Source: Candidatus Aminicenantota bacterium (lineage in GTDB: Bacteria > Acidobacteriota > Aminicenantia > Aminicenantales > UBA4085). From it: a stretch of DNA of 64,000 bases. The stretch lies in NCBI GenBank assembly GCA_003141555.1, contig PLMN01000012.1, positions 1 through 64,000 on the forward strand. Direction: 5' to 3'. Below are positions 1 through 64,000 of the stretch, in pieces (position 1 is the stretch's first letter; each line of letters opens with the position of its first letter). A model generated the notes under the pieces. It saw only the letters and a list, made by a program, of their open reading frames with translations. It ran no database searches and was not told the DNA's origin. The position numbers and the translations under genes were made by a program.

Positions 1-2
1 GC

Positions 3-1040
3 GAACATCCTTATACACCAGCGGACCTCGTAAAGATGGGTGGTTACTTCAGCCTTATTGTACCGGATAGGCTGGGTTTCAACGCGCAATTTGTTGGCCT
101 TAGAAAACGAATTCTCACTGAAAGTTCGGAAATCCGCCTTCGATACAAAGTCCCATTTCCGGGCGTCACCGTGGACACGTTAGTTTTTTCAATGCGCAAA
201 AAAGCACCTTCCGAAAAATCAGTAGTCGAAATCGTCGAACATGGCATGCAGCCTCTCAAGAGAAGCCAGAAGGAAATTCTTGAAATGCCATCGCACGCTT
301 TTGTGTATTTCGAGGATGCTAATGTAATGAAACTAGTGAAGAAGCTCGAAGGGTTGCCGCAAGTAAGGCGGCTTGCCGATATATGCGCGACGACATCGGG
401 TTTTGGAGGCAAGTCCACGCTCATAATGGAAGAACGTAGGAACAAGCGTCAAATTATGACTATGAAAGGGGATAGCATTGGGCGTTTTGAAACACGGAAG
501 ACTTATTGGTTTGATTTCTGTCGAGAGAATATAACCGGCCGTACAACTGACCGAACCAAGCTTGGATCAACTCCCAAAATTCTCCTCCGCAAAACAGGCG
601 GTTCTATTATTGCGACCTATGATGAGTCCGGCATTTTTCCAGAACAATCGCTCTACTTCCTTTTTGACAACCGGAGCGACTTGAGTTTCAAGTTTATTCT
701 TGGCGTGCTGAATTCTAAATTGCTGAATGCCTTTTTCAGGGCAAATTGCCTGACGAATAAAGACAGCATTGCGCAGGTGAAGAAAGTTGACCTTGATGCT
801 CTTCCGATTCCGATCTATGGAAACTCTAGCGTAGTATCTAAAGCCCAACACGATCGGTTGGTTGGTCTAGTGGACAAGATGCTCGCCCTAACGCCGACGC
901 TGGGCGCGGCCAAGTCGGATGCGGAGCGGAAGACATTGCAGAACGCCGTCACCGCCACCGACCAGCAAATCGACGCACTTGTTTATGAGCTTTACGGCCT
1001 GACTAAGGAAGAAATAGAACTTGTCGAGGGCACTTCATAA
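3..1040 (+). CDS. Type IIG-like restriction-modification protein, C-terminal part (5' end outside window)
   Basis: The reading frame is open to the window edge, so this is the 3' part of a larger gene; 345 residues are visible. The visible N-terminal segment (GGYFSLIVPDR, then a region ending TVDTLVFSMRKK) matches the end of an Eco57I-type N6-adenine methyltransferase domain. The rest resembles a TaqI-like target-recognition domain: MKGDSIGRFE, a KILLRKTGG strand and LGVLNSKLLNAFF. The C-terminus, with QQIDALVYELYGLTKEE, is typical of type IIG and BREX PglX-like methylases. The NPPY catalytic motif and any nuclease domain would lie upstream and cannot be judged. Codon use is visibly more AT-rich than the rest of the window, which suggests acquisition by transfer. 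It converges on the ATPase gene with a 20 bp gap. It could equally be a stand-alone methyltransferase. Confidence 0.75.
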   Translation, partial: EHPYTPADLVKMGGYFSLIVPDRLGFNAQFVGLRKRILTESSEIRLRYKVPFPGVTVDTLVFSMRKKAPSEKSVVEIVEHGMQPLKRSQKEILEMPSHAFVYFEDANVMKLVKKLEGLPQVRRLADICATTSGFGGKSTLIMEERRNKRQIMTMKGDSIGRFETRKTYWFDFCRENITGRTTDRTKLGSTPKILLRKTGGSIIATYDESGIFPEQSLYFLFDNRSDLSFKFILGVLNSKLLNAFFRANCLTNKDSIAQVKKVDLDALPIPIYGNSSVVSKAQHDRLVGLVDKMLALTPTLGAAKSDAERKTLQNAVTATDQQIDALVYELYGLTKEEIELVEGTS

Positions 1041-1060
1041 AAAAGCCGGTAATGATACGT

Positions 1061-2443
1061 TTAGATCAAATGATCTCTCTGGAATAACGTAACCTCTTCC
1101 TTGCTGGCGAGTTCGCGCATGTCTTTCGTGAAGCCGCTCCGGGAGAAAAGGCAGAATCGCTCCGTCCTTTCGCCATTGTGCCAATCGACAAGGGGCGCTT
1201 TCCGCTTCAGGTCCCCATAAACATCAATCCCGACGGGACGAGCGCTCCACTTGGCCTCGCCGAAGAGGATTTCCCGGCGTTCCTCGTTGATCGCCACCAG
1301 ATCAATCTCCTCTTTTCTATTCCACCATCGGCCGGCGGCGTCCATCGGAAAGAAGAGGTCTTCGTGCGATTGGACGATGTCGAAGGAGAGTTTCTCGTAG
1401 TTCTCCGCTACAAGGGCGGGAAAATCGGATTCAAGCCTTGGGATAAGCCGCTCGAACCGGCCTTCTTCGATCACCGTCCGATTAGGGAGGATGTGGCGGA
1501 ACCAGAACTTGATAAATTGATCCTGGATGCGATAGAGACCCTTGCGGGATTTGAGGGGCAGGCGCTCAGTGACCGGCACTTCCTTTTGGATCACCTGCAA
1601 GTCGTCGAGCGTGAATAGATAGCGGTGCAAAATCCCTTTTTCGAGGCCGGTATCGTTGACGATTTCGCCGATCTTGCTCTTGCCGAAAGCGATCGCTTTC
1701 AGAATGGCGAAATAATTCCGCGGCTCCCGCAATTCTTCCCTAAGCAGGAACTCGACCTCGCGGGCGAGGAACGCTTCTGGCGGCAGAATCTGGGAGACGA
1801 TGTTATCGATAGCGGAACAAGCCGGATCCAGCCTCTTCAAATAACTGGGGTTGCCGCCGGCCAACGCATAAAGTTCGAGGCACCTGTCGAAGGAGGCCCG
1901 GGGATAGAATTTTCTAGCGTCGGCGAAGCGGAACGGCTTAAGCTGGATCTGGCCCGTCCTCCTGCCGAAAAGGGGCGACTTTTCGGCCAGGACTTCGCTC
2001 TCCATCATGGCGATGCTTGATCCGCAGAGGATCAGGAATACAGGCGTTTTCCGGAGATATTCGTCCCATCCGGTTTGGAAGATCGAGGGCAGTCCCTTCT
2101 CGGCTTCCGTCAGGTAGGGGAATTCGTCGATGGCCAGAATTGTTCTCGTTTTAATCCGGTCCCGGCCATATTGGAAGAAAGCGCGCCAATCCGGGAATCC
2201 CGCCGTCTTTAGGAAATCATCGTTGAAGTGATCGGCCGCCAGATCGGCCAACCAGCGGCGGTTGTCGATTCCGTTGACCCGCTGGCCGAGGAAGTAGACA
2301 TGGGGCTTATTCTTCATGAAATGTTTAATAAGCTCCGTTTTCCCGACCCGTCGCTTGCCATAGATAACGACGAGGCGAGCTTCCTCCCCCTGCCAAGCCT
2401 TCTCCAGAGCCGCCAGTTCCTTTTCACGATCGATGAATTCCAT
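1061..2443 (-). CDS. ATP-binding protein, archaeal-type ATPase with C-terminal DUF234-like domain
   Basis: This 460-residue protein opens with a P-loop NTPase: Walker A GKRRVGKT at about residues 29-36 and a Walker B-like ILAIDEF near residue 103. The middle part (ALAGGNPSYLKRL, then a winged-helix-like EIVNDTGLEKGILHRYL) is typical of the archaeal-type ATPase family. The C-terminal region has the arrangement E-x-DLVA...FGEAKW, which fits the PD-(D/E)xK-like fold of the DUF234 domain. Genes of this family are scattered and mobile across bacteria and archaea; their function is unknown, although a role in defence or DNA metabolism has been suspected. The promoter region upstream (2462-2497) carries a striking set of repeated half-sites. 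The neighbour is a restriction-modification gene, so this end of the window looks like an accessory island. Confidence 0.85.
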   Translation of the reverse strand: MEFIDREKELAALEKAWQGEEARLVVIYGKRRVGKTELIKHFMKNKPHVYFLGQRVNGIDNRRWLADLAADHFNDDFLKTAGFPDWRAFFQYGRDRIKTRTILAIDEFPYLTEAEKGLPSIFQTGWDEYLRKTPVFLILCGSSIAMMESEVLAEKSPLFGRRTGQIQLKPFRFADARKFYPRASFDRCLELYALAGGNPSYLKRLDPACSAIDNIVSQILPPEAFLAREVEFLLREELREPRNYFAILKAIAFGKSKIGEIVNDTGLEKGILHRYLFTLDDLQVIQKEVPVTERLPLKSRKGLYRIQDQFIKFWFRHILPNRTVIEEGRFERLIPRLESDFPALVAENYEKLSFDIVQSHEDLFFPMDAAGRWWNRKEEIDLVAINEERREILFGEAKWSARPVGIDVYGDLKRKAPLVDWHNGERTERFCLFSRSGFTKDMRELASKEEVTLFQRDHLI

Positions 2444-2461
2444 TATCCTCTCTCGTCTTAC

Positions 2462-2497
2462 AGTCTACTCACGAGTAGTCTACTATAAAGTAGACTA
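2462..2497 (-). promoter_or_regulatory. Array of three AGTCTACT half-sites upstream of the ATPase gene
   Basis: AGTCTACT occurs at 2462-2469 and 2477-2484, and its reverse complement AGTAGACT at 2489-2496. The last two extend to a perfect inverted repeat with 9-bp arms (TAGTCTACT at 2476-2484, AGTAGACTA at 2489-2497) and a 4-bp spacer. A second palindrome, CTACTC-AC-GAGTAG, spans 2465-2478. On the minus strand a -10-like TATAGT falls in the spacer of the larger palindrome. The array ends about 20 bp before the ATPase start, so a repressor or activator site is likely. Confidence 0.6.
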
Positions 2498-2568
2498 AAA
2501 ATCAAAATATCTTGCGGCGGCCAAACTGGAACCCGATTAACAAATTGACTGACTGGACTCCGGCCGCT

Positions 2569-2811
2569 TCATTCCGGTTTCCAATCGGCAATCCGTTCGG
2601 CCGCCTCCTCGTGGAAGGCGGGCCGACGTTCCGTCTTGCGGAGGATCTCCGCTTTGTATCGATTCCATCGGTCGGAGTCGTCCATGACGTCCACCATGAC
2701 CCGCCGGATCTTGGGGAGATTCCTCATCAATTTCGGCTCATAGCGGTCCCATTCCTCGCCGTCGCAGAGCTTCCGAAAATTGCGATAACCTTCGAACGTC
2801 AATCCGTCCAT
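2569..2811 (-). CDS. Hypothetical small protein
   Basis: This is an 80-residue frame rich in charged and aromatic residues (for example FEGYRNFRKL, WDRYEPK, DRWNRYKAEIL), which reads more like a real soluble helical protein than an antisense shadow. I recognise no family. The ATG at 2811 is chosen because the longer frame starts with TTG inside the -35 element of the divergent promoter at 2832-2861. No clear ribosome binding site precedes it. It lies divergently next to the GH127-like gene. It could still be a chance frame. Confidence 0.35.
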   Translation of the reverse strand: MDGLTFEGYRNFRKLCDGEEWDRYEPKLMRNLPKIRRVMVDVMDDSDRWNRYKAEILRKTERRPAFHEEAAERIADWKPE

Positions 2812-2831
2812 CGTTTCTTGAAATCGGCGCT

Positions 2832-2861
2832 TTGACAAGAACTTCCGCCCGAGCGTATGAT
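2832..2861 (+). promoter_or_regulatory. Sigma70-type promoter for the GH127-like gene
   Basis: The -35 TTGACA (2832-2837) and -10 TATGAT (2856-2861) are separated by 18 bp. Transcription would start near 2868. This rules out the upstream ATG at 2857, which lies inside the -10 box, and leaves the ATG at 2887. Confidence 0.65.
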
Positions 2862-2886
2862 TTCGAACGCCGGAATCGAGGAGCGC

Positions 2887-4737
2887 ATGAATAGAATCGG
2901 ACGACGGGATTTTATCAAGGCGGGAGTTCTGGCGGGAGCGGATGCGGCCCTATTCTCGCCTTCCCGGGGCATGAGCCGCCTGGGACCGATTCCATCTTTT
3001 CGGCCGTCGGACGCCGCCCCGAATCCAGCGGTCACCCTGGCCATGGAAACGTACGTCCGGCGGAGCTTCAACTACCTCGACCGCATGACCGACAAGGACG
3101 GTTTGCCCTACTTCAATATTTTTTGGACGGAGCCGGCCGAAGCGGCTCATGACTGGCCCGATTTCGGGGACGTGATGTCCCGGCAGCTCCAGGCCGCGGT
3201 CATGGCCCGCCGATTGACCGGACGGGAAGCGCTCTGGGAAAAGCGCTGGCTCAAGAAGGTCCTCGGCTATATCGACCCGGCGTCGGGCTTGCTCGTGCGG
3301 CCGGAGACTCCCTACTCCCGTTCCGTCGCCGATCCGGGAGATCAGGCCCTCACATTGTATGCCCTGGTCACCGCGTATTTGGACGCGCCGGATAAGGGAG
3401 TCGGGGAGGCGATACTAAAGATGGCCGAAGGGATCCGCCGCAAGGTGGAGGAGGACGGCGAAAAATCGGAATACCTGAGCGGATTTCTGATCAAAAGCCT
3501 GATGGCCGCGGCCCGCGGGCTCGACAGCGAATCCGCTTTCATCGCCGCCGGCAAGATCACCCGGTATGTTTTCGAGAAAACGGCGGCCTTCGCCCCGGAC
3601 AATCATTTCCGCCAAGGCGGGCATATGCACGGCAACCTGAGGACGATTCTCGGAGTCGCCGACTTCGCCCTCATGGCTCGCGATCCCGAGCTTTTCAGCC
3701 GAGCAGACGCTCTTTTCCGGTACGTGCGCTCCGAATCGACGCGCTTCGGCTTCCTCCCCGAGGAGATCGGCCGCCATGGCGACATCGTCCTCTGCGAGAC
3801 GTGCGCCCTCATGGATTTTGTCGGGCTGGCGGCCACGCTGGCCAACCATGGCCATCCCGAGTATTGGGACGACGTGGAGCGCGCCGCCCGGAACCAGCTC
3901 ATCGAAAGCCAGCTCACGGACGCTTCCTGGCTCAAGGGCGCGCTCCCGTCCGCCGCGCCGGAAGACACGGCCCAGTTCAGCCGCCGTTCGGTCGGCGAAC
4001 GGATGATCGGCGGATACGCGGGCTGGAGCTCGCCCACCCATTTTCTGGCCGCCCGCGAGACCCTCAATGCCCATTGGGGCGGCCCCGAGCTCAAGAATAA
4101 GACACGCGCTTTTCAAAACTGCTGCGGCGGGTCCGGGACGCACGCCTTCTATATCGTCTGGAAGAACGCGGCGCGCTACGAAGGCGGCTGCCTGACGATC
4201 AACCTTCACCTGGACAAGCTCCTGCCCCAAGCCGAGGTTCGCTGTTATCAGCCGCAGGATGGTCTTCTGACCGTCGATCTCAAGCAGGATTGCCGGGTCC
4301 GCGTCCGGGTGCCGTCGTTTCTCAAGCCGGGAGAGATCAAGGCGGAGGCGGGGGGAGCCGCGATCGAACCCCGCCTTTTCGGGAATTATCTGGAATTGGA
4401 CGGGAGGCGGGCCGGAGAGCGCATTCGAGTGACCTACCCGCTTCCGGTTTATCGCGAGGAGGCTGAGATCGGGAATCCTGGGTTCGCCCGATACCGCTAT
4501 CGCGTGACTTGGAAAGGGGATACCGTGATCCGGATGGAACCTATCGGAGACGATCGGGAGACGGGTTATTCGGATTTCGACAAGCGCCCGGTCCCGGTTT
4601 TTTACGGGAGAGAGGGCCCGTGCCCGTTGTACCAAAGAGACGGGATGATGTCCTCCGAGAAACCGAAGCCGGCCGAGCTATATTTGGATTCGAGCCCGAT
4701 CGATTTCTGGAGCTTGAAGGAAAATAATCGCGGGTAG
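2887..4737 (+). CDS. Tat-exported GH127/DUF1680-like glycoside hydrolase
   Basis: The 616-residue protein starts with a twin-arginine signal (GRRDFIKAG, arginines 6-7), which predicts folded export to the periplasm. The start at 2887 has a GAGGAG ribosome binding site and sits below a good promoter. The body is an alpha/alpha-barrel-like region followed by beta domains, as in the DUF1680 family. The zinc/catalytic set of GH127 beta-L-arabinofuranosidases appears present: ExC in LCETCALMDF (E304, C306) and the CC pair in QNCCGGSGTHAFY (C412, C413). In GH127 the first cysteine of the CC pair is the nucleophile. Substrate is unknown; removal of terminal arabinofuranose or a related sugar is the family expectation. 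It stands alone, convergent with the radical SAM gene. Confidence 0.8.
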   Translation: MNRIGRRDFIKAGVLAGADAALFSPSRGMSRLGPIPSFRPSDAAPNPAVTLAMETYVRRSFNYLDRMTDKDGLPYFNIFWTEPAEAAHDWPDFGDVMSRQLQAAVMARRLTGREALWEKRWLKKVLGYIDPASGLLVRPETPYSRSVADPGDQALTLYALVTAYLDAPDKGVGEAILKMAEGIRRKVEEDGEKSEYLSGFLIKSLMAAARGLDSESAFIAAGKITRYVFEKTAAFAPDNHFRQGGHMHGNLRTILGVADFALMARDPELFSRADALFRYVRSESTRFGFLPEEIGRHGDIVLCETCALMDFVGLAATLANHGHPEYWDDVERAARNQLIESQLTDASWLKGALPSAAPEDTAQFSRRSVGERMIGGYAGWSSPTHFLAARETLNAHWGGPELKNKTRAFQNCCGGSGTHAFYIVWKNAARYEGGCLTINLHLDKLLPQAEVRCYQPQDGLLTVDLKQDCRVRVRVPSFLKPGEIKAEAGGAAIEPRLFGNYLELDGRRAGERIRVTYPLPVYREEAEIGNPGFARYRYRVTWKGDTVIRMEPIGDDRETGYSDFDKRPVPVFYGREGPCPLYQRDGMMSSEKPKPAELYLDSSPIDFWSLKENNRG

Positions 4738-4751
4738 ATCGATGCGCTCTC

Positions 4752-5525
4752 CTAAAAAACCTGGGATGGGATCCCAGGCTCGTCGAGCGCGCGTTTGACC
4801 GTGCGGAGATCGTCGAGCGAGGCCGGGGAGATGTCCTTGTCCGGATAGCCGCGCGCCAGCGTGTAGATTTGGACGAGCTCCGGCTTGATGCGGACGAGCC
4901 GGGCGCGCCAGGCCTCGAGCTCGGCCGCGCCCAGATTCCCGTTCTTTCCGTTCGTGAACAGCGCCTGGACGATGACGGGCGCCGTCGAGGCCAGCGCCTC
5001 GAGCCCCCGGGTGACGGATTCGAGGTCCACGCCCGGGCATGGGCGGCTGTAACGGTCGAAGGTCGCGGCCGTTCCCGCGTCGAGCTTCATGATCCGGACG
5101 TCCAGGCGGAGGAGGGCGGCCCGGACGGCCTGATCGCCGGCGGTCGTCGAGTTCGAGAGGACGGCTGTTCTGGCGGCCGGAGCCAGGAGGTCTCGCGCGG
5201 CGATCGCTTCGTCCACCATTTGGCCGAAGAGAGGGTGGAGCGTGGGCTCGCCGTTGCCGGAGAAAGTGATGTAAGCCGGCGGCTCAGCCAGCGAGCGCAG
5301 CTTGTCCTCGAGAGCGGCACGGACGTCGGGGGGAGAGGGCAACCCGTAGTCCCGGCCGGGTCGCGCTTCGTGAGCTCCCGTCCATCCATACTGGCAGTAG
5401 ACGCAATCGAACGAGCAGAGCTTGGTCTCCCGCGGCAGGATGTTGATCCCCAGCGACCTGCCCAGCCGCCGCGAATTCACCGGCCCGTAGGTCAGCCCCG
5501 TCTTCAATCCGAGGATTTGGCTCAT
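4752..5525 (-). CDS. Radical SAM protein, COG0731-like
   Basis: The 257-residue protein has the radical SAM cluster motif CxxxCxxC as CSFDCVYC near residue 37. This is preceded by YGPVNSRRLGRSLGIN and followed by FSGNGEPTLHP, both characteristic of the small COG0731-type radical SAM proteins related to the wyosine-synthesis enzymes. The substrate of the bacterial members is not known. The gene begins 15 bp after the MocR regulator stop, with GAGAGGTG as a possible ribosome binding site, so the two are co-transcribed. A terminator is embedded in its final codons. Confidence 0.85.
   Translation of the reverse strand: MSQILGLKTGLTYGPVNSRRLGRSLGINILPRETKLCSFDCVYCQYGWTGAHEARPGRDYGLPSPPDVRAALEDKLRSLAEPPAYITFSGNGEPTLHPLFGQMVDEAIAARDLLAPAARTAVLSNSTTAGDQAVRAALLRLDVRIMKLDAGTAATFDRYSRPCPGVDLESVTRGLEALASTAPVIVQALFTNGKNGNLGAAELEAWRARLVRIKPELVQIYTLARGYPDKDISPASLDDLRTVKRALDEPGIPSQVF
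4754..4778 (-). terminator. Rho-independent terminator built into the end of the radical SAM gene
   Basis: Read on the minus strand, CCTGGGA and TCCCAGG form a 7-bp stem with a 5-nt loop (4760-4778), followed directly by six U (4754-4759). The hairpin encodes the last residues of the radical SAM protein and the U-tract runs into its TAG stop. Confidence 0.75.
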
Positions 5526-5540
5526 GGCGTCACCTCTCTC

Positions 5541-7016
5541 TTATGCGGGCAGCGAGGCCAGCGCTTGTCCCAGCCGCCGGATTCCCGTCCGGATCTCGTC
5601 TTCGTTGGGCCGGGCGATGCAAAGCCGCAGATACTCCGAGGGCCGGCCACCGGGAAAGAATTCCGCGCCGGGCGTCGCCGCGACCCCGTGGTCGAACAGG
5701 TGCTCTCGCAGCGCCGCGGCCCCCATCTTTCGGGGCAGCTTGACCCAGAGCGTATAGCCGCCCACGGGCCGCGTCCAGGTGATGCCTTTCGGCATGCGGC
5801 GGTCCATCTCCTCCAGGGTGAGGACAAGACGGCGCCGATATACCCGGTGGATGCGCTTGAGGTGGAGGTCGTAGAATCCCAGACGGCAGAAGCGCTCGAC
5901 GGCCATCTGGACAAGGGGGCTCAGGCCGAGATCGGAAAACCGCTTGACCGCGGCCAGCCGGTCGATGCAATCGCGGTCGGCCGTGATCCAGCCGATGCGA
6001 AGCCCGGAGAAGAGGGCCTTGGAAAACGTGCCGAGGTAGATGACGACGCCGCGCTCGTCGATCGACTTGAGCGGGAGGGGGACCTTGCCGAAGTATTTCA
6101 TATCCTCTTCGAACCCGTCCTCCAGAAGCGGAATCTCGGTGGCCTGACAGATCGAGAGAAGGCGCTCGCGATGGGCGTGCGGGGTGGTGATCCCGGTCGG
6201 ATTGTGGAAGTTGGGAATCGAGTAGACGAAGCGGATCGGGCTCCCCGCCAGGACGCGCTCGAGGGCGTCGAGGTCCATGCCCGCGGGCGTCATGGGCACG
6301 GGGACGGGCTCGACGCCGTTCAGGGCAAGGAGGGGGAGGAACCGGGCGTAGGTCGGGACCTCGACGGCCACGCGGCTCCCCGGCGGGCAGAGGAGCCGGA
6401 TGACCAGATCCAGGCCCTCTTGCGAGCCCGATGTCATCAGGATCTCGTCCTCGGACGCCGAGATCCCATGGAGCCGAAGCCGGCGGGCGATTCCGGCCCG
6501 GAGCGGAAGATATCCCTTGAGCTCGCCGTAGCGGAGCGCGTCGGGTCCGGAATCGGCCAGGACGCGGCGGACGACGCTCCGGAATTCCGCAAGGGGGTAG
6601 AGCCGGGGATCCACTTCGAGCGAGGCGAAGTCGACGAATTTCCCCTCGTGGAGCCGGCGCGAAGCGGCGCCGGCGGCGAGAACGAGGTTGGCCTCATGTG
6701 CGGCTCGGGCGCCGGGGGTTGTCCGGCGCGCCCAATTGAACAGCCCCCGGCGGCCGGGATCATAGGCGGCCTCCTTCCGGCGCGCTTGGACGATATTGTA
6801 GGAGCCGGGGCGGCTCAGCAGATAGCCTTGCGCTTGGAGATCGGCATAAGCCTGGTAGACCGTGGAGCGATTGACGCCCAGGCGGCGGGCGAGCTCCCGG
6901 GAGGGGGGCAGAGCCTCTCCGGGGCGGAGCGCGCCCTGATCGATGAGGCGCCTGGTCTCGGTTTCGATCTGGCGATGGACGGGCGTCTTCGCGCCGCGGT
7001 CGATCTTGAGCAGCAT
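5541..7016 (-). CDS. MocR-type transcriptional regulator (GntR domain fused to aminotransferase fold)
   Basis: The 491-residue protein has an N-terminal GntR winged helix (PVHRQIETETRRLIDQGALRPGE...NRSTVYQAYADL, about residues 10-75). A fold-type I PLP aminotransferase domain follows. The PLP lysine is in GTFSKALFSGLRIGW, and LLEDGFEEDM and SIPNFHNPTG are conserved. Such proteins sense amino acids, amines or PLP itself and bind paired boxes near their own promoters. The start at 7016 is chosen over one 21 codons upstream because AGGAGG lies just ahead of it. It is followed by the radical SAM gene in the same operon and is divergent from the BamA-like gene. The inverted boxes at 7088-7137 are probably its operator. 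Confidence 0.9.
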   Translation of the reverse strand: MLLKIDRGAKTPVHRQIETETRRLIDQGALRPGEALPPSRELARRLGVNRSTVYQAYADLQAQGYLLSRPGSYNIVQARRKEAAYDPGRRGLFNWARRTTPGARAAHEANLVLAAGAASRRLHEGKFVDFASLEVDPRLYPLAEFRSVVRRVLADSGPDALRYGELKGYLPLRAGIARRLRLHGISASEDEILMTSGSQEGLDLVIRLLCPPGSRVAVEVPTYARFLPLLALNGVEPVPVPMTPAGMDLDALERVLAGSPIRFVYSIPNFHNPTGITTPHAHRERLLSICQATEIPLLEDGFEEDMKYFGKVPLPLKSIDERGVVIYLGTFSKALFSGLRIGWITADRDCIDRLAAVKRFSDLGLSPLVQMAVERFCRLGFYDLHLKRIHRVYRRRLVLTLEEMDRRMPKGITWTRPVGGYTLWVKLPRKMGAAALREHLFDHGVAATPGAEFFPGGRPSEYLRLCIARPNEDEIRTGIRRLGQALASLPA

Positions 7017-7074
7017 CGGATCCTCCTGTCGGCGGACGGGCCGCCCGGATGCGCTGCCAGCCCGTCCGCGTCCC

Positions 7075-7103
7075 AGCATAACGGCCTAATTGGCTGACGT
7101 CAA
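7075..7103 (-). promoter_or_regulatory. Promoter of the mocR-radical SAM operon
   Basis: On the minus strand, TTGACG (7098-7103) and TATGCT (7075-7080) are separated by 17 bp. One 9-bp box of the inverted repeat (7088-7096) lies inside the spacer, so a protein bound there would cover the promoter. Confidence 0.55.
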
Positions 7104-7137
7104 CATCCAATCAAACAAAAATAATAACCAGCCAATT
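7088..7137. promoter_or_regulatory. Candidate MocR operator: inverted 9-bp boxes 41 bp apart
   Basis: AATTGGCTG (7088-7096) and its exact reverse complement CAGCCAATT (7129-7137) are 41 bp apart, start to start, close to four helical turns. The DNA between them is AT-rich. One box is in the mocR promoter spacer; the other is upstream of its -35. MocR proteins usually bind two such boxes. Confidence 0.5.
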
Positions 7138-7171
7138 CAGGCGCGGCGAACGGCCAATGACCGGAACCCTC

Positions 7172-7200
7172 TTGACTTTGCCCTGAATCCAAAATATTAT
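7172..7200 (+). promoter_or_regulatory. Sigma70-type promoter for the BamA-like gene
   Basis: TTGACT (7172-7177) and TATTAT (7195-7200) are separated by exactly 17 bp, in an AT-rich stretch of otherwise GC-rich DNA. The predicted start near 7207 leaves a leader of about 86 nt before the gene at 7293. Confidence 0.65.
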
Positions 7201-7292
7201 GATCCTACAATATCTATAGGGATTGTCTTATATATGATCGTAGCCTCCGCGAGCGAATGCCTTTAAGCGTCGATTCGGAAGATCGAGGGAAC

Positions 7293-8627
7293 ATGATCGC
7301 CCGGAACAAGCGGAAGGAAGGACTCCTCGGATTCGTTCTGATCATGCTTCTCGTCCTTGGAGCGCGCGCCGCCCAAGACCTCCTTGCCGCTCCGGTCCGG
7401 ATCGATCACGCCGCGGTCGAGGGGAACAAGATCACGGCTGCGGACGTCATTCTGAGAGAGATTCCCTTCACTTTTCCGGCCGTGCTCAGCGCCGCCGACC
7501 TGACGCTCGTTCAGAACAAGGTCCAGAACCTGGGCTTGTTCAACCGCGTCGAGCTTCGTGTCGACGAGCGGGACGGCCAGGCCGTTCTCACCGTCATCGT
7601 CACCGAAAGCTGGTATTTGTTCCCGTCCCCCCTCTTTTCCATCAGTGACCGCGATTGGAGCAAACTCAGCTACGGACTTCAAGTTACGGACGCCAATTTT
7701 CGCGGCCGCAACGAAAGGCTGCGCGTGGGCGGCTCGTTCGGCTACAATCCCTCTTATTTCCTCAATTACTCCATCCCCTGGATCGGCGAGCGGCAGCGCC
7801 TGTCGCTCAACATCGGAATCTCGCGGCGGGCGAACGAAAACAGGATCTTCGATTTCCAGGAAGACAGGCTGGGGTTCAACCTGGGACTCGGAAAACGCCT
7901 GTCGCTCGAGCTCGAGACGGGCGTCCAATTCTCCCTGACCCGCATCCGGCTTCCAGGACAGTACGGGATATACGCCGTTTCCGGGCAGGCCCAGGACATC
8001 GTCCCCAGCCTGTCCTGGCAGGTGCGCTGGGACCATCGGGATCTGGCGGAATACCCCCGGAAAGGGGCCTATCTCGCCATTGAGCTGCAGCGGACGGGGT
8101 TCGGAAAAAATCAGCCGGATTTTTGGCGGCTGACATCCGACAGCCGGTTTTATCAGCCTTTTCTTGGCGCGCTGTCGCTGGGCGTTCGCCAGCTGTTCAT
8201 CCTCAACAGCGGGATCCTGCCCATGTACGACCGGGTGTATCTCGGGTACGGCGAGCGCCTCCGGGGCTATTTCGACCAGATCCTGCCCAATCCCGCCCTC
8301 TTTGCCGATTACAAGAGCTACAGCATCTCCTTGACCAGCTTGGAAATCCGCATCCCTCTCCTGCCCGTCCGCTATTTCTCGATCAAGAACGGCCCGATCA
8401 TCCCCAGCTTGTACCGAAACCTTAAATTCGGACTCAGCGCCGGCCTCTTCGTGGACAGCGGAATCGTCTGGAGAACCGCGAGTGAGATCCGCTGGAACAA
8501 TTTCCTGACCGGATACGGGGTTGGGCTCCACATCATTTTGCCCTATATCAATGTGCTCCGGATCGAATACGCTCTCAACAAGCTGGGACACGGACAGTTC
8601 ATCATCGACGCGGGAATCAGCTTCTAG
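7293..8627 (+). CDS. Omp85/BamA-like outer-membrane protein with a single POTRA domain
   Basis: The 444-residue protein begins with a signal peptide (KRKEGLLGFVLIMLLVLGARA). One POTRA-like domain follows (VRIDHAAVEGNKITAADVILREIPF...VQNLGLFNRVELRV, about 35-110), then a beta-barrel. The barrel carries the conserved arginine motif as GYGERLRGYF, equivalent to the (V/I)RGF motif of Omp85 barrels, and ends in aromatic phenylalanine (DAGISF), the usual signal for assembly. With one POTRA it is shorter than BamA and more like the small surface-antigen relatives. Role is unknown: transport or assembly of a specific surface protein or lipid are options. The 7293 start is preceded by GAGGG; an upstream ATG at 7257 has weaker context. 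A full BamA is encoded at 60596-62953. Confidence 0.8.
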   Translation: MIARNKRKEGLLGFVLIMLLVLGARAAQDLLAAPVRIDHAAVEGNKITAADVILREIPFTFPAVLSAADLTLVQNKVQNLGLFNRVELRVDERDGQAVLTVIVTESWYLFPSPLFSISDRDWSKLSYGLQVTDANFRGRNERLRVGGSFGYNPSYFLNYSIPWIGERQRLSLNIGISRRANENRIFDFQEDRLGFNLGLGKRLSLELETGVQFSLTRIRLPGQYGIYAVSGQAQDIVPSLSWQVRWDHRDLAEYPRKGAYLAIELQRTGFGKNQPDFWRLTSDSRFYQPFLGALSLGVRQLFILNSGILPMYDRVYLGYGERLRGYFDQILPNPALFADYKSYSISLTSLEIRIPLLPVRYFSIKNGPIIPSLYRNLKFGLSAGLFVDSGIVWRTASEIRWNNFLTGYGVGLHIILPYINVLRIEYALNKLGHGQFIIDAGISF

Positions 8628-8746
8628 GTCCGCGCTGGCCGCGGAGGCGGGAATTTTCGGGAGCGCTTTCAAAAGGGCGGGCGTAGATCGGCGGCCGCAG
8701 ACCTTAGGGCTCACCCTGATCAGGCCGGCAGGCCAAAATCCGGAAG

Positions 8747-8775
8747 TTCAATTCGGGGCCGAACTGGTGTAAGAT
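8747..8775 (+). promoter_or_regulatory. Possible promoter for the M50 protease gene
   Basis: TTCAAT (8747-8752) and TAAGAT (8770-8775) with a 17-bp spacer. Both boxes are only partial matches to the consensus. Transcription would begin about 11 nt before the ATG at 8793. Confidence 0.35.
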
Positions 8776-8792
8776 GCGCAAGAGAGAAAAAT

Positions 8793-9410
8793 ATGGGACT
8801 CTTGAAGCTGCTGACCCAGGATCCGCTGGCCTTCGTCCTGCTCGTCATCCCTCTTCTCTTTTCGATCATCATCCACGAGGTAGCCCACGGCTGGGTGGCC
8901 TACCGGATGGGCGATTCGACCGCCAAGGACATGGGGCGCCTGACCCTGAATCCGCTCAAGCACCTGGACCCGTTCGGGACGCTCATGCTCTTCATCGTGG
9001 GGTTCGGCTGGGCGAAGCCCGTCCCGGTCAACTTCTACAACCTTCACCCCCGCCGCAAGGGATTGATCCTGGTCTCGTCGGCCGGCATCGCGGCCAACAT
9101 CCTGCTGGCCTTCCTGTTCGAAATGCTGCTCAAGGTGATCCCCGTCAGGTACGCGGGGACCTGGGTCATCATGGTTTACTTCATGGTCCAGATCAATATC
9201 ACCTTGGCCGCCCTCAACCTGATTCCCATCCCGCCTCTTGACGGATCCAAGATCCTGTTGGGGATCTTTCCGAACCAGACCAGCAAAATTTACTCCCTCC
9301 TTGGGCAGAACGGATTCATCGTCATCCTGCTGCTTCTATTTACGGGAATCCTGAACCCGGTCATCAATTTCGTCAGGCATCTGATCGAGCTGCTGATCGG
9401 CATCCGCTGA
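8793..9410 (+). CDS. Site-2 protease family (M50) integral membrane metalloprotease
   Basis: The 205-residue polytopic membrane protein carries the zinc motif HExxH as HEVAH (residues 28-32) in the first long hydrophobic segment. The third-ligand motif [12 protein letters not shown] lies about 120 residues later, in a transmembrane helix. This is the minimal core of the short M50 group, which lacks PDZ and CBS domains. Such proteases cleave membrane-anchored substrates within the bilayer; the substrate here is unknown. No partner gene is adjacent: the next gene (rmuC) is 129 bp downstream. Confidence 0.9.
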
Positions 9411-9539
9411 TTGCCTTTCGCCGGAACGTAACTCGCCCGCGCTCTTGATTAACAGCCCCAGATGAACGATAGTAGGAGCGCACCGGGTGCGAGTCGTTTC
9501 CGCCGCTGCTCCATCCGTCCGGCCGCGGAGGTATTTTCC

Positions 9540-10904
9540 ATGAATCTCGGAGAAATATTTTCGCTTGTCGCGGGCGTCCTGGCCGCCGTCGCGATCATCC
9601 TGATGGTCCTGCTCCTCCGTCGCCGGGGGAGCGCCGACCTCCAGCCGCGCCTCGAAGCGATCGAGCGCGGGCAGGAGCGGGCGGAGCGGGAGTTCCGCGA
9701 CGAGTTCGGCCGCGGCCGCGAGGAGAGCCATTCGGAGTCAAGCGCGCTGCGGCGCGAGGTCGCGGCGGGCCTTAAGGAAGCGAACGATTCCGTTCTGAAG
9801 CAGATCACGGACCTCGTCGCCCTCGACCGCCGGCAGATGGAGGCCTTCGCCGGCGAGCTGCGGCGCCTCACGGAGTCGAACGAGGCCAAGCTCGAGGGGC
9901 TGCGGGGCACCGTCGAAAAGAAGCTCGCCGAGATTCAGGCCGACAACGGGGCCAAGCTTGAGTTGATGCGAAAGACCGTCGAGGACAAGCTCGAGCAGAC
10001 GCTCGAGCGGCGCCTGGCCGCTTCGTTCAGCCAGGTCAGCGACCAACTCGAGCAGGTCCACAAGGGACTCGGTGAGATGCAGGTCTTAGCGAGCGGGGTC
10101 GGCGACCTGAAGAAGGTCCTGACCAACATCAAGGTCCGGGGCACTTGGGGAGAAATCCAGCTCGGGAACCTCCTCGAGCAGATCCTCGTCTCCGACCAGT
10201 TCGACCGGAACGTCTCAACCAAGGTGGGTTCGGCCGACCGGGTCGAGTTTGCCATCAAACTTCCCGGCCCCGAAGGCCGGGACGGCGAGGTCGTCTGGCT
10301 CCCGATCGATGCCAAATTTCCAAAGGAGGACTACGAGCGCCTGATCGAAGCCTCGGAGCGGGCGGACGCGGCCGGGGTCGAGGAGGCGGGCCGCCAACTC
10401 GAGGTTCGTATCAAGGCCGAGGCCAAATCCATCCGCGATAAATACCTGGACCCGCCCCATACCACGGACTTCGGCCTCCTCTATCTCGCTACCGAAGGCC
10501 TCTACGCTGAGGTCCTGCGCCGGCCCGGCCTGCAGGATGCCCTTCAGCGCGAGTCCCGGGTCATTATCGCTGGCCCGACGACACTTACCGCCATCCTCAA
10601 CAGCCTCCAGATGGGCTTCCGCACATTGGCCATCCAGAAGCGGTCGAGCGAGGTCTGGACGCTGCTCGGCGCGGTCAAGACCGAGTTCGGCAAGTTCGGG
10701 GAGGTCATCGACAAAGTCCAGAAGAAGCTCGAGGAAGCGGGCAATGTCATCGAGGGCGCCCAGAAGCGGACGCGGGCGATCGAGCGCAAGCTTCGCCAGG
10801 TCCAGGAGCTGCCCGCTGCAGAGTCCGAGAAGCTCCTCGAAGGCGCCGTCGCCGAGGCGGCGGACGACGCCGCGGCCGCCGCCGAGACGGAGAAGGCGGA
10901 GTGA
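9540..10904 (+). CDS. rmuC: DNA recombination protein RmuC
   Basis: The 454-residue protein has an N-terminal membrane anchor (about residues 8-28, ending LLLRRRG). A long coiled coil covers about 35-180, then the RmuC core with the hallmark VRGTWGEIQLGNLLEQIL and the later PTTLTAILNSLQMGFRTLAIQKRS. RmuC limits sequence inversions at short inverted repeats and is predicted to contain a PD-(D/E)xK-type nuclease-like core. The start at 9540 is preferred because a GGAGG element lies upstream and the membrane anchor follows directly. The C-terminus is alanine- and glutamate-rich. It overlaps the next gene by 4 bp (GTGA), so the two are translated from one message. Confidence 0.92.
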   Translation: MNLGEIFSLVAGVLAAVAIILMVLLLRRRGSADLQPRLEAIERGQERAEREFRDEFGRGREESHSESSALRREVAAGLKEANDSVLKQITDLVALDRRQMEAFAGELRRLTESNEAKLEGLRGTVEKKLAEIQADNGAKLELMRKTVEDKLEQTLERRLAASFSQVSDQLEQVHKGLGEMQVLASGVGDLKKVLTNIKVRGTWGEIQLGNLLEQILVSDQFDRNVSTKVGSADRVEFAIKLPGPEGRDGEVVWLPIDAKFPKEDYERLIEASERADAAGVEEAGRQLEVRIKAEAKSIRDKYLDPPHTTDFGLLYLATEGLYAEVLRRPGLQDALQRESRVIIAGPTTLTAILNSLQMGFRTLAIQKRSSEVWTLLGAVKTEFGKFGEVIDKVQKKLEEAGNVIEGAQKRTRAIERKLRQVQELPAAESEKLLEGAVAEAADDAAAAAETEKAE

Positions 10905-11944
10905 CCGAGGCCGCGGGCCCCGCGGACTGGTTCGAGCGCCTCCCCAAGATCGAGCTCCACGTCCACCTCGAAGGCGCGATCCCGCTCGACGCCCTGTGGA
11001 CGCTCATCCTCAAATACGGGGGGGATCCTGCCGTTCCCGACCGCGCGGCTCTCGAGCGCGCGTTCACGTACCGCGACTTCTCCCATTTCCTCGACACTTG
11101 GGTCTGGAAGAATCTCTTCCTCCGCGAATACGAGGATTTCACTTTCATCGCCGAGGCCGTCGCCCGGAATTTCGCCGCCCAGAATATCCGGTACGCGGAG
11201 GTCTTCTTCTCCCCCCCGGATTTCGCCGAGGCCGGCCTCGAGCCGCGAAGGTTGGCGGAGGCCATCCGGCGCGGTCTCGCCCGCGTCCCGGAAACGCGCC
11301 TTGCGCTCGTCGCGGACCTGGTCCGCGATTTCGGCCCTTCGGCGGGGGACGTCCTGCTGTCCCGTCTCGATGAGGTCCGGGACCTGGGGATCATCGGGAT
11401 CGGCTTGGGCGGATCGGAACAGGCGTTTCCTCCGGATCCGTTCGCCGGGGTCTACGGGCGTGCGCGGAAGCTCGGGTTCAGGACGACCGTCCACGCCGGC
11501 GAAGGGGCGGGCCCCGCAAGCGTCCGGGCCGCGCTCCGCCGCCTTCGACCCGACAGGATCGGACACGCGACGCGCGCCGCGGAAGACCCGGCTCTCGTCG
11601 ACGAGCTGGCCGAGGCCGGCATCCCTCTGGAGCTGTGTCCCGGGTCGAACGTCCGGACGGGCATCATCCGGACTCTTGCGGAGCATCCCGTCCGCCGCTA
11701 TTTCGAGCGCGGCCTCCTCGTGTCCGTCAATACGGACGATCCGCAGATGTTCGGCACCCGCCTCGCGAATGAGCTCCGGCACCTCGCCGACGTCTTCGGC
11801 TTCACGCCCGATGAGATCCGATCCTTAATTCTCCAGGGGATCGCCGGCTCTTGGCTCGAGGATGGCGAGAAACGAACCCTCGCTCGCGAGTTCGAGGAAG
11901 ATCCGGCTTGGATGGAGGAGGGGGTTGCCGCGCGCCGGGCCTAG
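10901..11944 (+). CDS. Adenosine deaminase family protein
   Basis: The 347-residue metal-dependent amidohydrolase starts at GTG overlapping the rmuC stop. All the adenosine deaminase family motifs are visible: HVHLEGA (residues 18-24, metal histidines), VHAGEG (metal histidine plus catalytic glutamate), RIGHATRA (histidine), LELCPGSN and VNTDDPQMFGT (paired aspartates). The reaction would be hydrolytic removal of ammonia from an adenine-type ring. Besides adenosine, members of this family also deaminate adenine or aminodeoxyfutalosine of menaquinone synthesis. The sequence alone does not decide; no menaquinone genes are nearby. Confidence 0.85.
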   Translation: MTEAAGPADWFERLPKIELHVHLEGAIPLDALWTLILKYGGDPAVPDRAALERAFTYRDFSHFLDTWVWKNLFLREYEDFTFIAEAVARNFAAQNIRYAEVFFSPPDFAEAGLEPRRLAEAIRRGLARVPETRLALVADLVRDFGPSAGDVLLSRLDEVRDLGIIGIGLGGSEQAFPPDPFAGVYGRARKLGFRTTVHAGEGAGPASVRAALRRLRPDRIGHATRAAEDPALVDELAEAGIPLELCPGSNVRTGIIRTLAEHPVRRYFERGLLVSVNTDDPQMFGTRLANELRHLADVFGFTPDEIRSLILQGIAGSWLEDGEKRTLAREFEEDPAWMEEGVAARRA

Positions 11945-12105
11945 CCGGCCCGCTTGGATCGGCCCGGGCGGTTCTTGCGCCGGAACAGCCGCCGGAGCCG
12001 CTCCCTGATCCCGCCGCGGCGGTCTCCATCCTCGATCTCGAGCTTTTCGAACGTCCGGCGGACGGCCGGGCCTTGGCGGGGGAAGGGCGGGGGCGCTTTT
12101 TTCAT
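11941..12105 (-). CDS. Possible small basic protein
   Basis: This is a 54-residue frame (MKKAPPPFPRQG..., then EKLEIEDGDRRGG and an arginine-rich end RERLRRLFRRKNRPG). It lies in the 350-bp stretch between the deaminase and rpoZ, tail to tail with the deaminase. No ribosome binding site is visible and I recognise no family. The rest of the stretch (12106-12294) contains the rpoZ promoter and no other gene I can support. Confidence 0.25.
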   Translation of the reverse strand: MKKAPPPFPRQGPAVRRTFEKLEIEDGDRRGGIRERLRRLFRRKNRPGRSKRAG

Positions 12106-12220
12106 CGTGCGACAGAAAATCTTATGGGATTCGGCCCGTAAAGACAAGACAATTCGATGCCTCGCCGCGGGGAATTCGCGAGGCTCACCCTCATCCCCAC
12201 CTTTTTTTAAAAGGGGAACA

Positions 12221-12249
12221 TTGAATTTTGGGCCGCTTTCTGTTAAGAT
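12221..12249 (+). promoter_or_regulatory. Sigma70-type promoter for rpoZ
   Basis: TTGAAT (12221-12226) and TAAGAT (12244-12249) with a 17-bp spacer. Transcription would start near 12256, giving a leader of about 40 nt that includes the GAGGAG ribosome binding site. Confidence 0.5.
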
Positions 12250-12294
12250 ACGGCACTCTACCCGTCCAATCCGCATTACGAGGAGTAACGTCCT

Positions 12295-12669
12295 TTGCAG
12301 ACTTATGGCAAGATCGATAGCAAATTCCGTTTCGTGATCCTGGCCTCGAAGCGGGCCAAGCAGCTCCTGCATGGCGCCAAGGTCAAGATCAAGACGAAAT
12401 CCCGGAACCCGATCCGCATCGCCCAGATCGAAGTCAAGGCGGGCGTCGTGGATTACGAGATCATCCAGCCGCTCAGCGGAGAAGCCGCCGAGGTAGAAGA
12501 ACAGGTGCTCGGAGTCGTGGACGCCGCGGGCGAGAGCGAAGACGCCGGCTCCGACGCGGCCCCCGACGAAGAGCCGGGCGAGAGCGAAGAGAGCGACGCG
12601 GCCCCCGACCCAGATTACGACGAGGAGCTTCCCGACTCGGTGGTCGGCGAAGAGAAAGACGACGAATAA
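12295..12669 (+). CDS. rpoZ: DNA-directed RNA polymerase omega subunit, with acidic tail
   Basis: The 124-residue protein begins with the omega core: YGKIDSKFRFVILASKRAKQLLHGAKV, where the RFxxxxxxAKRAxQL-type pattern that contacts beta-prime is clear. The core ends near residue 62. The remainder is a strongly acidic tail with internal repetition (GESEDAG, then GESEESD; SDAAPDEE, then SDAAPDPD). The start is TTG, with GAGGAG about 10 nt upstream; no in-frame ATG fits. Its 3' end overlaps the convergent CYTH gene by 55 bp, so the acidic tail is coded opposite a serine-rich tail. Confidence 0.85.
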   Translation: MQTYGKIDSKFRFVILASKRAKQLLHGAKVKIKTKSRNPIRIAQIEVKAGVVDYEIIQPLSGEAAEVEEQVLGVVDAAGESEDAGSDAAPDEEPGESEESDAAPDPDYDEELPDSVVGEEKDDE

Positions 12670-13190
12670 GGGAGGATTCCTCCCTTTCCCGCTCGGATCA
12701 GCAGGGCGATGTAGTCCAGCTTGATCCAATCCTTTTTCGGGATCCCGAGCTGCTTCGACACCTTGGCGATCTTCTCCCGCTCTCCCTCGAACTCGAGGAA
12801 CATCCCCGCCGCGGTCTCGTCCAGGCAGATCTTCAGCGTCTTGATCCGGAGCACGGTCCGGTGCTTCTCGTATTGGAAGACGGGACGGTATCCCAGCCCG
12901 GCCAGGATCTTCCTGACCTGGCGGACGTTCTTCACCTCCGTCTCGAATTCCTCGCGGACCTTGTACTTCCGGGATTTTTGGGGCGCGCCCTTGTAGGTCA
13001 GGAACGATTTCCGGCCCGCGATCCGGAGCCGGAGCGCCCGGCGGCCGGAGCCAAGCTCGCCGTCCTTCCGGTCGTAGAGGGTATTCTCTTCCCGGTGGCG
13101 CTCGCGGACGAGGACCGCGCCGAGGGCGGCGAGCCGCTCCCGGGCGGCCTTAAGGTCGGGGGCGGGGACTTTGATTTCGATCTCGAGCAC
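12615..13190 (-). CDS. CYTH domain protein (class IV adenylate cyclase/thiamine triphosphatase-like)
   Basis: The 191-residue protein starts with VLEIEIKVP, the ExExK signature of CYTH enzymes. It continues with the alternating charged strands of the triphosphate tunnel: ENTLYDRKDGEL, ALRLRI, FLTYKG, REEFETEV, YEKHRTVL and CLDETAAGMFLEFEG. Members act on triphosphate substrates (cyclic AMP formation, thiamine triphosphate or inorganic tripolyphosphate hydrolysis); the substrate here cannot be told. The GTG start at 13190 lies 1 bp beyond the stop of the polyprenyl synthase gene, so the pair is an operon. The last 18 or so residues, rich in serine, are antisense to the end of rpoZ. Confidence 0.85.
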   Translation of the reverse strand: MLEIEIKVPAPDLKAARERLAALGAVLVRERHREENTLYDRKDGELGSGRRALRLRIAGRKSFLTYKGAPQKSRKYKVREEFETEVKNVRQVRKILAGLGYRPVFQYEKHRTVLRIKTLKICLDETAAGMFLEFEGEREKIAKVSKQLGIPKKDWIKLDYIALLIRAGKGGILPYSSSFSSPTTESGSSSS

Positions 13191-13191
13191 G

Positions 13192-14187
13192 TCAGGCGTT
13201 TCTCTGGAGGACCAGGTCCGCGATCCGCACGAGGGAGCTCCGGTGCTCGGACGGGGGGAATTCGGCCAGGATTTCCTTCGCCTTCCGGGTGAAGGCCGCG
13301 GCCCGCTCGAAGGCGTGGTCGAGCGACCCCGCGGCCCGGACGATCTTCTGGACCTGCTCCGGCGCGTCGGTCCGGGTCTTGCGGTGCTCGATGAGATCGA
13401 GGAGGCGGGCCCGGTCCTTTCCTCCGGTCGTCCGGAGGGCATGGAGGAGGGGCAGGGTGAACCGGCCTTCGCGGAAGTCCGAGAGAACCGGCTTCCCCAG
13501 CGTCTTCTCCTCGCCCTTGAAGTCCAGGAGATCGTCGACGATCTGGAAAGCCAGGCCCAGGGCCGTCCCGAACTCCTCGAGCCTCTCGCCGGGGCGGGGG
13601 GAGATTCCCGCCAGCAGGCCGCCGATCCGGCAGGATGCGGCGAACAGGCCGGCCGTCTTCTTGCCGATGATCTCGAGGTAGCTGTCTTCGGTCAAGTCAA
13701 GGCTCCCGTTGACCGAGAACTCGATGAGCTCGCCCTCGACCATTCGGGAGGTCACGTCGGCCAGGAGGTCGATGATGGGATAGGTCTTGGTCTTCAGGGC
13801 CAGGGCGATGGACTGGATGTAAAGAAAGTCCCCGAGGAGGACCGAGATGTTCGGCCCCCACTTGGCGTGGACCGTGTCCCGGCCGCGCCGGAGCGTGGAA
13901 TTGTCGACGATGTCGTCATGGATCAGGCTGGCCGTGTGGATGATCTCGACCAGGGCCGACCAGAAGATGTGGTCCGCGCCTTTGTAGCCGCACATCCGGG
14001 CCGAGAGGATGAGCAGGGCCGGCCGGATCCGCTTCCCGCCCTTTTGGAACAGGTAGCGGTTGATCTCGGCGATCAGGGGGTTCGAGGAGCCGCTGATCTC
14101 CCGGAGACGGCCTTCCACCTCGTCGAGATCGCCCTGGATGGACCGGTAAATGCCGTCGAGCTGAAGCGACTTGTGTCCGTCCGGCAT
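13192..14187 (-). CDS. Trans-polyprenyl diphosphate synthase
   Basis: The 331-residue protein has the two aspartate-rich motifs of the family. The first is in LIHDDIVDNSTLRRG (DDxxD, binding the allylic substrate) and the second in FQIVDDLLDFKG (binding isopentenyl diphosphate). GGKRIRPALLIL is also conserved. Residues just before the first motif are small and medium (HTASLIHDD), which fits a long-chain enzyme such as octaprenyl diphosphate synthase making quinone side chains, but product length cannot be fixed by eye. It lies between tatD (upstream, 34 bp) and the CYTH gene. Confidence 0.9.
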   Translation of the reverse strand: MPDGHKSLQLDGIYRSIQGDLDEVEGRLREISGSSNPLIAEINRYLFQKGGKRIRPALLILSARMCGYKGADHIFWSALVEIIHTASLIHDDIVDNSTLRRGRDTVHAKWGPNISVLLGDFLYIQSIALALKTKTYPIIDLLADVTSRMVEGELIEFSVNGSLDLTEDSYLEIIGKKTAGLFAASCRIGGLLAGISPRPGERLEEFGTALGLAFQIVDDLLDFKGEEKTLGKPVLSDFREGRFTLPLLHALRTTGGKDRARLLDLIEHRKTRTDAPEQVQKIVRAAGSLDHAFERAAAFTRKAKEILAEFPPSEHRSSLVRIADLVLQRNA

Positions 14188-14221
14188 GGCGGGCCTATCT
14201 TAGCATTGACCAGCCCGTTTT

Positions 14222-15007
14222 TCAAAGAGAAAAAGCCCGGGCATAGTTCCGCGACACCACATCGGCCAGGTCCTCCGGGGCCAAGCCGCGGAGGGCGGCC
14301 ACCCGGGCGGCAGTCGCCATTACGAAGGCCGGCTCGTTTCGCTTCCCCCGGTAGGGAACCGGAGCCAGGTAAGGGGCGTCCGTTTCGAGGAGGATCCGGT
14401 CGTCCGGGATCCTGGCCACGACCTCTCTCAACCGAGCGGCGTTCAGGAAGGTGACGATCCCCGAGAACGAAATGTGGAACCCCCGGTCGATCATCTCCCG
14501 GGCGAAGTCCCAGTCCTCGGAGAAGCAATGGAGGACGCCCCCCCGGTCAAAGCGCTCCCCGCGGACCGCGTCGACGATGTCCCGGCCGGCGTTCCGGCTG
14601 TGGATGATCGCCGGAAGGCCGGCCTCCCCGGCCAAGGCCAGCTGGCGCCTGAATGCGTCCTTCTGCTCTGCGGGGGAGGAGAAATCGTAGTGGTAATCGA
14701 GGCCGATTTCGCCGACGGCGACGATCCTACCGGAGGACGCCAGGCCGCGGAGCGCGTCGCGCAGGGCGGGGGAGTCGAGTTTGGCCTGGTGGGGATGGAG
14801 CCCGGCCGCCGCCCGGATGTCCGGGTTGTCCGCGGCGAGCCGAAGGACCGTGGCGACGCTCCGCGCGCTCGAGATGTCGATCGGGCAGAGGATGCCGGCG
14901 ATCCCGGCCTCGCGGGCCCGGCGGAGGACCTCCTCCCGGTCCGGATCGAACTCCTCCATGTCGAGGTGGGCATGCGAGTCGGGGAGGAACAGGGGACGAT
15001 CGGTCAT
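14222..15007 (-). CDS. TatD family metal-dependent hydrolase
   Basis: The 261-residue TIM-barrel protein has the TatD motifs: DSHAHLDMEEF near the N-terminus (HxH), GEIGLDYHYD (metal glutamate), PAIIHSRNA, GVLHCFSED and LLETDAPYLAP. Family members are 3'-5' DNases or D-aminoacyl-tRNA deacylase-like enzymes using two metals. The length is normal. Its start lies only 12 bp beyond a strong terminator that ends the upstream DUF885 gene, so its promoter must be very close or it depends on read-through. Confidence 0.9.
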   Translation of the reverse strand: MTDRPLFLPDSHAHLDMEEFDPDREEVLRRAREAGIAGILCPIDISSARSVATVLRLAADNPDIRAAAGLHPHQAKLDSPALRDALRGLASSGRIVAVGEIGLDYHYDFSSPAEQKDAFRRQLALAGEAGLPAIIHSRNAGRDIVDAVRGERFDRGGVLHCFSEDWDFAREMIDRGFHISFSGIVTFLNAARLREVVARIPDDRILLETDAPYLAPVPYRGKRNEPAFVMATAARVAALRGLAPEDLADVVSRNYARAFSL

Positions 15008-15018
15008 GGTCCTCGCGT

Positions 15019-15063
15019 AAAAAAAAACCCCGTCCGTCCCGCCGACGCGACGGGACGGACGGG
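15019..15063 (-). terminator. Strong rho-independent terminator after the DUF885 gene
   Basis: On the minus strand a perfect 13-bp GC-rich stem (15051-15063 with 15029-15041, 9-nt loop) is followed by a run of nine U (15019-15027). It lies 8 bp after the stop of the DUF885 gene and just before tatD. Confidence 0.85.
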
Positions 15064-15070
15064 AGAATCC

Positions 15071-16840
15071 TTACTGCATCATCCGGAGCTTGATGATCCG
15101 GAAGGGAAGCGATCCGAAGCTGACCAGCTTGCTGAGGAACTCCTTCTGGCTGAATGCCTGTCCCTTGGCCTGCTTGTAGTCCTTCTCGATATCGAGGATT
15201 TCGCGGTAGCCGATATACGGATAGGCCGCCTCTCCGGGATGGAGGGCGATCATGTTCCATTTGCGCTCGGCTTCGGCGGGCGTCTGGAAGCCGTTGACGG
15301 TCATGAGCCGGATCGCCTGCTCCTTCGTGTAGCTGCCCTCGTGGATGTTGACGTCCAGCTGGAAGTCGATCACCGCCTGGAGCTTGAGCTTGAGCTCGTT
15401 GAGGCGCTGCTTGAGGTCATAGTTCCCGAAGCCCGCGTAGATGAACATGTCCTGGGCGTAGAGCGGCCAGCCCTGGATGAGGAGCTGGCTGGGGGAGAGC
15501 TTGCGGAGCAGGGACGAATTCTTGCGGTTGAAATATGCGGGGACGTAGCTGCCCGGGAAGACCTTCTGCATCGTCCAGACGGGGATGTAATCGTTCGTGA
15601 ACTCGTCGAGGAAGGACTGGGCCTGGTCGTCGGGGAGGCTCTCGACGTACGGATTGACGAAGAGGGCATAGACGCCGGCGCCTTCGTAGGGGCTGGGCGA
15701 TTCGAGCTTCGTGAGGATCGCGTCCCGGGAGAAAGCGGGCATCGCGTCGATCGACAAGGCCTCATCGGGCACGTCGAGCAGGCTGGTCCTGGCGATGAAG
15801 GCCTTGATGCGGTCCGCCGTCGATTTGATCCGGGCCAAGAGCTCGTCCTTGGTGGGCTGGGCGCTCTTGATCTTGTTGAAGACGTGGCTGACGACGGAGT
15901 TGATCAAGCCGTCCTGGGTCAGGTTCGCCGGCGGATGCTCGACGTCGAACTTGGGATCCATGATCTTATAGTACGAGAAGCAGATCTTGAACATCTCGGT
16001 CCGGAGGTTGGTCGCATCGGCCTTGGCCAGGGCGCTGAGCTCGTTGAGCTGCAGCGTCCCGCCCAGGCTGAGCTGGAACATCCGCGCGTGGGCCTCCCCG
16101 AGCCGGAAGTTGCCCGTGGATTTCGGCAGGAGGTCGTTCTGGAGGAATCTCTGGTAGTCTTCGAGCGCCGGGATGACCTTGGCCATCTCCGCCTGAAAGG
16201 CGGCCTTGGCCGGCGGAGCGCCCGCTTCGATCAGCTTCGGCACGTCGCTTTTGTAGAAGTCGAGGATTGCCCCGAACTGCTTGATGGCGGTTTCGGTGTA
16301 CTCCTTCGGCGGGGTCTTGAGGTTCGCTTTGGCCTGCTTGACGAGTTCGGGGATCTTCTTGGCCCGCTCGGTGGCGCTCTTCAGCCGGGCGTCGAGCGGG
16401 GCGAACTCCTTGATCAGGAGGCCGCGGATGGAATTGAGGAGGATGTCGTCGTAGAGAAGGGGGTTGTATTCCTGGGGAACGATATGCTCGAGGCGCAGGA
16501 GATCGATGTCCAGCGTCTCGAGGAGCAGTTGGCGGTCGATCTGGAAATCGGGGTTGAGCTTGTCGACGCTGATCTTCGTCGTCAGCTCCTTGTTGAAGCT
16601 CTCGATCTCCGGGCCGCGCTTCTCGACGACGGACTCGCTGAAATCTTCGAGCTTGTCGTTGAACTTGTAGAAGCCGGCCAGCGTCGCGGCCGTCGGATAG
16701 AATTTCCAATAGGATTCCAGGTACGCATCCACCAGCTTGGTGAACTTGGCGTCGTCCGGGCCCTGCTGGGACTGGAGCATGCCGACGCCGGCCAGCAGCA
16801 CGAAGCCGCAGGCGATGGCGAATAGGGCCGTTTTCCTCAT
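15071..16840 (-). CDS. Secreted DUF885-family protein lacking the metallopeptidase residues
   Basis: The 589-residue protein starts with a signal peptide (KTALFAIACGFVLLAGVGML). It has the helical DUF885 architecture: a YPTAATLAGF opening, a central FSRDAILTKLESP, and a C-terminal YREILDIEKDYKQAKGQAFSQKEFLSKLVSFGSLPF. In active members the zinc site reads HE-x-x-PGH, followed some 25 residues later by EGWA-x-Y-x-E. Here the matching residues are Q425-K426-VF-P429-G430-S431 and QGWPLYAQ. Both histidines and the glutamate are therefore replaced, so peptidase activity is unlikely. The fold appears intact and full length, which argues for a retained binding or structural role rather than decay. 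It is a single-gene unit: the ribosome binding site GAGGAGG precedes the ATG and a terminator follows. Confidence 0.8.
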   Translation of the reverse strand: MRKTALFAIACGFVLLAGVGMLQSQQGPDDAKFTKLVDAYLESYWKFYPTAATLAGFYKFNDKLEDFSESVVEKRGPEIESFNKELTTKISVDKLNPDFQIDRQLLLETLDIDLLRLEHIVPQEYNPLLYDDILLNSIRGLLIKEFAPLDARLKSATERAKKIPELVKQAKANLKTPPKEYTETAIKQFGAILDFYKSDVPKLIEAGAPPAKAAFQAEMAKVIPALEDYQRFLQNDLLPKSTGNFRLGEAHARMFQLSLGGTLQLNELSALAKADATNLRTEMFKICFSYYKIMDPKFDVEHPPANLTQDGLINSVVSHVFNKIKSAQPTKDELLARIKSTADRIKAFIARTSLLDVPDEALSIDAMPAFSRDAILTKLESPSPYEGAGVYALFVNPYVESLPDDQAQSFLDEFTNDYIPVWTMQKVFPGSYVPAYFNRKNSSLLRKLSPSQLLIQGWPLYAQDMFIYAGFGNYDLKQRLNELKLKLQAVIDFQLDVNIHEGSYTKEQAIRLMTVNGFQTPAEAERKWNMIALHPGEAAYPYIGYREILDIEKDYKQAKGQAFSQKEFLSKLVSFGSLPFRIIKLRMMQ

Positions 16841-17071
16841 GCGCTCCTCCTCGTGTAAAGCTATTTTATGACTACCGCGTCCGAACCGATTTCGAATCCT
16901 AGCACAAGGACCCGGGAGAATGCAATTCCTCGGGGGAAATCGCGCTTTCCCCGCGCGGCGGCACGGCCTCCGCCTCTCGTGAGCATCATCCCGCCTTTAA
17001 GAATAGCAACTTCCGTGCCAGACCGGGGAGCGGATTCCGGCGCGGGGCCGGCCCGGAGTCCGGGCCGGGAT

Positions 17072-18073
17072 TCACCAACGCAGGACGGCCGAGGCCCAAG
17101 TGAAGCCCGAGCCGAAGGCCGTCAGGACGATGCAATCCCCCCTCTTCACCCGTCCCTCGCGGACGGCCTCGTCGAGGACGATGGGGATGGACGCGGCGGT
17201 CGTATTCCCATACCGGTCGATGTTGCGCCCGACTTTTTCGAGGGGGATTTGGAGCTTTTTGGCGACCATCTGGGAAATCCGGTCGTTGGCCTGATGGGGG
17301 ATGAGAAGACTCACGTCGGAGACCGTCAGGCCGCTCGCCGCCAGGCCCTGGAGCACGGCCTCGGGCATGCGCTCGGAGGCGTTCTTGAAGACGCTCTTGC
17401 CGTCCATGCGCGGAAAATACTTGCGCTCCTCCATGAAGGCGGGGCCGAACGTCGGCTTTTGGGCCGCGGCGGGCGCTTCCATCCAGAGGTCGCGCAGGGA
17501 GCGGCCGTCGGAGAACAGGCGCGTCGAGAGGATGCCCCGGCCGTCGTCGGCCGGGTTCGGCTCGACGATCACTGCCGCGCCGCCGTCGCCGAAGAGGACC
17601 GCCATGTCCCGGCCCGCGTCCGAGAGGTCGAGGTTGTGCGACTGGACTTCGGCGGCGCAGACCAGGATCTTCTTGTACGTGCCGGCTCGGATGTACTGGT
17701 CGGCGACGGATAGGGCGTAGATGAAGCCGCTGCACTGGTCGCGGACGTCGAGGGCGCCGATCGTTCCCAGGCCGAGCTTCGCCTGGACCATGACCCCGAT
17801 CCCCGGGAAGTAGTGGTCCGGGGAAATCGTGGCCGCGATGAGAAAGTCGATCTCGGATTTGTCGAGTCCCGCGCTCTCGATGGCCTTGAGCGAGGCCTCG
17901 GCCGCCAGGTCCGAGCTCCCCACGCCGTCCTCGGCCCAGTGGCGCTCCCGGATGCCGGACCGCTGCTGAATCCACTCGTCGGTGGTGTTGATGAGCTTTT
18001 CGAGGTCGAAATTGGTGACGACCTTGGGGGGGATGGACCGGCCGGTCCCGGTGATGATCGCTCTTGGGTTCAT
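17072..18073 (-). CDS. fabH: Beta-ketoacyl-ACP synthase III (FabH)
   Basis: The 333-residue enzyme has the FabH catalytic triad in recognisable surroundings: cysteine in DVRDQCSGFIYAL (about residue 114), histidine in LIPHQANDRI and asparagine in RYGNTTAASIPI. FabH condenses an acyl-CoA with malonyl-ACP to start fatty acid synthesis; acceptance of branched or other primers cannot be read from the sequence. The ATG is preceded by GGGGAA, and a TATAAT-containing promoter lies about 25 bp upstream. No other fatty acid genes are adjacent; fabZ lies at the far end of the window. The 231-bp gap 16841-17071 between this gene and the DUF885 start holds no gene I can support. Confidence 0.93.
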   Translation of the reverse strand: MNPRAIITGTGRSIPPKVVTNFDLEKLINTTDEWIQQRSGIRERHWAEDGVGSSDLAAEASLKAIESAGLDKSEIDFLIAATISPDHYFPGIGVMVQAKLGLGTIGALDVRDQCSGFIYALSVADQYIRAGTYKKILVCAAEVQSHNLDLSDAGRDMAVLFGDGGAAVIVEPNPADDGRGILSTRLFSDGRSLRDLWMEAPAAAQKPTFGPAFMEERKYFPRMDGKSVFKNASERMPEAVLQGLAASGLTVSDVSLLIPHQANDRISQMVAKKLQIPLEKVGRNIDRYGNTTAASIPIVLDEAVREGRVKRGDCIVLTAFGSGFTWASAVLRW

Positions 18074-18096
18074 GAGGCATTCCCCTTTCGGGCGCC

Positions 18097-18126
18097 ATTA
18101 TAATGAAGCCCCCGGAACAAAGTAAA
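18097..18126 (-). promoter_or_regulatory. Promoter of fabH
   Basis: On the minus strand, TTTACT (18121-18126) and a perfect TATAAT (18097-18102) with an 18-bp spacer. The predicted start near 18090 gives a leader of about 17 nt containing the ribosome binding site. Confidence 0.6.
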
Positions 18127-18141
18127 GGCCCCGGATGCTGC

Positions 18142-18204
18142 ACTCGCCCGTGGTTGTAGGCACGGGCGAGTACGGCGGAACGGATCCCCAAGTGAAACTT
18201 GGGG
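18142..18204. repeat. Two perfect hairpins in tandem between fabH and a secreted-protein gene
   Basis: Hairpin one has 11-bp arms at 18142-18152 and 18161-18171 with an 8-nt loop. Hairpin two has 8-bp arms (CCCCAAGT at 18186-18193, ACTTGGGG at 18197-18204) and a 3-nt loop. Neither is followed by a U-tract on either strand, so they do not look like terminators. They may be a dispersed palindromic element or leader structure of the gene at 18268. Confidence 0.5.
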
Positions 18205-18267
18205 CCCCTGCCGCCGCCGGCGCTTGACTTCGCTCGCTCTCCGCGCCTACACTTCGGGTTGCCCACG

Positions 18268-18777
18268 ATGACGAAGAATATCCGGAGGAAGGCTGCCGCG
18301 GCGGGGATGGCCCTGATCGCCGTTCTGGCTCTGTCGGCGGGCTCCGGATTTCCGTCCCCCAAGGATGAGCTCGTCAGGGTCGAGTGCCGCATCACCCCGC
18401 TCCGCCTCTCCCGGGGCGAGGAAGGCAAGGTCGTGCTGAAGATCTACGTCCCGGACGGCATCACGATCAACGCCCAGCCGCCCTTCACGGTCGAGTTTGG
18501 ACCCTCCGAGGAGCTCGTCTTTCCCAAGAATTTCTTCACGGCCGCGGACCTGGGCGTCGAAGTGGCGGAGGAGGGGGGGCGGGAGCGCCTCAATCTTAAG
18601 AAGCCCATTGAAATCCCGTTCACGGTCGGCCTCAAGGCGAAGCGGGACATCCACGTGCTCGAGGGCCGGATCAAGTATTTCGTGACGTCCCCGAAAGAGG
18701 GATGGTGCCTCAAGAGCTCGACGAAGTTTTCCGCGACTTTTTCGACCCGGCTGACCGTGATCCAGAAGACCGGCTGA
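18268..18777 (+). CDS. Secreted protein of unknown function
   Basis: The 169-residue protein has a signal peptide (KNIRRKAAAAGMALIAVLALSAGSG). The mature part looks all-beta, alternating strands such as RVECRITPLRLSRGEEGKVVLKIYVPDGITINAQ and PIEIPFTVGLKAKRDIHVLEGRIKYFV. The latter is faintly like the Ig-like N-terminal domain of DsbD-type proteins, but only one cysteine (EGWCLKSS) lies in the C-terminal part, so a thiol-exchange role is not supported. It starts at ATG 18268, after two hairpins. The last 68 bp overlap the convergent epimerase gene. Confidence 0.6.
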   Translation: MTKNIRRKAAAAGMALIAVLALSAGSGFPSPKDELVRVECRITPLRLSRGEEGKVVLKIYVPDGITINAQPPFTVEFGPSEELVFPKNFFTAADLGVEVAEEGGRERLNLKKPIEIPFTVGLKAKRDIHVLEGRIKYFVTSPKEGWCLKSSTKFSATFSTRLTVIQKTG

Positions 18778-19741
18778 GCCAGCCGTTCTCCCGGTACCAG
18801 GCGATCGTCTCCCGCAGCCCCGCCTCGAGCGTCGTGTCCGTCGTGAATCCGAGCTCTTCCCGGGCCTTCGTGACGTCGGCCACCCATCCGGCCTGGCGGT
18901 AGTCGCGGTATTTGTCCCGGTTGAGGGGGCCGGGCCGGCGGGCCATGGTGCTCACGAATTCGGAGGCGAGGACGATGGAGTAGGCGAGGCCGAAGGGGAT
19001 GATGAGGCGCCGGGGCGCCCGGCCCATGACCGATCCGGCCGCCAGGCCGAACTCGTCGAACGTCCTGGGTTCCGGCTGGGCGATGTTGAAGATCTCGCCG
19101 CTCTGTAGGGCTTTCTCCCCGGCCAGAAGCAGGGCCCGGATAAGGTCCTTGACGTAGCAAAGGCTGAGCGGCGGTTTCTTGGACCCGATCACGGGGACGA
19201 GGCCCCATTCCACGTATCGGAACAGACTGAGGAAATCGGTATCCCGGGGCCCGTAGACCGCTCCCACGCGGAGGATGACGACCGGGAAGCCCTCCTTGCG
19301 GGCCAGGGCTTCTTCCTCTCCTCCGCGCTTGCTCTTGCCGTAGGGCGTTACCGGGTCCGGCGGGTCGCTTTCCTTCCGGCGCCCGCCTTTTTCCGACGGG
19401 CCTCCGGCCGCGAGGCTTGACAGGATCACGACCTTAGGGTGGGGACGACGGCCTTCGAGGGCGTTGAACAGCCTTGCCGTCCCTTCCGCGTTTACGGTAT
19501 AATAATCCTTTGATTTCAGAGCCTTGGTCAATCCCGCGAGATGAAAGACGATATCCAGGCCCGCGGGAAGCTCCGGGACATCGTCCAGACCGCCTTTGAG
19601 AATGCGGATCCGGCCGGCCGGAGCGAATGTCATGCGGCCGGGGTCGCGGACCAGGGCATAGATCTCGGCGTCCGTGACCGACAGCGCCTCGATAAGGTGG
19701 CTGCCGATGAATCCCGTGGCGCCGGTGATCAAGATTTTCAT
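18710..19741 (-). CDS. NAD-dependent epimerase/dehydratase family protein
   Basis: The 343-residue extended short-chain dehydrogenase opens with ILITGATGFIGSHLIEAL, the Rossmann GxxGxxG. It has VILSSLAAGGPS (catalytic serine region) and the TPYGKSKRGGE catalytic YxxxK. IFNIAQPEPRTFDEFG is the usual substrate-domain signature. Such enzymes act on nucleotide sugars, dihydroflavonol-type or sterol-like substrates; the substrate is unknown. A promoter sits directly upstream. The C-terminal tail is serine- and arginine-rich and lies antisense to the secreted-protein gene. Confidence 0.85.
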   Translation of the reverse strand: MKILITGATGFIGSHLIEALSVTDAEIYALVRDPGRMTFAPAGRIRILKGGLDDVPELPAGLDIVFHLAGLTKALKSKDYYTVNAEGTARLFNALEGRRPHPKVVILSSLAAGGPSEKGGRRKESDPPDPVTPYGKSKRGGEEEALARKEGFPVVILRVGAVYGPRDTDFLSLFRYVEWGLVPVIGSKKPPLSLCYVKDLIRALLLAGEKALQSGEIFNIAQPEPRTFDEFGLAAGSVMGRAPRRLIIPFGLAYSIVLASEFVSTMARRPGPLNRDKYRDYRQAGWVADVTKAREELGFTTDTTLEAGLRETIAWYRENGWLSRSSGSRSAGSKKSRKTSSSS

Positions 19742-19756
19742 GAGTGCCGGGCCTCG

Positions 19757-19785
19757 ATTCTATGACAATCATGCCGGCCGGTCAA
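19757..19785 (-). promoter_or_regulatory. Promoter of the epimerase gene
   Basis: On the minus strand, TTGACC (19780-19785) and TAGAAT (19757-19762) with a 17-bp spacer. Transcription would begin roughly 9 nt before the ATG, a very short leader. Confidence 0.55.
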
Positions 19786-19862
19786 ATGAGGGCCGGCGGG
19801 CCGCGAGGGCGAAAGGACGTATTGTGGTGCAACGCCGTCTGACCTTTCCGAGTTTGATCTAC

Positions 19863-21674
19863 ATGAGCAACGTCCGCAGAGTCCTGGCCGTGATCCTCCT
19901 CCTCGGCGCCGCGGGAGCCTTCGCCTCGGCCCAGTCCTCGATCCTGCCCGTGGACCAGGTCAAGGCCGGCATGACGGGGAAGGGCCGGACCGTGTTCGAG
20001 GGCAGCCGGATCGAGGAGTTCGACGCCGACATCCTCGGCGTCCTGACCAACAACTCGCCCAAGAGAAGCGTCATCATCGCCCGCCTCCGGGGCAAGGTCC
20101 TGGAAACGGCGGGCGTGATCGCCGGCATGAGCGGCAGCCCGGTCTACGTCGACGGCCGGATGATCGGCGCCGTGGCGTTCAGCTTCCCCTACGCCAAGGA
20201 AGCCATCGCCGGGATCACGCCTATCGGCGAGATGATGGCCATTCCGACGGACAAGGGGCCCGCGCCCGAAGGCCGTTCCGCCCCGAACATTCCCTTCACG
20301 CCATCGCTGTCCCTCGGGCGGCTACTCGAGATCCAGAAGGACGCCCTGTCCGCCCCGGAGAGCTTCTCCGCCCAGGGCCAGGCCCTCGTCCCGCTGAAGA
20401 TTCCGCTGATGTTCGGCGGGTTCTCCTCCCGGGCGATCGACGCGGCCACGCCCTTTTTCAGCCGGCTGGGCTTCCAGCCCGTCAAGGGTGGAGGGGGAGG
20501 GCAGGCGGCCGAGAAGACGCTCGTCCCCGACCTCACTCTCCGGGAGGGCGATCCCGTGACCGTCCAGCTCGTCGACGGCGACCTCGATCTCTCGGCCGTG
20601 GGAACGGTGACCTACGTGAACGGGAACGATGTCCTGGCCTTCGGCCATCCCCTCTACAATCTCGGGCCCGTGGACTATGGCATGGCCAAGGCGAAGATCA
20701 TCACCGTCGTCCCGACGCTCGACAATTCGTTCAAGCTCGCGGCCACCGGGGCGCCCGTCGGCGCGTTCACCCAGGACCGCTCTTCGGGGGCGCGGGGCGA
20801 GATCGGGCGGGCCCCGAAGTTCGTCCCGCTGAACATCCGGATGCTGGGCGCGGGCGGCGCGGTCCGGGAGTTCAAGCTCAAGCTGGCCAACGACAAGATC
20901 CTGACCCCGGTGCTTGTCAACATGTCGCTCCTGACCCTCCTCGGCGCCGAGGTCCGGGCCGTGGACGACCTGACCCTCGAGATGCAGTCCGATATCTACC
21001 TCGACAACGGGGCGGACATCAAGCTGGAGAACATGTTCTCCGGCAATTTCGACGCGGCGGTCCAGGACGTGGCCGGCCTGATGACGGCCGCGGTGTTCTT
21101 CCTGACAAGCAACGAGTTCAAGGCCGTGGGAATCCACCGGATCGACCTCTCGCTCCGGGCCTCGGAACAGCTCCGGTTCGGCTCCCTGGAGCGCGTCTGG
21201 CTCGATGCGTACGAGGCCGGGCCCGGCGAGACGATCAACGTCAAGGTCTATGTCCGCACCTTCCGGGGAGAGACGCTCCACGAGGATGTCCCCCTGACCG
21301 TGCCCTCGCTTCCGGCCGGGACCGAATTCCAGCTCGTCGTCGGCGATGCGGCGGCCATGCAGGCCATCGAAGTCGGCCAATACCGGGCGACGGGCGTCGT
21401 GCCCCGGAACCTCGACCAGGTTGTCCGCCTGCTCGGCAACCTGCGCAAGAACAATCGCATCTATTTCAAGGTCATCGCCCCCAAGCCGGGCCTGTTCCTC
21501 CGGGGCGAGGAGATGCCGAGCCTGCCGCCGGCCATGAAATCGCTGTTCGCCTCGCCGCGGGCGGCGTCCTCGTCCCCGACGGAGATCACGATGTCGACCC
21601 TCGGCGAATTCCAGGTTCAGGTTCCCTTCCTGTTCAAGGGCTCGGCCTCGATCCCGATCCGGATCCGGAAGTAG
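19863..21674 (+). CDS. SpoIVB-type (S55) peptidase domain protein, secreted
   Basis: The 603-residue protein has a signal peptide (SNVRRVLAVILLLGAAGAFASAQ). The S55 domain follows at about 25-120, with the nucleophile motif GVIAGMSGSPVYVDGRMIGAV (GMSGSP at residues 88-93). A further characteristic segment is VTYVNGNDVLAFGHPLYNLGPVDYGMAKAKI near residue 245. In Bacillus SpoIVB this serine protease cleaves a signalling partner during sporulation. In non-spore-formers such as this diderm the substrate is unknown, and the long C-terminal beta region is unlike SpoIVB. Start chosen at the ATG before the signal peptide, without a clear ribosome binding site. It is 41 bp ahead of the propeller gene, so the two are probably co-transcribed. 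Confidence 0.8.
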   Translation: MSNVRRVLAVILLLGAAGAFASAQSSILPVDQVKAGMTGKGRTVFEGSRIEEFDADILGVLTNNSPKRSVIIARLRGKVLETAGVIAGMSGSPVYVDGRMIGAVAFSFPYAKEAIAGITPIGEMMAIPTDKGPAPEGRSAPNIPFTPSLSLGRLLEIQKDALSAPESFSAQGQALVPLKIPLMFGGFSSRAIDAATPFFSRLGFQPVKGGGGGQAAEKTLVPDLTLREGDPVTVQLVDGDLDLSAVGTVTYVNGNDVLAFGHPLYNLGPVDYGMAKAKIITVVPTLDNSFKLAATGAPVGAFTQDRSSGARGEIGRAPKFVPLNIRMLGAGGAVREFKLKLANDKILTPVLVNMSLLTLLGAEVRAVDDLTLEMQSDIYLDNGADIKLENMFSGNFDAAVQDVAGLMTAAVFFLTSNEFKAVGIHRIDLSLRASEQLRFGSLERVWLDAYEAGPGETINVKVYVRTFRGETLHEDVPLTVPSLPAGTEFQLVVGDAAAMQAIEVGQYRATGVVPRNLDQVVRLLGNLRKNNRIYFKVIAPKPGLFLRGEEMPSLPPAMKSLFASPRAASSSPTEITMSTLGEFQVQVPFLFKGSASIPIRIRK

Positions 21675-21715
21675 GCGCTCGGGAGCCCCGTCATGAAACC
21701 CGATGGAGATGGACA

Positions 21716-23926
21716 ATGAAAAAAACGATCCTTGCCGTCCTGACGGCTACGGTCTTCGCCGCCCTGGCGGCCTGGGCGGTTTCGCCCCAGAAATGGGTTT
21801 TCCGGGGATACGATGACTTCCTGCGCGGCAAGTTCACCGGCGTCTCGCTGACCTCGGACGCCGCCTTGGCTCTCGCTCCGCGCGAGGACGCGATCGACGG
21901 GCCGGCCGAGGACTTCTATCTCTCGTTCGCGCCGGCGCCCGACGGCGCCGCCTACCTCGGGACCGGCCACAACGGCCGGATCTACCGCATCTCCAAGGAG
22001 GGCAAGGCCGAGCTATACGCCCAGCTTCCCGAGATGGACGTGACCTGCCTGGCTCTCGACGCCAAGGGGGTTCTCTACGCGGGGACCTCGCCGAACGGCA
22101 AGGTCTACAAGATCGCGGGCTCGGGCAAAGCCGACGTCTTCTTCGACCCGAGCGAGCGCTACATCTGGAGCCTCGCCTTTGCCCCCGACAACGGCCATCT
22201 GCTGGCGGCCGTCGGCGAAAGCGGCGGGATCTACGAGATCCTGCCCGAGGGCGAGGGGAGGATGGTTTTCAAGACCCCCGAGAACCATATCCTCTGCCTG
22301 AAATTCGATCGGAACGGGGACATTCTCGCCGGCGCCGGCGGGGCGGGGATCGTCTACCGTATCTCGCGGACGGGCAAGGGAGCGGTGATCTTCGAGTCCG
22401 GCTTCGAGGAAGTCCGGAGCCTCGCCCTCGACCTCGACGGCAACATCTACGCGGCCGCGGGTGGGACGTCGGTCCGAACGCGCAAGGAAGAGCCGGCGCT
22501 CGCGCCCGCGGGGCGTGAGGCCGATGTCGCGGTCACGATTTCGGCCGTGACCGTCTCGGCCGCCGCCGCGCCCTCCGCGGCTCCCGCTCAGGCTCCCTCC
22601 TCCAAAGCCCCCGCTCCGGCCGGTCCGTCCGGGCGGGAACCGGGAGCGCTTTTCCGCATCGGCCCCGATGGGGTGGCCACGAAGCTCTGGTCCTCCCCGG
22701 AGGAGATGATCTACAGCCTGTTCTGGAACGAAGCGGAGAAAAAGATCTATTTCGGGACGGGGCCCAAGGGCCGGCTGTTCGTGGCGGACAAGGAGGGGAA
22801 GACGACCCTCGTCCTCCAGAAGAATTCCGAACAGATCTTCGGCTTGGAGCCGGTCGGGGTCCGGACCTATATCCTGGCCGACAACCCGACCCAGTTGAGC
22901 GTCCTCTATCCCGAACAACGGCTGAGCGGGGAATTTCTGAGCCCGGTGCTCGATGCCCGCATCGTCGCGAGCTGGGGCCGCATCACCTGGGCCGCGGAGC
23001 AGCCCCAGGGGGCGACGCTCCAGTTCCAAACCCGGAGCGGCAATTCTTTCGACCCCGGGCCCGGCTGGAGCGACTGGTCGCCTCCCTATTCAAAAGCGGA
23101 CGGAGAGCAGGTTCTCAGCCCCAAGGGCCGCTATCTCCAGTTCAAGGGCCTGTTCAAGACGATCGCCTCCCCGTCCGGCCCGATCTTGTCCAAGCTGACG
23201 GTCTTCTACCTCCAGACCAACGTCGCTCCCGAGGTGACGCGTCTCGAAGTCCTTCCTCCGAACGACGTCTTCCTCAAGCTCCCGTTGGACCAGGACGAAA
23301 TCATCCTGGCCGCCGAGCGCCGGAGCCCCGACCCGGCCCTGAAAAAGGACGACGCCCTGCGGCAGATCATGCCGAAGAAGGTCGAGCGGAAAGGCTATCA
23401 GACGATCACTTGGGATGCCGACGACGACAACGGCGACACCTTGTCTTATACCATCTCGATCCGGCAGGAGGGGGACAAGGCTTGGCGCGTCCTCGATGAT
23501 CACTGGACCGAGACCCTCTATGCCTTCAACACCCTGAATTTCCCCGACGGCATCTACACGCTCAAGGTGACCGCTTCTGACCTGCCGTCCAATCCTCCCG
23601 ATTTCGAGAAAAAGGGAGAGAAGACGACGCCTCCCCTGACCATCGACAACACCCCGCCCATCCTCAAGAATTTCCAGGCCGTCCGCGCCGGCAACGAGCT
23701 TGCCGTGAGCTTCCTGGCTGAGGACGCGCTCTCGGCGATCAAGGACGTAAGGTACTTGATCCGGCCCGACGAGTGGCGGATGGTCTTTCCCGAGGATGGG
23801 ATCTGCGATTCCCGGCAGGAGAGCTTCAAGCTCAAGGCGCCGCTATCCGCGGGCAACGACGGCCTGATCACGATCATGGTCAAGGACGCGGCCGGGAACG
23901 TCCTGACGTTCAAGAGCGCGTTCTAA
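21716..23926 (+). CDS. Secreted beta-propeller protein with Ig-like C-terminal region
   Basis: The 736-residue protein has a signal peptide (KKTILAVLTATVFAALAAWA). The N-terminal half is built from repeats of about 45 residues of the form LAxxxxGxLYAGTxxxGxVYKI (YLGTGHNGRIYRI, YAGTSPNGKVYKI, GESGGIYEI, GAGIVYRI, YFGTGPKGRLFVA), indicating a beta-propeller. An alanine- and proline-rich linker interrupts it near residues 275-305. The C-terminal half resembles fibronectin/Ig-like domains (TITWDADDDNGDTLSYTISI, YTLKVTASD). It probably works outside the inner membrane with the S55 protease encoded just upstream; function unknown. The ribosome binding site is GGAGATGG. Confidence 0.75.
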   Translation: MKKTILAVLTATVFAALAAWAVSPQKWVFRGYDDFLRGKFTGVSLTSDAALALAPREDAIDGPAEDFYLSFAPAPDGAAYLGTGHNGRIYRISKEGKAELYAQLPEMDVTCLALDAKGVLYAGTSPNGKVYKIAGSGKADVFFDPSERYIWSLAFAPDNGHLLAAVGESGGIYEILPEGEGRMVFKTPENHILCLKFDRNGDILAGAGGAGIVYRISRTGKGAVIFESGFEEVRSLALDLDGNIYAAAGGTSVRTRKEEPALAPAGREADVAVTISAVTVSAAAAPSAAPAQAPSSKAPAPAGPSGREPGALFRIGPDGVATKLWSSPEEMIYSLFWNEAEKKIYFGTGPKGRLFVADKEGKTTLVLQKNSEQIFGLEPVGVRTYILADNPTQLSVLYPEQRLSGEFLSPVLDARIVASWGRITWAAEQPQGATLQFQTRSGNSFDPGPGWSDWSPPYSKADGEQVLSPKGRYLQFKGLFKTIASPSGPILSKLTVFYLQTNVAPEVTRLEVLPPNDVFLKLPLDQDEIILAAERRSPDPALKKDDALRQIMPKKVERKGYQTITWDADDDNGDTLSYTISIRQEGDKAWRVLDDHWTETLYAFNTLNFPDGIYTLKVTASDLPSNPPDFEKKGEKTTPPLTIDNTPPILKNFQAVRAGNELAVSFLAEDALSAIKDVRYLIRPDEWRMVFPEDGICDSRQESFKLKAPLSAGNDGLITIMVKDAAGNVLTFKSAF

Positions 23927-23996
23927 AAGAAAGACGCAACCGGCGGGTCCTATCGCCGACCCGCCCCCCTCAGCCTCCTGGAAAACTCATAGGCAT

Positions 23997-24064
23997 AAAA
24001 CGGGGACACAGAACGCCAACCAACTATAAACAGATAGACTACAGGGTTCTGTGTCCCCATTTTT
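23997..24064. repeat. Long inverted repeat between convergent genes (possible MITE remnant or bidirectional terminator)
   Basis: GGGGACACAGAAC (24002-24014) and its perfect complement GTTCTGTGTCCCC (24046-24058) enclose a 31-nt AT-rich loop. Four further A-T pairs lie beyond one mismatch. A U-run follows on the plus strand and a shorter one on the minus strand, so it may end transcription from both sides. The GGGGACA ends resemble those of palindromic elements linked to IS200/REP-type transposases. The surrounding gap 23927-24111 holds no gene. Confidence 0.55.
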
Positions 24065-24111
24065 CGGAGGCCAGTGGCGGGTCGGCGCCAGGACCCGCCG
24101 GATGTGCCGTC

Positions 24112-24672
24112 CTAGGCTCGCTCGAGGTATTTGTCGTCCCGGGTGTCGATCTTCACCACGTCGCCCGCCTTGATGAACGGCGGGACCGTGACCACCATCC
24201 CGTTTTCCAGGGTGGCGGGCTTGTACGACGCGGATGCCGTGGCGCCCTTCATGTTGGGCTCGGTCTCGACGACCTTGAGCTCGAGGGTGATCGGTGGAAC
24301 GACGTTCACCGGTTTCCCCTCGAAGGCCTCGATCGTGTAGAGGATGTTCGGTATCAGATACTTGGCCACGTCGCCGATAATCTCGGCGTCGAGCGTCACC
24401 TGGTCGTACGTCTCGTGGTTCATGAAGATGTAGTCATCCCCGCTCTGGTAAAGGAACTCGACTGGGATCTCGTCCAGGAAGGCCTGCTCGACTCGCTCCT
24501 CGGAGCGGAACCGGTAGTCGGTGACGGTGTTGTCCTTGAGCTTGCGGAGCTTCGTCTGGACCATGGCCTTCCACCGGCCCGGGGTGATGAGCTGCATTTC
24601 GACGACACGCCAGAGCTCGCCGTCCTCCCTCTTGATGATCATCCCCTTGCGGAGACGCGTGGAATCGAGCAT
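24112..24672 (-). CDS. efp: Translation elongation factor P, arginine-tip type
   Basis: The 186-residue protein has the three-domain EF-P layout: KOW-like N-terminus (LRKGMIIKREDGELWRVVEM), an OB domain containing DYIFMNHETYDQV, and the C-terminal GATASASYKPATLENGMVVTVPPFIKAGDVVKIDTRDDKYLERA. EF-P relieves ribosome stalling on proline stretches. The loop that reaches the peptidyl transferase centre reads TPGRWKA, so the tip residue is arginine 33 rather than the lysine of E. coli. It lies 16 bp after the GHMP kinase gene in the same operon. Confidence 0.95.
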   Translation of the reverse strand: MLDSTRLRKGMIIKREDGELWRVVEMQLITPGRWKAMVQTKLRKLKDNTVTDYRFRSEERVEQAFLDEIPVEFLYQSGDDYIFMNHETYDQVTLDAEIIGDVAKYLIPNILYTIEAFEGKPVNVVPPITLELKVVETEPNMKGATASASYKPATLENGMVVTVPPFIKAGDVVKIDTRDDKYLERA

Positions 24673-24688
24673 CGGTCCAATCCTTTCG

Positions 24689-25765
24689 TCAAATCTCCCG
24701 CCGGACCCCCTCGTCGATATGGACGATGAAGGGCTGGCCGCCGACGCGGGCGATGGCCGCGGCGACCTTTTCGGGATCGCGGGGCGCGTAGGCGAACATG
24801 CACCCGCCCCCGCCGGAGCCGTTTATTTTAGCACCAATCGCGCCGGCGTCAAGGGCGGCGGCGATCATGGCCTCGATCTTGTCCGTCGAGATTTGAAGAT
24901 GGTCGTGCAGGACGGCGTGCTGGGCGGTCAGCATCCGGCCGAATTTCCCATGATCGAAGGGCTGCGTCTGGAACAGGGCCGCGCCCTCCGTAGTCAGGTC
25001 GCGGGTCAGGAGCGTGCCCTTCAAGAGGCGGAGGTTGTCGGGCGGGAGCTTGTCGATCTCGGCCAAGACACCGGCCGTCAGCTCGCTCTTCAGGGTGAAT
25101 CCCGGGATCGCCCGGGCCACCCGCGCCGCGCCCTCGAGGACGTGGCTCTTGATGAAGCCCAGCGTTCCGGTCGTGTCCTTCTTCTGGAGCGAATTGGCCA
25201 GAACGAACGTCCCGAGGGGGTTTTCCAGCCGGTCGAGCTTCATCGGCTCGTCGAACCGGATCCAGACGACCCCGCCCAGGGCCGAGGTGTAATGGTCCAT
25301 CCGGCCGCCGGGCTCCTTGAACTCGGCGACCTCGGTCTCGAACCCGAGCTCGGCCAGGGCGTAGGGGTCCTCGGCCCGCGGGTCGCCGGCCGCTTCGAGC
25401 AGGAACTTGTTCCAGGCGACGACCATGGCCGAGGAGCTCGACGTGCCGGCGTTGATCGGAATCGTGCCCCGGACCTCCACATCCCAGCCGGTCATGGGCA
25501 GGCCGGCCCGCCGGTGGATGTTGACTGCGCTCTTCAAATAGTCGCGTTTCTTCTCGTAGGGGATTTCGGCGGCGAAGGAGAAGACCTCCCTCTCGCCCAT
25601 GTCGGGCAGGTCGATGTCGAACGTCGTGTCCGGGCGGCGGTTCCCGCGGAACGCGATCCGCAGGTCGACGGCCGCGGCGATGATTGCCAGCCCGAAATAA
25701 TCCTGATGCTCGCCGAGGAGGCACATCCGGCCCGGCGATGAGACCGAAAGCTCATAGGTCTTCAT
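24689..25765 (-). CDS. Galactokinase-like GHMP kinase
   Basis: The 358-residue protein has the three GHMP kinase motifs: SSPGRMCLLGEHQDYFG (galactokinase-type substrate motif), GTIPINAGTSSSSAMVVAW (ATP loop) and AKINGSGGGGCMFAYAP (C-terminal glycine-rich motif). The catalytic-base region EFKEPGGRMDHYTSALGG is also present. It phosphorylates a sugar or sugar acid at the anomeric position. Galactose is the default, but the motif QDYFG differs from the TDYN of true galactokinases, so arabinose, glucuronate or another sugar is possible. It heads the operon with efp. A TTGACA promoter puts the transcript start at the ATG. Confidence 0.85.
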   Translation of the reverse strand: MKTYELSVSSPGRMCLLGEHQDYFGLAIIAAAVDLRIAFRGNRRPDTTFDIDLPDMGEREVFSFAAEIPYEKKRDYLKSAVNIHRRAGLPMTGWDVEVRGTIPINAGTSSSSAMVVAWNKFLLEAAGDPRAEDPYALAELGFETEVAEFKEPGGRMDHYTSALGGVVWIRFDEPMKLDRLENPLGTFVLANSLQKKDTTGTLGFIKSHVLEGAARVARAIPGFTLKSELTAGVLAEIDKLPPDNLRLLKGTLLTRDLTTEGAALFQTQPFDHGKFGRMLTAQHAVLHDHLQISTDKIEAMIAAALDAGAIGAKINGSGGGGCMFAYAPRDPEKVAAAIARVGGQPFIVHIDEGVRREI

Positions 25766-25772
25766 ATCCGTT

Positions 25773-25801
25773 GTTGTAGCCGAAGCGCGGAGACGTGTCA
25801 A
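25773..25801 (-). promoter_or_regulatory. Promoter of the GHMP kinase-efp operon (leaderless start)
   Basis: On the minus strand, a perfect TTGACA (25796-25801) and TACAAC (25773-25778) with a 17-bp spacer. Only 7 nt separate the -10 box from the ATG at 25765, so the message would begin at the start codon. Confidence 0.6.
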
Positions 25802-25868
25802 CGGAATTCGGACGCAAAGCGCGCCGGGGAAGCGCCGGAGGAGGGGGAAGCGCGCCGAACGGGCCCGG

Positions 25869-25897
25869 TTGATCGGCCGGCGCGATGCGGCTATGAT
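25869..25897 (+). promoter_or_regulatory. Promoter of the amidohydrolase gene (leaderless start)
   Basis: TTGATC (25869-25874) and TATGAT (25892-25897) with a 17-bp spacer. Six nucleotides separate the -10 box from the ATG at 25904, so the predicted first base is the A of the ATG. Confidence 0.55.
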
Positions 25898-25903
25898 AGC
25901 CCC

Positions 25904-27541
25904 ATGACCCTGAGCGCCAGAGTGGCGAGACCGATGGCCGATAAGATTCTTATCAACGGGCGGATCTGGACGGGCGATACGGCCCGGCCCTGGGCCGAGG
26001 CGGCCGCCGTCCGCGACGGTCGGATCGCGGCCGTCGGCGCCACGGCCGATATCCGGAGCCTGGCCGGTCCCGCGACCGAGGTCCTCGACTCCGGCGGCGG
26101 GCTCGTCCTGCCCGGCTTCATCGACAGCCACGTCCACTTCGTGAACGGCGGCTTCTCGGCGGCGGGCGTCCAGCTCCGCGGTGCGAGATCCAGGGCCGAG
26201 CTCGTCCGCCGCATCGCCGCCAAGGCGGGAAGCCTGCCCAAGGGCGAATGGATCCTGAACGGCGAGTGGGATCACCAGCTCTTCGACCCGATCGAGTTGC
26301 CCCGCCGGGATTGGATCGACGCCGCCACGCCGGACCATCCCGTCTGCGTCAACCGGCTCGACGAGCACATGGTGCTGGCGAACAGCCTGGCCTTGAAGCT
26401 GGCCGGGGTGACGAAGGCCACGCCCGTTCCTCCCGGCGGCGAGATCGTCAAGGACGCCGCGACGGGCGAGCCCACGGGCATCCTGAAGGACGCGGCCATG
26501 GATCTGGTCATGTCCCTGATTCCCGATCCGTCGCCCGCCCAGACGCGGCGGGCCGTGGAGGCGGCCATGGCCGCCGCGGCGGAGAAGGGCATCACCTCCG
26601 TCCACGACGTCTCCGGAGAAGCGGGATTCCCCATCTACCAGGACCTCCTCAGGGAAGGGAAACTGAGGACGCGCATCTCCTTCTACCTGCCCCTCACGGC
26701 GGCCCCGTCCGTCCTGGCCTTCGGCCTCAAGCCGGCGTTCGGGAACGATCGCCTGAAGTTCATGGGCCTGAAAGGCTTCTCCGACGGCTCGCTCGGGTCG
26801 GCGACGGCCTATTTCTTCGAGCCCTATGCCGACGATCCGCGGACGAGCGGCCTCCTCCACGGCCAGATGTTCCCGGAGGGCATCATGGAGCGGAGGGTTC
26901 TGGCCGCGGACAAGGCCGGGCTCCAGGTCGCCCTCCACGCCATCGGCGATCGGGCGAACGCCCTCGTCCTGGATATCTTCGAAAAAACGGCCGCCGCGGG
27001 CGGCCCGCGCGACCGCCGGTTCCGGATCGAGCATGCCCAGCATCTCCGGCCCGAGGACGCGGCCCGCTTCGGCCGGCTCCGGGTGATCGCCTCGGTCCAG
27101 CCCTATCATCTGATCGATGACGGGCGTTGGGCGGAGAAGAAAATCGGAGCGGCCCGGGTTCGGATGGCGTATCCCTACAAGTCGCTTCTCGACGCCGGAG
27201 CGACGCTGGCCTTCGGTTCGGACTGGCCCGTGGCTCCGATGGATCCGGTGATGGGCATCTACGCGGCCGTGACGCGCCGGACGCTCGACGGGAAAAACCC
27301 GGACGGTTGGGGGCCCGGCCAGAAGATCCCGCTCGAGGAGGCGATCAAAGGCTACACGTCGAACGCCGCGTTCGCCGAATTCGCGGAACGTGACAAAGGG
27401 CTGATCGCGCCGGGGCGGCTGGCCGACTTCGTCGTCCTCGACCGCGACCTGTTCCGGATCCCGGCCGAAGAGATCCTGGAGGCCGGGGTCAGGATGACCA
27501 TCGTGGGCGGCGAGGCCGTCTTCCGGCGGGGCATTGTTTGA
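25904..27541 (+). CDS. Amidohydrolase family protein, YtcJ-like
   Basis: The 545-residue protein is a large amidohydrolase of the Amidohydro_3 type. Visible metal-site motifs are PGFIDSHVHF (HxH, about residues 71-80), QVALHAIGDRAN, RIEHAQHL and AFGSDWPV, and the beta-sandwich halves ILINGRIWTGD and PGRLADFVVLDRDLF bracket the barrel. Substrates in this group are mostly unknown; amide or cyclic-imide hydrolysis is the family expectation. No signal peptide, so it is cytoplasmic. The first ATG (25904) coincides with the transcript start of a good promoter; a second ATG at 25934 (MADKILING) is the alternative. Confidence 0.85.
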   Translation: MTLSARVARPMADKILINGRIWTGDTARPWAEAAAVRDGRIAAVGATADIRSLAGPATEVLDSGGGLVLPGFIDSHVHFVNGGFSAAGVQLRGARSRAELVRRIAAKAGSLPKGEWILNGEWDHQLFDPIELPRRDWIDAATPDHPVCVNRLDEHMVLANSLALKLAGVTKATPVPPGGEIVKDAATGEPTGILKDAAMDLVMSLIPDPSPAQTRRAVEAAMAAAAEKGITSVHDVSGEAGFPIYQDLLREGKLRTRISFYLPLTAAPSVLAFGLKPAFGNDRLKFMGLKGFSDGSLGSATAYFFEPYADDPRTSGLLHGQMFPEGIMERRVLAADKAGLQVALHAIGDRANALVLDIFEKTAAAGGPRDRRFRIEHAQHLRPEDAARFGRLRVIASVQPYHLIDDGRWAEKKIGAARVRMAYPYKSLLDAGATLAFGSDWPVAPMDPVMGIYAAVTRRTLDGKNPDGWGPGQKIPLEEAIKGYTSNAAFAEFAERDKGLIAPGRLADFVVLDRDLFRIPAEEILEAGVRMTIVGGEAVFRRGIV

Positions 27542-27562
27542 TAAGGAAGTTTTTGTTATTAT
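27534..27562 (+). promoter_or_regulatory. Promoter of the nuoEFG-nfnAB operon
   Basis: TTGTTT (27534-27539) and TATTAT (27557-27562) with a 17-bp spacer, overlapping the end of the amidohydrolase gene. The predicted start near 27569 leaves a leader of about 66 nt before the GTG at 27635. Confidence 0.5.
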
Positions 27563-27634
27563 CCCCCTCCTGAATCGCGAAGGAGGCCAACCTGTTCGAA
27601 CCGTCGGGATTGCCGAAGTAGAGGGGCCGCGGCC

Positions 27635-28099
27635 GTGATCGATCTCCACGACATCCTCAAGGAATCGGGAAATCACCAGCGGGACCTGCTCGGAATCCTC
27701 CACCGCACCCAGGCCGCCCTCGGCTTCATCCCGGCCGAGGCCGTCGCCACCATCGCCAAGCACGTCCATCTCTCGGCCAGCGAAGTGTTCGGCGTCCTGA
27801 CCTTCTACAAATCCTTTTCGCTCGAGCCCAAGGGCGAGTTCACGATCACGGTCTGCCTCGGGACCGCCTGCCACGTCCGGGGCGCGGCGGAGATCGCCGG
27901 GGCGTTCGAACGAACGCTCGGCCTCAAAGCGGGGGAAACGACGCCCGACGGCAAGTTCTCCTTCGAGACGGCGAATTGCCTCGGCTGCTGCGCCATCGGC
28001 CCGTTCGTCGTCGTCAACGGGACGTACTATCCCTGCGCGACCTCGAGGACCGTCGAGGCCATTCTCGACCTCTGCCGGGGGGACAAGGCTTCCGCATGA
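27635..28099 (+). CDS. nuoE: NuoE-like 24-kDa subunit, [2Fe-2S] thioredoxin-fold protein
   Basis: The 154-residue protein has an N-terminal helical region (LLGILHRTQAALGFIPAEAVATIAKHV) and a thioredoxin-like ferredoxin domain. The four cluster cysteines are in TVCLGTACHVRG and NCLGCCAIGP. It passes electrons between the flavin of the NuoF partner and the chain. This is the small subunit of soluble NADH-dependent complexes (HydABC, NADP-reducing hydrogenases, formate dehydrogenases) as well as complex I. The start is GTG. The stop overlaps the next ATG (ATGA), so it is tightly coupled to the NuoF fusion. Confidence 0.9.
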   Translation: MIDLHDILKESGNHQRDLLGILHRTQAALGFIPAEAVATIAKHVHLSASEVFGVLTFYKSFSLEPKGEFTITVCLGTACHVRGAAEIAGAFERTLGLKAGETTPDGKFSFETANCLGCCAIGPFVVVNGTYYPCATSRTVEAILDLCRGDKASA

Positions 28100-31000
28100 T
28101 GAAGCTTTCCCACCCCGATCACCTTCTCGAGTGGAAGGCCAGGATCCGGGAGGAGAAGCCCGTCTATGCGAAGACCGTCGTCGTCACCGCGGGCACGTGC
28201 GGCCGGTCGGCCGGCGCGCTGCCGGTCATCGAGGCCCTGAAGGCCGAGATCGGTCGGCGGAAGCTCGAGGCGAAGGTCGGGATCGTCGTCACCGGCTGCC
28301 ACGGCTACTGCGAGATGGAGCCCAGCCTGATCATCCAGCCGAAGGGCATCTTCTATAAACAGCTCGAGCCCGGCGACGTATCTGAGATCGTCGAGAAGTC
28401 CCTGGTCCGAGACCGGATCATCACCCGGCTGACCTGCGAGGATCCGGCCACGGGGCACCGGGCCGCCCGGCAGAAGGAGATCCCCTTCTACCGGAAGCAA
28501 ATGCGCCTCCTGACCGAAAGCAACTTCCATATCGATCCCCTCCGGATCGAGGACTACGTGGAGCTCGACGGCTACCAGGCGCTCTGCCGAGCGCTGTTCG
28601 ACATGACCTCGGAGAGCGTCATCGCCGAGGTGAAAGCTTCCGGCCTCCGCGGCCGGGGCGGGGCGGGCTTTCCGACCGGCCTGAAATGGGAGCTCTGCCG
28701 GGCTGCGGCCGGCCACCCGAAATACGTCATCTGCAACGCCGATGAGGGCGATCCCGGGGCCTACATGGACCGGAGCCTGCTCGAGGGCAACCCCCATAGC
28801 GTGATCGAAGGCATGATCATCGGCGCCTACGGGATCGGTGCCTCGGAAGGGTACATCTATGTCCGGGGCGACAACCCCCTGGCCGTGAACCACATCGCCC
28901 ACGCCATCGAACGGGCGCGCAAGCACGGTCTGCTCGGCGAGAACATCCTGGGGTCGGAATTCCAATTCGACATCCGCCTCGTCACCGGGGCGGGGGTCTA
29001 CGTCTGCGGCGAGGAGACGTCGCTCATCGCCTCGATCGAGGGCCGGAAGCCGTATCCCCGCCAGCGGCCGCCGTTCCCGGCCCAAGAAGGGCTGTGGGGC
29101 AAGCCGACCAACATCAACAACGTCGAAACGTGGGCCAACGTTCCTCTTATCCTCCGCAAAGGGGCTGCGGCCTACGCGGCCGTCGGGACGGCCAAGAGCA
29201 AGGGGACGAAGATCTTCTCCCTCATCGGCCGGATCCGGAACACGGGCCTGGTCGAAGTGCCCATGGGCATTTCGCTGCGTGAGATCGTCACGGATATCGG
29301 CGGCGGCGCCAAGGACGGGAAGGCGCTCAAGGCCGTCCAAACCGGCGGACCGGCGGGGGGGTGCATCCCGGCCCGGATGATGGACCTGCCCATCGATTAC
29401 GATTCCCTCGTCCAGGCGGGCTCCATGATGGGCTCGGGGGGCATGGTGGTCATGGATGAGACCACATGCATGGTCGACGTCGCCCGCTACTTCCTCGACT
29501 TCCTCCGGGACGAGTCGTGCGGGAAATGCGCCCCCTGCCGCATCGGGACGCGCCAGATGTTCGAGATCCTGACCGGGATCACCGAAGGCCGGGGCGAGCC
29601 GGGCGACATCCGGCGGATGGAGGAGCTCGCCGCGACGATGAAAGCCGCCTCGCTCTGCGGACTCGGGCAGGGCTCGACCAATTCCGTGATCTCGACGCTG
29701 CGCTATTTTCGGGACGAATACGAAGCCCACATCGTCCGCAAGACCTGCCCGGCCCTTGTCTGCAAGGAGATCGTCTCCGCCCCCTGCCAGCACGTCTGTC
29801 CCATCGGCCAGGAGGCCTCGACATACATCGCTCTCATCGCCCGGGGCGATTTTAGGGGGGCGGCGGAAGTCATCCGCAAAGACAATCCCTTGCCTTCGGT
29901 CTGCGGCCGGGTCTGCGCGGCCCCATGCGAGACGGCCTGCCGGGCCGGGGCGTCGGGCGAGCCCATCGCCGTCAGGGCGTTGAAGCGCTTCGCCCTCGAA
30001 CAGGCGGGCCGCGAGGCGGCCGGGACGCCGGCTCCCGCCGAGCGGGCCAAGGCCAAGGTGGCCGTGATCGGATCGGGGCCGGCCGGCCTGACCGCCGCCT
30101 CGGACCTCGCCCGGCGGGGATTCCGGCCGACGGTTTTCGAAGCCGAGGCCGTTGCGGGAGGCATGCTCGCTGCGGGCATCCCCGCGTTCCGCTTGCCGCG
30201 AGCCGCTCTCGAAGCGGACATCGCCGCCATCGCCGCCTCCGGCGTGGAGATCCGGACGGGGAAGGCCCTCGGCCGGGACGTGACGCTCGACGGCCTGTTC
30301 GCCGACGGCTACGAGGCCGTCTTTTTAGCGACCGGGGCGGGGAAACCCATTTCGCCGGGCCTTCCGGGCGAGGATGCCGAGGGCGTCATGACCTCGCTCG
30401 AATTCTTCAGGCGCGTGAATCTGGGAGAGGCGCCGGTTCTCGGAAAGGTCGTCGGAGTGGTGGGCGACGGGCCGGCGGCCATCGACGCCGCCCGGGCGGC
30501 GATCCGGCTGAAGGGTTGCTCCAAGGTCATCGTCTTCTCCCGCTTCGCCAAGGACGCGCTTCCCGCATTCCCGGGCGAGCTCGCCCAGGCCGCGGCCGAA
30601 GGGGTCGAGTTCAAGTTCGAGGCGGAGCCGGCGAAGATTCTGACCGGGCGCGGCAAGTTGAAAGGCCTTGGAGGCCGGGAGGCCCCCCACGCCGCAGGCA
30701 CGCCCGCCCCGGCCAAAAGCACGGACTTCGACACCTCGCTCGATGGGCTCGTTCTCGCCGCCGGCGCGGCCCCGGATACGGACGTCCTCGCCGGCCAGGG
30801 CGTGGCGGCGGCGCCGGGCGGGGGCGTCGCCGTCGATGCCGCGACGCTCATGACTTCGCGCAAGGGGGTCTTCGCCGGCGGGCAGGCCGTCACCGGTCCG
30901 GGCGGAGTGATCGAGGCCATGAAGGCGGGGCGCCTCGCCGCCGAGATGATCGGGAAATACATTGAGGGGCGGCCCCTCGAGCGGACGTATATGGTCACGC

Positions 31001-31242
31001 GCCCGTCGCGCTACGTCGAACGAGCGGCTTCCGGCGGGCCCGTGGCGGCCGGTCGCCCGGCGCCCGCCTGCCTTCCGCCTTCTCACCGGCGCAAGAGCTT
31101 CACGGAAGTGGAGGGCGCGCTCACCGAGGCGCAGGCCCGGGCCGAGGCCGGGCGTTGCCTGCGCTGCGAGCTCGACACGGAGGCCGGGGCCGCGGCCGCG
31201 AAATCGGGCGGGGGGACGGCCTCCGGGGAACCGGGACGATGA
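28096..31242 (+). CDS. NuoF-like NADH dehydrogenase subunit fused to a GltD-like FAD oxidoreductase
   Basis: This 1048-residue protein is a fusion. Residues about 25-120 are a thioredoxin-like [2Fe-2S] domain (AGTCGRSAGA, TGCHGYCEMEP). Residues about 150-540 are the NuoF core, with the NADH/FMN site GLRGRGGAGFPTGLKWE near 184, CNADEGDPGAYMDR and the [4Fe-4S] set ESCGKCAPC with SLCGLGQ. From about 550 to the end is a GltD/NfnB-like module. It has a cysteine-rich opening (TCPALVCKEIVSAPCQHVCP, VCGRVCAAPCETACRAG), an FAD loop VIGSGPAGLTAA near 656 and a second dinucleotide loop VVGDGPAAIDAA near 788. The YRRSR-like pyridine-nucleotide motif of real NfnB is replaced by VFSRFAKDALPAF. The protein would sit in the cytoplasm, oxidising or reducing NAD(H). 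Its stop overlaps the next ATG. Confidence 0.9.
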   Translation: MMKLSHPDHLLEWKARIREEKPVYAKTVVVTAGTCGRSAGALPVIEALKAEIGRRKLEAKVGIVVTGCHGYCEMEPSLIIQPKGIFYKQLEPGDVSEIVEKSLVRDRIITRLTCEDPATGHRAARQKEIPFYRKQMRLLTESNFHIDPLRIEDYVELDGYQALCRALFDMTSESVIAEVKASGLRGRGGAGFPTGLKWELCRAAAGHPKYVICNADEGDPGAYMDRSLLEGNPHSVIEGMIIGAYGIGASEGYIYVRGDNPLAVNHIAHAIERARKHGLLGENILGSEFQFDIRLVTGAGVYVCGEETSLIASIEGRKPYPRQRPPFPAQEGLWGKPTNINNVETWANVPLILRKGAAAYAAVGTAKSKGTKIFSLIGRIRNTGLVEVPMGISLREIVTDIGGGAKDGKALKAVQTGGPAGGCIPARMMDLPIDYDSLVQAGSMMGSGGMVVMDETTCMVDVARYFLDFLRDESCGKCAPCRIGTRQMFEILTGITEGRGEPGDIRRMEELAATMKAASLCGLGQGSTNSVISTLRYFRDEYEAHIVRKTCPALVCKEIVSAPCQHVCPIGQEASTYIALIARGDFRGAAEVIRKDNPLPSVCGRVCAAPCETACRAGASGEPIAVRALKRFALEQAGREAAGTPAPAERAKAKVAVIGSGPAGLTAASDLARRGFRPTVFEAEAVAGGMLAAGIPAFRLPRAALEADIAAIAASGVEIRTGKALGRDVTLDGLFADGYEAVFLATGAGKPISPGLPGEDAEGVMTSLEFFRRVNLGEAPVLGKVVGVVGDGPAAIDAARAAIRLKGCSKVIVFSRFAKDALPAFPGELAQAAAEGVEFKFEAEPAKILTGRGKLKGLGGREAPHAAGTPAPAKSTDFDTSLDGLVLAAGAAPDTDVLAGQGVAAAPGGGVAVDAATLMTSRKGVFAGGQAVTGPGGVIEAMKAGRLAAEMIGKYIEGRPLERTYMVTRPSRYVERAASGGPVAAGRPAPACLPPSHRRKSFTEVEGALTEAQARAEAGRCLRCELDTEAGAAAAKSGGGTASGEPGR

Positions 31243-33521
31243 AGGTCATCCTCGACGGGATCGCGGTCGAAGTCGCCGAAAAAACGACCATCCTCGAGGT
31301 CGCGCGCCGCCAGGGCATCTACATCCCGACGCTGTGCGACTACGGCCGCCTCGCGCCCCCGACCGCCTGCCGCCTCTGCATCGTTTCCATCAAGGGGCGC
31401 CGCGGCGTCGCGCCGGCCTGCGGGACGTACGTCGAGGACGGGATGGACGTCACGACGAGCGATCCCGAGATCGACCGGATGCGGCGCCAGATCCTGGAGC
31501 TCCTGCTGTCGGAGCACCCCAGCGCCTGCCTGATCTGCACCGAGAAATCCACCTGCACGGACTACAAGGCCACCATCCGCAAGGTGGGCGAAGTCACGGG
31601 CTGCGTCCTCTGCCCGAACAACGGGCGGTGCGAGCTGCAGACCGTCGTCGAGAAGCTGAAGATCGACCGGGTGGGATTCCCGGCCGTTTACCGCGATCAG
31701 CCCGTCCATCGTGAGGACCCGTTCTTCGAGCGGAACGCCAACCTCTGCATCCTCTGTGGGCGGTGCGTCCGCATCTGCCACGACGTGCGCGGGGCGTCCA
31801 CGCTCGCCTTCATCAACCGCGGCTCCCGGACGCTCGTCGGGACCGCGCTCGACAAGCCTCTCCTCGAGTCGGGATGCCAGTTCTGCGGGGCGTGCGTCGA
31901 TGCCTGCCCGACGGGGGCCCTCTTTGAGAAGGGCGTGAAGTACGAACCCCTGCCCGATGCCACCCGGCGGACAATCTGCGGCTTCTGCAGTCAGGGCTGC
32001 CAGCTCGACCTGGAGCTCCGGGACGGCCGCCTTCTGTCGTCCTCCCCCGCCGAAGAAGGACCCGTCAACCGCGGCCAGGCGTGCGTCCGGGGGCGTTTCC
32101 TGGTCCGCGAGGCCGTCCATCATCCGGGCCGGGTCCTCAAGCCTCTTATCCGGAAAAACGGCGTCCTTGAAGCGGCGGGCTGGGACGAGGCCCTCGATCT
32201 CGTCGCCGAGCGGTTCGCGGCGGCGAAGCCCGACGAGATCGGCGTCGTCGGCTCGGCCCAGGATTCCTGCGAGGACGTCTATCTCCTCCACAAGCTCGTC
32301 CGCGATGGATTGGGGACGCGCCATATCGCCGGGCCCGAAGCCCTTTCGCCTCAGGCCCGCCTTCTCGCCCTGGGCGCGGCCCAGGGGTTCGCGCCCGGAT
32401 TGAATTTCTCGATCTCGGACATCGGACGGGCGCGGACGATCCTGGTCTTCGGATCCGTCCTGCCCATGGTCGGGCTCGAGATCCATCAGGCCGTGCGTAG
32501 GGGAGCCAGGCTGATCCTCCTCGGCGGGCAGGAATCGCCCCTCCTCCGCTGCGCCCGGAGCCCGATCCTCCTTCCCGAAGGGAGTGAAAGCACCTTCCTC
32601 TCCGCCTTGTCCCGGATCCTGAACGAGGGCGCCGTCTTCGGCGATGGAAACGGAACTCCGGGGACGGCTGAATTCAAGAGCCGGCTGCACGACATCAAGG
32701 TCGCGGCCGCGGCGTCGGCTTGCGGCCTGGCTCTGGACAAGCTCCAGACCTTGGCCCAGCTTCTGGAAAAGAAGCGGCCCACGGCCTTCGTCTTCGGGCC
32801 GGAGTTCGGAGAAGGGCCGGGCGGGCCGGCGAATATCGCCGCCCTCTGGAACCTCGCTCTTCAGATCCGCGGCCTGCTCGTTCCTCTTGCCGACGAGAGC
32901 AACGCCCGTGGGGCGCTCGCCATCGCCCGGGCCTTCGGCCGGGAGGACGCAGCCGAGGCGGAAGCCCTCTACCGGGCGGTCCTCGAAGGCGCCTTCAAGA
33001 CGCTTTTCATCGCCGGGCCCGCCCCCAAGCCGTCCGCCCGGCTGGCGGAATTCGTCGTGGTCCGGGACGGCGTCCTCGGCGGATATGCGGAATTTGCCGA
33101 CGTCGTCCTGCCCGCGGCAACGTTCGCCGAATCGGGCGGGACGTTCGTCAACGTCGAGGGCCGCCTCCAAAGCTCCGCTCCGGCGATCGAGCCCCGGGGA
33201 GAATCCCGCCCGGCGTGGCGCATCGCGTGCGACCTCGCCCGGCGGATGGGGCTTCCGGGCTTCGATTTTCCGGGCCCGGCCGAGATTTTCGCCGAGCTGG
33301 CCCGGGCCGTGCCCGCCTTTCTCGGGGACGGCGGCGCGCCGGCGGACTCCGCCGCGGTCCTCCGGGAACCGGAGACGATCCCGGCGCCCTTCGCCGCGTC
33401 GGCGGTCTCGCCGGGAGGACCCGCCCCGGCCCTGGACCATAATCCCGATCGCTACCGGGGCCTGGCCATGGACCGCGAAATCAGAAGCCTGGCGCTCGTC
33501 CGGGGAGGGAATCATGGCTAG
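31239..33521 (+). CDS. NuoG-like iron-sulfur/molybdopterin-fold subunit
   Basis: The 760-residue protein begins with a [2Fe-2S] domain (TLCDYGRLAPPTACRLC...ACGTYV). A His-Cys-type region follows (HPSACLICTEKSTC, then CVLCPNNGRCELQ) that is longer than in complex I. Two [4Fe-4S] ferredoxin motifs come next (CILCGRCVRICHD, CQFCGACVDACP), then a further cluster CGFCSQGCQLDLEL at the start of a molybdopterin-oxidoreductase fold. The segment where formate dehydrogenases carry the metal-ligand cysteine or selenocysteine shows no clear counterpart, and none of the [FeFe]-hydrogenase H-cluster motifs is present. It therefore looks like a wiring subunit, as NuoG is in complex I. It overlaps nfnA by 8 bp. 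Confidence 0.85.
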   Translation: MKVILDGIAVEVAEKTTILEVARRQGIYIPTLCDYGRLAPPTACRLCIVSIKGRRGVAPACGTYVEDGMDVTTSDPEIDRMRRQILELLLSEHPSACLICTEKSTCTDYKATIRKVGEVTGCVLCPNNGRCELQTVVEKLKIDRVGFPAVYRDQPVHREDPFFERNANLCILCGRCVRICHDVRGASTLAFINRGSRTLVGTALDKPLLESGCQFCGACVDACPTGALFEKGVKYEPLPDATRRTICGFCSQGCQLDLELRDGRLLSSSPAEEGPVNRGQACVRGRFLVREAVHHPGRVLKPLIRKNGVLEAAGWDEALDLVAERFAAAKPDEIGVVGSAQDSCEDVYLLHKLVRDGLGTRHIAGPEALSPQARLLALGAAQGFAPGLNFSISDIGRARTILVFGSVLPMVGLEIHQAVRRGARLILLGGQESPLLRCARSPILLPEGSESTFLSALSRILNEGAVFGDGNGTPGTAEFKSRLHDIKVAAAASACGLALDKLQTLAQLLEKKRPTAFVFGPEFGEGPGGPANIAALWNLALQIRGLLVPLADESNARGALAIARAFGREDAAEAEALYRAVLEGAFKTLFIAGPAPKPSARLAEFVVVRDGVLGGYAEFADVVLPAATFAESGGTFVNVEGRLQSSAPAIEPRGESRPAWRIACDLARRMGLPGFDFPGPAEIFAELARAVPAFLGDGGAPADSAAVLREPETIPAPFAASAVSPGGPAPALDHNPDRYRGLAMDREIRSLALVRGGNHG

Positions 33522-34347
33522 GATTCTCGACCGCCGGCGCCTCGTGCCCAATCTGCACCTCATCGAGGTGGAGGCGCCCGAAGTCGCCCGCAAGTGCCGG
33601 CCGGGACAGTTCGTCATCCTTATGCCCGACGAACGCGGCGAGCGCATCCCCCTTTCGATTTCGGACTGGGACGCGGCCCGGGGCTCGGTCACGTCGGTCT
33701 TCCTGACGGTGGGCACGTCGAGCCACAAGCTGTCGCGCCTTGCGGCGGGGGACGAGATCCCCGTGTACGTCGGCCCGCTGGGCCGGCCGTCCGAGATCGA
33801 GAATTTCGGCACGGTCCTCCTGGCCGGAGGATGCTTCGGCATCGGGGCGATCTACCCCCTGGCCCGCGCCCTGAAGAAGGCGGGCAACCGCGTCCTGACC
33901 GTGATCGACGTCAAGGCCCGCTACCTTCTCTATTGGGAAGACAAGCTTCGGGCGGCGAGCGACCGCGTGTTCATCGCCTCGCGCGACTTCGCCCTGGACT
34001 CGAAACAGTACGTCCCGGCCAAGATCGAGGAGATCCTCGGGGCCGGGCCGAAGGTGGACCGGGTGATCGCCATCGGCTGCACTTACCTGATGTACTCCTG
34101 CGCGATGGCCACGAAGCCCCGGGGGATCAAGACGATCGTCAGCCTGAACCCGATCATGGTCGACGGCACGGGCATGTGCGGCGCCTGCCGATGCACGGCC
34201 GCCGGCCGGACCAAGTTCGCCTGCGTGGACGGGCCGGACTTCGACGGGCACGAGATCGACTGGGACGAGCTGTTCAAGCGTCGGAAATCCTATTTCGACG
34301 ATGAAATCCGATCGCTGTGCTATTGGGAGAGGAAAGAGTTCCCGTAA
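33514..34347 (+). CDS. nfnA: NfnA-like ferredoxin-NADP+ oxidoreductase subunit alpha
   Basis: The 277-residue flavoprotein has an FAD-binding barrel (RPGQFVILMPDERGERIPLSISD) and an NAD(P)-binding half (LLAGGCFGIGAIYPLARALKKAGNRVLTVIDVK). The C-terminal [2Fe-2S] site lies in IGCTYLMYSCAM and VDGTGMCGACR. The ending KFACVDGPDFDGHEIDWDELFKR is a near-signature of NfnA/SudB proteins. In NfnAB this subunit carries NADH chemistry and passes electrons to the bifurcating subunit. The start has a good ribosome binding site (GGGGAGGGA) inside the end of the NuoG-like gene. nfnB follows 21 bp later. Confidence 0.88.
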   Translation: MARILDRRRLVPNLHLIEVEAPEVARKCRPGQFVILMPDERGERIPLSISDWDAARGSVTSVFLTVGTSSHKLSRLAAGDEIPVYVGPLGRPSEIENFGTVLLAGGCFGIGAIYPLARALKKAGNRVLTVIDVKARYLLYWEDKLRAASDRVFIASRDFALDSKQYVPAKIEEILGAGPKVDRVIAIGCTYLMYSCAMATKPRGIKTIVSLNPIMVDGTGMCGACRCTAAGRTKFACVDGPDFDGHEIDWDELFKRRKSYFDDEIRSLCYWERKEFP

Positions 34348-34368
34348 GCGGGAGAGACATCGAAGGCC

Positions 34369-35877
34369 ATGGCCGAAGACAAGAAGGAACTGTCGCCCGA
34401 CGCGAAAGCGCGCCTGAAGGCGGAATACGGCCGGGAGTGGCGCCAGGAGCTCCGCAAGGCGACGCCGCTCAAGGACCGGATGAAGGCCGAGCGCCGGAAG
34501 ATGCCCGAGCGCCCTCCCGAGGTCCGGAACAAGGACTTCCGGGAAGTGAACCTCGGGCTCGACGCCGAGGCCGCCCGGGCCGAAGCTCGGCGCTGCTGGG
34601 ACTGCGCCAACCCCCAGTGCGTCAGCGGCTGCCCGGTCGGGATCGACATTCCGAGCTTCGTCAAGCTCATCGAGCAGGGGAAATTCCTCGAGGCGGCCTG
34701 GAAGCTCAAGGAGACGAACTCGCTGCCGGCCATCTGCGGCCGTGTCTGCCCCCAGGAGACGCAGTGCGAGGACCTGTGCAACGTCAAGAAGGCGACGGGC
34801 AGGGCGGTGGCCATCGGCAACCTCGAGCGCTTCGCGGCCGACTTCGAGCGCGGCTCGGGCAAGATCGTCATCCCGCCCCTTCCTCCCCCGACCGGGCGGA
34901 AGGCGGCTGTCATCGGCGCCGGGCCGGCCGGGCTGACCGTGGCCGGCGACCTGGCCAAGCTGGGCCACAAGGTGACGATTTTCGAGGCGCTCCACATCTC
35001 GGGCGGGGTGCTTGTCTACGGCATCCCGGAGTTCCGTCTGCCCAAGGCGATCCTCAAGGCCGAGGTCGAGTACTTGAAGAGGCTCGGCGTCGAGATCAGG
35101 ACGAGCTTCGTCGTGGGCAAGACCGCTACGATCGACGACCTGCGGGCCGACGGTTTCGAGGCCTTCTTCATCGCCTCGGGCGCGGGCCTGCCCAACTTCA
35201 TGAGGATCCCGGGCGAAAATCTGGTCGGCGTCTATTCGGCCAACGAATACCTGACCCGGGTGAACCTGATGAAGGCCTATGATTTCCCGAACTACGACAC
35301 CCCCGTCTTCCCGGCGCGGCGGGCGGCCGTCATCGGCGGGGGGAATGTGGCCATGGACTCCGTCCGCACGGCGAAACGCCTCGGCGCGGAGCGGGCCATG
35401 ATCGTCTACCGGCGCTCCCGCCAGGAGCTGCCCGCCCGGATCGAGGAAGTCCACCACGCCGAGGAGGAGGGGATTGAATTCCACTTCCTGACGACGCCCA
35501 TCCGCTACCTCGGCGACGAGGCCGGCCATGTCCGGGCGATGGAATGCCTCAAGATGGGCCTCGGCGAGCCCGACGCCTCCGGGCGGCGAAAACCGGTCCC
35601 CATCGAGGGCTCCGAGTTCACGACCGAAGTGGACATGGTCGTCGTGGCCATCGGGCAGAGCCCGAACCCTCTCATCCCCCAGACGACCCCCGGCCTGACC
35701 ATGGGAAAGTGGGGCAACATCGACGTCGACTGGAAGACCATGCGGACGAGCCTCGAAGGCGTCTACGCCGGGGGCGACATCATCCGGGGCGGGGCGACGG
35801 TCATCCTGGCCATGGGCGACGGGCGGATTGCGGCCGCCGAAATGGACGCCTATCTGAAAGCCCGGCCGCGCTCCTGA
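34369..35877 (+). CDS. nfnB: NfnB-like NADPH oxidoreductase subunit beta (GltD/GltA family)
   Basis: The 502-residue protein has two [4Fe-4S] sites in its N-terminal domain (RRCWDCANPQCVSGCPVGIDIP; AICGRVCPQETQCEDLC). An FAD loop follows (VIGAGPAGLTVAGDLAKLG), then an NADPH site (VIGGGNVAMDSVRTAKRLGAERAMIVYRRSRQELPAR). In NfnAB this subunit holds the bifurcating FAD, reducing NADP+ or, in reverse, splitting NADPH electrons to ferredoxin and NAD+. The same family includes the glutamate synthase small subunit, but no large subunit is encoded nearby and nfnA is adjacent, so Nfn is the better reading. It is the last gene of the five-gene redox operon. Confidence 0.9.
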   Translation: MAEDKKELSPDAKARLKAEYGREWRQELRKATPLKDRMKAERRKMPERPPEVRNKDFREVNLGLDAEAARAEARRCWDCANPQCVSGCPVGIDIPSFVKLIEQGKFLEAAWKLKETNSLPAICGRVCPQETQCEDLCNVKKATGRAVAIGNLERFAADFERGSGKIVIPPLPPPTGRKAAVIGAGPAGLTVAGDLAKLGHKVTIFEALHISGGVLVYGIPEFRLPKAILKAEVEYLKRLGVEIRTSFVVGKTATIDDLRADGFEAFFIASGAGLPNFMRIPGENLVGVYSANEYLTRVNLMKAYDFPNYDTPVFPARRAAVIGGGNVAMDSVRTAKRLGAERAMIVYRRSRQELPARIEEVHHAEEEGIEFHFLTTPIRYLGDEAGHVRAMECLKMGLGEPDASGRRKPVPIEGSEFTTEVDMVVVAIGQSPNPLIPQTTPGLTMGKWGNIDVDWKTMRTSLEGVYAGGDIIRGGATVILAMGDGRIAAAEMDAYLKARPRS

Positions 35878-35908
35878 GCCGGCGGAGAGACGTTTCCCGC
35901 GAGCTCCG

Positions 35909-36571
35909 ATGAACCAACCCGAATTGTTCGTTCCCGCGGCGGGCCGCATCGGCACGGACGAGTCCGGCAAGGGGGATTACTTCGGCCCCCTCGTCGTAGC
36001 CGGATTCTACCTCGAGGACGATCAGGAGGATGTCGTCCGGACGCTCGGCGTGCGGGACAGCAAGACGCTTTCGGACCGGCGCTGCCGCGAGATCGCCGAG
36101 GCTCTTTGGGGCGCATATTCCCATTCGGTCGTGTCCGTGGGCCCGGAGAAGTACAACGAGCTCTACGCCAAGATGCGGAACCTGAACAAGCTGCTCGCCT
36201 GGGGGCACGCCCGGGTCATCGAGAACATCCTCGAGCGGGTGCCCTGCGGCCGGGCCGTGACCGACCAGTTCGGGGACGCGAAGTTCGTCCTCAATGCTCT
36301 CCTCAAGAAGGGGCGGACGATCGAGCTCGTCCAGCGTCCGAGGGGCGAAGAGGATGCCGCCGTGGCCGCGGCCTCGATCCTGGCCCGGGCCGAGTTTCTG
36401 AAGAGGCTGGAAGCCCTCGGCCGGGAATGGGGCATGGTCCTGCCCAAGGGCGCCGGGCCGCCCGTCGAGCAGGCCGCGGCGGCGTTCGTCCGGAAGCATG
36501 GCCGCGAGGCGCTGGCCCGCGTGGCGAAGTCGCACTTCAAGACCACGGAGCGCGTGCTCAAGGCGGTCTGA
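35909..36571 (+). CDS. rnhC: Ribonuclease HIII, without the N-terminal TBP-like domain
   Basis: The 220-residue enzyme opens with RIGTDESGKGDYFGPLVVAGFY, the RNase HIII version of the catalytic DE motif (RNase HII has DEAGRGP). The other acidic residues are in GVRDSKTLSDRR and VTDQFGDAKF. It removes RNA from RNA/DNA hybrids. Typical RNase HIII is about 300 residues with a TBP-like substrate-binding domain ahead of the catalytic domain. Here only 12 residues precede the catalytic motif, so that domain is missing. It starts 31 bp after nfnB and may share its transcript. Confidence 0.88.
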   Translation: MNQPELFVPAAGRIGTDESGKGDYFGPLVVAGFYLEDDQEDVVRTLGVRDSKTLSDRRCREIAEALWGAYSHSVVSVGPEKYNELYAKMRNLNKLLAWGHARVIENILERVPCGRAVTDQFGDAKFVLNALLKKGRTIELVQRPRGEEDAAVAAASILARAEFLKRLEALGREWGMVLPKGAGPPVEQAAAAFVRKHGREALARVAKSHFKTTERVLKAV

Positions 36572-36657
36572 AGGGCGAGGACCGTCCTCCGCGGGAACGG
36601 CCGGGCGGCCTCGAGCCTTCGAGGTTTGGGAATCGATGTGAAGCGAGGTTAACGATC

Positions 36658-37869
36658 ATGGACAACACCCTGAAACCCGCCCCCACCAGGCGCCTCTATT
36701 TCGAGGACGCCGGCCGGGCCGATTTCGAAGCGAAGGTCGTCGAGCGCCGGTCCATCGACGGCCGGCCGGCCCTGATCCTCGACGCGACGTGCTTCTACCC
36801 AGAATCGGGCGGTCAGCCCTGGGACCTGGGGACCATCGACGGCGTCGAGGTCCTGCGGGTCGTCGAGGACGGCGACCGGATCGTCCATATCCTCGCCGGC
36901 GATGTCGCCGCGGACGCCGTCCGCGGCCGGATCGACTCGGTGCGGCGGTTCGACCACATGCAGCAGCACTCGGGCCAGCACGTCCTCTCCCAGGCGTTCT
37001 TCGAAATCCTCCGGGGCGAGACCCGGTCCTTCCATCTGGGGCCCGAGGTCTCGACGCTCGAAATCGGCCTGGCCAAGGCCGACGACGAGGACCTCGAGCG
37101 TGTCGAACGGCGGGCCAACGCGATCGTCTTCGAGGACCGCGAGATCAAGACGTATTTCGTGCCCGAGGAGAGGATCGGCGAGGTGCCTCTCCGGCGGCCT
37201 CCCAAGGTCGCCGGTCTCATTCGCGTGGTCGAGGCGGACGCCTTCGATTACTCGGCCTGCGGCGGGACCCACTGCCGCCGGACGGGCGAGATCGGCTTGA
37301 TCAAGATCGTCAAGGCCGAGCGCATTCGGGGCAACCTCCGCTTCGAGTTCGTCTGCGGGTTCCGCGCGCTTTGCGATTACACCCTCAAGAATCGGACGGT
37401 CCGGGGCCTCGTCGGCCGGTTCAACGTCGGGGAAGCCGGCGTCACGGCGGCCGTCGAGCGCCTGGCCGAGGAGCTCAAGGACCTCAAGAAGCGGGCGCGC
37501 CGGACCGAAGACGCCCTGGGCGAGTTCGAAGTCCGGGAGCTGCTGGCCCAGGCCGAGGCTGGGATCGTCCGGCGCGTGTTCGCCGACAAGACGCCCGAAG
37601 GATTGCGCGTCCTGGCCCTGAACGCCGTCAGGCGGGCGGACGTGACGGCTCTCTTTGCGACGAAGACCACTACCCGGAGCCATGTCGTCCTGGCCGTATC
37701 GGAGGCCGCGAAGATCGACCTGCGGCCCCTCGTCGGCGAGATTTCGCCCCTCTTCGCCGGGCGGGGCGGCGGAGGCCCGTCTCTCGTCGAGATCGCCGGC
37801 GACGCGGGAGCGGACCTCGAGGCGGTCCTCGACGAAGCCGCCGCCGGGGTGCGCGCCCGGCGATCGTGA
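36658..37869 (+). CDS. AlaX-type alanyl-tRNA editing protein with DHHA1 domain
   Basis: The 403-residue protein matches the editing half of alanyl-tRNA synthetase. There is an N-terminal barrel (FYPESGGQPWDLGTI), zinc motif HMQQHSGQHVLSQAF (HxxxH) and DYSACGGTHCRRTGEIG (CxxxH). A coiled-coil linker (about 260-310) leads to a C-terminal DHHA1 domain ending AGRGGGGPSLVEIAGDAG. Such free-standing proteins hydrolyse Ser- or Gly-tRNA(Ala) made by error. The presence of the DHHA1 domain marks the long AlaX type. The start at 36658 is chosen because the family domain begins there, with GCGAGGT upstream. It follows rnhC by 86 bp. Confidence 0.88.
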   Translation: MDNTLKPAPTRRLYFEDAGRADFEAKVVERRSIDGRPALILDATCFYPESGGQPWDLGTIDGVEVLRVVEDGDRIVHILAGDVAADAVRGRIDSVRRFDHMQQHSGQHVLSQAFFEILRGETRSFHLGPEVSTLEIGLAKADDEDLERVERRANAIVFEDREIKTYFVPEERIGEVPLRRPPKVAGLIRVVEADAFDYSACGGTHCRRTGEIGLIKIVKAERIRGNLRFEFVCGFRALCDYTLKNRTVRGLVGRFNVGEAGVTAAVERLAEELKDLKKRARRTEDALGEFEVRELLAQAEAGIVRRVFADKTPEGLRVLALNAVRRADVTALFATKTTTRSHVVLAVSEAAKIDLRPLVGEISPLFAGRGGGGPSLVEIAGDAGADLEAVLDEAAAGVRARRS

Positions 37870-37914
37870 GGGGGGCGTCCACGCCGGCGTCCCCCGAGCT
37901 CCCGCGAATCAGCG

Positions 37915-37943
37915 TGGCAATCCAATCGGGGACGGAGTAGAAT
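37915..37943 (+). promoter_or_regulatory. Possible promoter for the VWFA-related gene
   Basis: TGGCAA (37915-37920) and TAGAAT (37938-37943) with a 17-bp spacer. The -35 box is weak. The leader would be about 27 nt and include GGAAGGA as ribosome binding site. Confidence 0.4.
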
Positions 37944-37976
37944 GATCGGGTCCGTTCCCGGAAGGATGCTGCGCTC

Positions 37977-39164
37977 ATGAAAACGATCCCGCGTCTCGCC
38001 ATCCTGGCGGCCTTGGCCGCTGCCGCGCTCACGGCCCAGGACTTCCAGCACGTCGTATCGGTGATCAACATCGAAGTTCCCGTCCGGGTCTTCAAAGGCG
38101 ATACCTTCGTCGACACGCTGGGCCTCAAGGATTTCGAGGTCCTGGAGAACGGCCGGGTCCAGACGATTGACGCGGTCTACCTCATCAAGAAGACCGAGGT
38201 AACCCGGGGCGAGGGCACCCGGTCGACGACGCCCCGGGTCGCCCGCCAGTTCGTCCTCTTCTTCGAAATGTCGGAGTATCTGCCCGAGATCGAGACGGCG
38301 CTCGACTTCTTCTTCGCCAAAGTCCTCCTCCGGGGAGATTCGCTGATCGTGGTCACGCCGATGCACCGCTACAGGCTGAGGCCCGAGTCTCTGGTCCTCG
38401 AGACGCCTGCGCATCTCAAGGCCAACCTCCTGGGCAAGCTTCGCACGGACATCCTCGTCGGCAACGCGGAATACGTCAACACGCTCCGGGAGCTCGACCA
38501 GTCGATGGCGGAGGTGGACGACCGGCCCCTCGATGAGAAGATGGAGACTCATGGCGTATACCTGAGCCGGCTCGAGAACCTGCGAAAAGTGGACGAGGCC
38601 GGCCTGATCAGGTTCGCCGATTTCCTGAAGAGTGAGCCCGGCCAGAAGTATGTTTACCTCTTTTACCAGAGGGAGGTCGTCCCCAAGTTCGATCCCACGA
38701 CCCTGAACATGCTGATGACGAACAACCTGGACGACATCGCCCTCCAGTTCCAGCTGATGGAGAAGTTCCAGTTTTACAAGCGGGACGTCGCGTTCGACGT
38801 CGAGGCCGTGAAGAAGGCGTACGCCGACTCCTCGATCGCCGTCCATTTCCTCTTCCTGACGAAGACGCCGGCCCACAACCTTCCGATCGAGAGCTCGCGG
38901 CCGTCGGAGCTGACCTTCGTCGAACAGTCCGAGGACATCTACAGCGCCTTCCGCGAGATCGCCGGGGCGACGGGCGGGATCACGGACACGTCGGCCGACG
39001 CCGCCTCGGCGTTCGAGCGGGCGGTGGCGGCTTCGGAGAACTACTACCTCCTCTATTACAAGCCGCTCGACTTCAAGCCCGACGGCGCGTTCCGGGAGAT
39101 CAAGGTCCGGGTGAAGAGCGGGGATTACCGCGTGACCTACCGGGCGGGGTACATCGCGAAGTGA
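37977..39164 (+). CDS. Secreted VWFA-related protein of acidobacterial type
   Basis: The 395-residue protein has a signal peptide (KTIPRLAILAALAAAALTAQ) and the opening VSVINIEVPVRVFKGDTFVDTLGLKDFEVLENGRVQTIDAVYLI. This is the hallmark of a VWFA-related family expanded in Acidobacteria and relatives. A von Willebrand factor A-like fold follows (FVLFFEMSEYLPEIETALDFFFAKVLLRGDSLIVVTPM), but the metal-ion DxSxS motif is not obvious; FEMSEY occupies its place. The end has the conserved SENYYLLYYKP...FREIKVRVKSGDYRVTYRAGY. Role unknown, presumably periplasmic or surface binding. It is convergent with the permease pair, 19 bp away. Confidence 0.85.
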   Translation: MKTIPRLAILAALAAAALTAQDFQHVVSVINIEVPVRVFKGDTFVDTLGLKDFEVLENGRVQTIDAVYLIKKTEVTRGEGTRSTTPRVARQFVLFFEMSEYLPEIETALDFFFAKVLLRGDSLIVVTPMHRYRLRPESLVLETPAHLKANLLGKLRTDILVGNAEYVNTLRELDQSMAEVDDRPLDEKMETHGVYLSRLENLRKVDEAGLIRFADFLKSEPGQKYVYLFYQREVVPKFDPTTLNMLMTNNLDDIALQFQLMEKFQFYKRDVAFDVEAVKKAYADSSIAVHFLFLTKTPAHNLPIESSRPSELTFVEQSEDIYSAFREIAGATGGITDTSADAASAFERAVAASENYYLLYYKPLDFKPDGAFREIKVRVKSGDYRVTYRAGYIAK

Positions 39165-39183
39165 CGGACGGGCCGGTCCCGCC

Positions 39184-40434
39184 CTACTCGTAGCGGAGGG
39201 AGACGATCGGGTCGACCCGGGCCGCCTTCCGGGCGGGGAAGATCCCGAAGAACAGCCCGACCGAGATCGAGACGAACAGCCCCATGAACACCGACCCGGG
39301 AGTGACGGTCGCGGGGAGCGGCGTCAAGGCCCGGACGAGGAAGGCCACCCCGAAGCCGACGAGCGTCCCCAGGATTCCCCCCGTCCCGGTGAGAACCATG
39401 GCCTCGATCAGGAATTGCCGGAGGATGTCCTTGGAGTAGGCTCCGAGCGCCTTGCGGAGGCCGATCTCCCGGGTCCGCTCCTTGGCCGAGACGAGCATGA
39501 TGTTCATGACCCCGATGCCGCCGACGAGCAGGCCGATCGAGGAGATGATGGTCATCACCAGATACGCCGCTCCGGTGATCTGGTTGTAGAGGTCGAGCAT
39601 CGAGTCCTGGGTGAAGACCGAGAAATCGTTGGACTTGCCGAAGGGGACCTTGCGCCGGGCCCTGAGGATGCTGGAGATCTCCTCGATCGTTTCCTGGATC
39701 GTGCCCGGCGTCCGGGGGACGGCGGCGATCTGGAGCTGGGACTTGTCGTAGGTGAACATCTTCATGAAGGTCGTGATCGGGATCGCGACGAGATTGTCGC
39801 GGCTCTGGCCGAACATCTCCCCCCGCTTGCTCATGATGCCCACGACCGTGAACTTTTCGGGGCCGACTCGGATTTCCTTGCCGAGCGCGCTTATGTGGGG
39901 GAACAAGGTCTCCGCGGTCTCGAAGCCGAGGAGCGCCGCCCGGCTCGAATGGAGGATCTCGGATTCCGTCAGGAACCGCCCTTCCTTGGGCAGGTAGAGG
40001 TTGTAGACGGCCGGGAATTTATCGGTGATGCCGACGATCATCGTGTTGTCGCTCTTGACATTCTGGTATTTGACCGGGATTTCCTCGAAGACGCTGGTTT
40101 GGAGGAGGGTCGTCACGGCCCGGACGAGCCTCGCCTCGCGCTCGATGGCCTTGGCGTCGTCGTAGGTCAAGTCTTTCCGCGTCCGTTGTTCCTCCGACAT
40201 CCTGCCCATCGTGACCGCGTCGTATTTCTGGATGATGATCAGATCCGAGCCGGCCGATTCGAGCTCCCGGACGAACGAGGCGTTGAGCCCGGAGATGATC
40301 GAGACCATGCCGATGACGGTCATGACCCCGATCATGATCCCGAGGAGCGTCAGGAACGAGCGGAGCTTGTGGGTCTTGATCGAGTCGAAGGCCATGGACA
40401 GGATCTCGCCGAAGATGCCGGAGCGGAGCTTCAT
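39184..40434 (-). CDS. MacB/FtsX-type ABC transporter permease (second of a pair)
   Basis: The 416-residue protein has one N-terminal transmembrane helix (KLRSFLTLLGIMIGVMTVIGMVSI), a large periplasmic MacB-type domain and three C-terminal helices. The FtsX core ends GVMNIMLVSAKERTREIGLRKALGA...GIFPARKAARVDPIVSLRYE. Proteins of this layout work mechanically on periplasmic substrates (peptides, lipoproteins, antibiotics) with a cytoplasmic ATPase. None is encoded next to it. It overlaps the upstream permease by 4 bp and the two are clear paralogues that probably form a heterodimer. Confidence 0.9.
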   Translation of the reverse strand: MKLRSGIFGEILSMAFDSIKTHKLRSFLTLLGIMIGVMTVIGMVSIISGLNASFVRELESAGSDLIIIQKYDAVTMGRMSEEQRTRKDLTYDDAKAIEREARLVRAVTTLLQTSVFEEIPVKYQNVKSDNTMIVGITDKFPAVYNLYLPKEGRFLTESEILHSSRAALLGFETAETLFPHISALGKEIRVGPEKFTVVGIMSKRGEMFGQSRDNLVAIPITTFMKMFTYDKSQLQIAAVPRTPGTIQETIEEISSILRARRKVPFGKSNDFSVFTQDSMLDLYNQITGAAYLVMTIISSIGLLVGGIGVMNIMLVSAKERTREIGLRKALGAYSKDILRQFLIEAMVLTGTGGILGTLVGFGVAFLVRALTPLPATVTPGSVFMGLFVSISVGLFFGIFPARKAARVDPIVSLRYE

Positions 40435-41666
40435 TGTTCGGACCTCAGGGCCTCGACGGGGTTGAGCTTGGCCGCCTTGTTGGCGGGGTAGATGCCGAAG
40501 AACAGGCCGATCGAGGTGGACATGACGAGGGCCATCAATACGGAGAACGGCTCCACGCTCGAGGGGAATCCGGTCGCGGCCGAGACGCCTTTGGCCAGGA
40601 TGATGCCGAGGACGATCCCGATCAGGCCCCCGAGACCGCTGATGGTCGAGGATTCGATCAGGAACTGGAAGAGGATGTTGTCCCGGCGGGCCCCGATCGC
40701 CATTCGGATGCCGATCTCCTTGGTCCGCTCGGTCACCGAGACGAGCATGATGTTCATGACCACGATCCCGCCCACGAGGAGGGCGATCGCGGCGATGCCG
40801 ATCATGGCGAAATAGATGCCCGTGGTCGCGGTCTTGTAGAACTGGATGAACGTTTCGGACGTCCGGAAGGAGAAGTCGTCGGGCTTTTCGAACGGGAGCT
40901 TCCGGGCGGAGCGGAGAATCGTCCGAACCTCCTCCTGGGCCGCGGCCATCTCCTCAAGGGAGACGGTGTGGATGTTGATGTCGATCGACCGCCGCGAGCC
41001 GTAGAGCTTGGTGAAGGTCGTGATCGGAATTCGCAGGTAATTGTCCTGGCTCATGCCCAGGATCTTGCCCTTCTCCTTGCCGATGCCGATCACGAGGAAA
41101 TTGTCGGAGCCGGCCCGGATCCATTTGCCCAGGGGATCGGTCCCGGTGAAGAGGTTTTTGGCGATCTCGGACCCGATGACGCACACGCTCCGGGAATGGT
41201 CCTCATCCTCGCGCTGGATGTGCCGCCCGCCCGTCAGTTCGACGACCGACCCGATCAGGTGGTCGAGGTGGGTCACGCCTCGGACCTGGACGTCCTTGAT
41301 CTGCTGGCTGCCGTATTTCACGTTTCGGGTCGTGCTCGCGCTCGCTCCGATGAGGTCGGCGTGGGTGGATTTGGCCCGGAGAAGCTGCATCTCCTCCAGG
41401 GTGATGTCCTTTCGCTTCATCTGCTCCTTGAAATCTTTGAGCGACATCCCGATGGACCCGAACTTGGAGACGGCGAAGTCGTTGGCCCCATAGAAGGACA
41501 TCTTGGAGTAGACGTAGTTGTTGAGTCCCTGGATGACCGATACTACGGCGATAATGGTCAAGACGCCGATGATGATGCCCAGGAGGGTCAGGAACGTCCG
41601 GAGCTTGTTCGACCAGAGCGATCCCATCGCCATCCCGAACGATTCGCCGACGTTGATTTTGGCCAT
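40431..41666 (-). CDS. MacB/FtsX-type ABC transporter permease (first of a pair)
   Basis: The 411-residue paralogue of the following gene has the same layout: N-terminal helix (NKLRTFLTLLGIIIGVLTIIAVVSV), periplasmic domain, and three C-terminal helices with GGIVVMNIMLVSVTERTKEIGIRMAIGARRDNILFQFLIE and the ending YPANKAAKLNPVEALRSEQ. With its partner it forms a two-gene unit lacking an ATPase and a membrane-fusion protein. The start has no clear ribosome binding site. Just upstream is an AT-rich palindromic region. Confidence 0.9.
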   Translation of the reverse strand: MAKINVGESFGMAMGSLWSNKLRTFLTLLGIIIGVLTIIAVVSVIQGLNNYVYSKMSFYGANDFAVSKFGSIGMSLKDFKEQMKRKDITLEEMQLLRAKSTHADLIGASASTTRNVKYGSQQIKDVQVRGVTHLDHLIGSVVELTGGRHIQREDEDHSRSVCVIGSEIAKNLFTGTDPLGKWIRAGSDNFLVIGIGKEKGKILGMSQDNYLRIPITTFTKLYGSRRSIDINIHTVSLEEMAAAQEEVRTILRSARKLPFEKPDDFSFRTSETFIQFYKTATTGIYFAMIGIAAIALLVGGIVVMNIMLVSVTERTKEIGIRMAIGARRDNILFQFLIESSTISGLGGLIGIVLGIILAKGVSAATGFPSSVEPFSVLMALVMSTSIGLFFGIYPANKAAKLNPVEALRSEQ

Positions 41667-41670
41667 GGTC

Positions 41671-41711
41671 TATGAATTTGTTATTTTACATGAATTCATA
41701 CGGATTTGCGA
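41671..41711 (-). promoter_or_regulatory. AT-rich palindromic promoter region of the permease pair
   Basis: On the minus strand a TAAAAT -10 box (41683-41688) lies 17 bp from a weak -35 (41706-41711). The perfect palindrome ATGAATTCAT (41690-41699) falls in the spacer, and TATGAATT (41671-41678) with AATTCATA (41693-41700) forms a wider inverted repeat. The rest of the 41667-41883 gap holds only the promoter of the next gene. Confidence 0.4.
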
Positions 41712-41825
41712 CGCAAAGGTTTCGGGGGGGCGGCCCTCTCCCCCGAGCCGCCGGCGGGGCCGCAATGGTCACGCCTACGGCGCATGCGGCGCCGCCCTGC
41801 GGAAAGCCGCCTCGAGATGGTTCGA

Positions 41826-41855
41826 TTGACAATCGGGGGGCATTCCGCTGACAAT
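41826..41855 (+). promoter_or_regulatory. Promoter of the outer-membrane barrel gene
   Basis: A perfect TTGACA (41826-41831) and GACAAT (41850-41855) with an 18-bp spacer. The leader would be about 22 nt and include GGAGAA before the ATG at 41884. Confidence 0.5.
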
Positions 41856-41883
41856 GAGTGCGGAGGAGCGGAAGGAGAATTCC

Positions 41884-42444
41884 ATGAAACGTGCGATCAT
41901 CCTCGTGCTCGCCCTGGCGATCTTCTGGCCGGCGGCCAACGCGTTCTCCCAGGTCGGCTTCTACGTCGGGGGCTACGCCGGGGCCTCCGAGCAGACGCCC
42001 AGCTTCGACCTTGCCCAGTTCAACACGGACACGACCTTCGTCTACGGCCTCCGGGGCGGGATCCGGATCCTGATGCTCGCCCTCGAGCTCAACTACTTCC
42101 GGGCGGTCCACAACATCTCGATGGGGAACTTCGTCACGTTCCAATGGAACGGCCTGGCGAACGACTTCAGCTACATCGGGGCCAGCCTGCGCTGGATCTT
42201 CTCCCTGGCCATCCTCCATCCTTATCTCGTCGCCGGCTACGGCTACTACACGGTCGATATCCAGACCCTCGACAAAGTCCGGGACGGCGGCTATCACTTC
42301 GGGGCCGGCCTCGAAGTGAGCCTCGGCAGCAAGATTTCGGTCGTCCTGGAAGGGAAATACCACCACGTTACGGTCGACATCTCGAACATCAACCTCGGCC
42401 TCGGCAATTTCATCCTGACCGCCGGGTTGAACCTCAACTTCTGA
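41884..42444 (+). CDS. Small outer-membrane beta-barrel protein
   Basis: The 186-residue protein has a signal peptide (KRAIILVLALAIFWPAANAFSQ). The mature part consists of alternating amphipathic strands with many glycines and aromatics (VGFYVGGYAGASEQ, FVYGLRGGIRILMLALELNYF, LHPYLVAGYGYYTVDI, YHFGAGLEVSLG) and a terminal phenylalanine (AGLNLNF). This is an eight-stranded OmpA/OmpX-like porin fold; function cannot be assigned. Start 41884 is chosen for the GGAGAA site and the signal peptide. Its stop overlaps the next ATG by one base. Confidence 0.75.
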   Translation: MKRAIILVLALAIFWPAANAFSQVGFYVGGYAGASEQTPSFDLAQFNTDTTFVYGLRGGIRILMLALELNYFRAVHNISMGNFVTFQWNGLANDFSYIGASLRWIFSLAILHPYLVAGYGYYTVDIQTLDKVRDGGYHFGAGLEVSLGSKISVVLEGKYHHVTVDISNINLGLGNFILTAGLNLNF

Positions 42445-43181
42445 TGCAGATCCGGCTGAACAAGCTCCTGTCCCAGCGGGGCATCGCCTCGCGCCGCGAG
42501 GCGGACCGCCTGATCGGGGAGGGTTGCGTCGAGGTCAACGGCCGCCTGGTCCAGGAGCTCGGGACCAAGGTCGACGACGCAAAGGACCGGATCACGGTCA
42601 AAGGCCACAAGGTCAAGCCCGGCCGCGAGCTCGTCTACATGGCCCTCCACAAGCCGCCCGGGTACCTCGTGACGCTCCATGATCCGCTCGGCCGGCCCAC
42701 GGTCCGGACCCTGATCCCCAAGCTTCCCGAAGGCGTGTTTCCGGTCGGGCGCCTCGACCGTGAGAGCGAGGGGCTCCTGCTCCTGACCAACGACGGCGAG
42801 CTCGCTTTCCGCCTGACCCATCCGCGCTACGAAGTTCCCAAGATTTACCTCGTCCGGGTCGAAGGCGCGGTCGGAGCCGACGCGATCGCGAAGCTCGAGG
42901 CGGGCGTCCTCGTGGAAGGGAAGAAAACCGCCCCGGCCAGGATCAAGGCCCTCGAGACGCGGGAGGCGTTCACCGTCCTCCAGGTCGAGATCCACGAGGG
43001 CCGGAAGCGCGAGATCCGGCTGATGTTCTCCTCGGTCGGGCATGAGGTCATCCGCCTGGAGCGGGCGAGCTTCGGCGGGATCCGCCTTGAGCGGCTGGAG
43101 CCCGGCCGCTGGCGGTTCCTCAAGGCCGCCGAAGTCCGGCGACTGCGGCGGCTCGTCGGGCTGGAGACGGTGTCTGACTAG
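42444..43181 (+). CDS. rRNA pseudouridine synthase (RsuA/RluB family)
   Basis: The 245-residue enzyme has an N-terminal S4 RNA-binding domain (MQIRLNKLLSQRGIASRREADRL...VNGRLV) and the RsuA-type catalytic domain. The catalytic aspartate is in FPVGRLDRESEGLLLLTNDGELAFRLTHP, and the ending HEGRKREIRLMFSSVGHEVIRLERASFGGI is typical. It isomerises a uridine in 16S or 23S rRNA; the RluB type (23S) is the most common match for this length, but the target base is not certain. It is translationally coupled to the barrel gene upstream, and the next gene starts 1 bp after its stop. Confidence 0.9.
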   Translation: MQIRLNKLLSQRGIASRREADRLIGEGCVEVNGRLVQELGTKVDDAKDRITVKGHKVKPGRELVYMALHKPPGYLVTLHDPLGRPTVRTLIPKLPEGVFPVGRLDRESEGLLLLTNDGELAFRLTHPRYEVPKIYLVRVEGAVGADAIAKLEAGVLVEGKKTAPARIKALETREAFTVLQVEIHEGRKREIRLMFSSVGHEVIRLERASFGGIRLERLEPGRWRFLKAAEVRRLRRLVGLETVSD

Positions 43182-43182
43182 G

Positions 43183-45585
43183 ATGGGAGCGGGCCGCATC
43201 CTCCGGCGGCCGGAGCTCCCGGCCCTCCTCGCCTTCGCCGCCCTGACCCTGGCCCTGACCTTCCCGCTCGTCCTCCACCTCGGCGACCGCGTGGCCGGCG
43301 ACGCCCGCGACCCGATGTATGCGCTCTGGCTCCTCTCCTGGGACGCCCGGGCCGCGGCCGGCAATCCGCTTCATTTCGCCGACGGCAATATTTTTTATCC
43401 TCACCGCGGGGCGGCTTTTTACGGCGATGCCGTTCCTGCCTTGGCCTTGTTCGCGGCGCCCGTCCGCCTGTTGACCGGCAATCCGGTCACGGCCTATAAC
43501 GTCCTGTTCCTGCTGTCGTTCGTCCTCTCCGGCTTCGGGGCGTATCTCCTGGTGAAGCGCCTGACCTCGTCCCGGAACGCGGCCTTCGTCGCCGGCCTGG
43601 TCTTCGCCTTTTTCCCCTATCGTTTCGCCCATCTCGGACACCTGGAGCTCCTGTTCTGCGACTGGATCCCGTATTGTTTCCTGTTCCTCCACCGCTATTT
43701 CGACGAGCCCTCGCTCCGGAACATGATGGGAATCGCCGGCTTCTACATCCTCCAGGCGTTGAGCTGCGCCTATTACGGCCAATTCATGACATTTTTCATC
43801 GGCCTCGCCGGCCTCTATTTCGCCGCCCGGAGCGGGGCGCTCCGGAGTCCCCGGTTCTGGCGGGACGCCGGGCTCGCCGCGGCTCTGGCGGCCGCCGTCC
43901 TCGGACCCTATTTCCTGGCGATGCTCCAGGTCCACCGGAGACTGCTGTTTTCCCGGGCCCTTTGGGAGGTCAAGCTCTACAGCGCCGAATTGCAGAGCTA
44001 CCTGGCTGCTCCCCCGATCAACCGCGTCTGGGGCCGGCTCACCGGCGGGCTGGGCGCGCAGGAATGGCAGCTTTTCCCGGGCCTCGTGCCCGTCGTCCTG
44101 AGCCTGGCCTGGGTGTTCTGGAAAAAAGCGGACGCCGCGAGGCAGGCGCCGCCCGCGGACGCGTCGCGCGCCCGAATCGCCTGGGGCTTCCGCGTTTGGG
44201 ACGCGGCGAACGCTGCCCTTTTCCTGTGCGTCGTCTATTTGGGGATTTGGGGAGGGCGCGGGGTCACCGTCGAGGGCATCTGGATTTCCACGCGGACGCT
44301 CCAGGACCCCATGGCGATCCTCCTTGCGTCGCTCCTGCTGCGCTTGTTCCTCGCCGCGCCCACACGGCGGAGATGGGGCGCGGCCTGGCGCGCCCTCTCG
44401 CCTCCTGAAAAAGCGTACGCTCTGATCGTCGCTGCGGGCTGGCTGCTGTCGTTCGGCCCCGAGATCCGAATCCTGGGGCGGTCGATCATCGCCGGGCCTT
44501 ACGCCTTATTTTTCGACTGGGTGCCGGGCTTTCAAAACGTCCGCGTTCCCAGCCGCTTCGCGGTCATGGTCATGCTCGGCTTGTCGGTCATGAGCGGCTG
44601 GGGGGTCTTGCGCCTCGCCGGCCGCCGGAAGACGGCGAAATTTGCGACTCTGATCGCCGGCGCCGCGGCCGCCCTGGTCATCATCGAGGGGCTGGCGGTT
44701 CCCATTCCCCTGTCGCCCGTGCCCGTCGGCGACCGCATCCCGGCCATCTACGCCGACGTCGCCCGGCTTCCCGAGAACGCCGTCCTCGTCGAGCTGCCCA
44801 TGCCCGGCCGGGACGGCGACGAGTCGGACGAAGCCCCGGCGGTGTACTTCTCGAGCTATCACTGGCGGCGGATCGTCAACGGCTACAGCGGCAATGCGCC
44901 TCCGGGCTACCGCCTGATCCGGGAGGCGATGGAGAATTTTCCCAGCGTCGCGACGCTCGATCTTCTCCGCGATCTCGGCGTCGAGTACGTCCTCATCCAC
45001 GGCCGGGGATACAGGGCCCCGAAAGGGGAGGAGATGCTCCGGGGGCTGGACGCGTTCGGCACCCTCGTCGAGCCCGTCGCGGAGAAGGACGGGGACCATC
45101 TTATCCGCCTGAAGCTCCCGCCCGCCGCCGCGGCGCCCGCTGGCGAGGTCCTCCGCCCCGTCGGCGACGCGAAAAAGTGGAGCGCGGTTGCGACCCTGAA
45201 CCCTAAGGACGCCCATCTGGCGTTCGACGGCGACCCGGCGACGGGCTGGTCCACCGGATATCGCCAGAGGAAGGGGGATTCGTTCGAGATCGATTTCGGC
45301 GAATCGCTCGAGTTCCGGAAAATCGAGCTCCGTTTGGGGACGAATCCCCTCGATTTTCCCCGCGATTTTGTCGTCGAAGCCTCGGCTGACGGCGGGACCT
45401 GGTTCCGGATCTTCGAGCGGAGGGGATTCTTCCCGGCCGTGGATAAGCGGACGATCGAGGATGTCCTGGATTACGTCGTCCCGATCCCGGTCGAGCCGAC
45501 GTCCGCCCGGAGAGTGCGAATCACGCTGAATGGATCCCATGCCGAGCGCCATTGGTCGATCGCCGAAATCTTGATGTTGAAATAG
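43183..45585 (+). CDS. Polytopic membrane protein (GT-C-like) with C-terminal discoidin (F5/8 type C) domain
   Basis: The 800-residue protein has about ten or more hydrophobic helices in the first 520 residues. The opening (LTFPLVLHLGDRVAGDARDPMYALWLLSWDAR, then FPYRFAHLGHLELLFCDWIPYCFLFLHRYF) resembles polyprenol-phosphate-sugar-dependent GT-C glycosyltransferases. A periplasmic alpha/beta part follows (about 520-640). The end, about 670-795, reads as a discoidin/carbohydrate-binding domain: AHLAFDGDPATGWSTGYRQRKGDSFEIDFGE and FVVEASADGGTWFRIFE. The combination suggests sugar transfer onto a surface polymer with a binding module outside, but catalytic residues are not certain. It shares a transcript with the pseudouridine synthase. 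Confidence 0.7.
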   Translation: MGAGRILRRPELPALLAFAALTLALTFPLVLHLGDRVAGDARDPMYALWLLSWDARAAAGNPLHFADGNIFYPHRGAAFYGDAVPALALFAAPVRLLTGNPVTAYNVLFLLSFVLSGFGAYLLVKRLTSSRNAAFVAGLVFAFFPYRFAHLGHLELLFCDWIPYCFLFLHRYFDEPSLRNMMGIAGFYILQALSCAYYGQFMTFFIGLAGLYFAARSGALRSPRFWRDAGLAAALAAAVLGPYFLAMLQVHRRLLFSRALWEVKLYSAELQSYLAAPPINRVWGRLTGGLGAQEWQLFPGLVPVVLSLAWVFWKKADAARQAPPADASRARIAWGFRVWDAANAALFLCVVYLGIWGGRGVTVEGIWISTRTLQDPMAILLASLLLRLFLAAPTRRRWGAAWRALSPPEKAYALIVAAGWLLSFGPEIRILGRSIIAGPYALFFDWVPGFQNVRVPSRFAVMVMLGLSVMSGWGVLRLAGRRKTAKFATLIAGAAAALVIIEGLAVPIPLSPVPVGDRIPAIYADVARLPENAVLVELPMPGRDGDESDEAPAVYFSSYHWRRIVNGYSGNAPPGYRLIREAMENFPSVATLDLLRDLGVEYVLIHGRGYRAPKGEEMLRGLDAFGTLVEPVAEKDGDHLIRLKLPPAAAAPAGEVLRPVGDAKKWSAVATLNPKDAHLAFDGDPATGWSTGYRQRKGDSFEIDFGESLEFRKIELRLGTNPLDFPRDFVVEASADGGTWFRIFERRGFFPAVDKRTIEDVLDYVVPIPVEPTSARRVRITLNGSHAERHWSIAEILMLK

Positions 45586-45596
45586 GGGGCCATGGC

Positions 45597-45712
45597 CAGC
45601 CGACGCTTTACGTCGTCCCGAGGCTTTGCGAGGGACCCCCTCTTCCTCGGAGCGGCCATCGATCAGCAGAGGAGATTCCTCGCTGCGCTCGGGATGACAA
45701 CGACATCGTGGA
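45597..45712. repeat. Dispersed intergenic repeat
   Basis: The stretch includes GAGATTCCTCGCTGCGCT-type sequence (45671-45705). Read on the minus strand it translates to SSRAQRGISS, and in another frame to VVIPSAARNLLC. These strings recur as spurious frames in many bacterial genomes because the element is a widespread non-coding repeat. It fills the gap ahead of the DUF6067 gene. No coding role is likely. Confidence 0.5.
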
Positions 45713-45716
45713 GGGC

Positions 45717-48700
45717 ATGATGAAATATCTGCGCTGGATCGCGCTCCTCAGCCTCATTGTTGCCGCCGCGCCGTCGCCCGGCCAGGAGACCCGGCCGCCA
45801 ACGGGCGCCTGGAACGCGGACGAGCTCGGCAACCACCGGGCCGTCGTACGGGTCGACATCAAGGCCGACGCCGTCCTGGTCCGGATCCCGTGGCGGCGAC
45901 GAGACGCGGACCCGGAGAAAAAGGGCCTCATCGTCGTCGACGCCGCGTCGGGCGCGCGCCTGAAGAACGTCCTGGCCGTCGCGGTCAACCGGGAGTACGG
46001 CGACGTCGCCTTCCAGCCCGCCTCGGGACCGGGCGATTATTACGTTTACTACATGCCCTATCGGCTGACCGGCAGCCGGAATTATCCGAACGCGGTCTAC
46101 TTGGCCCCGGAAAAGACGGCTGAGCCGGCCTGGCTGGCCCGGAACGGCCTCGATCCCGCCCGGATGGTCGGCCCCGACCTCGGGAAATTCACTCGGGCCG
46201 AGGCCGTGGAAATCCAGTCCGTGGACGCGTTCAACTCGTTCTCCCCGATGGAGGTGATTGCTACGGCCGCGGAGACGAAGGACCTGCTGGCGAAATATCC
46301 GGACCCGCCCTATCTCCTCTTCCCCGAAGACCGGATGTTCTCGATCCGGATGACCGACGACCTGCCCCAGCGCTGGATCAAGTCCGGCCCTGGCCGGGAG
46401 TTCGCCGGAGAGGCGGCCCGCGGCGAGTTCTACGCTTTCCAAATAGGGCTCTACGCCAGCCGAACGGACATCGCCGGCGTAGCGGTCGAGTTCGGCGACC
46501 TGAAGCCGGCCGGGGGCGGAGCGGGCTCCATCCCGGCCTCGGCCTTCCGGTCGGTGAACACCGGCGGCACGGACTGGAACGGCGAGCCTTTGAAGAAAAT
46601 CGTGGCCGTGGCCAAGGGCAAAGTCCAGGCGCTGTGGTGCGGGGTGCAGGTCCCGCGGGACGCGGCGGCCGGCGACTACGAAGGCGTCGTCCGGGTCAAA
46701 CCCCAGGGCCTGCCTGAGGCGCAGGTCCGGTTCAAGCTAACCGTGACAAGCGCCGTGCTCGAAGACGGCGGGGACGGCGATCCGTCCCGGATGTCGCGAC
46801 TCCGCTGGTTGGACTCGATGCTCGCCTTCGACGATGAGATCGTGGCCCCGTTCACCGCCCTTCGGGTCCAGGCCGATGCCGTGAGTTGCCTGGGCCGGAC
46901 GGTCCTCCTCAACGCGGCGGGCCTCCCGCGCCAGATCCAGAGCTTCTTCACGCCGGACGTGACGAGCATCTCCACCAAGGGGTGCGACCTCCTGGCCGCG
47001 CCGCTCGACCTCGTCGTCGAGGACGTGGGCGGAACCAAACGAGTTTGGACCGACGCCGGAGTCAAATTTGTCGTGCAGAAACCCGGCGCGGTCGCCTGGG
47101 AGTCCGCCCGGAGCTCGGGGCCCCTTTCGGCCGAGATCTGCGGCCGGATGGAAATGGACGGCTTCCTCGAGTTCAAGGTCCGGATCGCGGCCGCCCAGCC
47201 GACCGAAGTGAAGGACATCGCCCTCGAAATCCCGCTTCTCGAGAGCGTCGCGAAATACATGATGGGCCTGGGGGCCAAGGGCGGCCTCCGGCCACCCGAT
47301 TTCCAATGGGCCTGGGACGCGAAGAAGAATCAGGACGCGCTGTGGATCGGCGATGTCAACGCCGGCCTCCAGGTCGGCTTCCGCGCCGAAAATTACTCCC
47401 GGCCGCTTAACACAAACTTTTACTTGAGCAAACCGCTGGCTATGCCGCCCTCGTGGTTCAATGAAGGCAAAGGCGGGGTCACGGTCAAGTCCGCGGGCGC
47501 GGCGTGTGTCCTCTTCCGGGCGGCGAGCGGGCCGCGCCGCCTTCAGCCCGGCGAGGACCTCCATTTCGATTTCATCCTGCTCCTGACCCCGTTCAAGACG
47601 ATCGATACGAAGGGCCAATGGGCGACGCGGTTCCTCCATGCCTATAAGCCCCTGGACGAGGTCGCGGCGACCGGGGCCAACACGATCAATATCCACCACG
47701 CGACCGAGATCAACCCTTACATCAACTATCCGTTTCTCCGGGCCCCGGAGATGAAGGCCTACATCGACGACGCTCACCGGCGGGGATTCAAGGTCAAGAT
47801 CTACGACACCATCCGCGAGCTCTCGAATCACGCCCCCGAGATCTTCGCCCTGCGCAGCCTCGGAAGCGAGATCTTCTCCCACGGCCCGGGCCGGGGGTAT
47901 TCCTGGCTCCAGGAGCACCTCGGCGGCGATTACATCTCCGCCTGGTTCGTCCCTCAGCTCAAGGACGCGGCCGTGGTCAACAGCGGGATGTCGCGCTGGC
48001 ACAACTATTACATCGAAGGGCTGAACTGGGTGGCGAAGAACGTCGGGATCGACGGTCTGTACATCGACGACCTGGCCTTCGACCGGACGACGATGAAGCG
48101 CGTCCGCAAGGTCCTCGACCGGAACCGGCCGGGGGCCCTCATCGATCTTCACTCGGCCAACCAGTACAACCCGCGCGACGGATACGCCTCGAGCGCCAAT
48201 CTCTACCTCGACGACCTGCCCTATATCAACCGCCTCTGGTTCGGCGAGTATTTCGACTATGCGGGCTCGCCCCCCGACTACTGGCTCGTCGAAATCTCCG
48301 GAATCCCGTTCGGCTTGATGGGGGAGATGCTCCAGGACGGGGGCAACCCCTGGCGGGGCATGATCTACGGCATGACCAACCGCCTGCCCTGGTCGGGGAA
48401 GAATCCTGCCGACATTTGGAAGGTCTGGGACGAGTTCGGAATGGCGGACGCTAAGATGACGGGCTACTGGGTCGAGGCGAATCCGGTCAAGACCGATAAC
48501 CCGGCCATCCTGGCCACGTCCTACATAAAGAAAGGGCGAGCCCTGATCTCCCTCGCCAGTTGGTCGCCGGGGCCGGCCACGGCCCGGCTGAACATCGACT
48601 GGAAGGCGCTGGGCTTGGATCCGGCCAAGGCGCGGCTGCGAGCGCCGGCGATCCCTGAAGTCCAATTCGCGACGACGTTCGCCCCCGGCGACCCGATCCC

Positions 48701-48749
48701 GTTCGAGCCGGGGAAGGGGTGGATTCTGATCCTGGAAGAGAAGAAGTAA
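45717..48749 (+). CDS. Secreted DUF6067 glycoside hydrolase-like protein
   Basis: The 1010-residue protein has a signal peptide (KYLRWIALLSLIVAAAPSPGQ), an N-terminal beta-sandwich region and a central TIM-barrel-like domain. The latter contains MKAYIDDAHRRGFKVKIYDTIRELSNHAPEIFALRSLG, VGIDGLYIDDLAFDRTTMKRV and LPYINRLWFGEYFDYA. This is the architecture of DUF6067, related to GH123-type N-acetylgalactosaminidases; the IDD of GLYIDDLAFD is the likely active-site region. The substrate is a polysaccharide or glycan, not identified. The start at 45717 has GGAGGG upstream. It begins after a dispersed repeat and ends at a terminator. Confidence 0.75.
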   Translation: MMKYLRWIALLSLIVAAAPSPGQETRPPTGAWNADELGNHRAVVRVDIKADAVLVRIPWRRRDADPEKKGLIVVDAASGARLKNVLAVAVNREYGDVAFQPASGPGDYYVYYMPYRLTGSRNYPNAVYLAPEKTAEPAWLARNGLDPARMVGPDLGKFTRAEAVEIQSVDAFNSFSPMEVIATAAETKDLLAKYPDPPYLLFPEDRMFSIRMTDDLPQRWIKSGPGREFAGEAARGEFYAFQIGLYASRTDIAGVAVEFGDLKPAGGGAGSIPASAFRSVNTGGTDWNGEPLKKIVAVAKGKVQALWCGVQVPRDAAAGDYEGVVRVKPQGLPEAQVRFKLTVTSAVLEDGGDGDPSRMSRLRWLDSMLAFDDEIVAPFTALRVQADAVSCLGRTVLLNAAGLPRQIQSFFTPDVTSISTKGCDLLAAPLDLVVEDVGGTKRVWTDAGVKFVVQKPGAVAWESARSSGPLSAEICGRMEMDGFLEFKVRIAAAQPTEVKDIALEIPLLESVAKYMMGLGAKGGLRPPDFQWAWDAKKNQDALWIGDVNAGLQVGFRAENYSRPLNTNFYLSKPLAMPPSWFNEGKGGVTVKSAGAACVLFRAASGPRRLQPGEDLHFDFILLLTPFKTIDTKGQWATRFLHAYKPLDEVAATGANTINIHHATEINPYINYPFLRAPEMKAYIDDAHRRGFKVKIYDTIRELSNHAPEIFALRSLGSEIFSHGPGRGYSWLQEHLGGDYISAWFVPQLKDAAVVNSGMSRWHNYYIEGLNWVAKNVGIDGLYIDDLAFDRTTMKRVRKVLDRNRPGALIDLHSANQYNPRDGYASSANLYLDDLPYINRLWFGEYFDYAGSPPDYWLVEISGIPFGLMGEMLQDGGNPWRGMIYGMTNRLPWSGKNPADIWKVWDEFGMADAKMTGYWVEANPVKTDNPAILATSYIKKGRALISLASWSPGPATARLNIDWKALGLDPAKARLRAPAIPEVQFATTFAPGDPIPFEPGKGWILILEEKK

Positions 48750-48772
48750 AAGTTTTCCTTCTGTTCGGACTA

Positions 48773-48817
48773 CGCTTGGCTTTTCGCCTTGGACGGAACC
48801 GCCGGAAGCGTTTTTTT
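48773..48817 (+). terminator. Possible terminator after the DUF6067 gene
   Basis: CGCTTGGC (48773-48780) pairs with GCC-gg-AAGCG (48801-48810), a bulged stem, followed by seven U (48811-48817). The bulge makes it weaker than the other terminators in the window. Confidence 0.4.
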
Positions 48818-48819
48818 CG

Positions 48820-49719
48820 TCAGGACGTCAGGGCGCCCAAGGCGATCGAATAGAATTTGGAATCCTCGGAGTCCGCCCGCGAGGTCAGGATGCAGGGGCA
48901 ATCCGCCCCGGCGACGAGGGCCGCCAGCTCGCCCGCGGCGAGGTACGTGGAGGCCTTGAAGAAGACGTTGCCGGTCTCGATCGTCGGGAACACCAGGATG
49001 TCGGCGTCCCCGGCCACCGGCGAGCTGATCCCCTTGATGTCCGCGCTTTCCTTCGACAGGGCGATGTCCAGGGCCAGCGGGCCGTCCACGATCGCGTTCT
49101 TGATCTGGCCCCGGTCGGCCATCTTGCTGATGATCGCCGCGTCCATGGTCGAGACCATCTTCGGATTGACCTTTTCGACGGCGCAGATCAGGGCGGCCTT
49201 GGGCGTTTCGATCCCCAGGCGGTGGGCCACGTCCAGACAGTAGTTCAGGATCTGGACCTTGGCCTCGAGGTCGGGGTAGGGGATGACCGCGACGTCGCCG
49301 CAGATGATGAGCTTGGGCCAGGTCGGGACCTGGATGACGCTGACGTGGGAGAGGAGCTTGCCCGGCCGGAGTAGCCCTTTGTCCTTGTCGATGATGGCTC
49401 TGATGTAATACGAGGAGTCGATGAGGCCCTTCATCAGGAAATCCGCGGCGCCGTCCCGGATCCGGGCAACGGCCAGGGCCAGGGCCTTCATGGGATCGGG
49501 CTCGTCGACGATCTCGAACAGGGACCGGTCCACCTTGTTTTCGGCGGCGACCTTTTCGATCTTGGCCCGGTTTCCGGTCAAGACGGGCTTGACCAGCCCT
49601 TCCCGGGCGGCCCGGCCGACGGCCGCGATGGTATGCGGGTCCTCGCCGCAGGCCACGGACAGCCGGCGGGGCGGATATTCCTTCGCCTTCTCGACGATTT
49701 CGTCCAAGGTTTTGATCAT
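48820..49719 (-). CDS. ptb: Phosphate butyryltransferase (phosphotransbutyrylase)
   Basis: The 299-residue protein belongs to the phosphate acetyl/butyryltransferase family: SVACGEDPHTIAAVGRAAREGLVKPVLTGN, VAVIPYPDLEAKVQILNYCLDVAHRLG, AIVDGPLALDIALSKESA and PVAGDADILVFPTIETGNVFFK. It converts an acyl-CoA (butyryl-, or branched isobutyryl/isovaleryl-) and phosphate to the acyl phosphate. It lies 18 bp after butyrate kinase, so together they turn acyl-CoA into acid plus ATP. The 23-residue gap-free family length is normal. Confidence 0.92.
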   Translation of the reverse strand: MIKTLDEIVEKAKEYPPRRLSVACGEDPHTIAAVGRAAREGLVKPVLTGNRAKIEKVAAENKVDRSLFEIVDEPDPMKALALAVARIRDGAADFLMKGLIDSSYYIRAIIDKDKGLLRPGKLLSHVSVIQVPTWPKLIICGDVAVIPYPDLEAKVQILNYCLDVAHRLGIETPKAALICAVEKVNPKMVSTMDAAIISKMADRGQIKNAIVDGPLALDIALSKESADIKGISSPVAGDADILVFPTIETGNVFFKASTYLAAGELAALVAGADCPCILTSRADSEDSKFYSIALGALTS

Positions 49720-49737
49720 GAGTGCTCCTCGATCGGA

Positions 49738-50802
49738 TCAGGTATAGGATTGAGCCGTCTCGCCGTCCCGGAGAACGCGGAGGGCCGCCGCGACGAGGGC
49801 GATCATTTCGTTCTCCCCCGGAAAGACGAAGACCGGGCCGATAAAATCCACGTGGGACTTGATGAGCTCGATGAAGCGCCGGCTGAAGGCCAGGCCGCCG
49901 GTGAGGACGATGCCGTCCACGGTGCCGCGCAGGACGGCGGCGGCGGCCCCGATCCCCTTGGCCACGGTCTTGGCCATGGCCTCGAAGACGAGGGCGGCCT
50001 CAGTGTCCCCTTCGGCGATCCGCTTCTCCGCGACCCGCAGATCGTTCGTGTTCAAGAGGGCGACCATGCCGCCCTTGCCGGTGAGCTTTTTTTTCAGCTC
50101 GTCCTGGGTGAACCGCCCGGAAAAACAGAGCTCGACGAGGTCGCGGGCGGGAATCGTCCCGGCCCGCTCCGGGGCGATCGGGCCTTCGCCGTGCAGGGCG
50201 TTGTTGACGTCCACGACCCGCCCCCGGCGGTGGGCTCCGATCGACATGCCGCCCCCCAGGTGACAGACGATGAGGTTGCAGTCCTCGTAAGCCTTGCCCA
50301 GCTCGGCGGCCGCGAGCCGGGCCGTATACTTTTGGTTGAGGGCGTGGAAGATGCTCCGCCGCCGGATCTCCGGGACGCCGGTCAGGCGGGCCCAGTCCTC
50401 GAGCTCGTCCACCACGACCGGGTCGACGATGAAAGCCGGCAGGCCGAGCGGCCGGGCGATCTCCGCGGCGATCAGGCCGCCGAGGTTCGAGGCGTGTTCG
50501 CCCTGGACGCCCTTGTCCAGGTCCTCGAGCATCCGGTCGCTGACGATATAGACCCCGCTCGGAATCGGCTTGAGAAGTCCCCCCCGGCCGACGGCGGCGC
50601 TCAGGGTTTCCGTCCCAATCCCTTGTTTGGCCAGGACGGCCAGAATGATGTCCTTGCGGAATTCTTTCTGATCGACGATCCGGTCGAATCGCCCGACCTC
50701 CTCGGCCGAATGGGCGATGTTCTCGGAAAAGAGCTCGCTCTCGTCCTCGTAAACGGCGATCTTCGTCGATGTCGAACCGGGGTTGATGACCAGGAAACGC
50801 AT
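49738..50802 (-). CDS. buk: Butyrate kinase
   Basis: The 354-residue acetokinase-family enzyme opens with LVINPGSTSTKIAVYEDE (phosphate-binding NPGSTSTK). It has RGGLLKPIPSGVYIVSDRM, LGGGMSIGAHRRGRVVDVNNALHGEGPIAPERAGTIP and VDGIVLTGGLAFSRRF. It transfers phosphate from butyryl phosphate, or a branched-chain relative, to ADP. With ptb downstream it forms the acid-producing ATP step of butyrate or branched-chain amino acid fermentation. A strong promoter lies about 70 bp upstream. Confidence 0.95.
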   Translation of the reverse strand: MRFLVINPGSTSTKIAVYEDESELFSENIAHSAEEVGRFDRIVDQKEFRKDIILAVLAKQGIGTETLSAAVGRGGLLKPIPSGVYIVSDRMLEDLDKGVQGEHASNLGGLIAAEIARPLGLPAFIVDPVVVDELEDWARLTGVPEIRRRSIFHALNQKYTARLAAAELGKAYEDCNLIVCHLGGGMSIGAHRRGRVVDVNNALHGEGPIAPERAGTIPARDLVELCFSGRFTQDELKKKLTGKGGMVALLNTNDLRVAEKRIAEGDTEAALVFEAMAKTVAKGIGAAAAVLRGTVDGIVLTGGLAFSRRFIELIKSHVDFIGPVFVFPGENEMIALVAAALRVLRDGETAQSYT

Positions 50803-50870
50803 GAGCTCAGTCCTTTTTGTCCGAAGCGCCCGGGGCCGGTTTTCGTTCCCCTGGGAAGAACAAGAGCCGA

Positions 50871-50899
50871 TTATAGGAAGTCCCGAGCTTATTCACAAG
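50871..50899 (-). promoter_or_regulatory. Promoter of buk-ptb
   Basis: On the minus strand, TTGTGA (50894-50899) and a perfect TATAAT (50871-50876) with a 17-bp spacer. The leader of about 60 nt shows no clear structure. Confidence 0.65.
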
Positions 50900-50964
50900 C
50901 CCCCGCGTTGAATCATGAATGATCTCCAGGAATTCCGCGAGGATCATGGTCGCCTGCCAAGCCC

Positions 50965-51999
50965 CTATTTCCCGCCCGCCAGCATCCCGCAGGCGGCCTG
51001 GATGTCCCGCCCCCCGCTATAGCGCCGGGCCACAGGCATTTTTAGATGCTTTCGCAACGCGTCCCGAAACGTATCCAGCTCATCGGCGGAAGGCGGCCGG
51101 AAGCGCCCCGTAGCGTCGTTCACATCAATCAGATCCAGGGTGATCGGCAGGCCCCGAACAAGCTCAGCCAGCTGGACGGCATCCTCTTCCCGGGTGTTGA
51201 ACCCGGAAATCATCGTCCAGGCCAGCACCACGCGCTGCCTCGACGCCCGGTGGTATTCCCGGACGGCTTCCATCAGCTCCGGCAGCGGATAGGCCTTCTC
51301 CATCGGCATGAGCCCGCCCCGCCGGGCCGGATCCGCGCTTATCAGCGACACCACCAAGCGGAACGGCAGCCGGTCGGCCGTGAATCGCCGAACGCCCGGC
51401 ACCACCCCCGCCGTCGAGATGCTGATGGACTTGGACGAAATCGCCATCCCGCAAGGCTCGCTCAGGATTCGCGCCGCGCGCACCACGGCCTCATAATTCA
51501 GCATGGGTTCGCCCATCCCCATGAACACCACTCCCCGGACAGGATGCGGCGAATCAACGGCGATCCGGATGACGGAATCGACCATTTCCCAGGTCGACAG
51601 GTTGCGCCCAAAACCCATCCGTCCCGTCGCGCAGAATTCGCAGCCCATCGCGCACCCCACCTGCGAGCTCAGGCAGACGATGAGCTTCTCTTCTCCGGCC
51701 CGATGCACGAGCGGGATCGCCACCGCCTCGAACGGCTCCGGCCCGTCGCCTTGGAAAAGATACTTGGCGAATCCATCCCGCGGCGAAACCACCTTGTCCC
51801 GCTGGATCAGCCGCGGCAGGCGCACCTCTCTCCGCACACGCGCCAGCACCTTGTCCGATACCTCCGGAAGGCTCGCGGGAAACGCGTCGCGCCTCACCAC
51901 CGCCGCCTGCAGCCGTCGGGCCAGACGCAAGGAGACTCCCAGAGGCGCCAGGCAAGCATGAAGCTCGGGGGAGGTTGAGTCTTTGAACAGGTGCGGCAT
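50965..51999 (-). CDS. rlmN: 23S rRNA (adenine2503-C2)-methyltransferase RlmN
   Basis: The 344-residue radical SAM enzyme has the CxxxCxxC cluster as QVGCAMGCEFCATGRMGF. GVVFMGMGEPMLNYEAVV and ISISTAGVVPGVRR follow, and the C-terminal methyl-carrying cysteine is in SGGRDIQAACGMLAGG. RlmN methylates A2503 of 23S rRNA and A37 of some tRNAs through a methyl-cysteine intermediate. The N-terminal RNA-binding region is normal. The related resistance enzyme Cfr would methylate C8; nothing here favours Cfr over RlmN. Confidence 0.93.
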   Translation of the reverse strand: MPHLFKDSTSPELHACLAPLGVSLRLARRLQAAVVRRDAFPASLPEVSDKVLARVRREVRLPRLIQRDKVVSPRDGFAKYLFQGDGPEPFEAVAIPLVHRAGEEKLIVCLSSQVGCAMGCEFCATGRMGFGRNLSTWEMVDSVIRIAVDSPHPVRGVVFMGMGEPMLNYEAVVRAARILSEPCGMAISSKSISISTAGVVPGVRRFTADRLPFRLVVSLISADPARRGGLMPMEKAYPLPELMEAVREYHRASRQRVVLAWTMISGFNTREEDAVQLAELVRGLPITLDLIDVNDATGRFRPPSADELDTFRDALRKHLKMPVARRYSGGRDIQAACGMLAGGK

Positions 52000-52083
52000 A
52001 GTCGAAAATCGAATTGTATGGCAAGGCCGATCCCGGCGCCGGCCTCCCGGCCAGGATCGAAAATTAGATTCCGTCGAACGGAC

Positions 52084-52560
52084 TCAAGCGAAGAGCTTCT
52101 TGGTCAGAACGGCCAGCCGGGCGGCGTATTTCTCGCAGCTCTTGAGCGAGCGCTCGTCGGGCCGCCCGACGGCCACCGGGCCATAGTGGTCGCCTTGGTG
52201 GTCGCCCTGGACGATCATCCCGTGGATCATCAAGGCCTTGAGGATGTCCAGGACCGTCGTCTCGTTGCCGCCGGCCAGGTTGCCGGACGAGGTGAATGCG
52301 CCGCCGACCTTGCCCTTGAGCTTGCCGTGGTGCTTGACGCTCTCGTCGATGAGCTTCTTGAGCGGCCAGGCCATGGTCCCGTAATAGGTCGGCGAACCGA
52401 AGACGAGGCAATCGTAGTCCATGAGTTCGGCGGGCCGGACGTCTTCGACTTTTTTCAGGTCGGCCGCCAGGCCTTTTTCATTCAGAACTTCGGCGATGCG
52501 GACGGCCATCTTCTCGGTGTTGTGGGAGCGGCTGTAGTAACAAACCAGAGCTTTAGGCAC
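52084..52560 (-). CDS. Flavodoxin/WrbA-like flavoprotein
   Basis: The 158-residue protein has the flavodoxin FMN phosphate loop ALVCYYSRSHNTEKMA and the later SPTYYGTMAWPLKKLID and AFTSSGNLAGGNETTVLDIL. The latter is characteristic of NAD(P)H:quinone oxidoreductase-like WrbA relatives. It carries two electrons between reductases and quinones or other acceptors. The start is GTG with AGGAGG 6 nt ahead. It is divergent from the HAD gene, with its own promoter at 52695-52724. Confidence 0.88.
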   Translation of the reverse strand: MPKALVCYYSRSHNTEKMAVRIAEVLNEKGLAADLKKVEDVRPAELMDYDCLVFGSPTYYGTMAWPLKKLIDESVKHHGKLKGKVGGAFTSSGNLAGGNETTVLDILKALMIHGMIVQGDHQGDHYGPVAVGRPDERSLKSCEKYAARLAVLTKKLFA

Positions 52561-52694
52561 GGCGGCCTCCTTTCCCTATCCCCGGCTCGAGCGTTTTTTT
52601 CTTTTCAACCGGCGTTTTCGCCGGCGTCACGGTCTGGTCCGACATGGCCTCAATGAGCGTTTGTCCGGACTTTCCTCCTTCCATTCCCAGCCGT

Positions 52695-52724
52695 AGGATA
52701 AAGGAAACGGCGTGATCCTGTCAA
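52695..52724 (-). promoter_or_regulatory. Promoter of the flavodoxin-like gene
   Basis: On the minus strand, a perfect TTGACA (52719-52724) and TATCCT (52695-52700) with an 18-bp spacer. The long leader of about 128 nt contains a 6-bp hairpin (52609-52624) with a 4-nt loop and no U-tract. Confidence 0.5.
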
Positions 52725-52758
52725 CGAACGAAAAGCCGGGATCTTGTCCTCGCCGTTC

Positions 52759-52788
52759 TTGACTTCGATCGGCGGAAGGGAATATCTT
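52759..52788 (+). promoter_or_regulatory. Promoter of the HAD gene (nearly leaderless)
   Basis: TTGACT (52759-52764) and TATCTT (52783-52788) with an 18-bp spacer. Eight nucleotides separate the -10 box from the ATG at 52797, so transcription would begin within a base or two of the start codon. Confidence 0.5.
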
Positions 52789-52796
52789 CAGGCGGC

Positions 52797-53495
52797 ATGA
52801 AAGCGGATTTCAGGGTCATCGGCTTCGACGCGGATGATACGCTCTGGGTCAACGAGCCGTATTATCAAGAGACCGAAAAACATTTTTGCGGTCTGCTGTC
52901 CGATTTTGGCCCGGCGGACGTCCTCTCCCGCGAGCTGTTCGAAACCGAAATCCAAAATCTCGACCTTTACGGCTTCGGGGCGAAGGGCTTCATGCTGTCC
53001 ATGATTGAGACGGCCCTGCGGGTCAGCCGGGGCCGGGCCCCCTCGCCCGCGATCGACGGGATTATTCGCCTGGGGAAGGAGCTCGTCAACAAGCCGGTGG
53101 TTCTCCTGGACGGCGTCGAAGGCGTCTTGAACGAGCTCCACAAAAGGGGCATCGAGCTCATCGTCGCCACAAAGTGAGATCTCCTCGATCAGGAACGAAA
53201 GCTCGCCAAGTCGAAGATCGGGCAATATTTCCATCACGTCGAAATCATGAGCGACAAGAAAGAGTCCGACTACCTGAAGCTCCTGACCCATTTGGGAATC
53301 GCGCCCGAAGATTTTCTCATGATCGGCAATTCCCTGAAATCGGATATCCTCCCGGTCCTGAACATCGGCGGGTCCGGGATCCATATTCCGTATCATACGA
53401 CCTGGCAGCATGAGAAAAGCGCGAGGGTTGAAGATCGAACGAATTTCAAAGAGGTCGATCACATCTCCAAGGTCCTGGAGATCTTCCGGGGCTAA
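52797..53495 (+). pseudogene. HAD-family hydrolase (YjjG-like) interrupted by an in-frame TGA
   Basis: The first part (127 codons to the TGA at 53175-53177) has the HAD nucleophile motif VIGFDADDTLW and the cap-domain region. It ends VATK just where the family continues with GDLLDQ. The same frame runs on for 105 more codons after the TGA (DLLDQERKLAKSKIGQYFHHVEIMSDKKESDYLKLL...FLMIGNSLKSDILPVLNIGGSGIHIPYHTTW) to a TAA at 53493-53495. The whole is 232 codons, normal for the family, and a single T-to-G change (TGA to GGA) would restore the expected glycine. It is therefore a one-base nonsense mutation or a sequence error rather than an old relic. The end overlaps the Lon stop by 3 bp. Confidence 0.8.
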
Positions 53496-55921
53496 TCCTT
53501 CTTCGTCTCTTTGTCCTCGCCGGCATCCTTCACCGCTCGGGAGACGCGCTGGATCTCCTTGTCCACCAGGTCATTGACCGTGCCGGGCTCGTAGGTCCCG
53601 TCCTCGCGCAGGGCACCGGCCGGGACCCCGGTCAGGATCTCGATCCCCTCGTCGATCGTGGCCACGGGGTACACATGGAAGCGCCCGGCCCGGGCCGCTT
53701 CGACGACGTCGGCCCGGAGCATGAGGTTCTGGACGTTCTGATGGGGGATGATGACGCCCTGGGTGCCGGTCAGCCCCCGGGCCTTGCAGACATCGAAAAA
53801 GCCCTCGATCTTCTCGTTGACCCCGCCGATGGGCTGGATCTCGCCCTTCTGGTTGAGCGAGCCCGTCACGGCGATGTCCTGGCGCAGGGGGAGCTTGGAC
53901 AGGCTGGAGAGGACGGCGTAGACTTCGGTCGACGAGGCGCTGTCGCCGTCGACGCCGCCGTACGACTGCTCGAAGGCCAAGCTGGCCGTGAAGGCCAGGG
54001 CCTTGTCCTGGGCGTAGCGGCCGCGGAGGTAGCCGCCCAGGATGAGGACGCCCTTGTTGTGCGTGCTGCCGCTCAGGTCGGCCTCGCGTTCGATGTTGAT
54101 GACGCCCGCCCGGCCGATCGATGTCCGGGCCGTGATCCGGGTCGGCTTGCCGAAGGAGAACTGACCCATGTCGTAGACCGACAGGCCGTTGACCTGGCCG
54201 ACCACCGCCCCCTCGGAGTCGATCATGATCGAGCCCTCGTCGATCATCTCCTGGATCTTGTCCTCGATCAGGCTCACCCGTTCGAACCGCTCGGTGATCG
54301 CGGTCTCGACGTGAGCCGCGGCGACGAGGGGCTTCCCGTCCTTCCGGGCCCAGTAGCTCGCCTCGCGAACGACGTCGGCGATCACGTGGAACCGGGTCGA
54401 GAGCTTCCGCTGGCGGCCGGCGATCCGGGTCCCGTACTCGACGACGGCCGCCATGCCCGCCTTGTCGAAGGGGAGCAGGCCGTCCTCGTCGCAGATCTTC
54501 TTGATGAACCGGGCGTAGTCGCCGATGCTGTGGCCGGTCTTGGGCATCTCGGAGTCGAACTCGGCCTTGATCTTGAAGATCTTCTTGAAGTCCTGGTCGG
54601 CCGAATAGAGGAGGTTGTAGATCTCCTCGTCGCCGATCATGACCACCTTGACGTTGACCTTGACCGGCTGCGGCTTGAGGCGGGTCGAGGAGAAGATGAA
54701 GAGCGAGGCGTAGTTCTGGATCTCGAAGATCTGGTTGCGCAGGGTGCGCTTGAGCATCGTCCAGACTCCGGGCTCGACCAGGGCGTCCATGGCGCTGACG
54801 ACCAGGAACCCGCCGTTCGCCTTGAGGAACGAGCCGGCCTTGATCTTGGTGAAGTCCGTCTGGATCACCCCCATCCGGTTGACGGTCGACTCGATCGCCC
54901 CGAAGAGGTTGAGGTAGTTGGGGTTGGTCTCCATGACGACCGGCGCGTTCTTGAGGTCGCCGTTGTCCACCAGGATGTTGACCCGGTAGGCGAGGAACGG
55001 GTCGACGAGCTCGACTTTCTCCTCGTCCTTCTTCTGGGGCTTGAACAGGTCGATGTTGCCGATGAGGTTGCTTTCGACATCGGCCAGGTGCTCGGCGATC
55101 TTGGGAAAGGGGAACTTGGCGTTCGTCTCGGCGATCGCCCCCTTGATCGTCGGCGAGATCGCCTCCGCGTCCCAGGACTTGAGCTGGGTCCGGGTTTCCT
55201 CGTCGATCTCGCGGAGGTGCTCGAACAGGGCCTCGAGCTTGCCCGAAAGCTCCTCGTACTTGGCTTTCAGGGCTTCGAGGGCCTTGGCCGGGAGCTTCTT
55301 TTCCTTGACCAGGGCTTCGAGCTTGGCGAAGGGAGTGGGCTGCTCCTCGATGATCGGGATGAGGTCGGGCTTGACGAACGGCCCCATCTGGACCTGGATG
55401 ACGCCGAAGCCTTCCTTGAGGGCCGCCTCTTCGAAGCCCTGGAGGAGATCCTTCTGCTTGCGCTGCTGGCCTTCGACGATCGCGTCCCGCTTCTCGGAAT
55501 AGTGGGGGCTTTTCAGGAGCTCGGGCACGTTGCGCTTCAGCATCTCGATCAGGTTGTCGAGCGACGCGGCGAACTGGCGCCCCTGGCCCGCCGGTACGAT
55601 AAGCAGGGTCGGCTCGTCGGGATACCGGAAATTGTTGACGTAGAGGAGGTCGTCGGGCGGCTTTTCCCCGTCCTCCATATTCTCGAGCAGCTGCTTGATG
55701 GTCGTCGTCCGGCCCGTGCCGACCATGCCCGTGATGAAGATGTTGTACCCGAGGCTGCGGATGTCGAGGCCGGTTTGGAGCGCTTTCAGAGCCCGCTCTT
55801 GGCCGATGATGTCGTCGCAGGCCGGGCAGGTCTCGCTCGAAACGTAGGGGATGGCCTCGACGTCGCACCGCCAGCGGAGCTTGTCGGGGGGGACTTCCGG
55901 GAACTTCGAATTGGGCGTCAT
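53492..55921 (-). CDS. Lon-family ATP-dependent protease (COG1067 type)
   Basis: The 809-residue protein has a zinc-like cysteine pair (SSETCPACDD) near the N-terminus. The ATP loop reads GMVGTGRTTT, with arginine where most P-loops have lysine, and a helical insert is present. The C-terminal Lon protease domain has the serine in YGGVDGDSASSTEVYAVLSSL and the lysine in GGVNEKIEGFFDVC. PF13654-type AAA domains of this kind are often noted with a GTGR loop. It should degrade damaged or regulatory proteins with ATP. The start is set at 55921 (MTPNSKFPE), where AGGAG precedes it; the longer frame has no such site. It ends at the HAD pseudogene. Confidence 0.88.
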   Translation of the reverse strand: MTPNSKFPEVPPDKLRWRCDVEAIPYVSSETCPACDDIIGQERALKALQTGLDIRSLGYNIFITGMVGTGRTTTIKQLLENMEDGEKPPDDLLYVNNFRYPDEPTLLIVPAGQGRQFAASLDNLIEMLKRNVPELLKSPHYSEKRDAIVEGQQRKQKDLLQGFEEAALKEGFGVIQVQMGPFVKPDLIPIIEEQPTPFAKLEALVKEKKLPAKALEALKAKYEELSGKLEALFEHLREIDEETRTQLKSWDAEAISPTIKGAIAETNAKFPFPKIAEHLADVESNLIGNIDLFKPQKKDEEKVELVDPFLAYRVNILVDNGDLKNAPVVMETNPNYLNLFGAIESTVNRMGVIQTDFTKIKAGSFLKANGGFLVVSAMDALVEPGVWTMLKRTLRNQIFEIQNYASLFIFSSTRLKPQPVKVNVKVVMIGDEEIYNLLYSADQDFKKIFKIKAEFDSEMPKTGHSIGDYARFIKKICDEDGLLPFDKAGMAAVVEYGTRIAGRQRKLSTRFHVIADVVREASYWARKDGKPLVAAAHVETAITERFERVSLIEDKIQEMIDEGSIMIDSEGAVVGQVNGLSVYDMGQFSFGKPTRITARTSIGRAGVINIEREADLSGSTHNKGVLILGGYLRGRYAQDKALAFTASLAFEQSYGGVDGDSASSTEVYAVLSSLSKLPLRQDIAVTGSLNQKGEIQPIGGVNEKIEGFFDVCKARGLTGTQGVIIPHQNVQNLMLRADVVEAARAGRFHVYPVATIDEGIEILTGVPAGALREDGTYEPGTVNDLVDKEIQRVSRAVKDAGEDKETKKD

Positions 55922-56043
55922 CGGGTACTCCTTGCCTGATTCGGCGCTAGGACGTTTATTAACATAACTTCCGCTCCGAATACAAGGAGGGGGCGGAAGG
56001 GGGTGGGCGGGGGAAAAGCCGTGCAAAAGGCGGTCCAATTTGC

Positions 56044-56049
56044 TAGAAT
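56044..56049 (+). promoter_or_regulatory. Possible -10 box ahead of ribH
   Basis: TAGAAT at 56044-56049 in the 175-bp divergent gap (55922-56096); the matching -35 region is a poor match. No riboflavin (FMN) riboswitch-like structure is evident. Confidence 0.25.
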
Positions 56050-56096
56050 ATCCGGCATCGGAGGCGGCGGAGGATCGTCCTCGAGAGGAGAAGACC

Positions 56097-56564
56097 ATGA
56101 AAACCTACGAAGGCAAGCTTCAGGCCAAAGGCTTCAAGATCGGCATCGTCCTCAGCCGGTTCAACGGCTTCCTCACGGCCGAGCTCCTGAACGGCGCCCT
56201 GGACGCGCTCAAGAAGCTCGGGGCCGAAGATGCCGACATCACGGTCTACAAGGTCCCCGGCTCCTTCGAGGTCCCGCTGGTCGCCAAGAAGCTGGCCAAG
56301 GCGGGCAAGGTCGACGGGATCGTCTGCCTGGGCGCCCTGATCCGGGGCGATACGCCTCATTTCGACGTCCTGAGCGCCGAGGTGACCAAGGGCTTGGCCC
56401 AGATCGCCCTCGAGGACGGCGTCCCCATCGCCTTCGGCATCCTGACCGTCGAGACGATCGAGCAGGGGATCGAGCGCTCCGGGACCAAGGCCGGCAACCG
56501 GGGCTCGGACGCGGTCTTCTCGCTCATCGAGACGCTGAACCTCGTCCGGGACGCGAAGCTGTAA
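56097..56564 (+). CDS. ribH: 6,7-dimethyl-8-ribityllumazine synthase
   Basis: The 155-residue enzyme has the lumazine synthase pattern: IGIVLSRFNGFLTAELLNGALDALKKLG, YKVPGSFEVPLVAKKLAK, VCLGALIRGDTPHFDVLSAEVTKGL (catalytic histidine in HFD) and FGILTVETIEQGIERSGTKAGNRG. It condenses 5-amino-6-ribitylamino-uracil with 3,4-dihydroxy-2-butanone 4-phosphate in riboflavin synthesis and forms icosahedral or pentameric shells. Start with GAGAGGAGA. It leads a block with nusB and lysS. Confidence 0.95.
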   Translation: MKTYEGKLQAKGFKIGIVLSRFNGFLTAELLNGALDALKKLGAEDADITVYKVPGSFEVPLVAKKLAKAGKVDGIVCLGALIRGDTPHFDVLSAEVTKGLAQIALEDGVPIAFGILTVETIEQGIERSGTKAGNRGSDAVFSLIETLNLVRDAKL

Positions 56565-56570
56565 GATCCT

Positions 56571-57065
56571 GTGGGACAGCGCCGATCGGCCCGCGAGAGC
56601 GCCCTCCAATCGCTCTTCGAGCTCGAATTCAACGATGCCGGGCCCGAGGCCGTGCTCGCGCGGCAGGGCGCGGACAAGGCCGAGGCCGTGCGCGACTACG
56701 CGGCCTGGCTGGTCCGGGGCGTCACCGCCCGCCGGGAGGAGATCGACGGCCTGATCCAGGGCATGTCAGCCCACTGGCGCGTCGTCCGGATGACGCCCAT
56801 CGATCGCAACATCCTCCGTCTCGCCGTCTTCGAGTTGATGGAGGGGCGATTCCTGGCGCCGGCCATCGTCATCAACGAGGCCATCGAGATCGCCAAGCGG
56901 TTCAGCGGCGACGAGGGGGCCGTCTTCGTCAACGGCGTCCTCGATGCCGTCCGGAAGAAGCTGGCCGGCGAACAATTTTCCCCGAAAGAGAACGAGCATG
57001 TCCGAACCCCAAAATCCCGCGAAACCCCGGCCGCCCCTCCCCGAGGACGACGCCCGGAAAAATGA
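56571..57065 (+). CDS. nusB: Transcription antitermination factor NusB
   Basis: The 164-residue protein has the NusB helical pattern: RRSARESALQSLFELEF, then WRVVRMTPIDRNILRLAVFELME, PAIVINEAIEIAKRFSGDEGAVFVNGVLDAVRKK. It binds boxA RNA with NusE to prevent early termination in rRNA operons. The start is GTG, 6 bp after ribH. The tail beyond the core is basic and proline-rich and its last 68 bp overlap the beginning of lysS, an unusually long overlap. Confidence 0.93.
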   Translation: MGQRRSARESALQSLFELEFNDAGPEAVLARQGADKAEAVRDYAAWLVRGVTARREEIDGLIQGMSAHWRVVRMTPIDRNILRLAVFELMEGRFLAPAIVINEAIEIAKRFSGDEGAVFVNGVLDAVRKKLAGEQFSPKENEHVRTPKSRETPAAPPRGRRPEK

Positions 57066-58527
57066 CCAGGACCTCGCCCGCGAGGAGAAGTTCCGCCGGC
57101 TGATCGAGACCGGCCTCGAGCCTTTTCCCCACCGGGCCGATCCCACGCACACCGTTTCGGATATCGTGGCGGCCTACGCCGCCTCGCCGCGGGAGACCCT
57201 TGAAGCATCGAAGACCCGGGTGGCGGTCGCGGGTCGCATTCTCTCCCTCCGGCCGATGGGCAAGGCGGCCTTCTTTCACATCTCCGACGGCCGATCGAAG
57301 CTGCAGGTCTATATCCGCGCGGATATCGCCGGCCAGGAGGCCTATGAGCGTTTCGCCCTGCTCGACCTCGGCGACCACGTCCTCGTCCGGGGCGAGCTGT
57401 TCCGAACGCGGACGAACGAGCTGACCGTGCTCGCCGCGGGCTGCGATTTCCTGGCCAAGTGCCTTCATCCCCTCCCCGAGAAATGGCACGGCCTCCAGGA
57501 CGTGGAGCTTCGCTACCGGCGCCGTTACCTCGACCTTATCATGAACCCCGAGGTCATGGAGGTCTTCCGCCTCCGGAGCGCGATCGTGGCCCACATCCGG
57601 CGCTTCTTCGACGAGCGGGGTTACATCGAAGTCGAGACGCCGATGATGCACGCCATCGCCGGCGGGGCGCTGGCCCGGCCGTTCATCACCCACCACAATG
57701 CCCTCGACATCGACCTCTACCTCCGCGTGGCGCCCGAGCTCTTCCTCAAGCGCCTGGTCGTCGGGGGGATGGCCAAGGTCTACGAAATCAACCGCAATTT
57801 CCGCAACGAGGGCATCGACGCGGCCCACAACCCCGAATTCACGATGCTCGAGTTCTACGAGGCCTACCGCGACTACGAGGACATGATGGCCATGACCGAG
57901 GAGCTCCTCGGCGGGCTCAGCCGGGCGCTGCTCGGCGCGGACGAGTTCCCCTTCGGCGAGCGTACGATCTCGTTCAAGCCGCCGTTCAAGCGCCTCAAAT
58001 TCATGGACGCCTTGGCTCACTACAGCGGCCTGTCGCGGGCGATCTTCGAGGACCCCGCGGCCGTCATCGCCTATGGCGAGCGCCTGGCTCCGGACAAGAA
58101 GCCGCTGACCTACGGCCGGGCCCTGGACATCATCTTCGACAAGCACGTCAAGGATAATCTCGTCCAGCCGACCTTCATCATCAACCCGCCCAAGGACGTC
58201 TCTCCCCTGGCTAAGGCGGCCAAGGACAACCCGCGCGAGGCGGCCCGCTTCGAACTCATGGTCGGGGGCATGGAGCTCGCGAACGCCTTCTCCGAGCTGA
58301 CCGACCCGGCCGAGCAGAAGCTTCGGTTCGAGCAGCAGGCCGAGGAGCGCCGGAAAGGGGACGACGAGACCCACCCGATCGACCTCGACTACGTCCAGGC
58401 CTTGGAGTATGGCCTTCCCCCGACCGGGGGGGAGGGGATCGGGATCGACCGGCTGGTCATGCTCCTGGCCAATCGCAAGACCATCCGGGAAGTCATCCTC
58501 TTCCCGCTGTTGAGGCCGAAGGAATGA
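56998..58527 (+). CDS. lysS: Lysyl-tRNA synthetase, class II
   Basis: The 509-residue enzyme has the OB-fold anticodon-binding domain (TRVAVAGRILSLRPMGKAAFFHISDGRSKLQVYI). The three class II motifs are visible: FFDERGYIEVETPMM (motif 1), YEINRNFRNEGIDAAHNPEFTMLEFY (motif 2) and GGEGIGIDRLVMLLANRKTIREVILFPLLR (motif 3). It charges tRNA(Lys). Start at 56998, within the end of nusB, with GAAAGAGAA upstream. It follows the nusB gene in one operon. Confidence 0.96.
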   Translation: MSEPQNPAKPRPPLPEDDARKNDQDLAREEKFRRLIETGLEPFPHRADPTHTVSDIVAAYAASPRETLEASKTRVAVAGRILSLRPMGKAAFFHISDGRSKLQVYIRADIAGQEAYERFALLDLGDHVLVRGELFRTRTNELTVLAAGCDFLAKCLHPLPEKWHGLQDVELRYRRRYLDLIMNPEVMEVFRLRSAIVAHIRRFFDERGYIEVETPMMHAIAGGALARPFITHHNALDIDLYLRVAPELFLKRLVVGGMAKVYEINRNFRNEGIDAAHNPEFTMLEFYEAYRDYEDMMAMTEELLGGLSRALLGADEFPFGERTISFKPPFKRLKFMDALAHYSGLSRAIFEDPAAVIAYGERLAPDKKPLTYGRALDIIFDKHVKDNLVQPTFIINPPKDVSPLAKAAKDNPREAARFELMVGGMELANAFSELTDPAEQKLRFEQQAEERRKGDDETHPIDLDYVQALEYGLPPTGGEGIGIDRLVMLLANRKTIREVILFPLLRPKE

Positions 58528-58585
58528 CCGCGAGCCGCGAGGCGGAGTCCCCGTCGGCCCCGGCTGGGGGTCGCAAAGGCGCCTG

Positions 58586-59806
58586 ATGTCCTACGAGCTG
58601 TTCATCGCCCGCCGCTACCTGACCGCCAGGCGGAAACAGGCGTTCATCTCGGTCATCACCTTCATCTCGATCCTGGGCATCACCATCGGGGTCATGGCCC
58701 TGATCATCGCCATCGCCCTGATCACGGGCTTCCAGAACGACGTCCAGGGCAAGATCCTCGGTGCGACCTCGCACCTCATGGTCTCCGACCTGTCCGAGGT
58801 CGGGCTCCGCGATTACCGGGCCCTGGCATCCCGGATCGCCGCCCTTCCCGGGGTCGCGTCGGTCTCGCCCGTTGCTCTGAAGCTCTCCCTGATCAGCGGT
58901 CCCACGGGCAACCACCATCTCCAGCTCAAGGGGATGGACCTCGAGGAGGAGAAGAAGTCCGCGGCCTGGCTCCGCCAGCTCGAGAGCGGCGGACTGCCCA
59001 AGCCCGGAACGGCCCGCGATGGGATCCTCCTCGGACGCGACCTGAGCCTGGCCGTCGGAGCCGGTGTGGGTGATGCCGTGACCATTCTGACCGATGCCTG
59101 GCGGCTGTCGCCGAACGGACCGATCCCCAAGGCAAAATCGTTTGTCGTGACCGGCATCTTCGCCACGGGACTCTACGAGTTCGATTCCTCGACGGCCCTC
59201 ACGTCCCTGGCGGCCGCTCAGAAGTACTTCGGGACGGGCGACACGGTGACCTATCTCCAGGTCATGATCAGCGACATCTTCGCCGCCCCCGCCTTCAAGG
59301 AGCGGCTCAAGCCGCTCCTCCCGCCCATGACCTACGTCACGACCTGGATGGAGCTCAACAAATCGCTCTTCTCGGCCCTCAAGCTCGAAAAGACGATCAT
59401 GTTCCTGACGATCACCCTCATCGTCCTCGTCGCGGCCCTGAACATCATCGCCACCCTGATCCTGATGGTCATGGAAAAGACGCGCGACATCGGCATCCTG
59501 ATGGCCATGGGCGCGACCTCGCGGAGCATCCGCCGGATCTTCTTTCTCCAGGGGGCCCTGATCGGGATCGTGGGGACGGCCGTCGGCACGGTCCTCGGGC
59601 TCCTGTGGTGCTTCCTGGCCAACGCCTTCAAGCTGATCAAGGTGCCCGTCGACATCTACCAAATCTCGCACGTCCCGTTCCACATCAAGCCGCTGGACCT
59701 GGGCCTGATCGTCGGGGTTTCGCTCCTGATCAGCTTTCTATCCACCCTGTTTCCCTCCCGGCGGGCGGCCAAGACCGATCCCGTGGTGGCCCTGAAATAT
59801 GAGTAG
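58586..59806 (+). CDS. Lipoprotein-releasing ABC transporter permease (LolC/LolE type)
   Basis: The 406-residue protein has an N-terminal helix (MSYELFIARRYLTARRKQAFISVITFISILGITIGVMALIIAIALITGFQ), a large periplasmic domain and three C-terminal helices (TIMFLTITLIVLVAALNIIATLILMVMEKTRDIGILMAMGATSRSIRRIFFLQG). The FtsX core and the end RRAAKTDPVVALKYE are typical of LolC/LolE. A single permease gene here means it likely works as a homodimer (LolF type). It removes lipoproteins from the inner membrane towards LolA. It overlaps lolD by 8 bp. Confidence 0.92.
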   Translation: MSYELFIARRYLTARRKQAFISVITFISILGITIGVMALIIAIALITGFQNDVQGKILGATSHLMVSDLSEVGLRDYRALASRIAALPGVASVSPVALKLSLISGPTGNHHLQLKGMDLEEEKKSAAWLRQLESGGLPKPGTARDGILLGRDLSLAVGAGVGDAVTILTDAWRLSPNGPIPKAKSFVVTGIFATGLYEFDSSTALTSLAAAQKYFGTGDTVTYLQVMISDIFAAPAFKERLKPLLPPMTYVTTWMELNKSLFSALKLEKTIMFLTITLIVLVAALNIIATLILMVMEKTRDIGILMAMGATSRSIRRIFFLQGALIGIVGTAVGTVLGLLWCFLANAFKLIKVPVDIYQISHVPFHIKPLDLGLIVGVSLLISFLSTLFPSRRAAKTDPVVALKYE

Positions 59807-60479
59807 CTTCCTTCGCGCCGAAAACCTGGGGAAGGTGTATCCCCTGCCCAAAGGCGAGCTCCAGGTGTTCCGGGGCCTTGACTTCGAGCTCGAGGCCGGC
59901 GACATCGTGGCCGTCATGGGGATGTCGGGCGTGGGGAAGACGACTTTTCTGAACCTGCTTGGGGCACTCGACCGTCCGAGCGAGGGGACGGTCTACCTCG
60001 AGGGAGAGGATCTGTTTTCCCGGGACGCGGACTCCCTGGCCCGGATCCGGAACCGGAAGATCGGATTCGTGTTCCAGTTCTTCCACCTTCTCCCGGAGTT
60101 TACGGCCCTCGAAAACCTCAGCCTGCCGCTGATGATCGGCGGCCTGGAGCGGAAAAAGGCCCTGGGGAAGGGGGCCGGCATCCTTGAGGAGGTGGGGCTG
60201 GCCGACAAAGCCGACTGCCGCCCGGCCCAGCTTTCCGGCGGGGAACAGCAGCGCATCGCCGTCGCCCGGGCGCTGGTCAACGATCCCCGGCTGCTCCTGG
60301 CCGACGAGCCGACCGGGAATCTGGACTGGAAGACGGGCGAGCACATGCTCGATCTTCTCCTGGACCTGCATCGAAAGCGGGGCCTGTCGTCGGTCGTCGT
60401 CACCCACAACGACAAAGTCGCCGGGTTCTGCCGAAAGCGATATATCATGGAGCGGGGCGAGTTGAAACGAATGGATTAG
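59799..60479 (+). CDS. lolD: Lipoprotein-releasing ABC transporter ATP-binding protein LolD
   Basis: The 226-residue ABC ATPase has Walker A GMSGVGKTTFLNLLG (about residues 42-56), signature LSGGEQQRIAVARAL, Walker B LLLADEPTGNLD and a switch histidine in VVVTHNDK. Together with the permease just upstream it forms the LolCDE-type lipoprotein release system. Members of this MacB/LolD clade are interchangeable by eye, but the adjacent LolC/E permease decides the role. It could also serve the orphan permease pair at 39184-41666. Confidence 0.93.
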   Translation: MSSFLRAENLGKVYPLPKGELQVFRGLDFELEAGDIVAVMGMSGVGKTTFLNLLGALDRPSEGTVYLEGEDLFSRDADSLARIRNRKIGFVFQFFHLLPEFTALENLSLPLMIGGLERKKALGKGAGILEEVGLADKADCRPAQLSGGEQQRIAVARALVNDPRLLLADEPTGNLDWKTGEHMLDLLLDLHRKRGLSSVVVTHNDKVAGFCRKRYIMERGELKRMD

Positions 60480-60557
60480 TCCCGGCGTTTCACTTTTATG
60501 AGGTGCCCGGTCTCCATGGACCTCCCTTGGCGGCCCCTGTGGCCGGGGTCGCATCCT

Positions 60558-60586
60558 TTGAAATACGGCAGCGCTTGTGGTATAAG
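60558..60586 (+). promoter_or_regulatory. Promoter of bamA (nearly leaderless)
   Basis: TTGAAA (60558-60563) and TATAAG (60581-60586) with a 17-bp spacer. Nine nucleotides separate the -10 box from the ATG at 60596, so a transcript from here would start about 3 nt ahead of the ATG and skip the AAGG that could serve as ribosome binding site. Read-through from lolD may provide the other message. Confidence 0.55.
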
Positions 60587-60595
60587 GATAAGGTT

Positions 60596-62953
60596 ATGAA
60601 AAAATGGATCCTCGGGCTGTTCCTCATTCTCGCCCCCCTCTACGCCTTTTGCCAGGAAATGATCGAAAAGATCGACATCATCGGCATCGAGCGCGTCACG
60701 GTGGAAACCGTCAAGTACTATATTGCGGCCCGGGAGGGGGACTACTACAACGAGGAGCTCCTGAAAAAGGATTTCAAGGTCCTCTGGTCCACGGGGTTCT
60801 TCTCGAACATCCGGATCGAGCAGGAACAGGGAACCAAGGGAAAAATCGTAAAGATCTATCTTGAAGAGAATCCCGTCGTCAAGACGATCGCCTACAAGAC
60901 GGGGAGCAAAGTCAAGGAAGAAGACATCGTCAACAAGCTCAAGGAGAAGGACGAATACATCCTGCCCTATTCCTACTTCAACCCGTCCAAGCTCCAGAAG
61001 ATCAAGAAGACCATCGAGGACATGCTCGCCGAGAAAGGGCTCCACGCGGCCACGATCGATCTCCAGACCACGAAGAAGGGGAAGAGCGAGGTCGACATCC
61101 TGTATGTGATCGACGAAGGCCCCAGGGTGAGGGTCGGGGAGATCGAGTTCGTCGGCCGGCCCAAGCTTCCTCAGGCCCTGCTCCGTGAGGCGATGGCCGA
61201 AAACAAGCAGCACAACATCTTCTCCTGGGTTACGGGCAAGGACTCCTTCAAGCAGAACAAGCTTCAGGACGACCTGGCGGCCGTGAAGAAGGTCTACCAG
61301 GAGAACGGCTACATGGAGGCGACGATCGGCGACCCGCGCTTCGAGACCATGGAGAAGTCGACCGCCTTCCCGTTCTTCAAGACGCAGAAGATGATGAAGA
61401 TCGCGATCCCGGTCAACGCCGGCTACCGCTACACCGTCGGCGACATCAAGATCGAGGGCAACAAGGCCTTCACCACCTTCGGCATCCAATCCATGATCAA
61501 GTTCAAGAAGGGCGACATCTACAGCACCGCCGTCCGGGAGAAGAGCGTCGAGGACATCGGCGAGCTCTTCCGGAACATGGGCCATCTCTACGGCCAGGTC
61601 GTGCCCGTCGAGAATCTCGACCCGAAGAACAAGGTCGTCAACGTCACGTATAATATTTACGAGGGGGAGATCTGCTTCATCCGGCGGATGGATTTCAAGG
61701 GCAACATCTTCACCAAGGACAAGGTCATCCGGCGGGAGATGCTCCTTAACGAGGGGAGCCCCTTCTTCTTCAGCATGTTCAAGGACAGCGTCCTCCGGGT
61801 CAAACAGCTCGGACTGGTCGACCTCGAGAAGGACCCCGAGCCCAAGCCCGCCGCCGACGACCCGACTCAGTTCGACGTCTCGATCTACGTCAAGGAGCTC
61901 CAGCGGAACAACATCCAGTTCACGGCCGGCTATAGCGGCTACGAAGGGACGTTCGTGGCCATCAGCTATTCCACGGTCAACTTCCTCGGGGCCGGCGAAA
62001 ACCTGGAAGCGACCGTTCAGACGGGCGCGCGGGTCAGAAACTACAGCTTCGGCTTCACCGAGCCCTATCTCTTCGACCTGCCGATCAACGCCGGGATCAA
62101 CCTCTACGACCGTTACATGGTCTACCCCTACCTCTACGACCGCAAGGACCGGGGGGTCGACCTGTCCCTGGGCTTCCGGCTGCCCGGCTGGTGGCACGTC
62201 AGCCTCACGTATAGCATCTCCTTCATCAACGTCCAGTATCCGAGCACGACGGATGCGACCGATACAACTACCACCACCGACACGACCTCGGTAGCTCTCG
62301 ACCCCTTGTATATGGCCATGTATGGCTGGGGCCGCTACTTCATGAACTCGATCACCCCCTCGATCTACCGCTCGTCGATCGACAGCCCCCTGACGCCCAG
62401 CCGGGGGACCATGTACAGCTTTTCGATCAAATACGCGGGCAAGTTTCTCGGCGGCGAGATCAGCCTTTATAAGCCGAATGTCCAGTTCACCCATTACCAG
62501 CCGGTGATGAAGGACCTGTCCCTGGGGTTCCACGTCGAGTACTCCTACGCCAAGCCCATGGGCGGCACGACCGTGCCCTTCTGGGAGAGGTTTTACCTCG
62601 GCGGCGAGCGGAACATCCGCGGCTACGAGATCTACACCATCGGCCCGCGCGACGCGAACGATACCGTCGTCGGCGGCCTGCGGGAGTTCGTCATGAACTT
62701 CGAGGCCATCCTCCACGTCGGAGGGCAGTCAAGCCCGCTTTATCTCATCGCCTTCCACGACCGGGGCAACGCCTACGACATCAGCCAGCTCGTGAAATGG
62801 ACGAACATGTATTCCTCGACGGGGATCGAAGCCCGGATCTTCGTCCCCGCCCTGAGGGTTCCTTTCCGCCTGATTTTTTCGTATAATAACCGCCGGATCT
62901 ATACCACCGATTCCAATTTCACCTTCCGGTTCGCAATTGGAACGACGTTTTAG
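60596..62953 (+). CDS. bamA: Outer-membrane protein assembly factor BamA
   Basis: The 785-residue protein has a signal peptide (KKWILGLFLILAPLYAFCQ), about 410 residues of POTRA domains (IDKIDIIGIERVTVETVKYYI; RVGEIEFVGRPKLPQALLREAM; GDIKIEGNKAFTTFGIQSMI; RRMDFKGNIFTKDKVIRREML) and a C-terminal 16-stranded barrel from about residue 428. The conserved barrel arginine motif is GGERNIRGYEI and the final residues TFRFAIGTTF fit. It inserts barrel proteins into the outer membrane. A threonine/aspartate-rich run (residues about 553-570, TDTTTTTDTTS) in one external loop is unusual. It is followed by the skp gene. Confidence 0.93.
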   Translation: MKKWILGLFLILAPLYAFCQEMIEKIDIIGIERVTVETVKYYIAAREGDYYNEELLKKDFKVLWSTGFFSNIRIEQEQGTKGKIVKIYLEENPVVKTIAYKTGSKVKEEDIVNKLKEKDEYILPYSYFNPSKLQKIKKTIEDMLAEKGLHAATIDLQTTKKGKSEVDILYVIDEGPRVRVGEIEFVGRPKLPQALLREAMAENKQHNIFSWVTGKDSFKQNKLQDDLAAVKKVYQENGYMEATIGDPRFETMEKSTAFPFFKTQKMMKIAIPVNAGYRYTVGDIKIEGNKAFTTFGIQSMIKFKKGDIYSTAVREKSVEDIGELFRNMGHLYGQVVPVENLDPKNKVVNVTYNIYEGEICFIRRMDFKGNIFTKDKVIRREMLLNEGSPFFFSMFKDSVLRVKQLGLVDLEKDPEPKPAADDPTQFDVSIYVKELQRNNIQFTAGYSGYEGTFVAISYSTVNFLGAGENLEATVQTGARVRNYSFGFTEPYLFDLPINAGINLYDRYMVYPYLYDRKDRGVDLSLGFRLPGWWHVSLTYSISFINVQYPSTTDATDTTTTTDTTSVALDPLYMAMYGWGRYFMNSITPSIYRSSIDSPLTPSRGTMYSFSIKYAGKFLGGEISLYKPNVQFTHYQPVMKDLSLGFHVEYSYAKPMGGTTVPFWERFYLGGERNIRGYEIYTIGPRDANDTVVGGLREFVMNFEAILHVGGQSSPLYLIAFHDRGNAYDISQLVKWTNMYSSTGIEARIFVPALRVPFRLIFSYNNRRIYTTDSNFTFRFAIGTTF

Positions 62954-62999
62954 AATCCCGCGTGAAGAAATTTCCATCCCGAGGGAGGAGGACAGACAA

Positions 63000-63527
63000 A
63001 TGAAAAAAGCCACGATCGCTATCGCCTTGTTCGCCGTGCTGACGGCCGCCGCCGCGGCGCCGATCTTCGCCCAGATCAAGATCGGCGTCCTGAATTCCCA
63101 GGACGTCCTGGAAAAGTCCGGGGAAGGCAAGAAGGTCATCGCCCGGCTCCAGGAGAAGGACAAACAGAACCAGGCGACCATCGCCAAGCTCGACGACGAC
63201 ATCCGCACGCTCCAGACCAAGCTCAACACCCAGCGGATCACCCTGACCGAGGATGCCATCATCAACATGACGTCCGACCTGGAAAAGAAGAACACCGATC
63301 GGAAGCGCCTGGCCGAAGACGCTTATTCGGGCATGCAGGAGCTCACCCAGCGCCTCTTCAAGAAGGTCCAAGACGAGCTCATTCCCATCGTCGAAGCTCT
63401 CGGCAAGGAACGCGGCCTGGATATCATTTTCGACCTGGCCAAAAGCGGGGCGGTGTACTTCAACCCCACGACCGACATCACGGCCGAGGTCATCAAGCGC
63501 TACGACGCCTCGAAGGCCGGAAAATAA
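63000..63527 (+). CDS. skp: OmpH/Skp family periplasmic chaperone
   Basis: The 175-residue protein has a signal peptide (KKATIAIALFAVLTAAAAAPIFAQ), then a start IKIGVLNSQDVLEKSGEGKKVIARLQEKDKQNQATIAKLDDDIRTLQTKL and a long coiled coil, the tentacle arms of Skp. The end (LGKERGLDIIFDLAKSGAVYFNPTTDITAEVIKRYD) matches the trimer body. It keeps unfolded outer-membrane proteins soluble on their way to BamA. Its ribosome binding site GGAGGAGG is strong. It lies 46 bp after bamA. Confidence 0.93.
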   Translation: MKKATIAIALFAVLTAAAAAPIFAQIKIGVLNSQDVLEKSGEGKKVIARLQEKDKQNQATIAKLDDDIRTLQTKLNTQRITLTEDAIINMTSDLEKKNTDRKRLAEDAYSGMQELTQRLFKKVQDELIPIVEALGKERGLDIIFDLAKSGAVYFNPTTDITAEVIKRYDASKAGK

Positions 63528-63538
63528 CGGACCGGTCT

Positions 63539-63991
63539 TTGTTCGATATCGAAGCGATCCTGAAATTCCTGCCCCATCGCTTCCCGTTCCTCCTCGTGGA
63601 CCGGGTCCTGAGCATGGAGCCCTCGAAGAGGATCGTCGCCCTCAAGAACGTCTCCTGCAACGAGTGGTTCTTCCAGGGCCATTTTCCGGACGTCCGGATC
63701 ATGCCCGGCGTCCTCGTCATCGAGGCCCTTGCCCAGGCCGGGGGGATCCTGCTCTTCAATTCCATTCCGGATCCGCACACCAAGTTCGTCCTGCTCAGCA
63801 AGATCGACAACACGAAGTTCCGCCGGCCGGTCGTGCCCGGGGACCAGCTCCGGCTGGAATGCGACCTGCTCAAGATCAAGGGCCGGTTCTGCCAGCTCCA
63901 CGGGAAAGGCCTCGTCGACGGAGAACTCGCGGTGGAGGGCGACATGATGGCTTCGCTCCTCGACCGGGAGGATCTCAATGTCGGCCAATGA
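63539..63991 (+). CDS. fabZ: 3-hydroxyacyl-ACP dehydratase FabZ
   Basis: The 150-residue hot-dog fold enzyme has the FabZ motifs: FLPHRFPFLLVDRV, then FFQGHFPDVRIMPGVLVIEALAQAGGILLF, with catalytic histidine and glutamate in GHFP and VIEALAQ. FRRPVVPGDQLRLECDL is also present. It removes water from 3-hydroxyacyl-ACP during fatty acid elongation, near the lipid A branch point. The start appears to be TTG. It follows skp with only 11 bp between them, so lpxD, which lies between skp and fabZ in many proteobacteria, is absent here. Confidence 0.93.
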   Translation: MFDIEAILKFLPHRFPFLLVDRVLSMEPSKRIVALKNVSCNEWFFQGHFPDVRIMPGVLVIEALAQAGGILLFNSIPDPHTKFVLLSKIDNTKFRRPVVPGDQLRLECDLLKIKGRFCQLHGKGLVDGELAVEGDMMASLLDREDLNVGQ

Positions 63992-64000
63992 CGTCGCGGT
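63978..64000 (+). CDS. lpxA: Start of the next gene, probably lpxA (cut by window end)
   Basis: Only eight codons are inside the window (M-S-A-N-D-V-A, then a partial codon). An excellent GGAGG ribosome binding site (63968-63972) precedes the ATG, inside the end of fabZ. The assignment to lpxA (UDP-N-acetylglucosamine acyltransferase) rests on the common skp-fabZ-lpxA gene order, not on the sequence. Confidence 0.4.

Follow-up and report, generated by a model that had tools for sequence, protein, structure and literature searches.

A gene for an archaeal-type ATPase lies close to the start of the window (the whole 64,000-nucleotide stretch of DNA analyzed here), and a cluster of short repeats is located directly before it. 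We asked what this array is for and which protein reads it: a separate regulator, the ATPase itself, or none.

Structure of the array and of the ATPase

The window contains the sequence AGTCTACT exactly three times, and all copies lie in the array, at 2462–2469 and 2477–2484 on the forward strand and at 2489–2496 on the reverse strand; 0.25 copies were expected per whole window, and at least three were obtained in 2 of 100 shuffles. These positions confirmed a preliminary description of two direct copies and an inverted one within 36 bp, placed over the ATPase promoter; the array indeed occupies the likely promoter, 19–54 bp before the start codon. The same description had reported two overlapping perfect palindromes, which held for 2476–2497 (9-bp arms, 4-bp loop) but not for 2462–2481, which matches at 89% over 9-bp arms and is perfect solely over CTACTC-AC-GAGTAG (2465–2478). 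It had also overlooked that the entire 2462–2496 block is a dyad (17-bp arms, 76%) and that a fourth half-site appears when the array is read in 5-bp units. On the gene's strand, these units form CTACT-n4-AGTAG-A-CTACT-n4-AGTAG, a 29-bp symmetric site with four half-sites, two dyads, and a single two-fold axis at 2479, upstream of an ATPase_2/DUF234 gene. The half-sites are spaced 9 bp inside a dyad, and the dyads are spaced 15 bp from each other. The features of the array and the gene are as follows.

2462–2497, no strand: candidate operator array, in which two dyads spaced 15 bp make up a single site of two-fold symmetry (repeat and palindrome analysis)
2465–2469, no strand: outer half-site, gene-proximal; CTACT on the forward strand, AGTAG on the gene's strand (sequence; family geometry)
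2474–2478, no strand: inner half-site, gene-proximal side of the centre (sequence; geometry grid)
2479, no strand: centre of two-fold symmetry (sequence; geometry grid)
2480–2484, no strand: inner half-site, distal side of the centre (sequence; geometry grid)
2489–2493, no strand: outer half-site, distal (sequence; geometry grid)
1061–2443, minus strand: ATPase gene (460 aa) with ATPase_2, predicted winged helix, and DUF234 (open reading frame list; Pfam; AlphaFold2 model)
1526–1723, minus strand: predicted winged-helix region, residues 241–306 (AlphaFold2 model; coordinates computed from the gene)
1601–1639, minus strand: putative recognition helix, residues 269–281, with residue 274 at 1622–1624 (model, and co-change with half-site position 2 that was not significant family-wide in a stratified test)
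1241–1504, minus strand: DUF234, a PD-(D/E)XK-like nuclease domain (Pfam; conserved residues; PD-(D/E)XK assignment of PDC-S27 taken from the available part of PMC12988326)

The ATPase protein scored above the Pfam gathering thresholds for both PF01637 (89.5 bits; cut-off 33.2) and PF03008 (73.2 bits; cut-off 22.5), and it accounts for the single ATPase_2 match above the family cut-off in the genome of the window. The AlphaFold2 model was of high confidence (mean pLDDT 95.9); from the modelled order at residues 241–306 (helices 241–252, 258–265, and 269–281; strands 285–288 and 303–306) and from the fold matches, we read this region as a winged helix. In a fold comparison of residues 1–323, the archaeal ATPases 2qen (Z 23.0) and 2fna (Z 21.3) ranked best, followed by NLR, ORC, and CED-4 chains, including the NLR RPP1 (Z 17.6) and the Orc1/Cdc6–DNA structure 2qby (Z 15.4). 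In the comparison with the NBD-HD-WHD fold of STAND NTPases, the NLR and CED-4 chains aligned at Z 13.7–17.6, mostly over residues 1 to about 323, and it is in the fold of residues 1–323 that the protein resembles Orc1/Cdc6, 2qen, 2fna, and the STAND ATPases (plant NLRs, CED-4). The origin repeats of archaeal Orc1/Cdc6 mark replication origins; unlike those repeats, the present array keeps register with bacterial and archaeal promoter elements, and the ATPase protein carries a nuclease-like domain. In the DUF234 of 78 sequences, D381 and K398 are invariant, and E350, E379, and E396 are conserved at 90% or more.

The PADLOC models PDLC04984 (E 1e-46, residues 2–324) and PDLC04985 (E 2.5e-24, residues 2–401) both hit the protein, which at the sequence level strongly matches the defence candidate PDC-S27; the PADLOC cut-offs are not shown, and neither is antiviral protection. 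PDC-S27 is presented, in the part of the source available, as a single-gene defence candidate in which an ATPase is fused to a PD-(D/E)XK domain, with 3503 instances in archaea and 4562 in bacteria (PMC12988326). The window protein is likewise a single gene that joins an ATPase to a PD-(D/E)XK domain in a family of archaea and bacteria, and the operator and the residue-base rule proposed below go beyond that description. The accessible main text contains none of the terms promoter, operator, palindrom, or autoregul (PMC12988326), and the array was likewise undescribed in the partly accessible open-licence literature searched on the family, on PDC-S27, and on palindromes and autoregulation.

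Array geometry and promoter register among homologues

We collected 283 homologous loci and kept 245, dropping those with short upstream sequences, with unread bases, or matching another row at 54 or more of the last 60 positions. The array plan was defined as 5-4-5-1-5-4-5 (half-site, spacer, half-site, centre, and so on) and scored as complementary pairs out of 10. At least 9 pairs were present in 134 of the 245 distinct upstream sequences, compared with 2.3 expected from shuffles. A general repeat test reached p ≤ 0.05 in 81 of 112 ATPase upstreams but in only 23 of 160 upstreams of other genes, the latter sampled from 383 in the same loci. With the plan itself, 74 of 110 upstreams in the defining set reached p ≤ 0.05; because the plan had been read from these same data, a new set was collected from the phyla of three other genomes, and in this held-out set 60 of 110 reached p ≤ 0.05 and 40 of 110 reached p ≤ 0.01. 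On a grid of 63 geometries, the plan gave the highest count of upstreams with at least 9 pairs (134/245), in a near tie with a 5-bp spacer (133); the 5-bp spacer led in loci above all 100 shuffles (102 vs. 90 of 245), and the plan led in the new set (49 vs. 44 of 110). This ridge between 4- and 5-bp spacers arises because the arms exceed 5 bp. Among the 87 best rows, complementarity was 0.80–0.99 at the half-site offsets, partly by selection, and 0.36–0.51 in the unselected spacers.

The plan did not reach p ≤ 0.05 in 93 of the 245 upstreams, some of which have an even-centred or other palindrome; an even centre was observed in haloarchaea (e.g., L207, L209, and L262) and in the CTAATC group (L281–L289). 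No array could be recognized by eye in L029 (61% identical), L093, and L101, whereas three dyads are present in some upstreams (G020, L045). An ATPase match was found in 18 of 99 related genomes, among which the array was evident; across the phylum, 70 of 396 genomes gave a match at E ≤ 0.001, in many cases a weak and partial one. The 80 loci from named genomes were the best 80 of 570 candidates, so that these counts, drawn from the best-scoring homologues, do not give the prevalence of the array in the distant family.

The preliminary description had suggested a family-wide mark. The geometry and the promoter register do recur, and the geometry is common to archaea and bacteria, but the letters differ: palindromes precede the start codon in most upstreams inspected, with clade-specific letters. 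The AGTCTACT form occurs mainly in relatives at 55–94% identity and once at 39% (L041), and TATACT forms appear at 40–49%. A search for the identical palindrome would therefore miss most cases. Absence from homologues, which had been named among the conditions for refutation, does not apply to most of them, although some lack the array (e.g., L029). In the genome of the window, the site is found nowhere else in the 3.79 Mb at up to three mismatches. Without a second site, the reading of the array as one member of a regulon was rejected, and so was a transposon with terminal repeats, the site being single, at one end only, with no repeat at both ends.

To place the arrays relative to promoters, the 154 best of the 245 (86 bacterial and 68 archaeal) were aligned on their centres. 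TATAAT (≤1 mismatch) fell exactly at the centre in 52 of the 86 bacterial arrays; this count is partly circular because the common half-site yields AGTATAATACT. TTGACA (≤1 mismatch) lay 17 bp upstream of the centre box, at register −26, in 9 of the 86, against a mean of 0.7 per offset; only one offset was higher (−10, inside the arrays, with 12), arising from half-site letters, and exact TTGAC peaked at the −35 place (6; mean 0.3). In the archaeal arrays, TTAAATA (≤1 mismatch) occurred at −23 in 21 of 68 (mean 0.5). Both the −35 and the TATA-box signals fall outside the half-sites. The median distance from the array to the matched gene start was 41 in bacteria versus 22 in archaea. With no mapped transcription starts and on sequence grounds alone, the array centre thus appears to be the −10 box in many bacteria and to lie just behind the TATA box in many archaea, which would meet the criterion of a site over the core promoter in both domains. 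In the window, the corresponding elements are as follows.

2477–2482, minus strand: candidate −10 box TAGACT at the array centre (read from the sequence; same register as TATAAT in 52/86 bacterial arrays)
2500–2505, minus strand: candidate −35 box TTGATT, 17 bp from the −10 box (read from the sequence; register −26 from the centre)

A strict sigma-70 scan of 2300–2700 returned nothing, and the TTGATT-17-TAGACT of the window was not listed. The register also bears on the idea that the palindromes act as leader RNA hairpins or as DNA structure, with no protein operator. In some archaea the array extends to the start codon, and in the window a 57-nt stretch folds at z −2.0, with 6 of 200 shuffles equally good; however, wherever the −10 box coincides with the centre, transcription would leave out half of the array, the distance from the array to the gene start varies, and no Rfam match was found in 1000–2900. 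We set an RNA element aside on the missing Rfam match and the hairpin score of z −2.0, and we regard this explanation as scarcely credible.

Recognition helix, neighbours, and distribution of the array

If the ATPase reads the array, its DNA-binding residues might change with the letters of the half-sites. In 157 loci (of 159 selected), residue 274 was the best partner of outer half-site position 2, with a corrected mutual information of 0.36 against 0.11 for the next column, and the equivalent inner position again paired best with residue 274 (0.24; next 0.19). When mutual information was summed over positions, the winged helix did not clearly stand out, contributing 4, 2, and 5 of the 15 top-ranking columns versus about 2 expected. 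K274 is accompanied by G at position 2 in 241 of 324 half-sites, Y274 by C in 32 of 32, and V274 by T in 24 of 24; on the tree, Y274 was gained twice separately, each time with C, and V274 once. R274, the residue of the window protein, is accompanied by mixed bases. Nearest-neighbour pairs also placed residue 274 first for position 2 of the outer and inner half-sites. On a tree built without the winged helix, residue 274 ranked first among 427 protein columns for co-change with outer position 2 (19 vs. 7.3 expected), outer position 3 (14 vs. 5.0), and inner position 2 (13 vs. 5.1); for the other seven half-site positions, other columns led. In a permutation stratified by divergence, residue 274 ranked first (outer), second (inner), and fifth (four pooled), with family-wide p values of 0.60, 0.60, and 0.99. 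The predicted rule linking residue 274 to the base is thus likely but not proven, and the self-recognition site inferred in the preliminary description gains support from the co-change on the tree but not from the stratified test.

A second residue, K249 (1697–1699 in the window), was the best partner of outer position 5: it differs in 24 of 27 pairs with differing outer position 5, compared with 3 of 40 pairs without such a difference (p = 7e-12), and its family-wise p value for this position in the stratified test was 0.021. No consistent residue-base mapping was found for it, and its role as a specificity residue remains unresolved.

Operators are often bound by a separate regulator, and a host or island regulator could bind the array in place of the ATPase; the co-change could then be indirect, and it was not significant family-wide when stratified. 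Against this, no Pfam family, among the families listed (25 of 155), occurred in more than 3 of the 117 adjacent genes of the named loci. These 117 are of 124 neighbour frames, the omitted ones being L077:2314-2799, L088:4444-4779, L094:5106-5420, L095:5639-6109, L101:3654-3962, L106:5791-6150, and L108:5477-5824. By this measure the ATPase met the criterion of a single-gene system, and an operon partner or dedicated regulator was rejected, within the limits of the families listed; the dedicated regulator proposed in the preliminary description is disfavoured on this ground and by the uniqueness of the site in the genome. Moreover, the letters of the array differ between ATPase clades and, in one genome, mostly between paralogues too, and the co-change involves the recognition helix of the ATPase itself. 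The Methanosarcinaceae genome G473 has 15 ATPase matches, and their upstreams score at least 8 of 10 pairs in 14 of 15 cases and at least 9 in 11 of 15; the letters of these arrays are mostly different, although L177 and L178 hardly differ from each other and the half-sites of L166 and L176 are identical. We consider binding by a separate regulator very improbable.

The genomic setting raised another possibility, namely that the array is a self-recognition or cleavage site of the nuclease domain, belonging to a selfish cassette with a homing site or insertion end, so that its overlap with the promoter is secondary. The window shares a block at 90.4% with its congener G001 (875–2513); the next stretch is unrelated, and homology returns at 8746–10458 (76%) in the same order. 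The ATPase gene therefore occupies the same chromosomal position in the two species, within a stretch that varies. With two other genomes, G005 and G018, little is shared beyond the gene and the array (1080–2505 and 1111–2498). The end of the shared block is as follows.

2498–2513, no strand: final 16 bp of the G001-shared block (comparison with congener G001)

A block that ends 16 bp past the array, with genes beyond it only 76% alike, would suit such a cassette, as would the invariant nuclease residues, the patchy distribution already noted among relatives and across the phylum, and homologues in 157 plasmid records. However, the site occurs once and at one end only, the shared block continues into the neighbouring gene at the other end, and the resumption of homology in order indicates one chromosomal place in both species; in addition, the −10/TATA register in two domains would be needed by an operator but not by a cleavage site. 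The cassette explanation thus appears improbable. In phage records, 8 distant protein matches to the ATPase were found.

The neighbour at that other end, at 36–1040 of the window, is a type IIG restriction-modification gene (TaqI_C) that is truncated by the contig start to its C-terminal part. It lies tail to tail with the ATPase gene, an arrangement also present in G001, where the gene encodes 999 aa.

Searches with DNA patterns alone reached an ATPase gene, intact or decayed, in 9 of the 10 genomes matched. The CTACT form (≤1 mismatch) was found in 5 of 396 genomes, with every site directly upstream of an ATPase gene (4 intact, and 1 decayed in G020), and the reversed control gave zero matches in the 396 genomes. 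Four of these five genomes had shaped the pattern or were that of the window itself, and the fifth (G020) was already known too; this search thus tells more of absence elsewhere than of new discovery. The ATACT form was found at 6 sites in 5 of 317 genomes, with 4 sites before intact ATPase genes, one of them newly found (G1122), and the reversed control gave 1 match. Behind each of the two ATACT sites of G1142, we observed only a short frame resembling the N-terminus of the family (LFVNRYTEKATL and LFINKYTKKATL), with no full ATPase copy within 10 kb, where a longer frame gave just a weak match of 17 bits. These two arrays (L366, on contig C1077) are 1.5 kb apart with similar flanks, each before its short N-terminus-like frame, and are possibly fossils of an ATPase gene.

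In viral contigs, the CTACT pattern gave a single match, a tandem repeat, and the ATACT pattern gave 9, none with an ATPase in the stretch examined by a profile that recovered its positive control. Most of these nine are likely AT-rich chance matches, and the reciprocal search is thus uninformative. A perfect ATACT array of the family type, accompanied by a partial extra dyad, occurs in a stretch common to two viral contigs (L353:2930-2970 and L354:1204-1244). It lies immediately before an apparent phage portal gene, with no ATPase, and may be chance, a phage promoter, or a decoy operator.

A proposed autoregulatory operator

Considering the array itself, its recurrent geometry, its uniqueness in the genome, its register on promoter-like elements, and the co-change of residue 274 with the half-sites, all of which we observed, we are fairly confident that the array functions as the ATPase gene's operator and is bound by the winged helix of the protein that this gene encodes. 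The ATPase most likely controls its own gene; binding, repression, and the trigger for release are inferred, and there are no binding or expression data. As we envisage it, the winged helix would bind the four 5-bp half-sites (two dyads 15 bp apart), and the base on the symmetry axis would fall at the −10 box in bacteria and, in archaea, between the TATA box and the gene start. The bound protein would block RNA polymerase and would therefore keep its own level low, until the ATPase is engaged elsewhere, released, or diluted. The 9-bp half-site and 15-bp dyad spacings, together with the upstreams that carry three dyads, suggest that dimers may stack along the DNA.

Toxin-antitoxin autoregulation and the C proteins of restriction-modification systems likewise keep a potentially harmful effector, encoded by sporadic genes, low through its own operator; those systems use two or more genes, whereas the ATPase system would use one polypeptide. 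In the available parts of the sources, the WYL-domain family (PMC9122601) and RptR (PMC12255303) bind DNA and are linked to defence-gene control. There, as far as those parts show, a separate repressor controls the defence genes, whereas here the repressor and the ATPase-nuclease would be one protein; unlike those regulators, the window ATPase would have its sole site in this genome at its own promoter.

Long dyads were also observed before the genes of DUF4143 ATPases in related genomes (28 upstreams, L315–L344; e.g., L328, L321, and L329), 11 of the 28 at p ≤ 0.05 and 5 at p ≤ 0.01, and self-marking may extend to that family.

We also offer, as a tentative and rather doubtful extension, that a single polypeptide serves as repressor, sensor, and effector, leaving the DNA when engaged by an invader, while helix and operator drift as a largely private address. 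The resting winged helix would sit on its own promoter; engagement by an invader would release it from the DNA, freeing the nuclease and raising expression of its own gene; and the helix and operator would drift together, so that many paralogues could share a cell with little cross-talk, as may be the case for the 15 of G473, of which two share half-sites.

Among the candidate antiviral systems of archaea, this family is a common one, and its control is unexplained in the partly accessible literature searched. A visible operator predicts the binding target of the protein, provides a reporter for its trigger, separates paralogues, and flags decayed copies, and the residue-base rule could be tested by swapping one residue. 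The array also offers an example of a single site plan shared by bacteria and archaea, with positions that suit two different transcription machineries. If the sensor proposal is true, the residue-274 rule would amount to a specificity code that can be read from the sequence, for a defence candidate that is among the commonest still unexplained in archaea.
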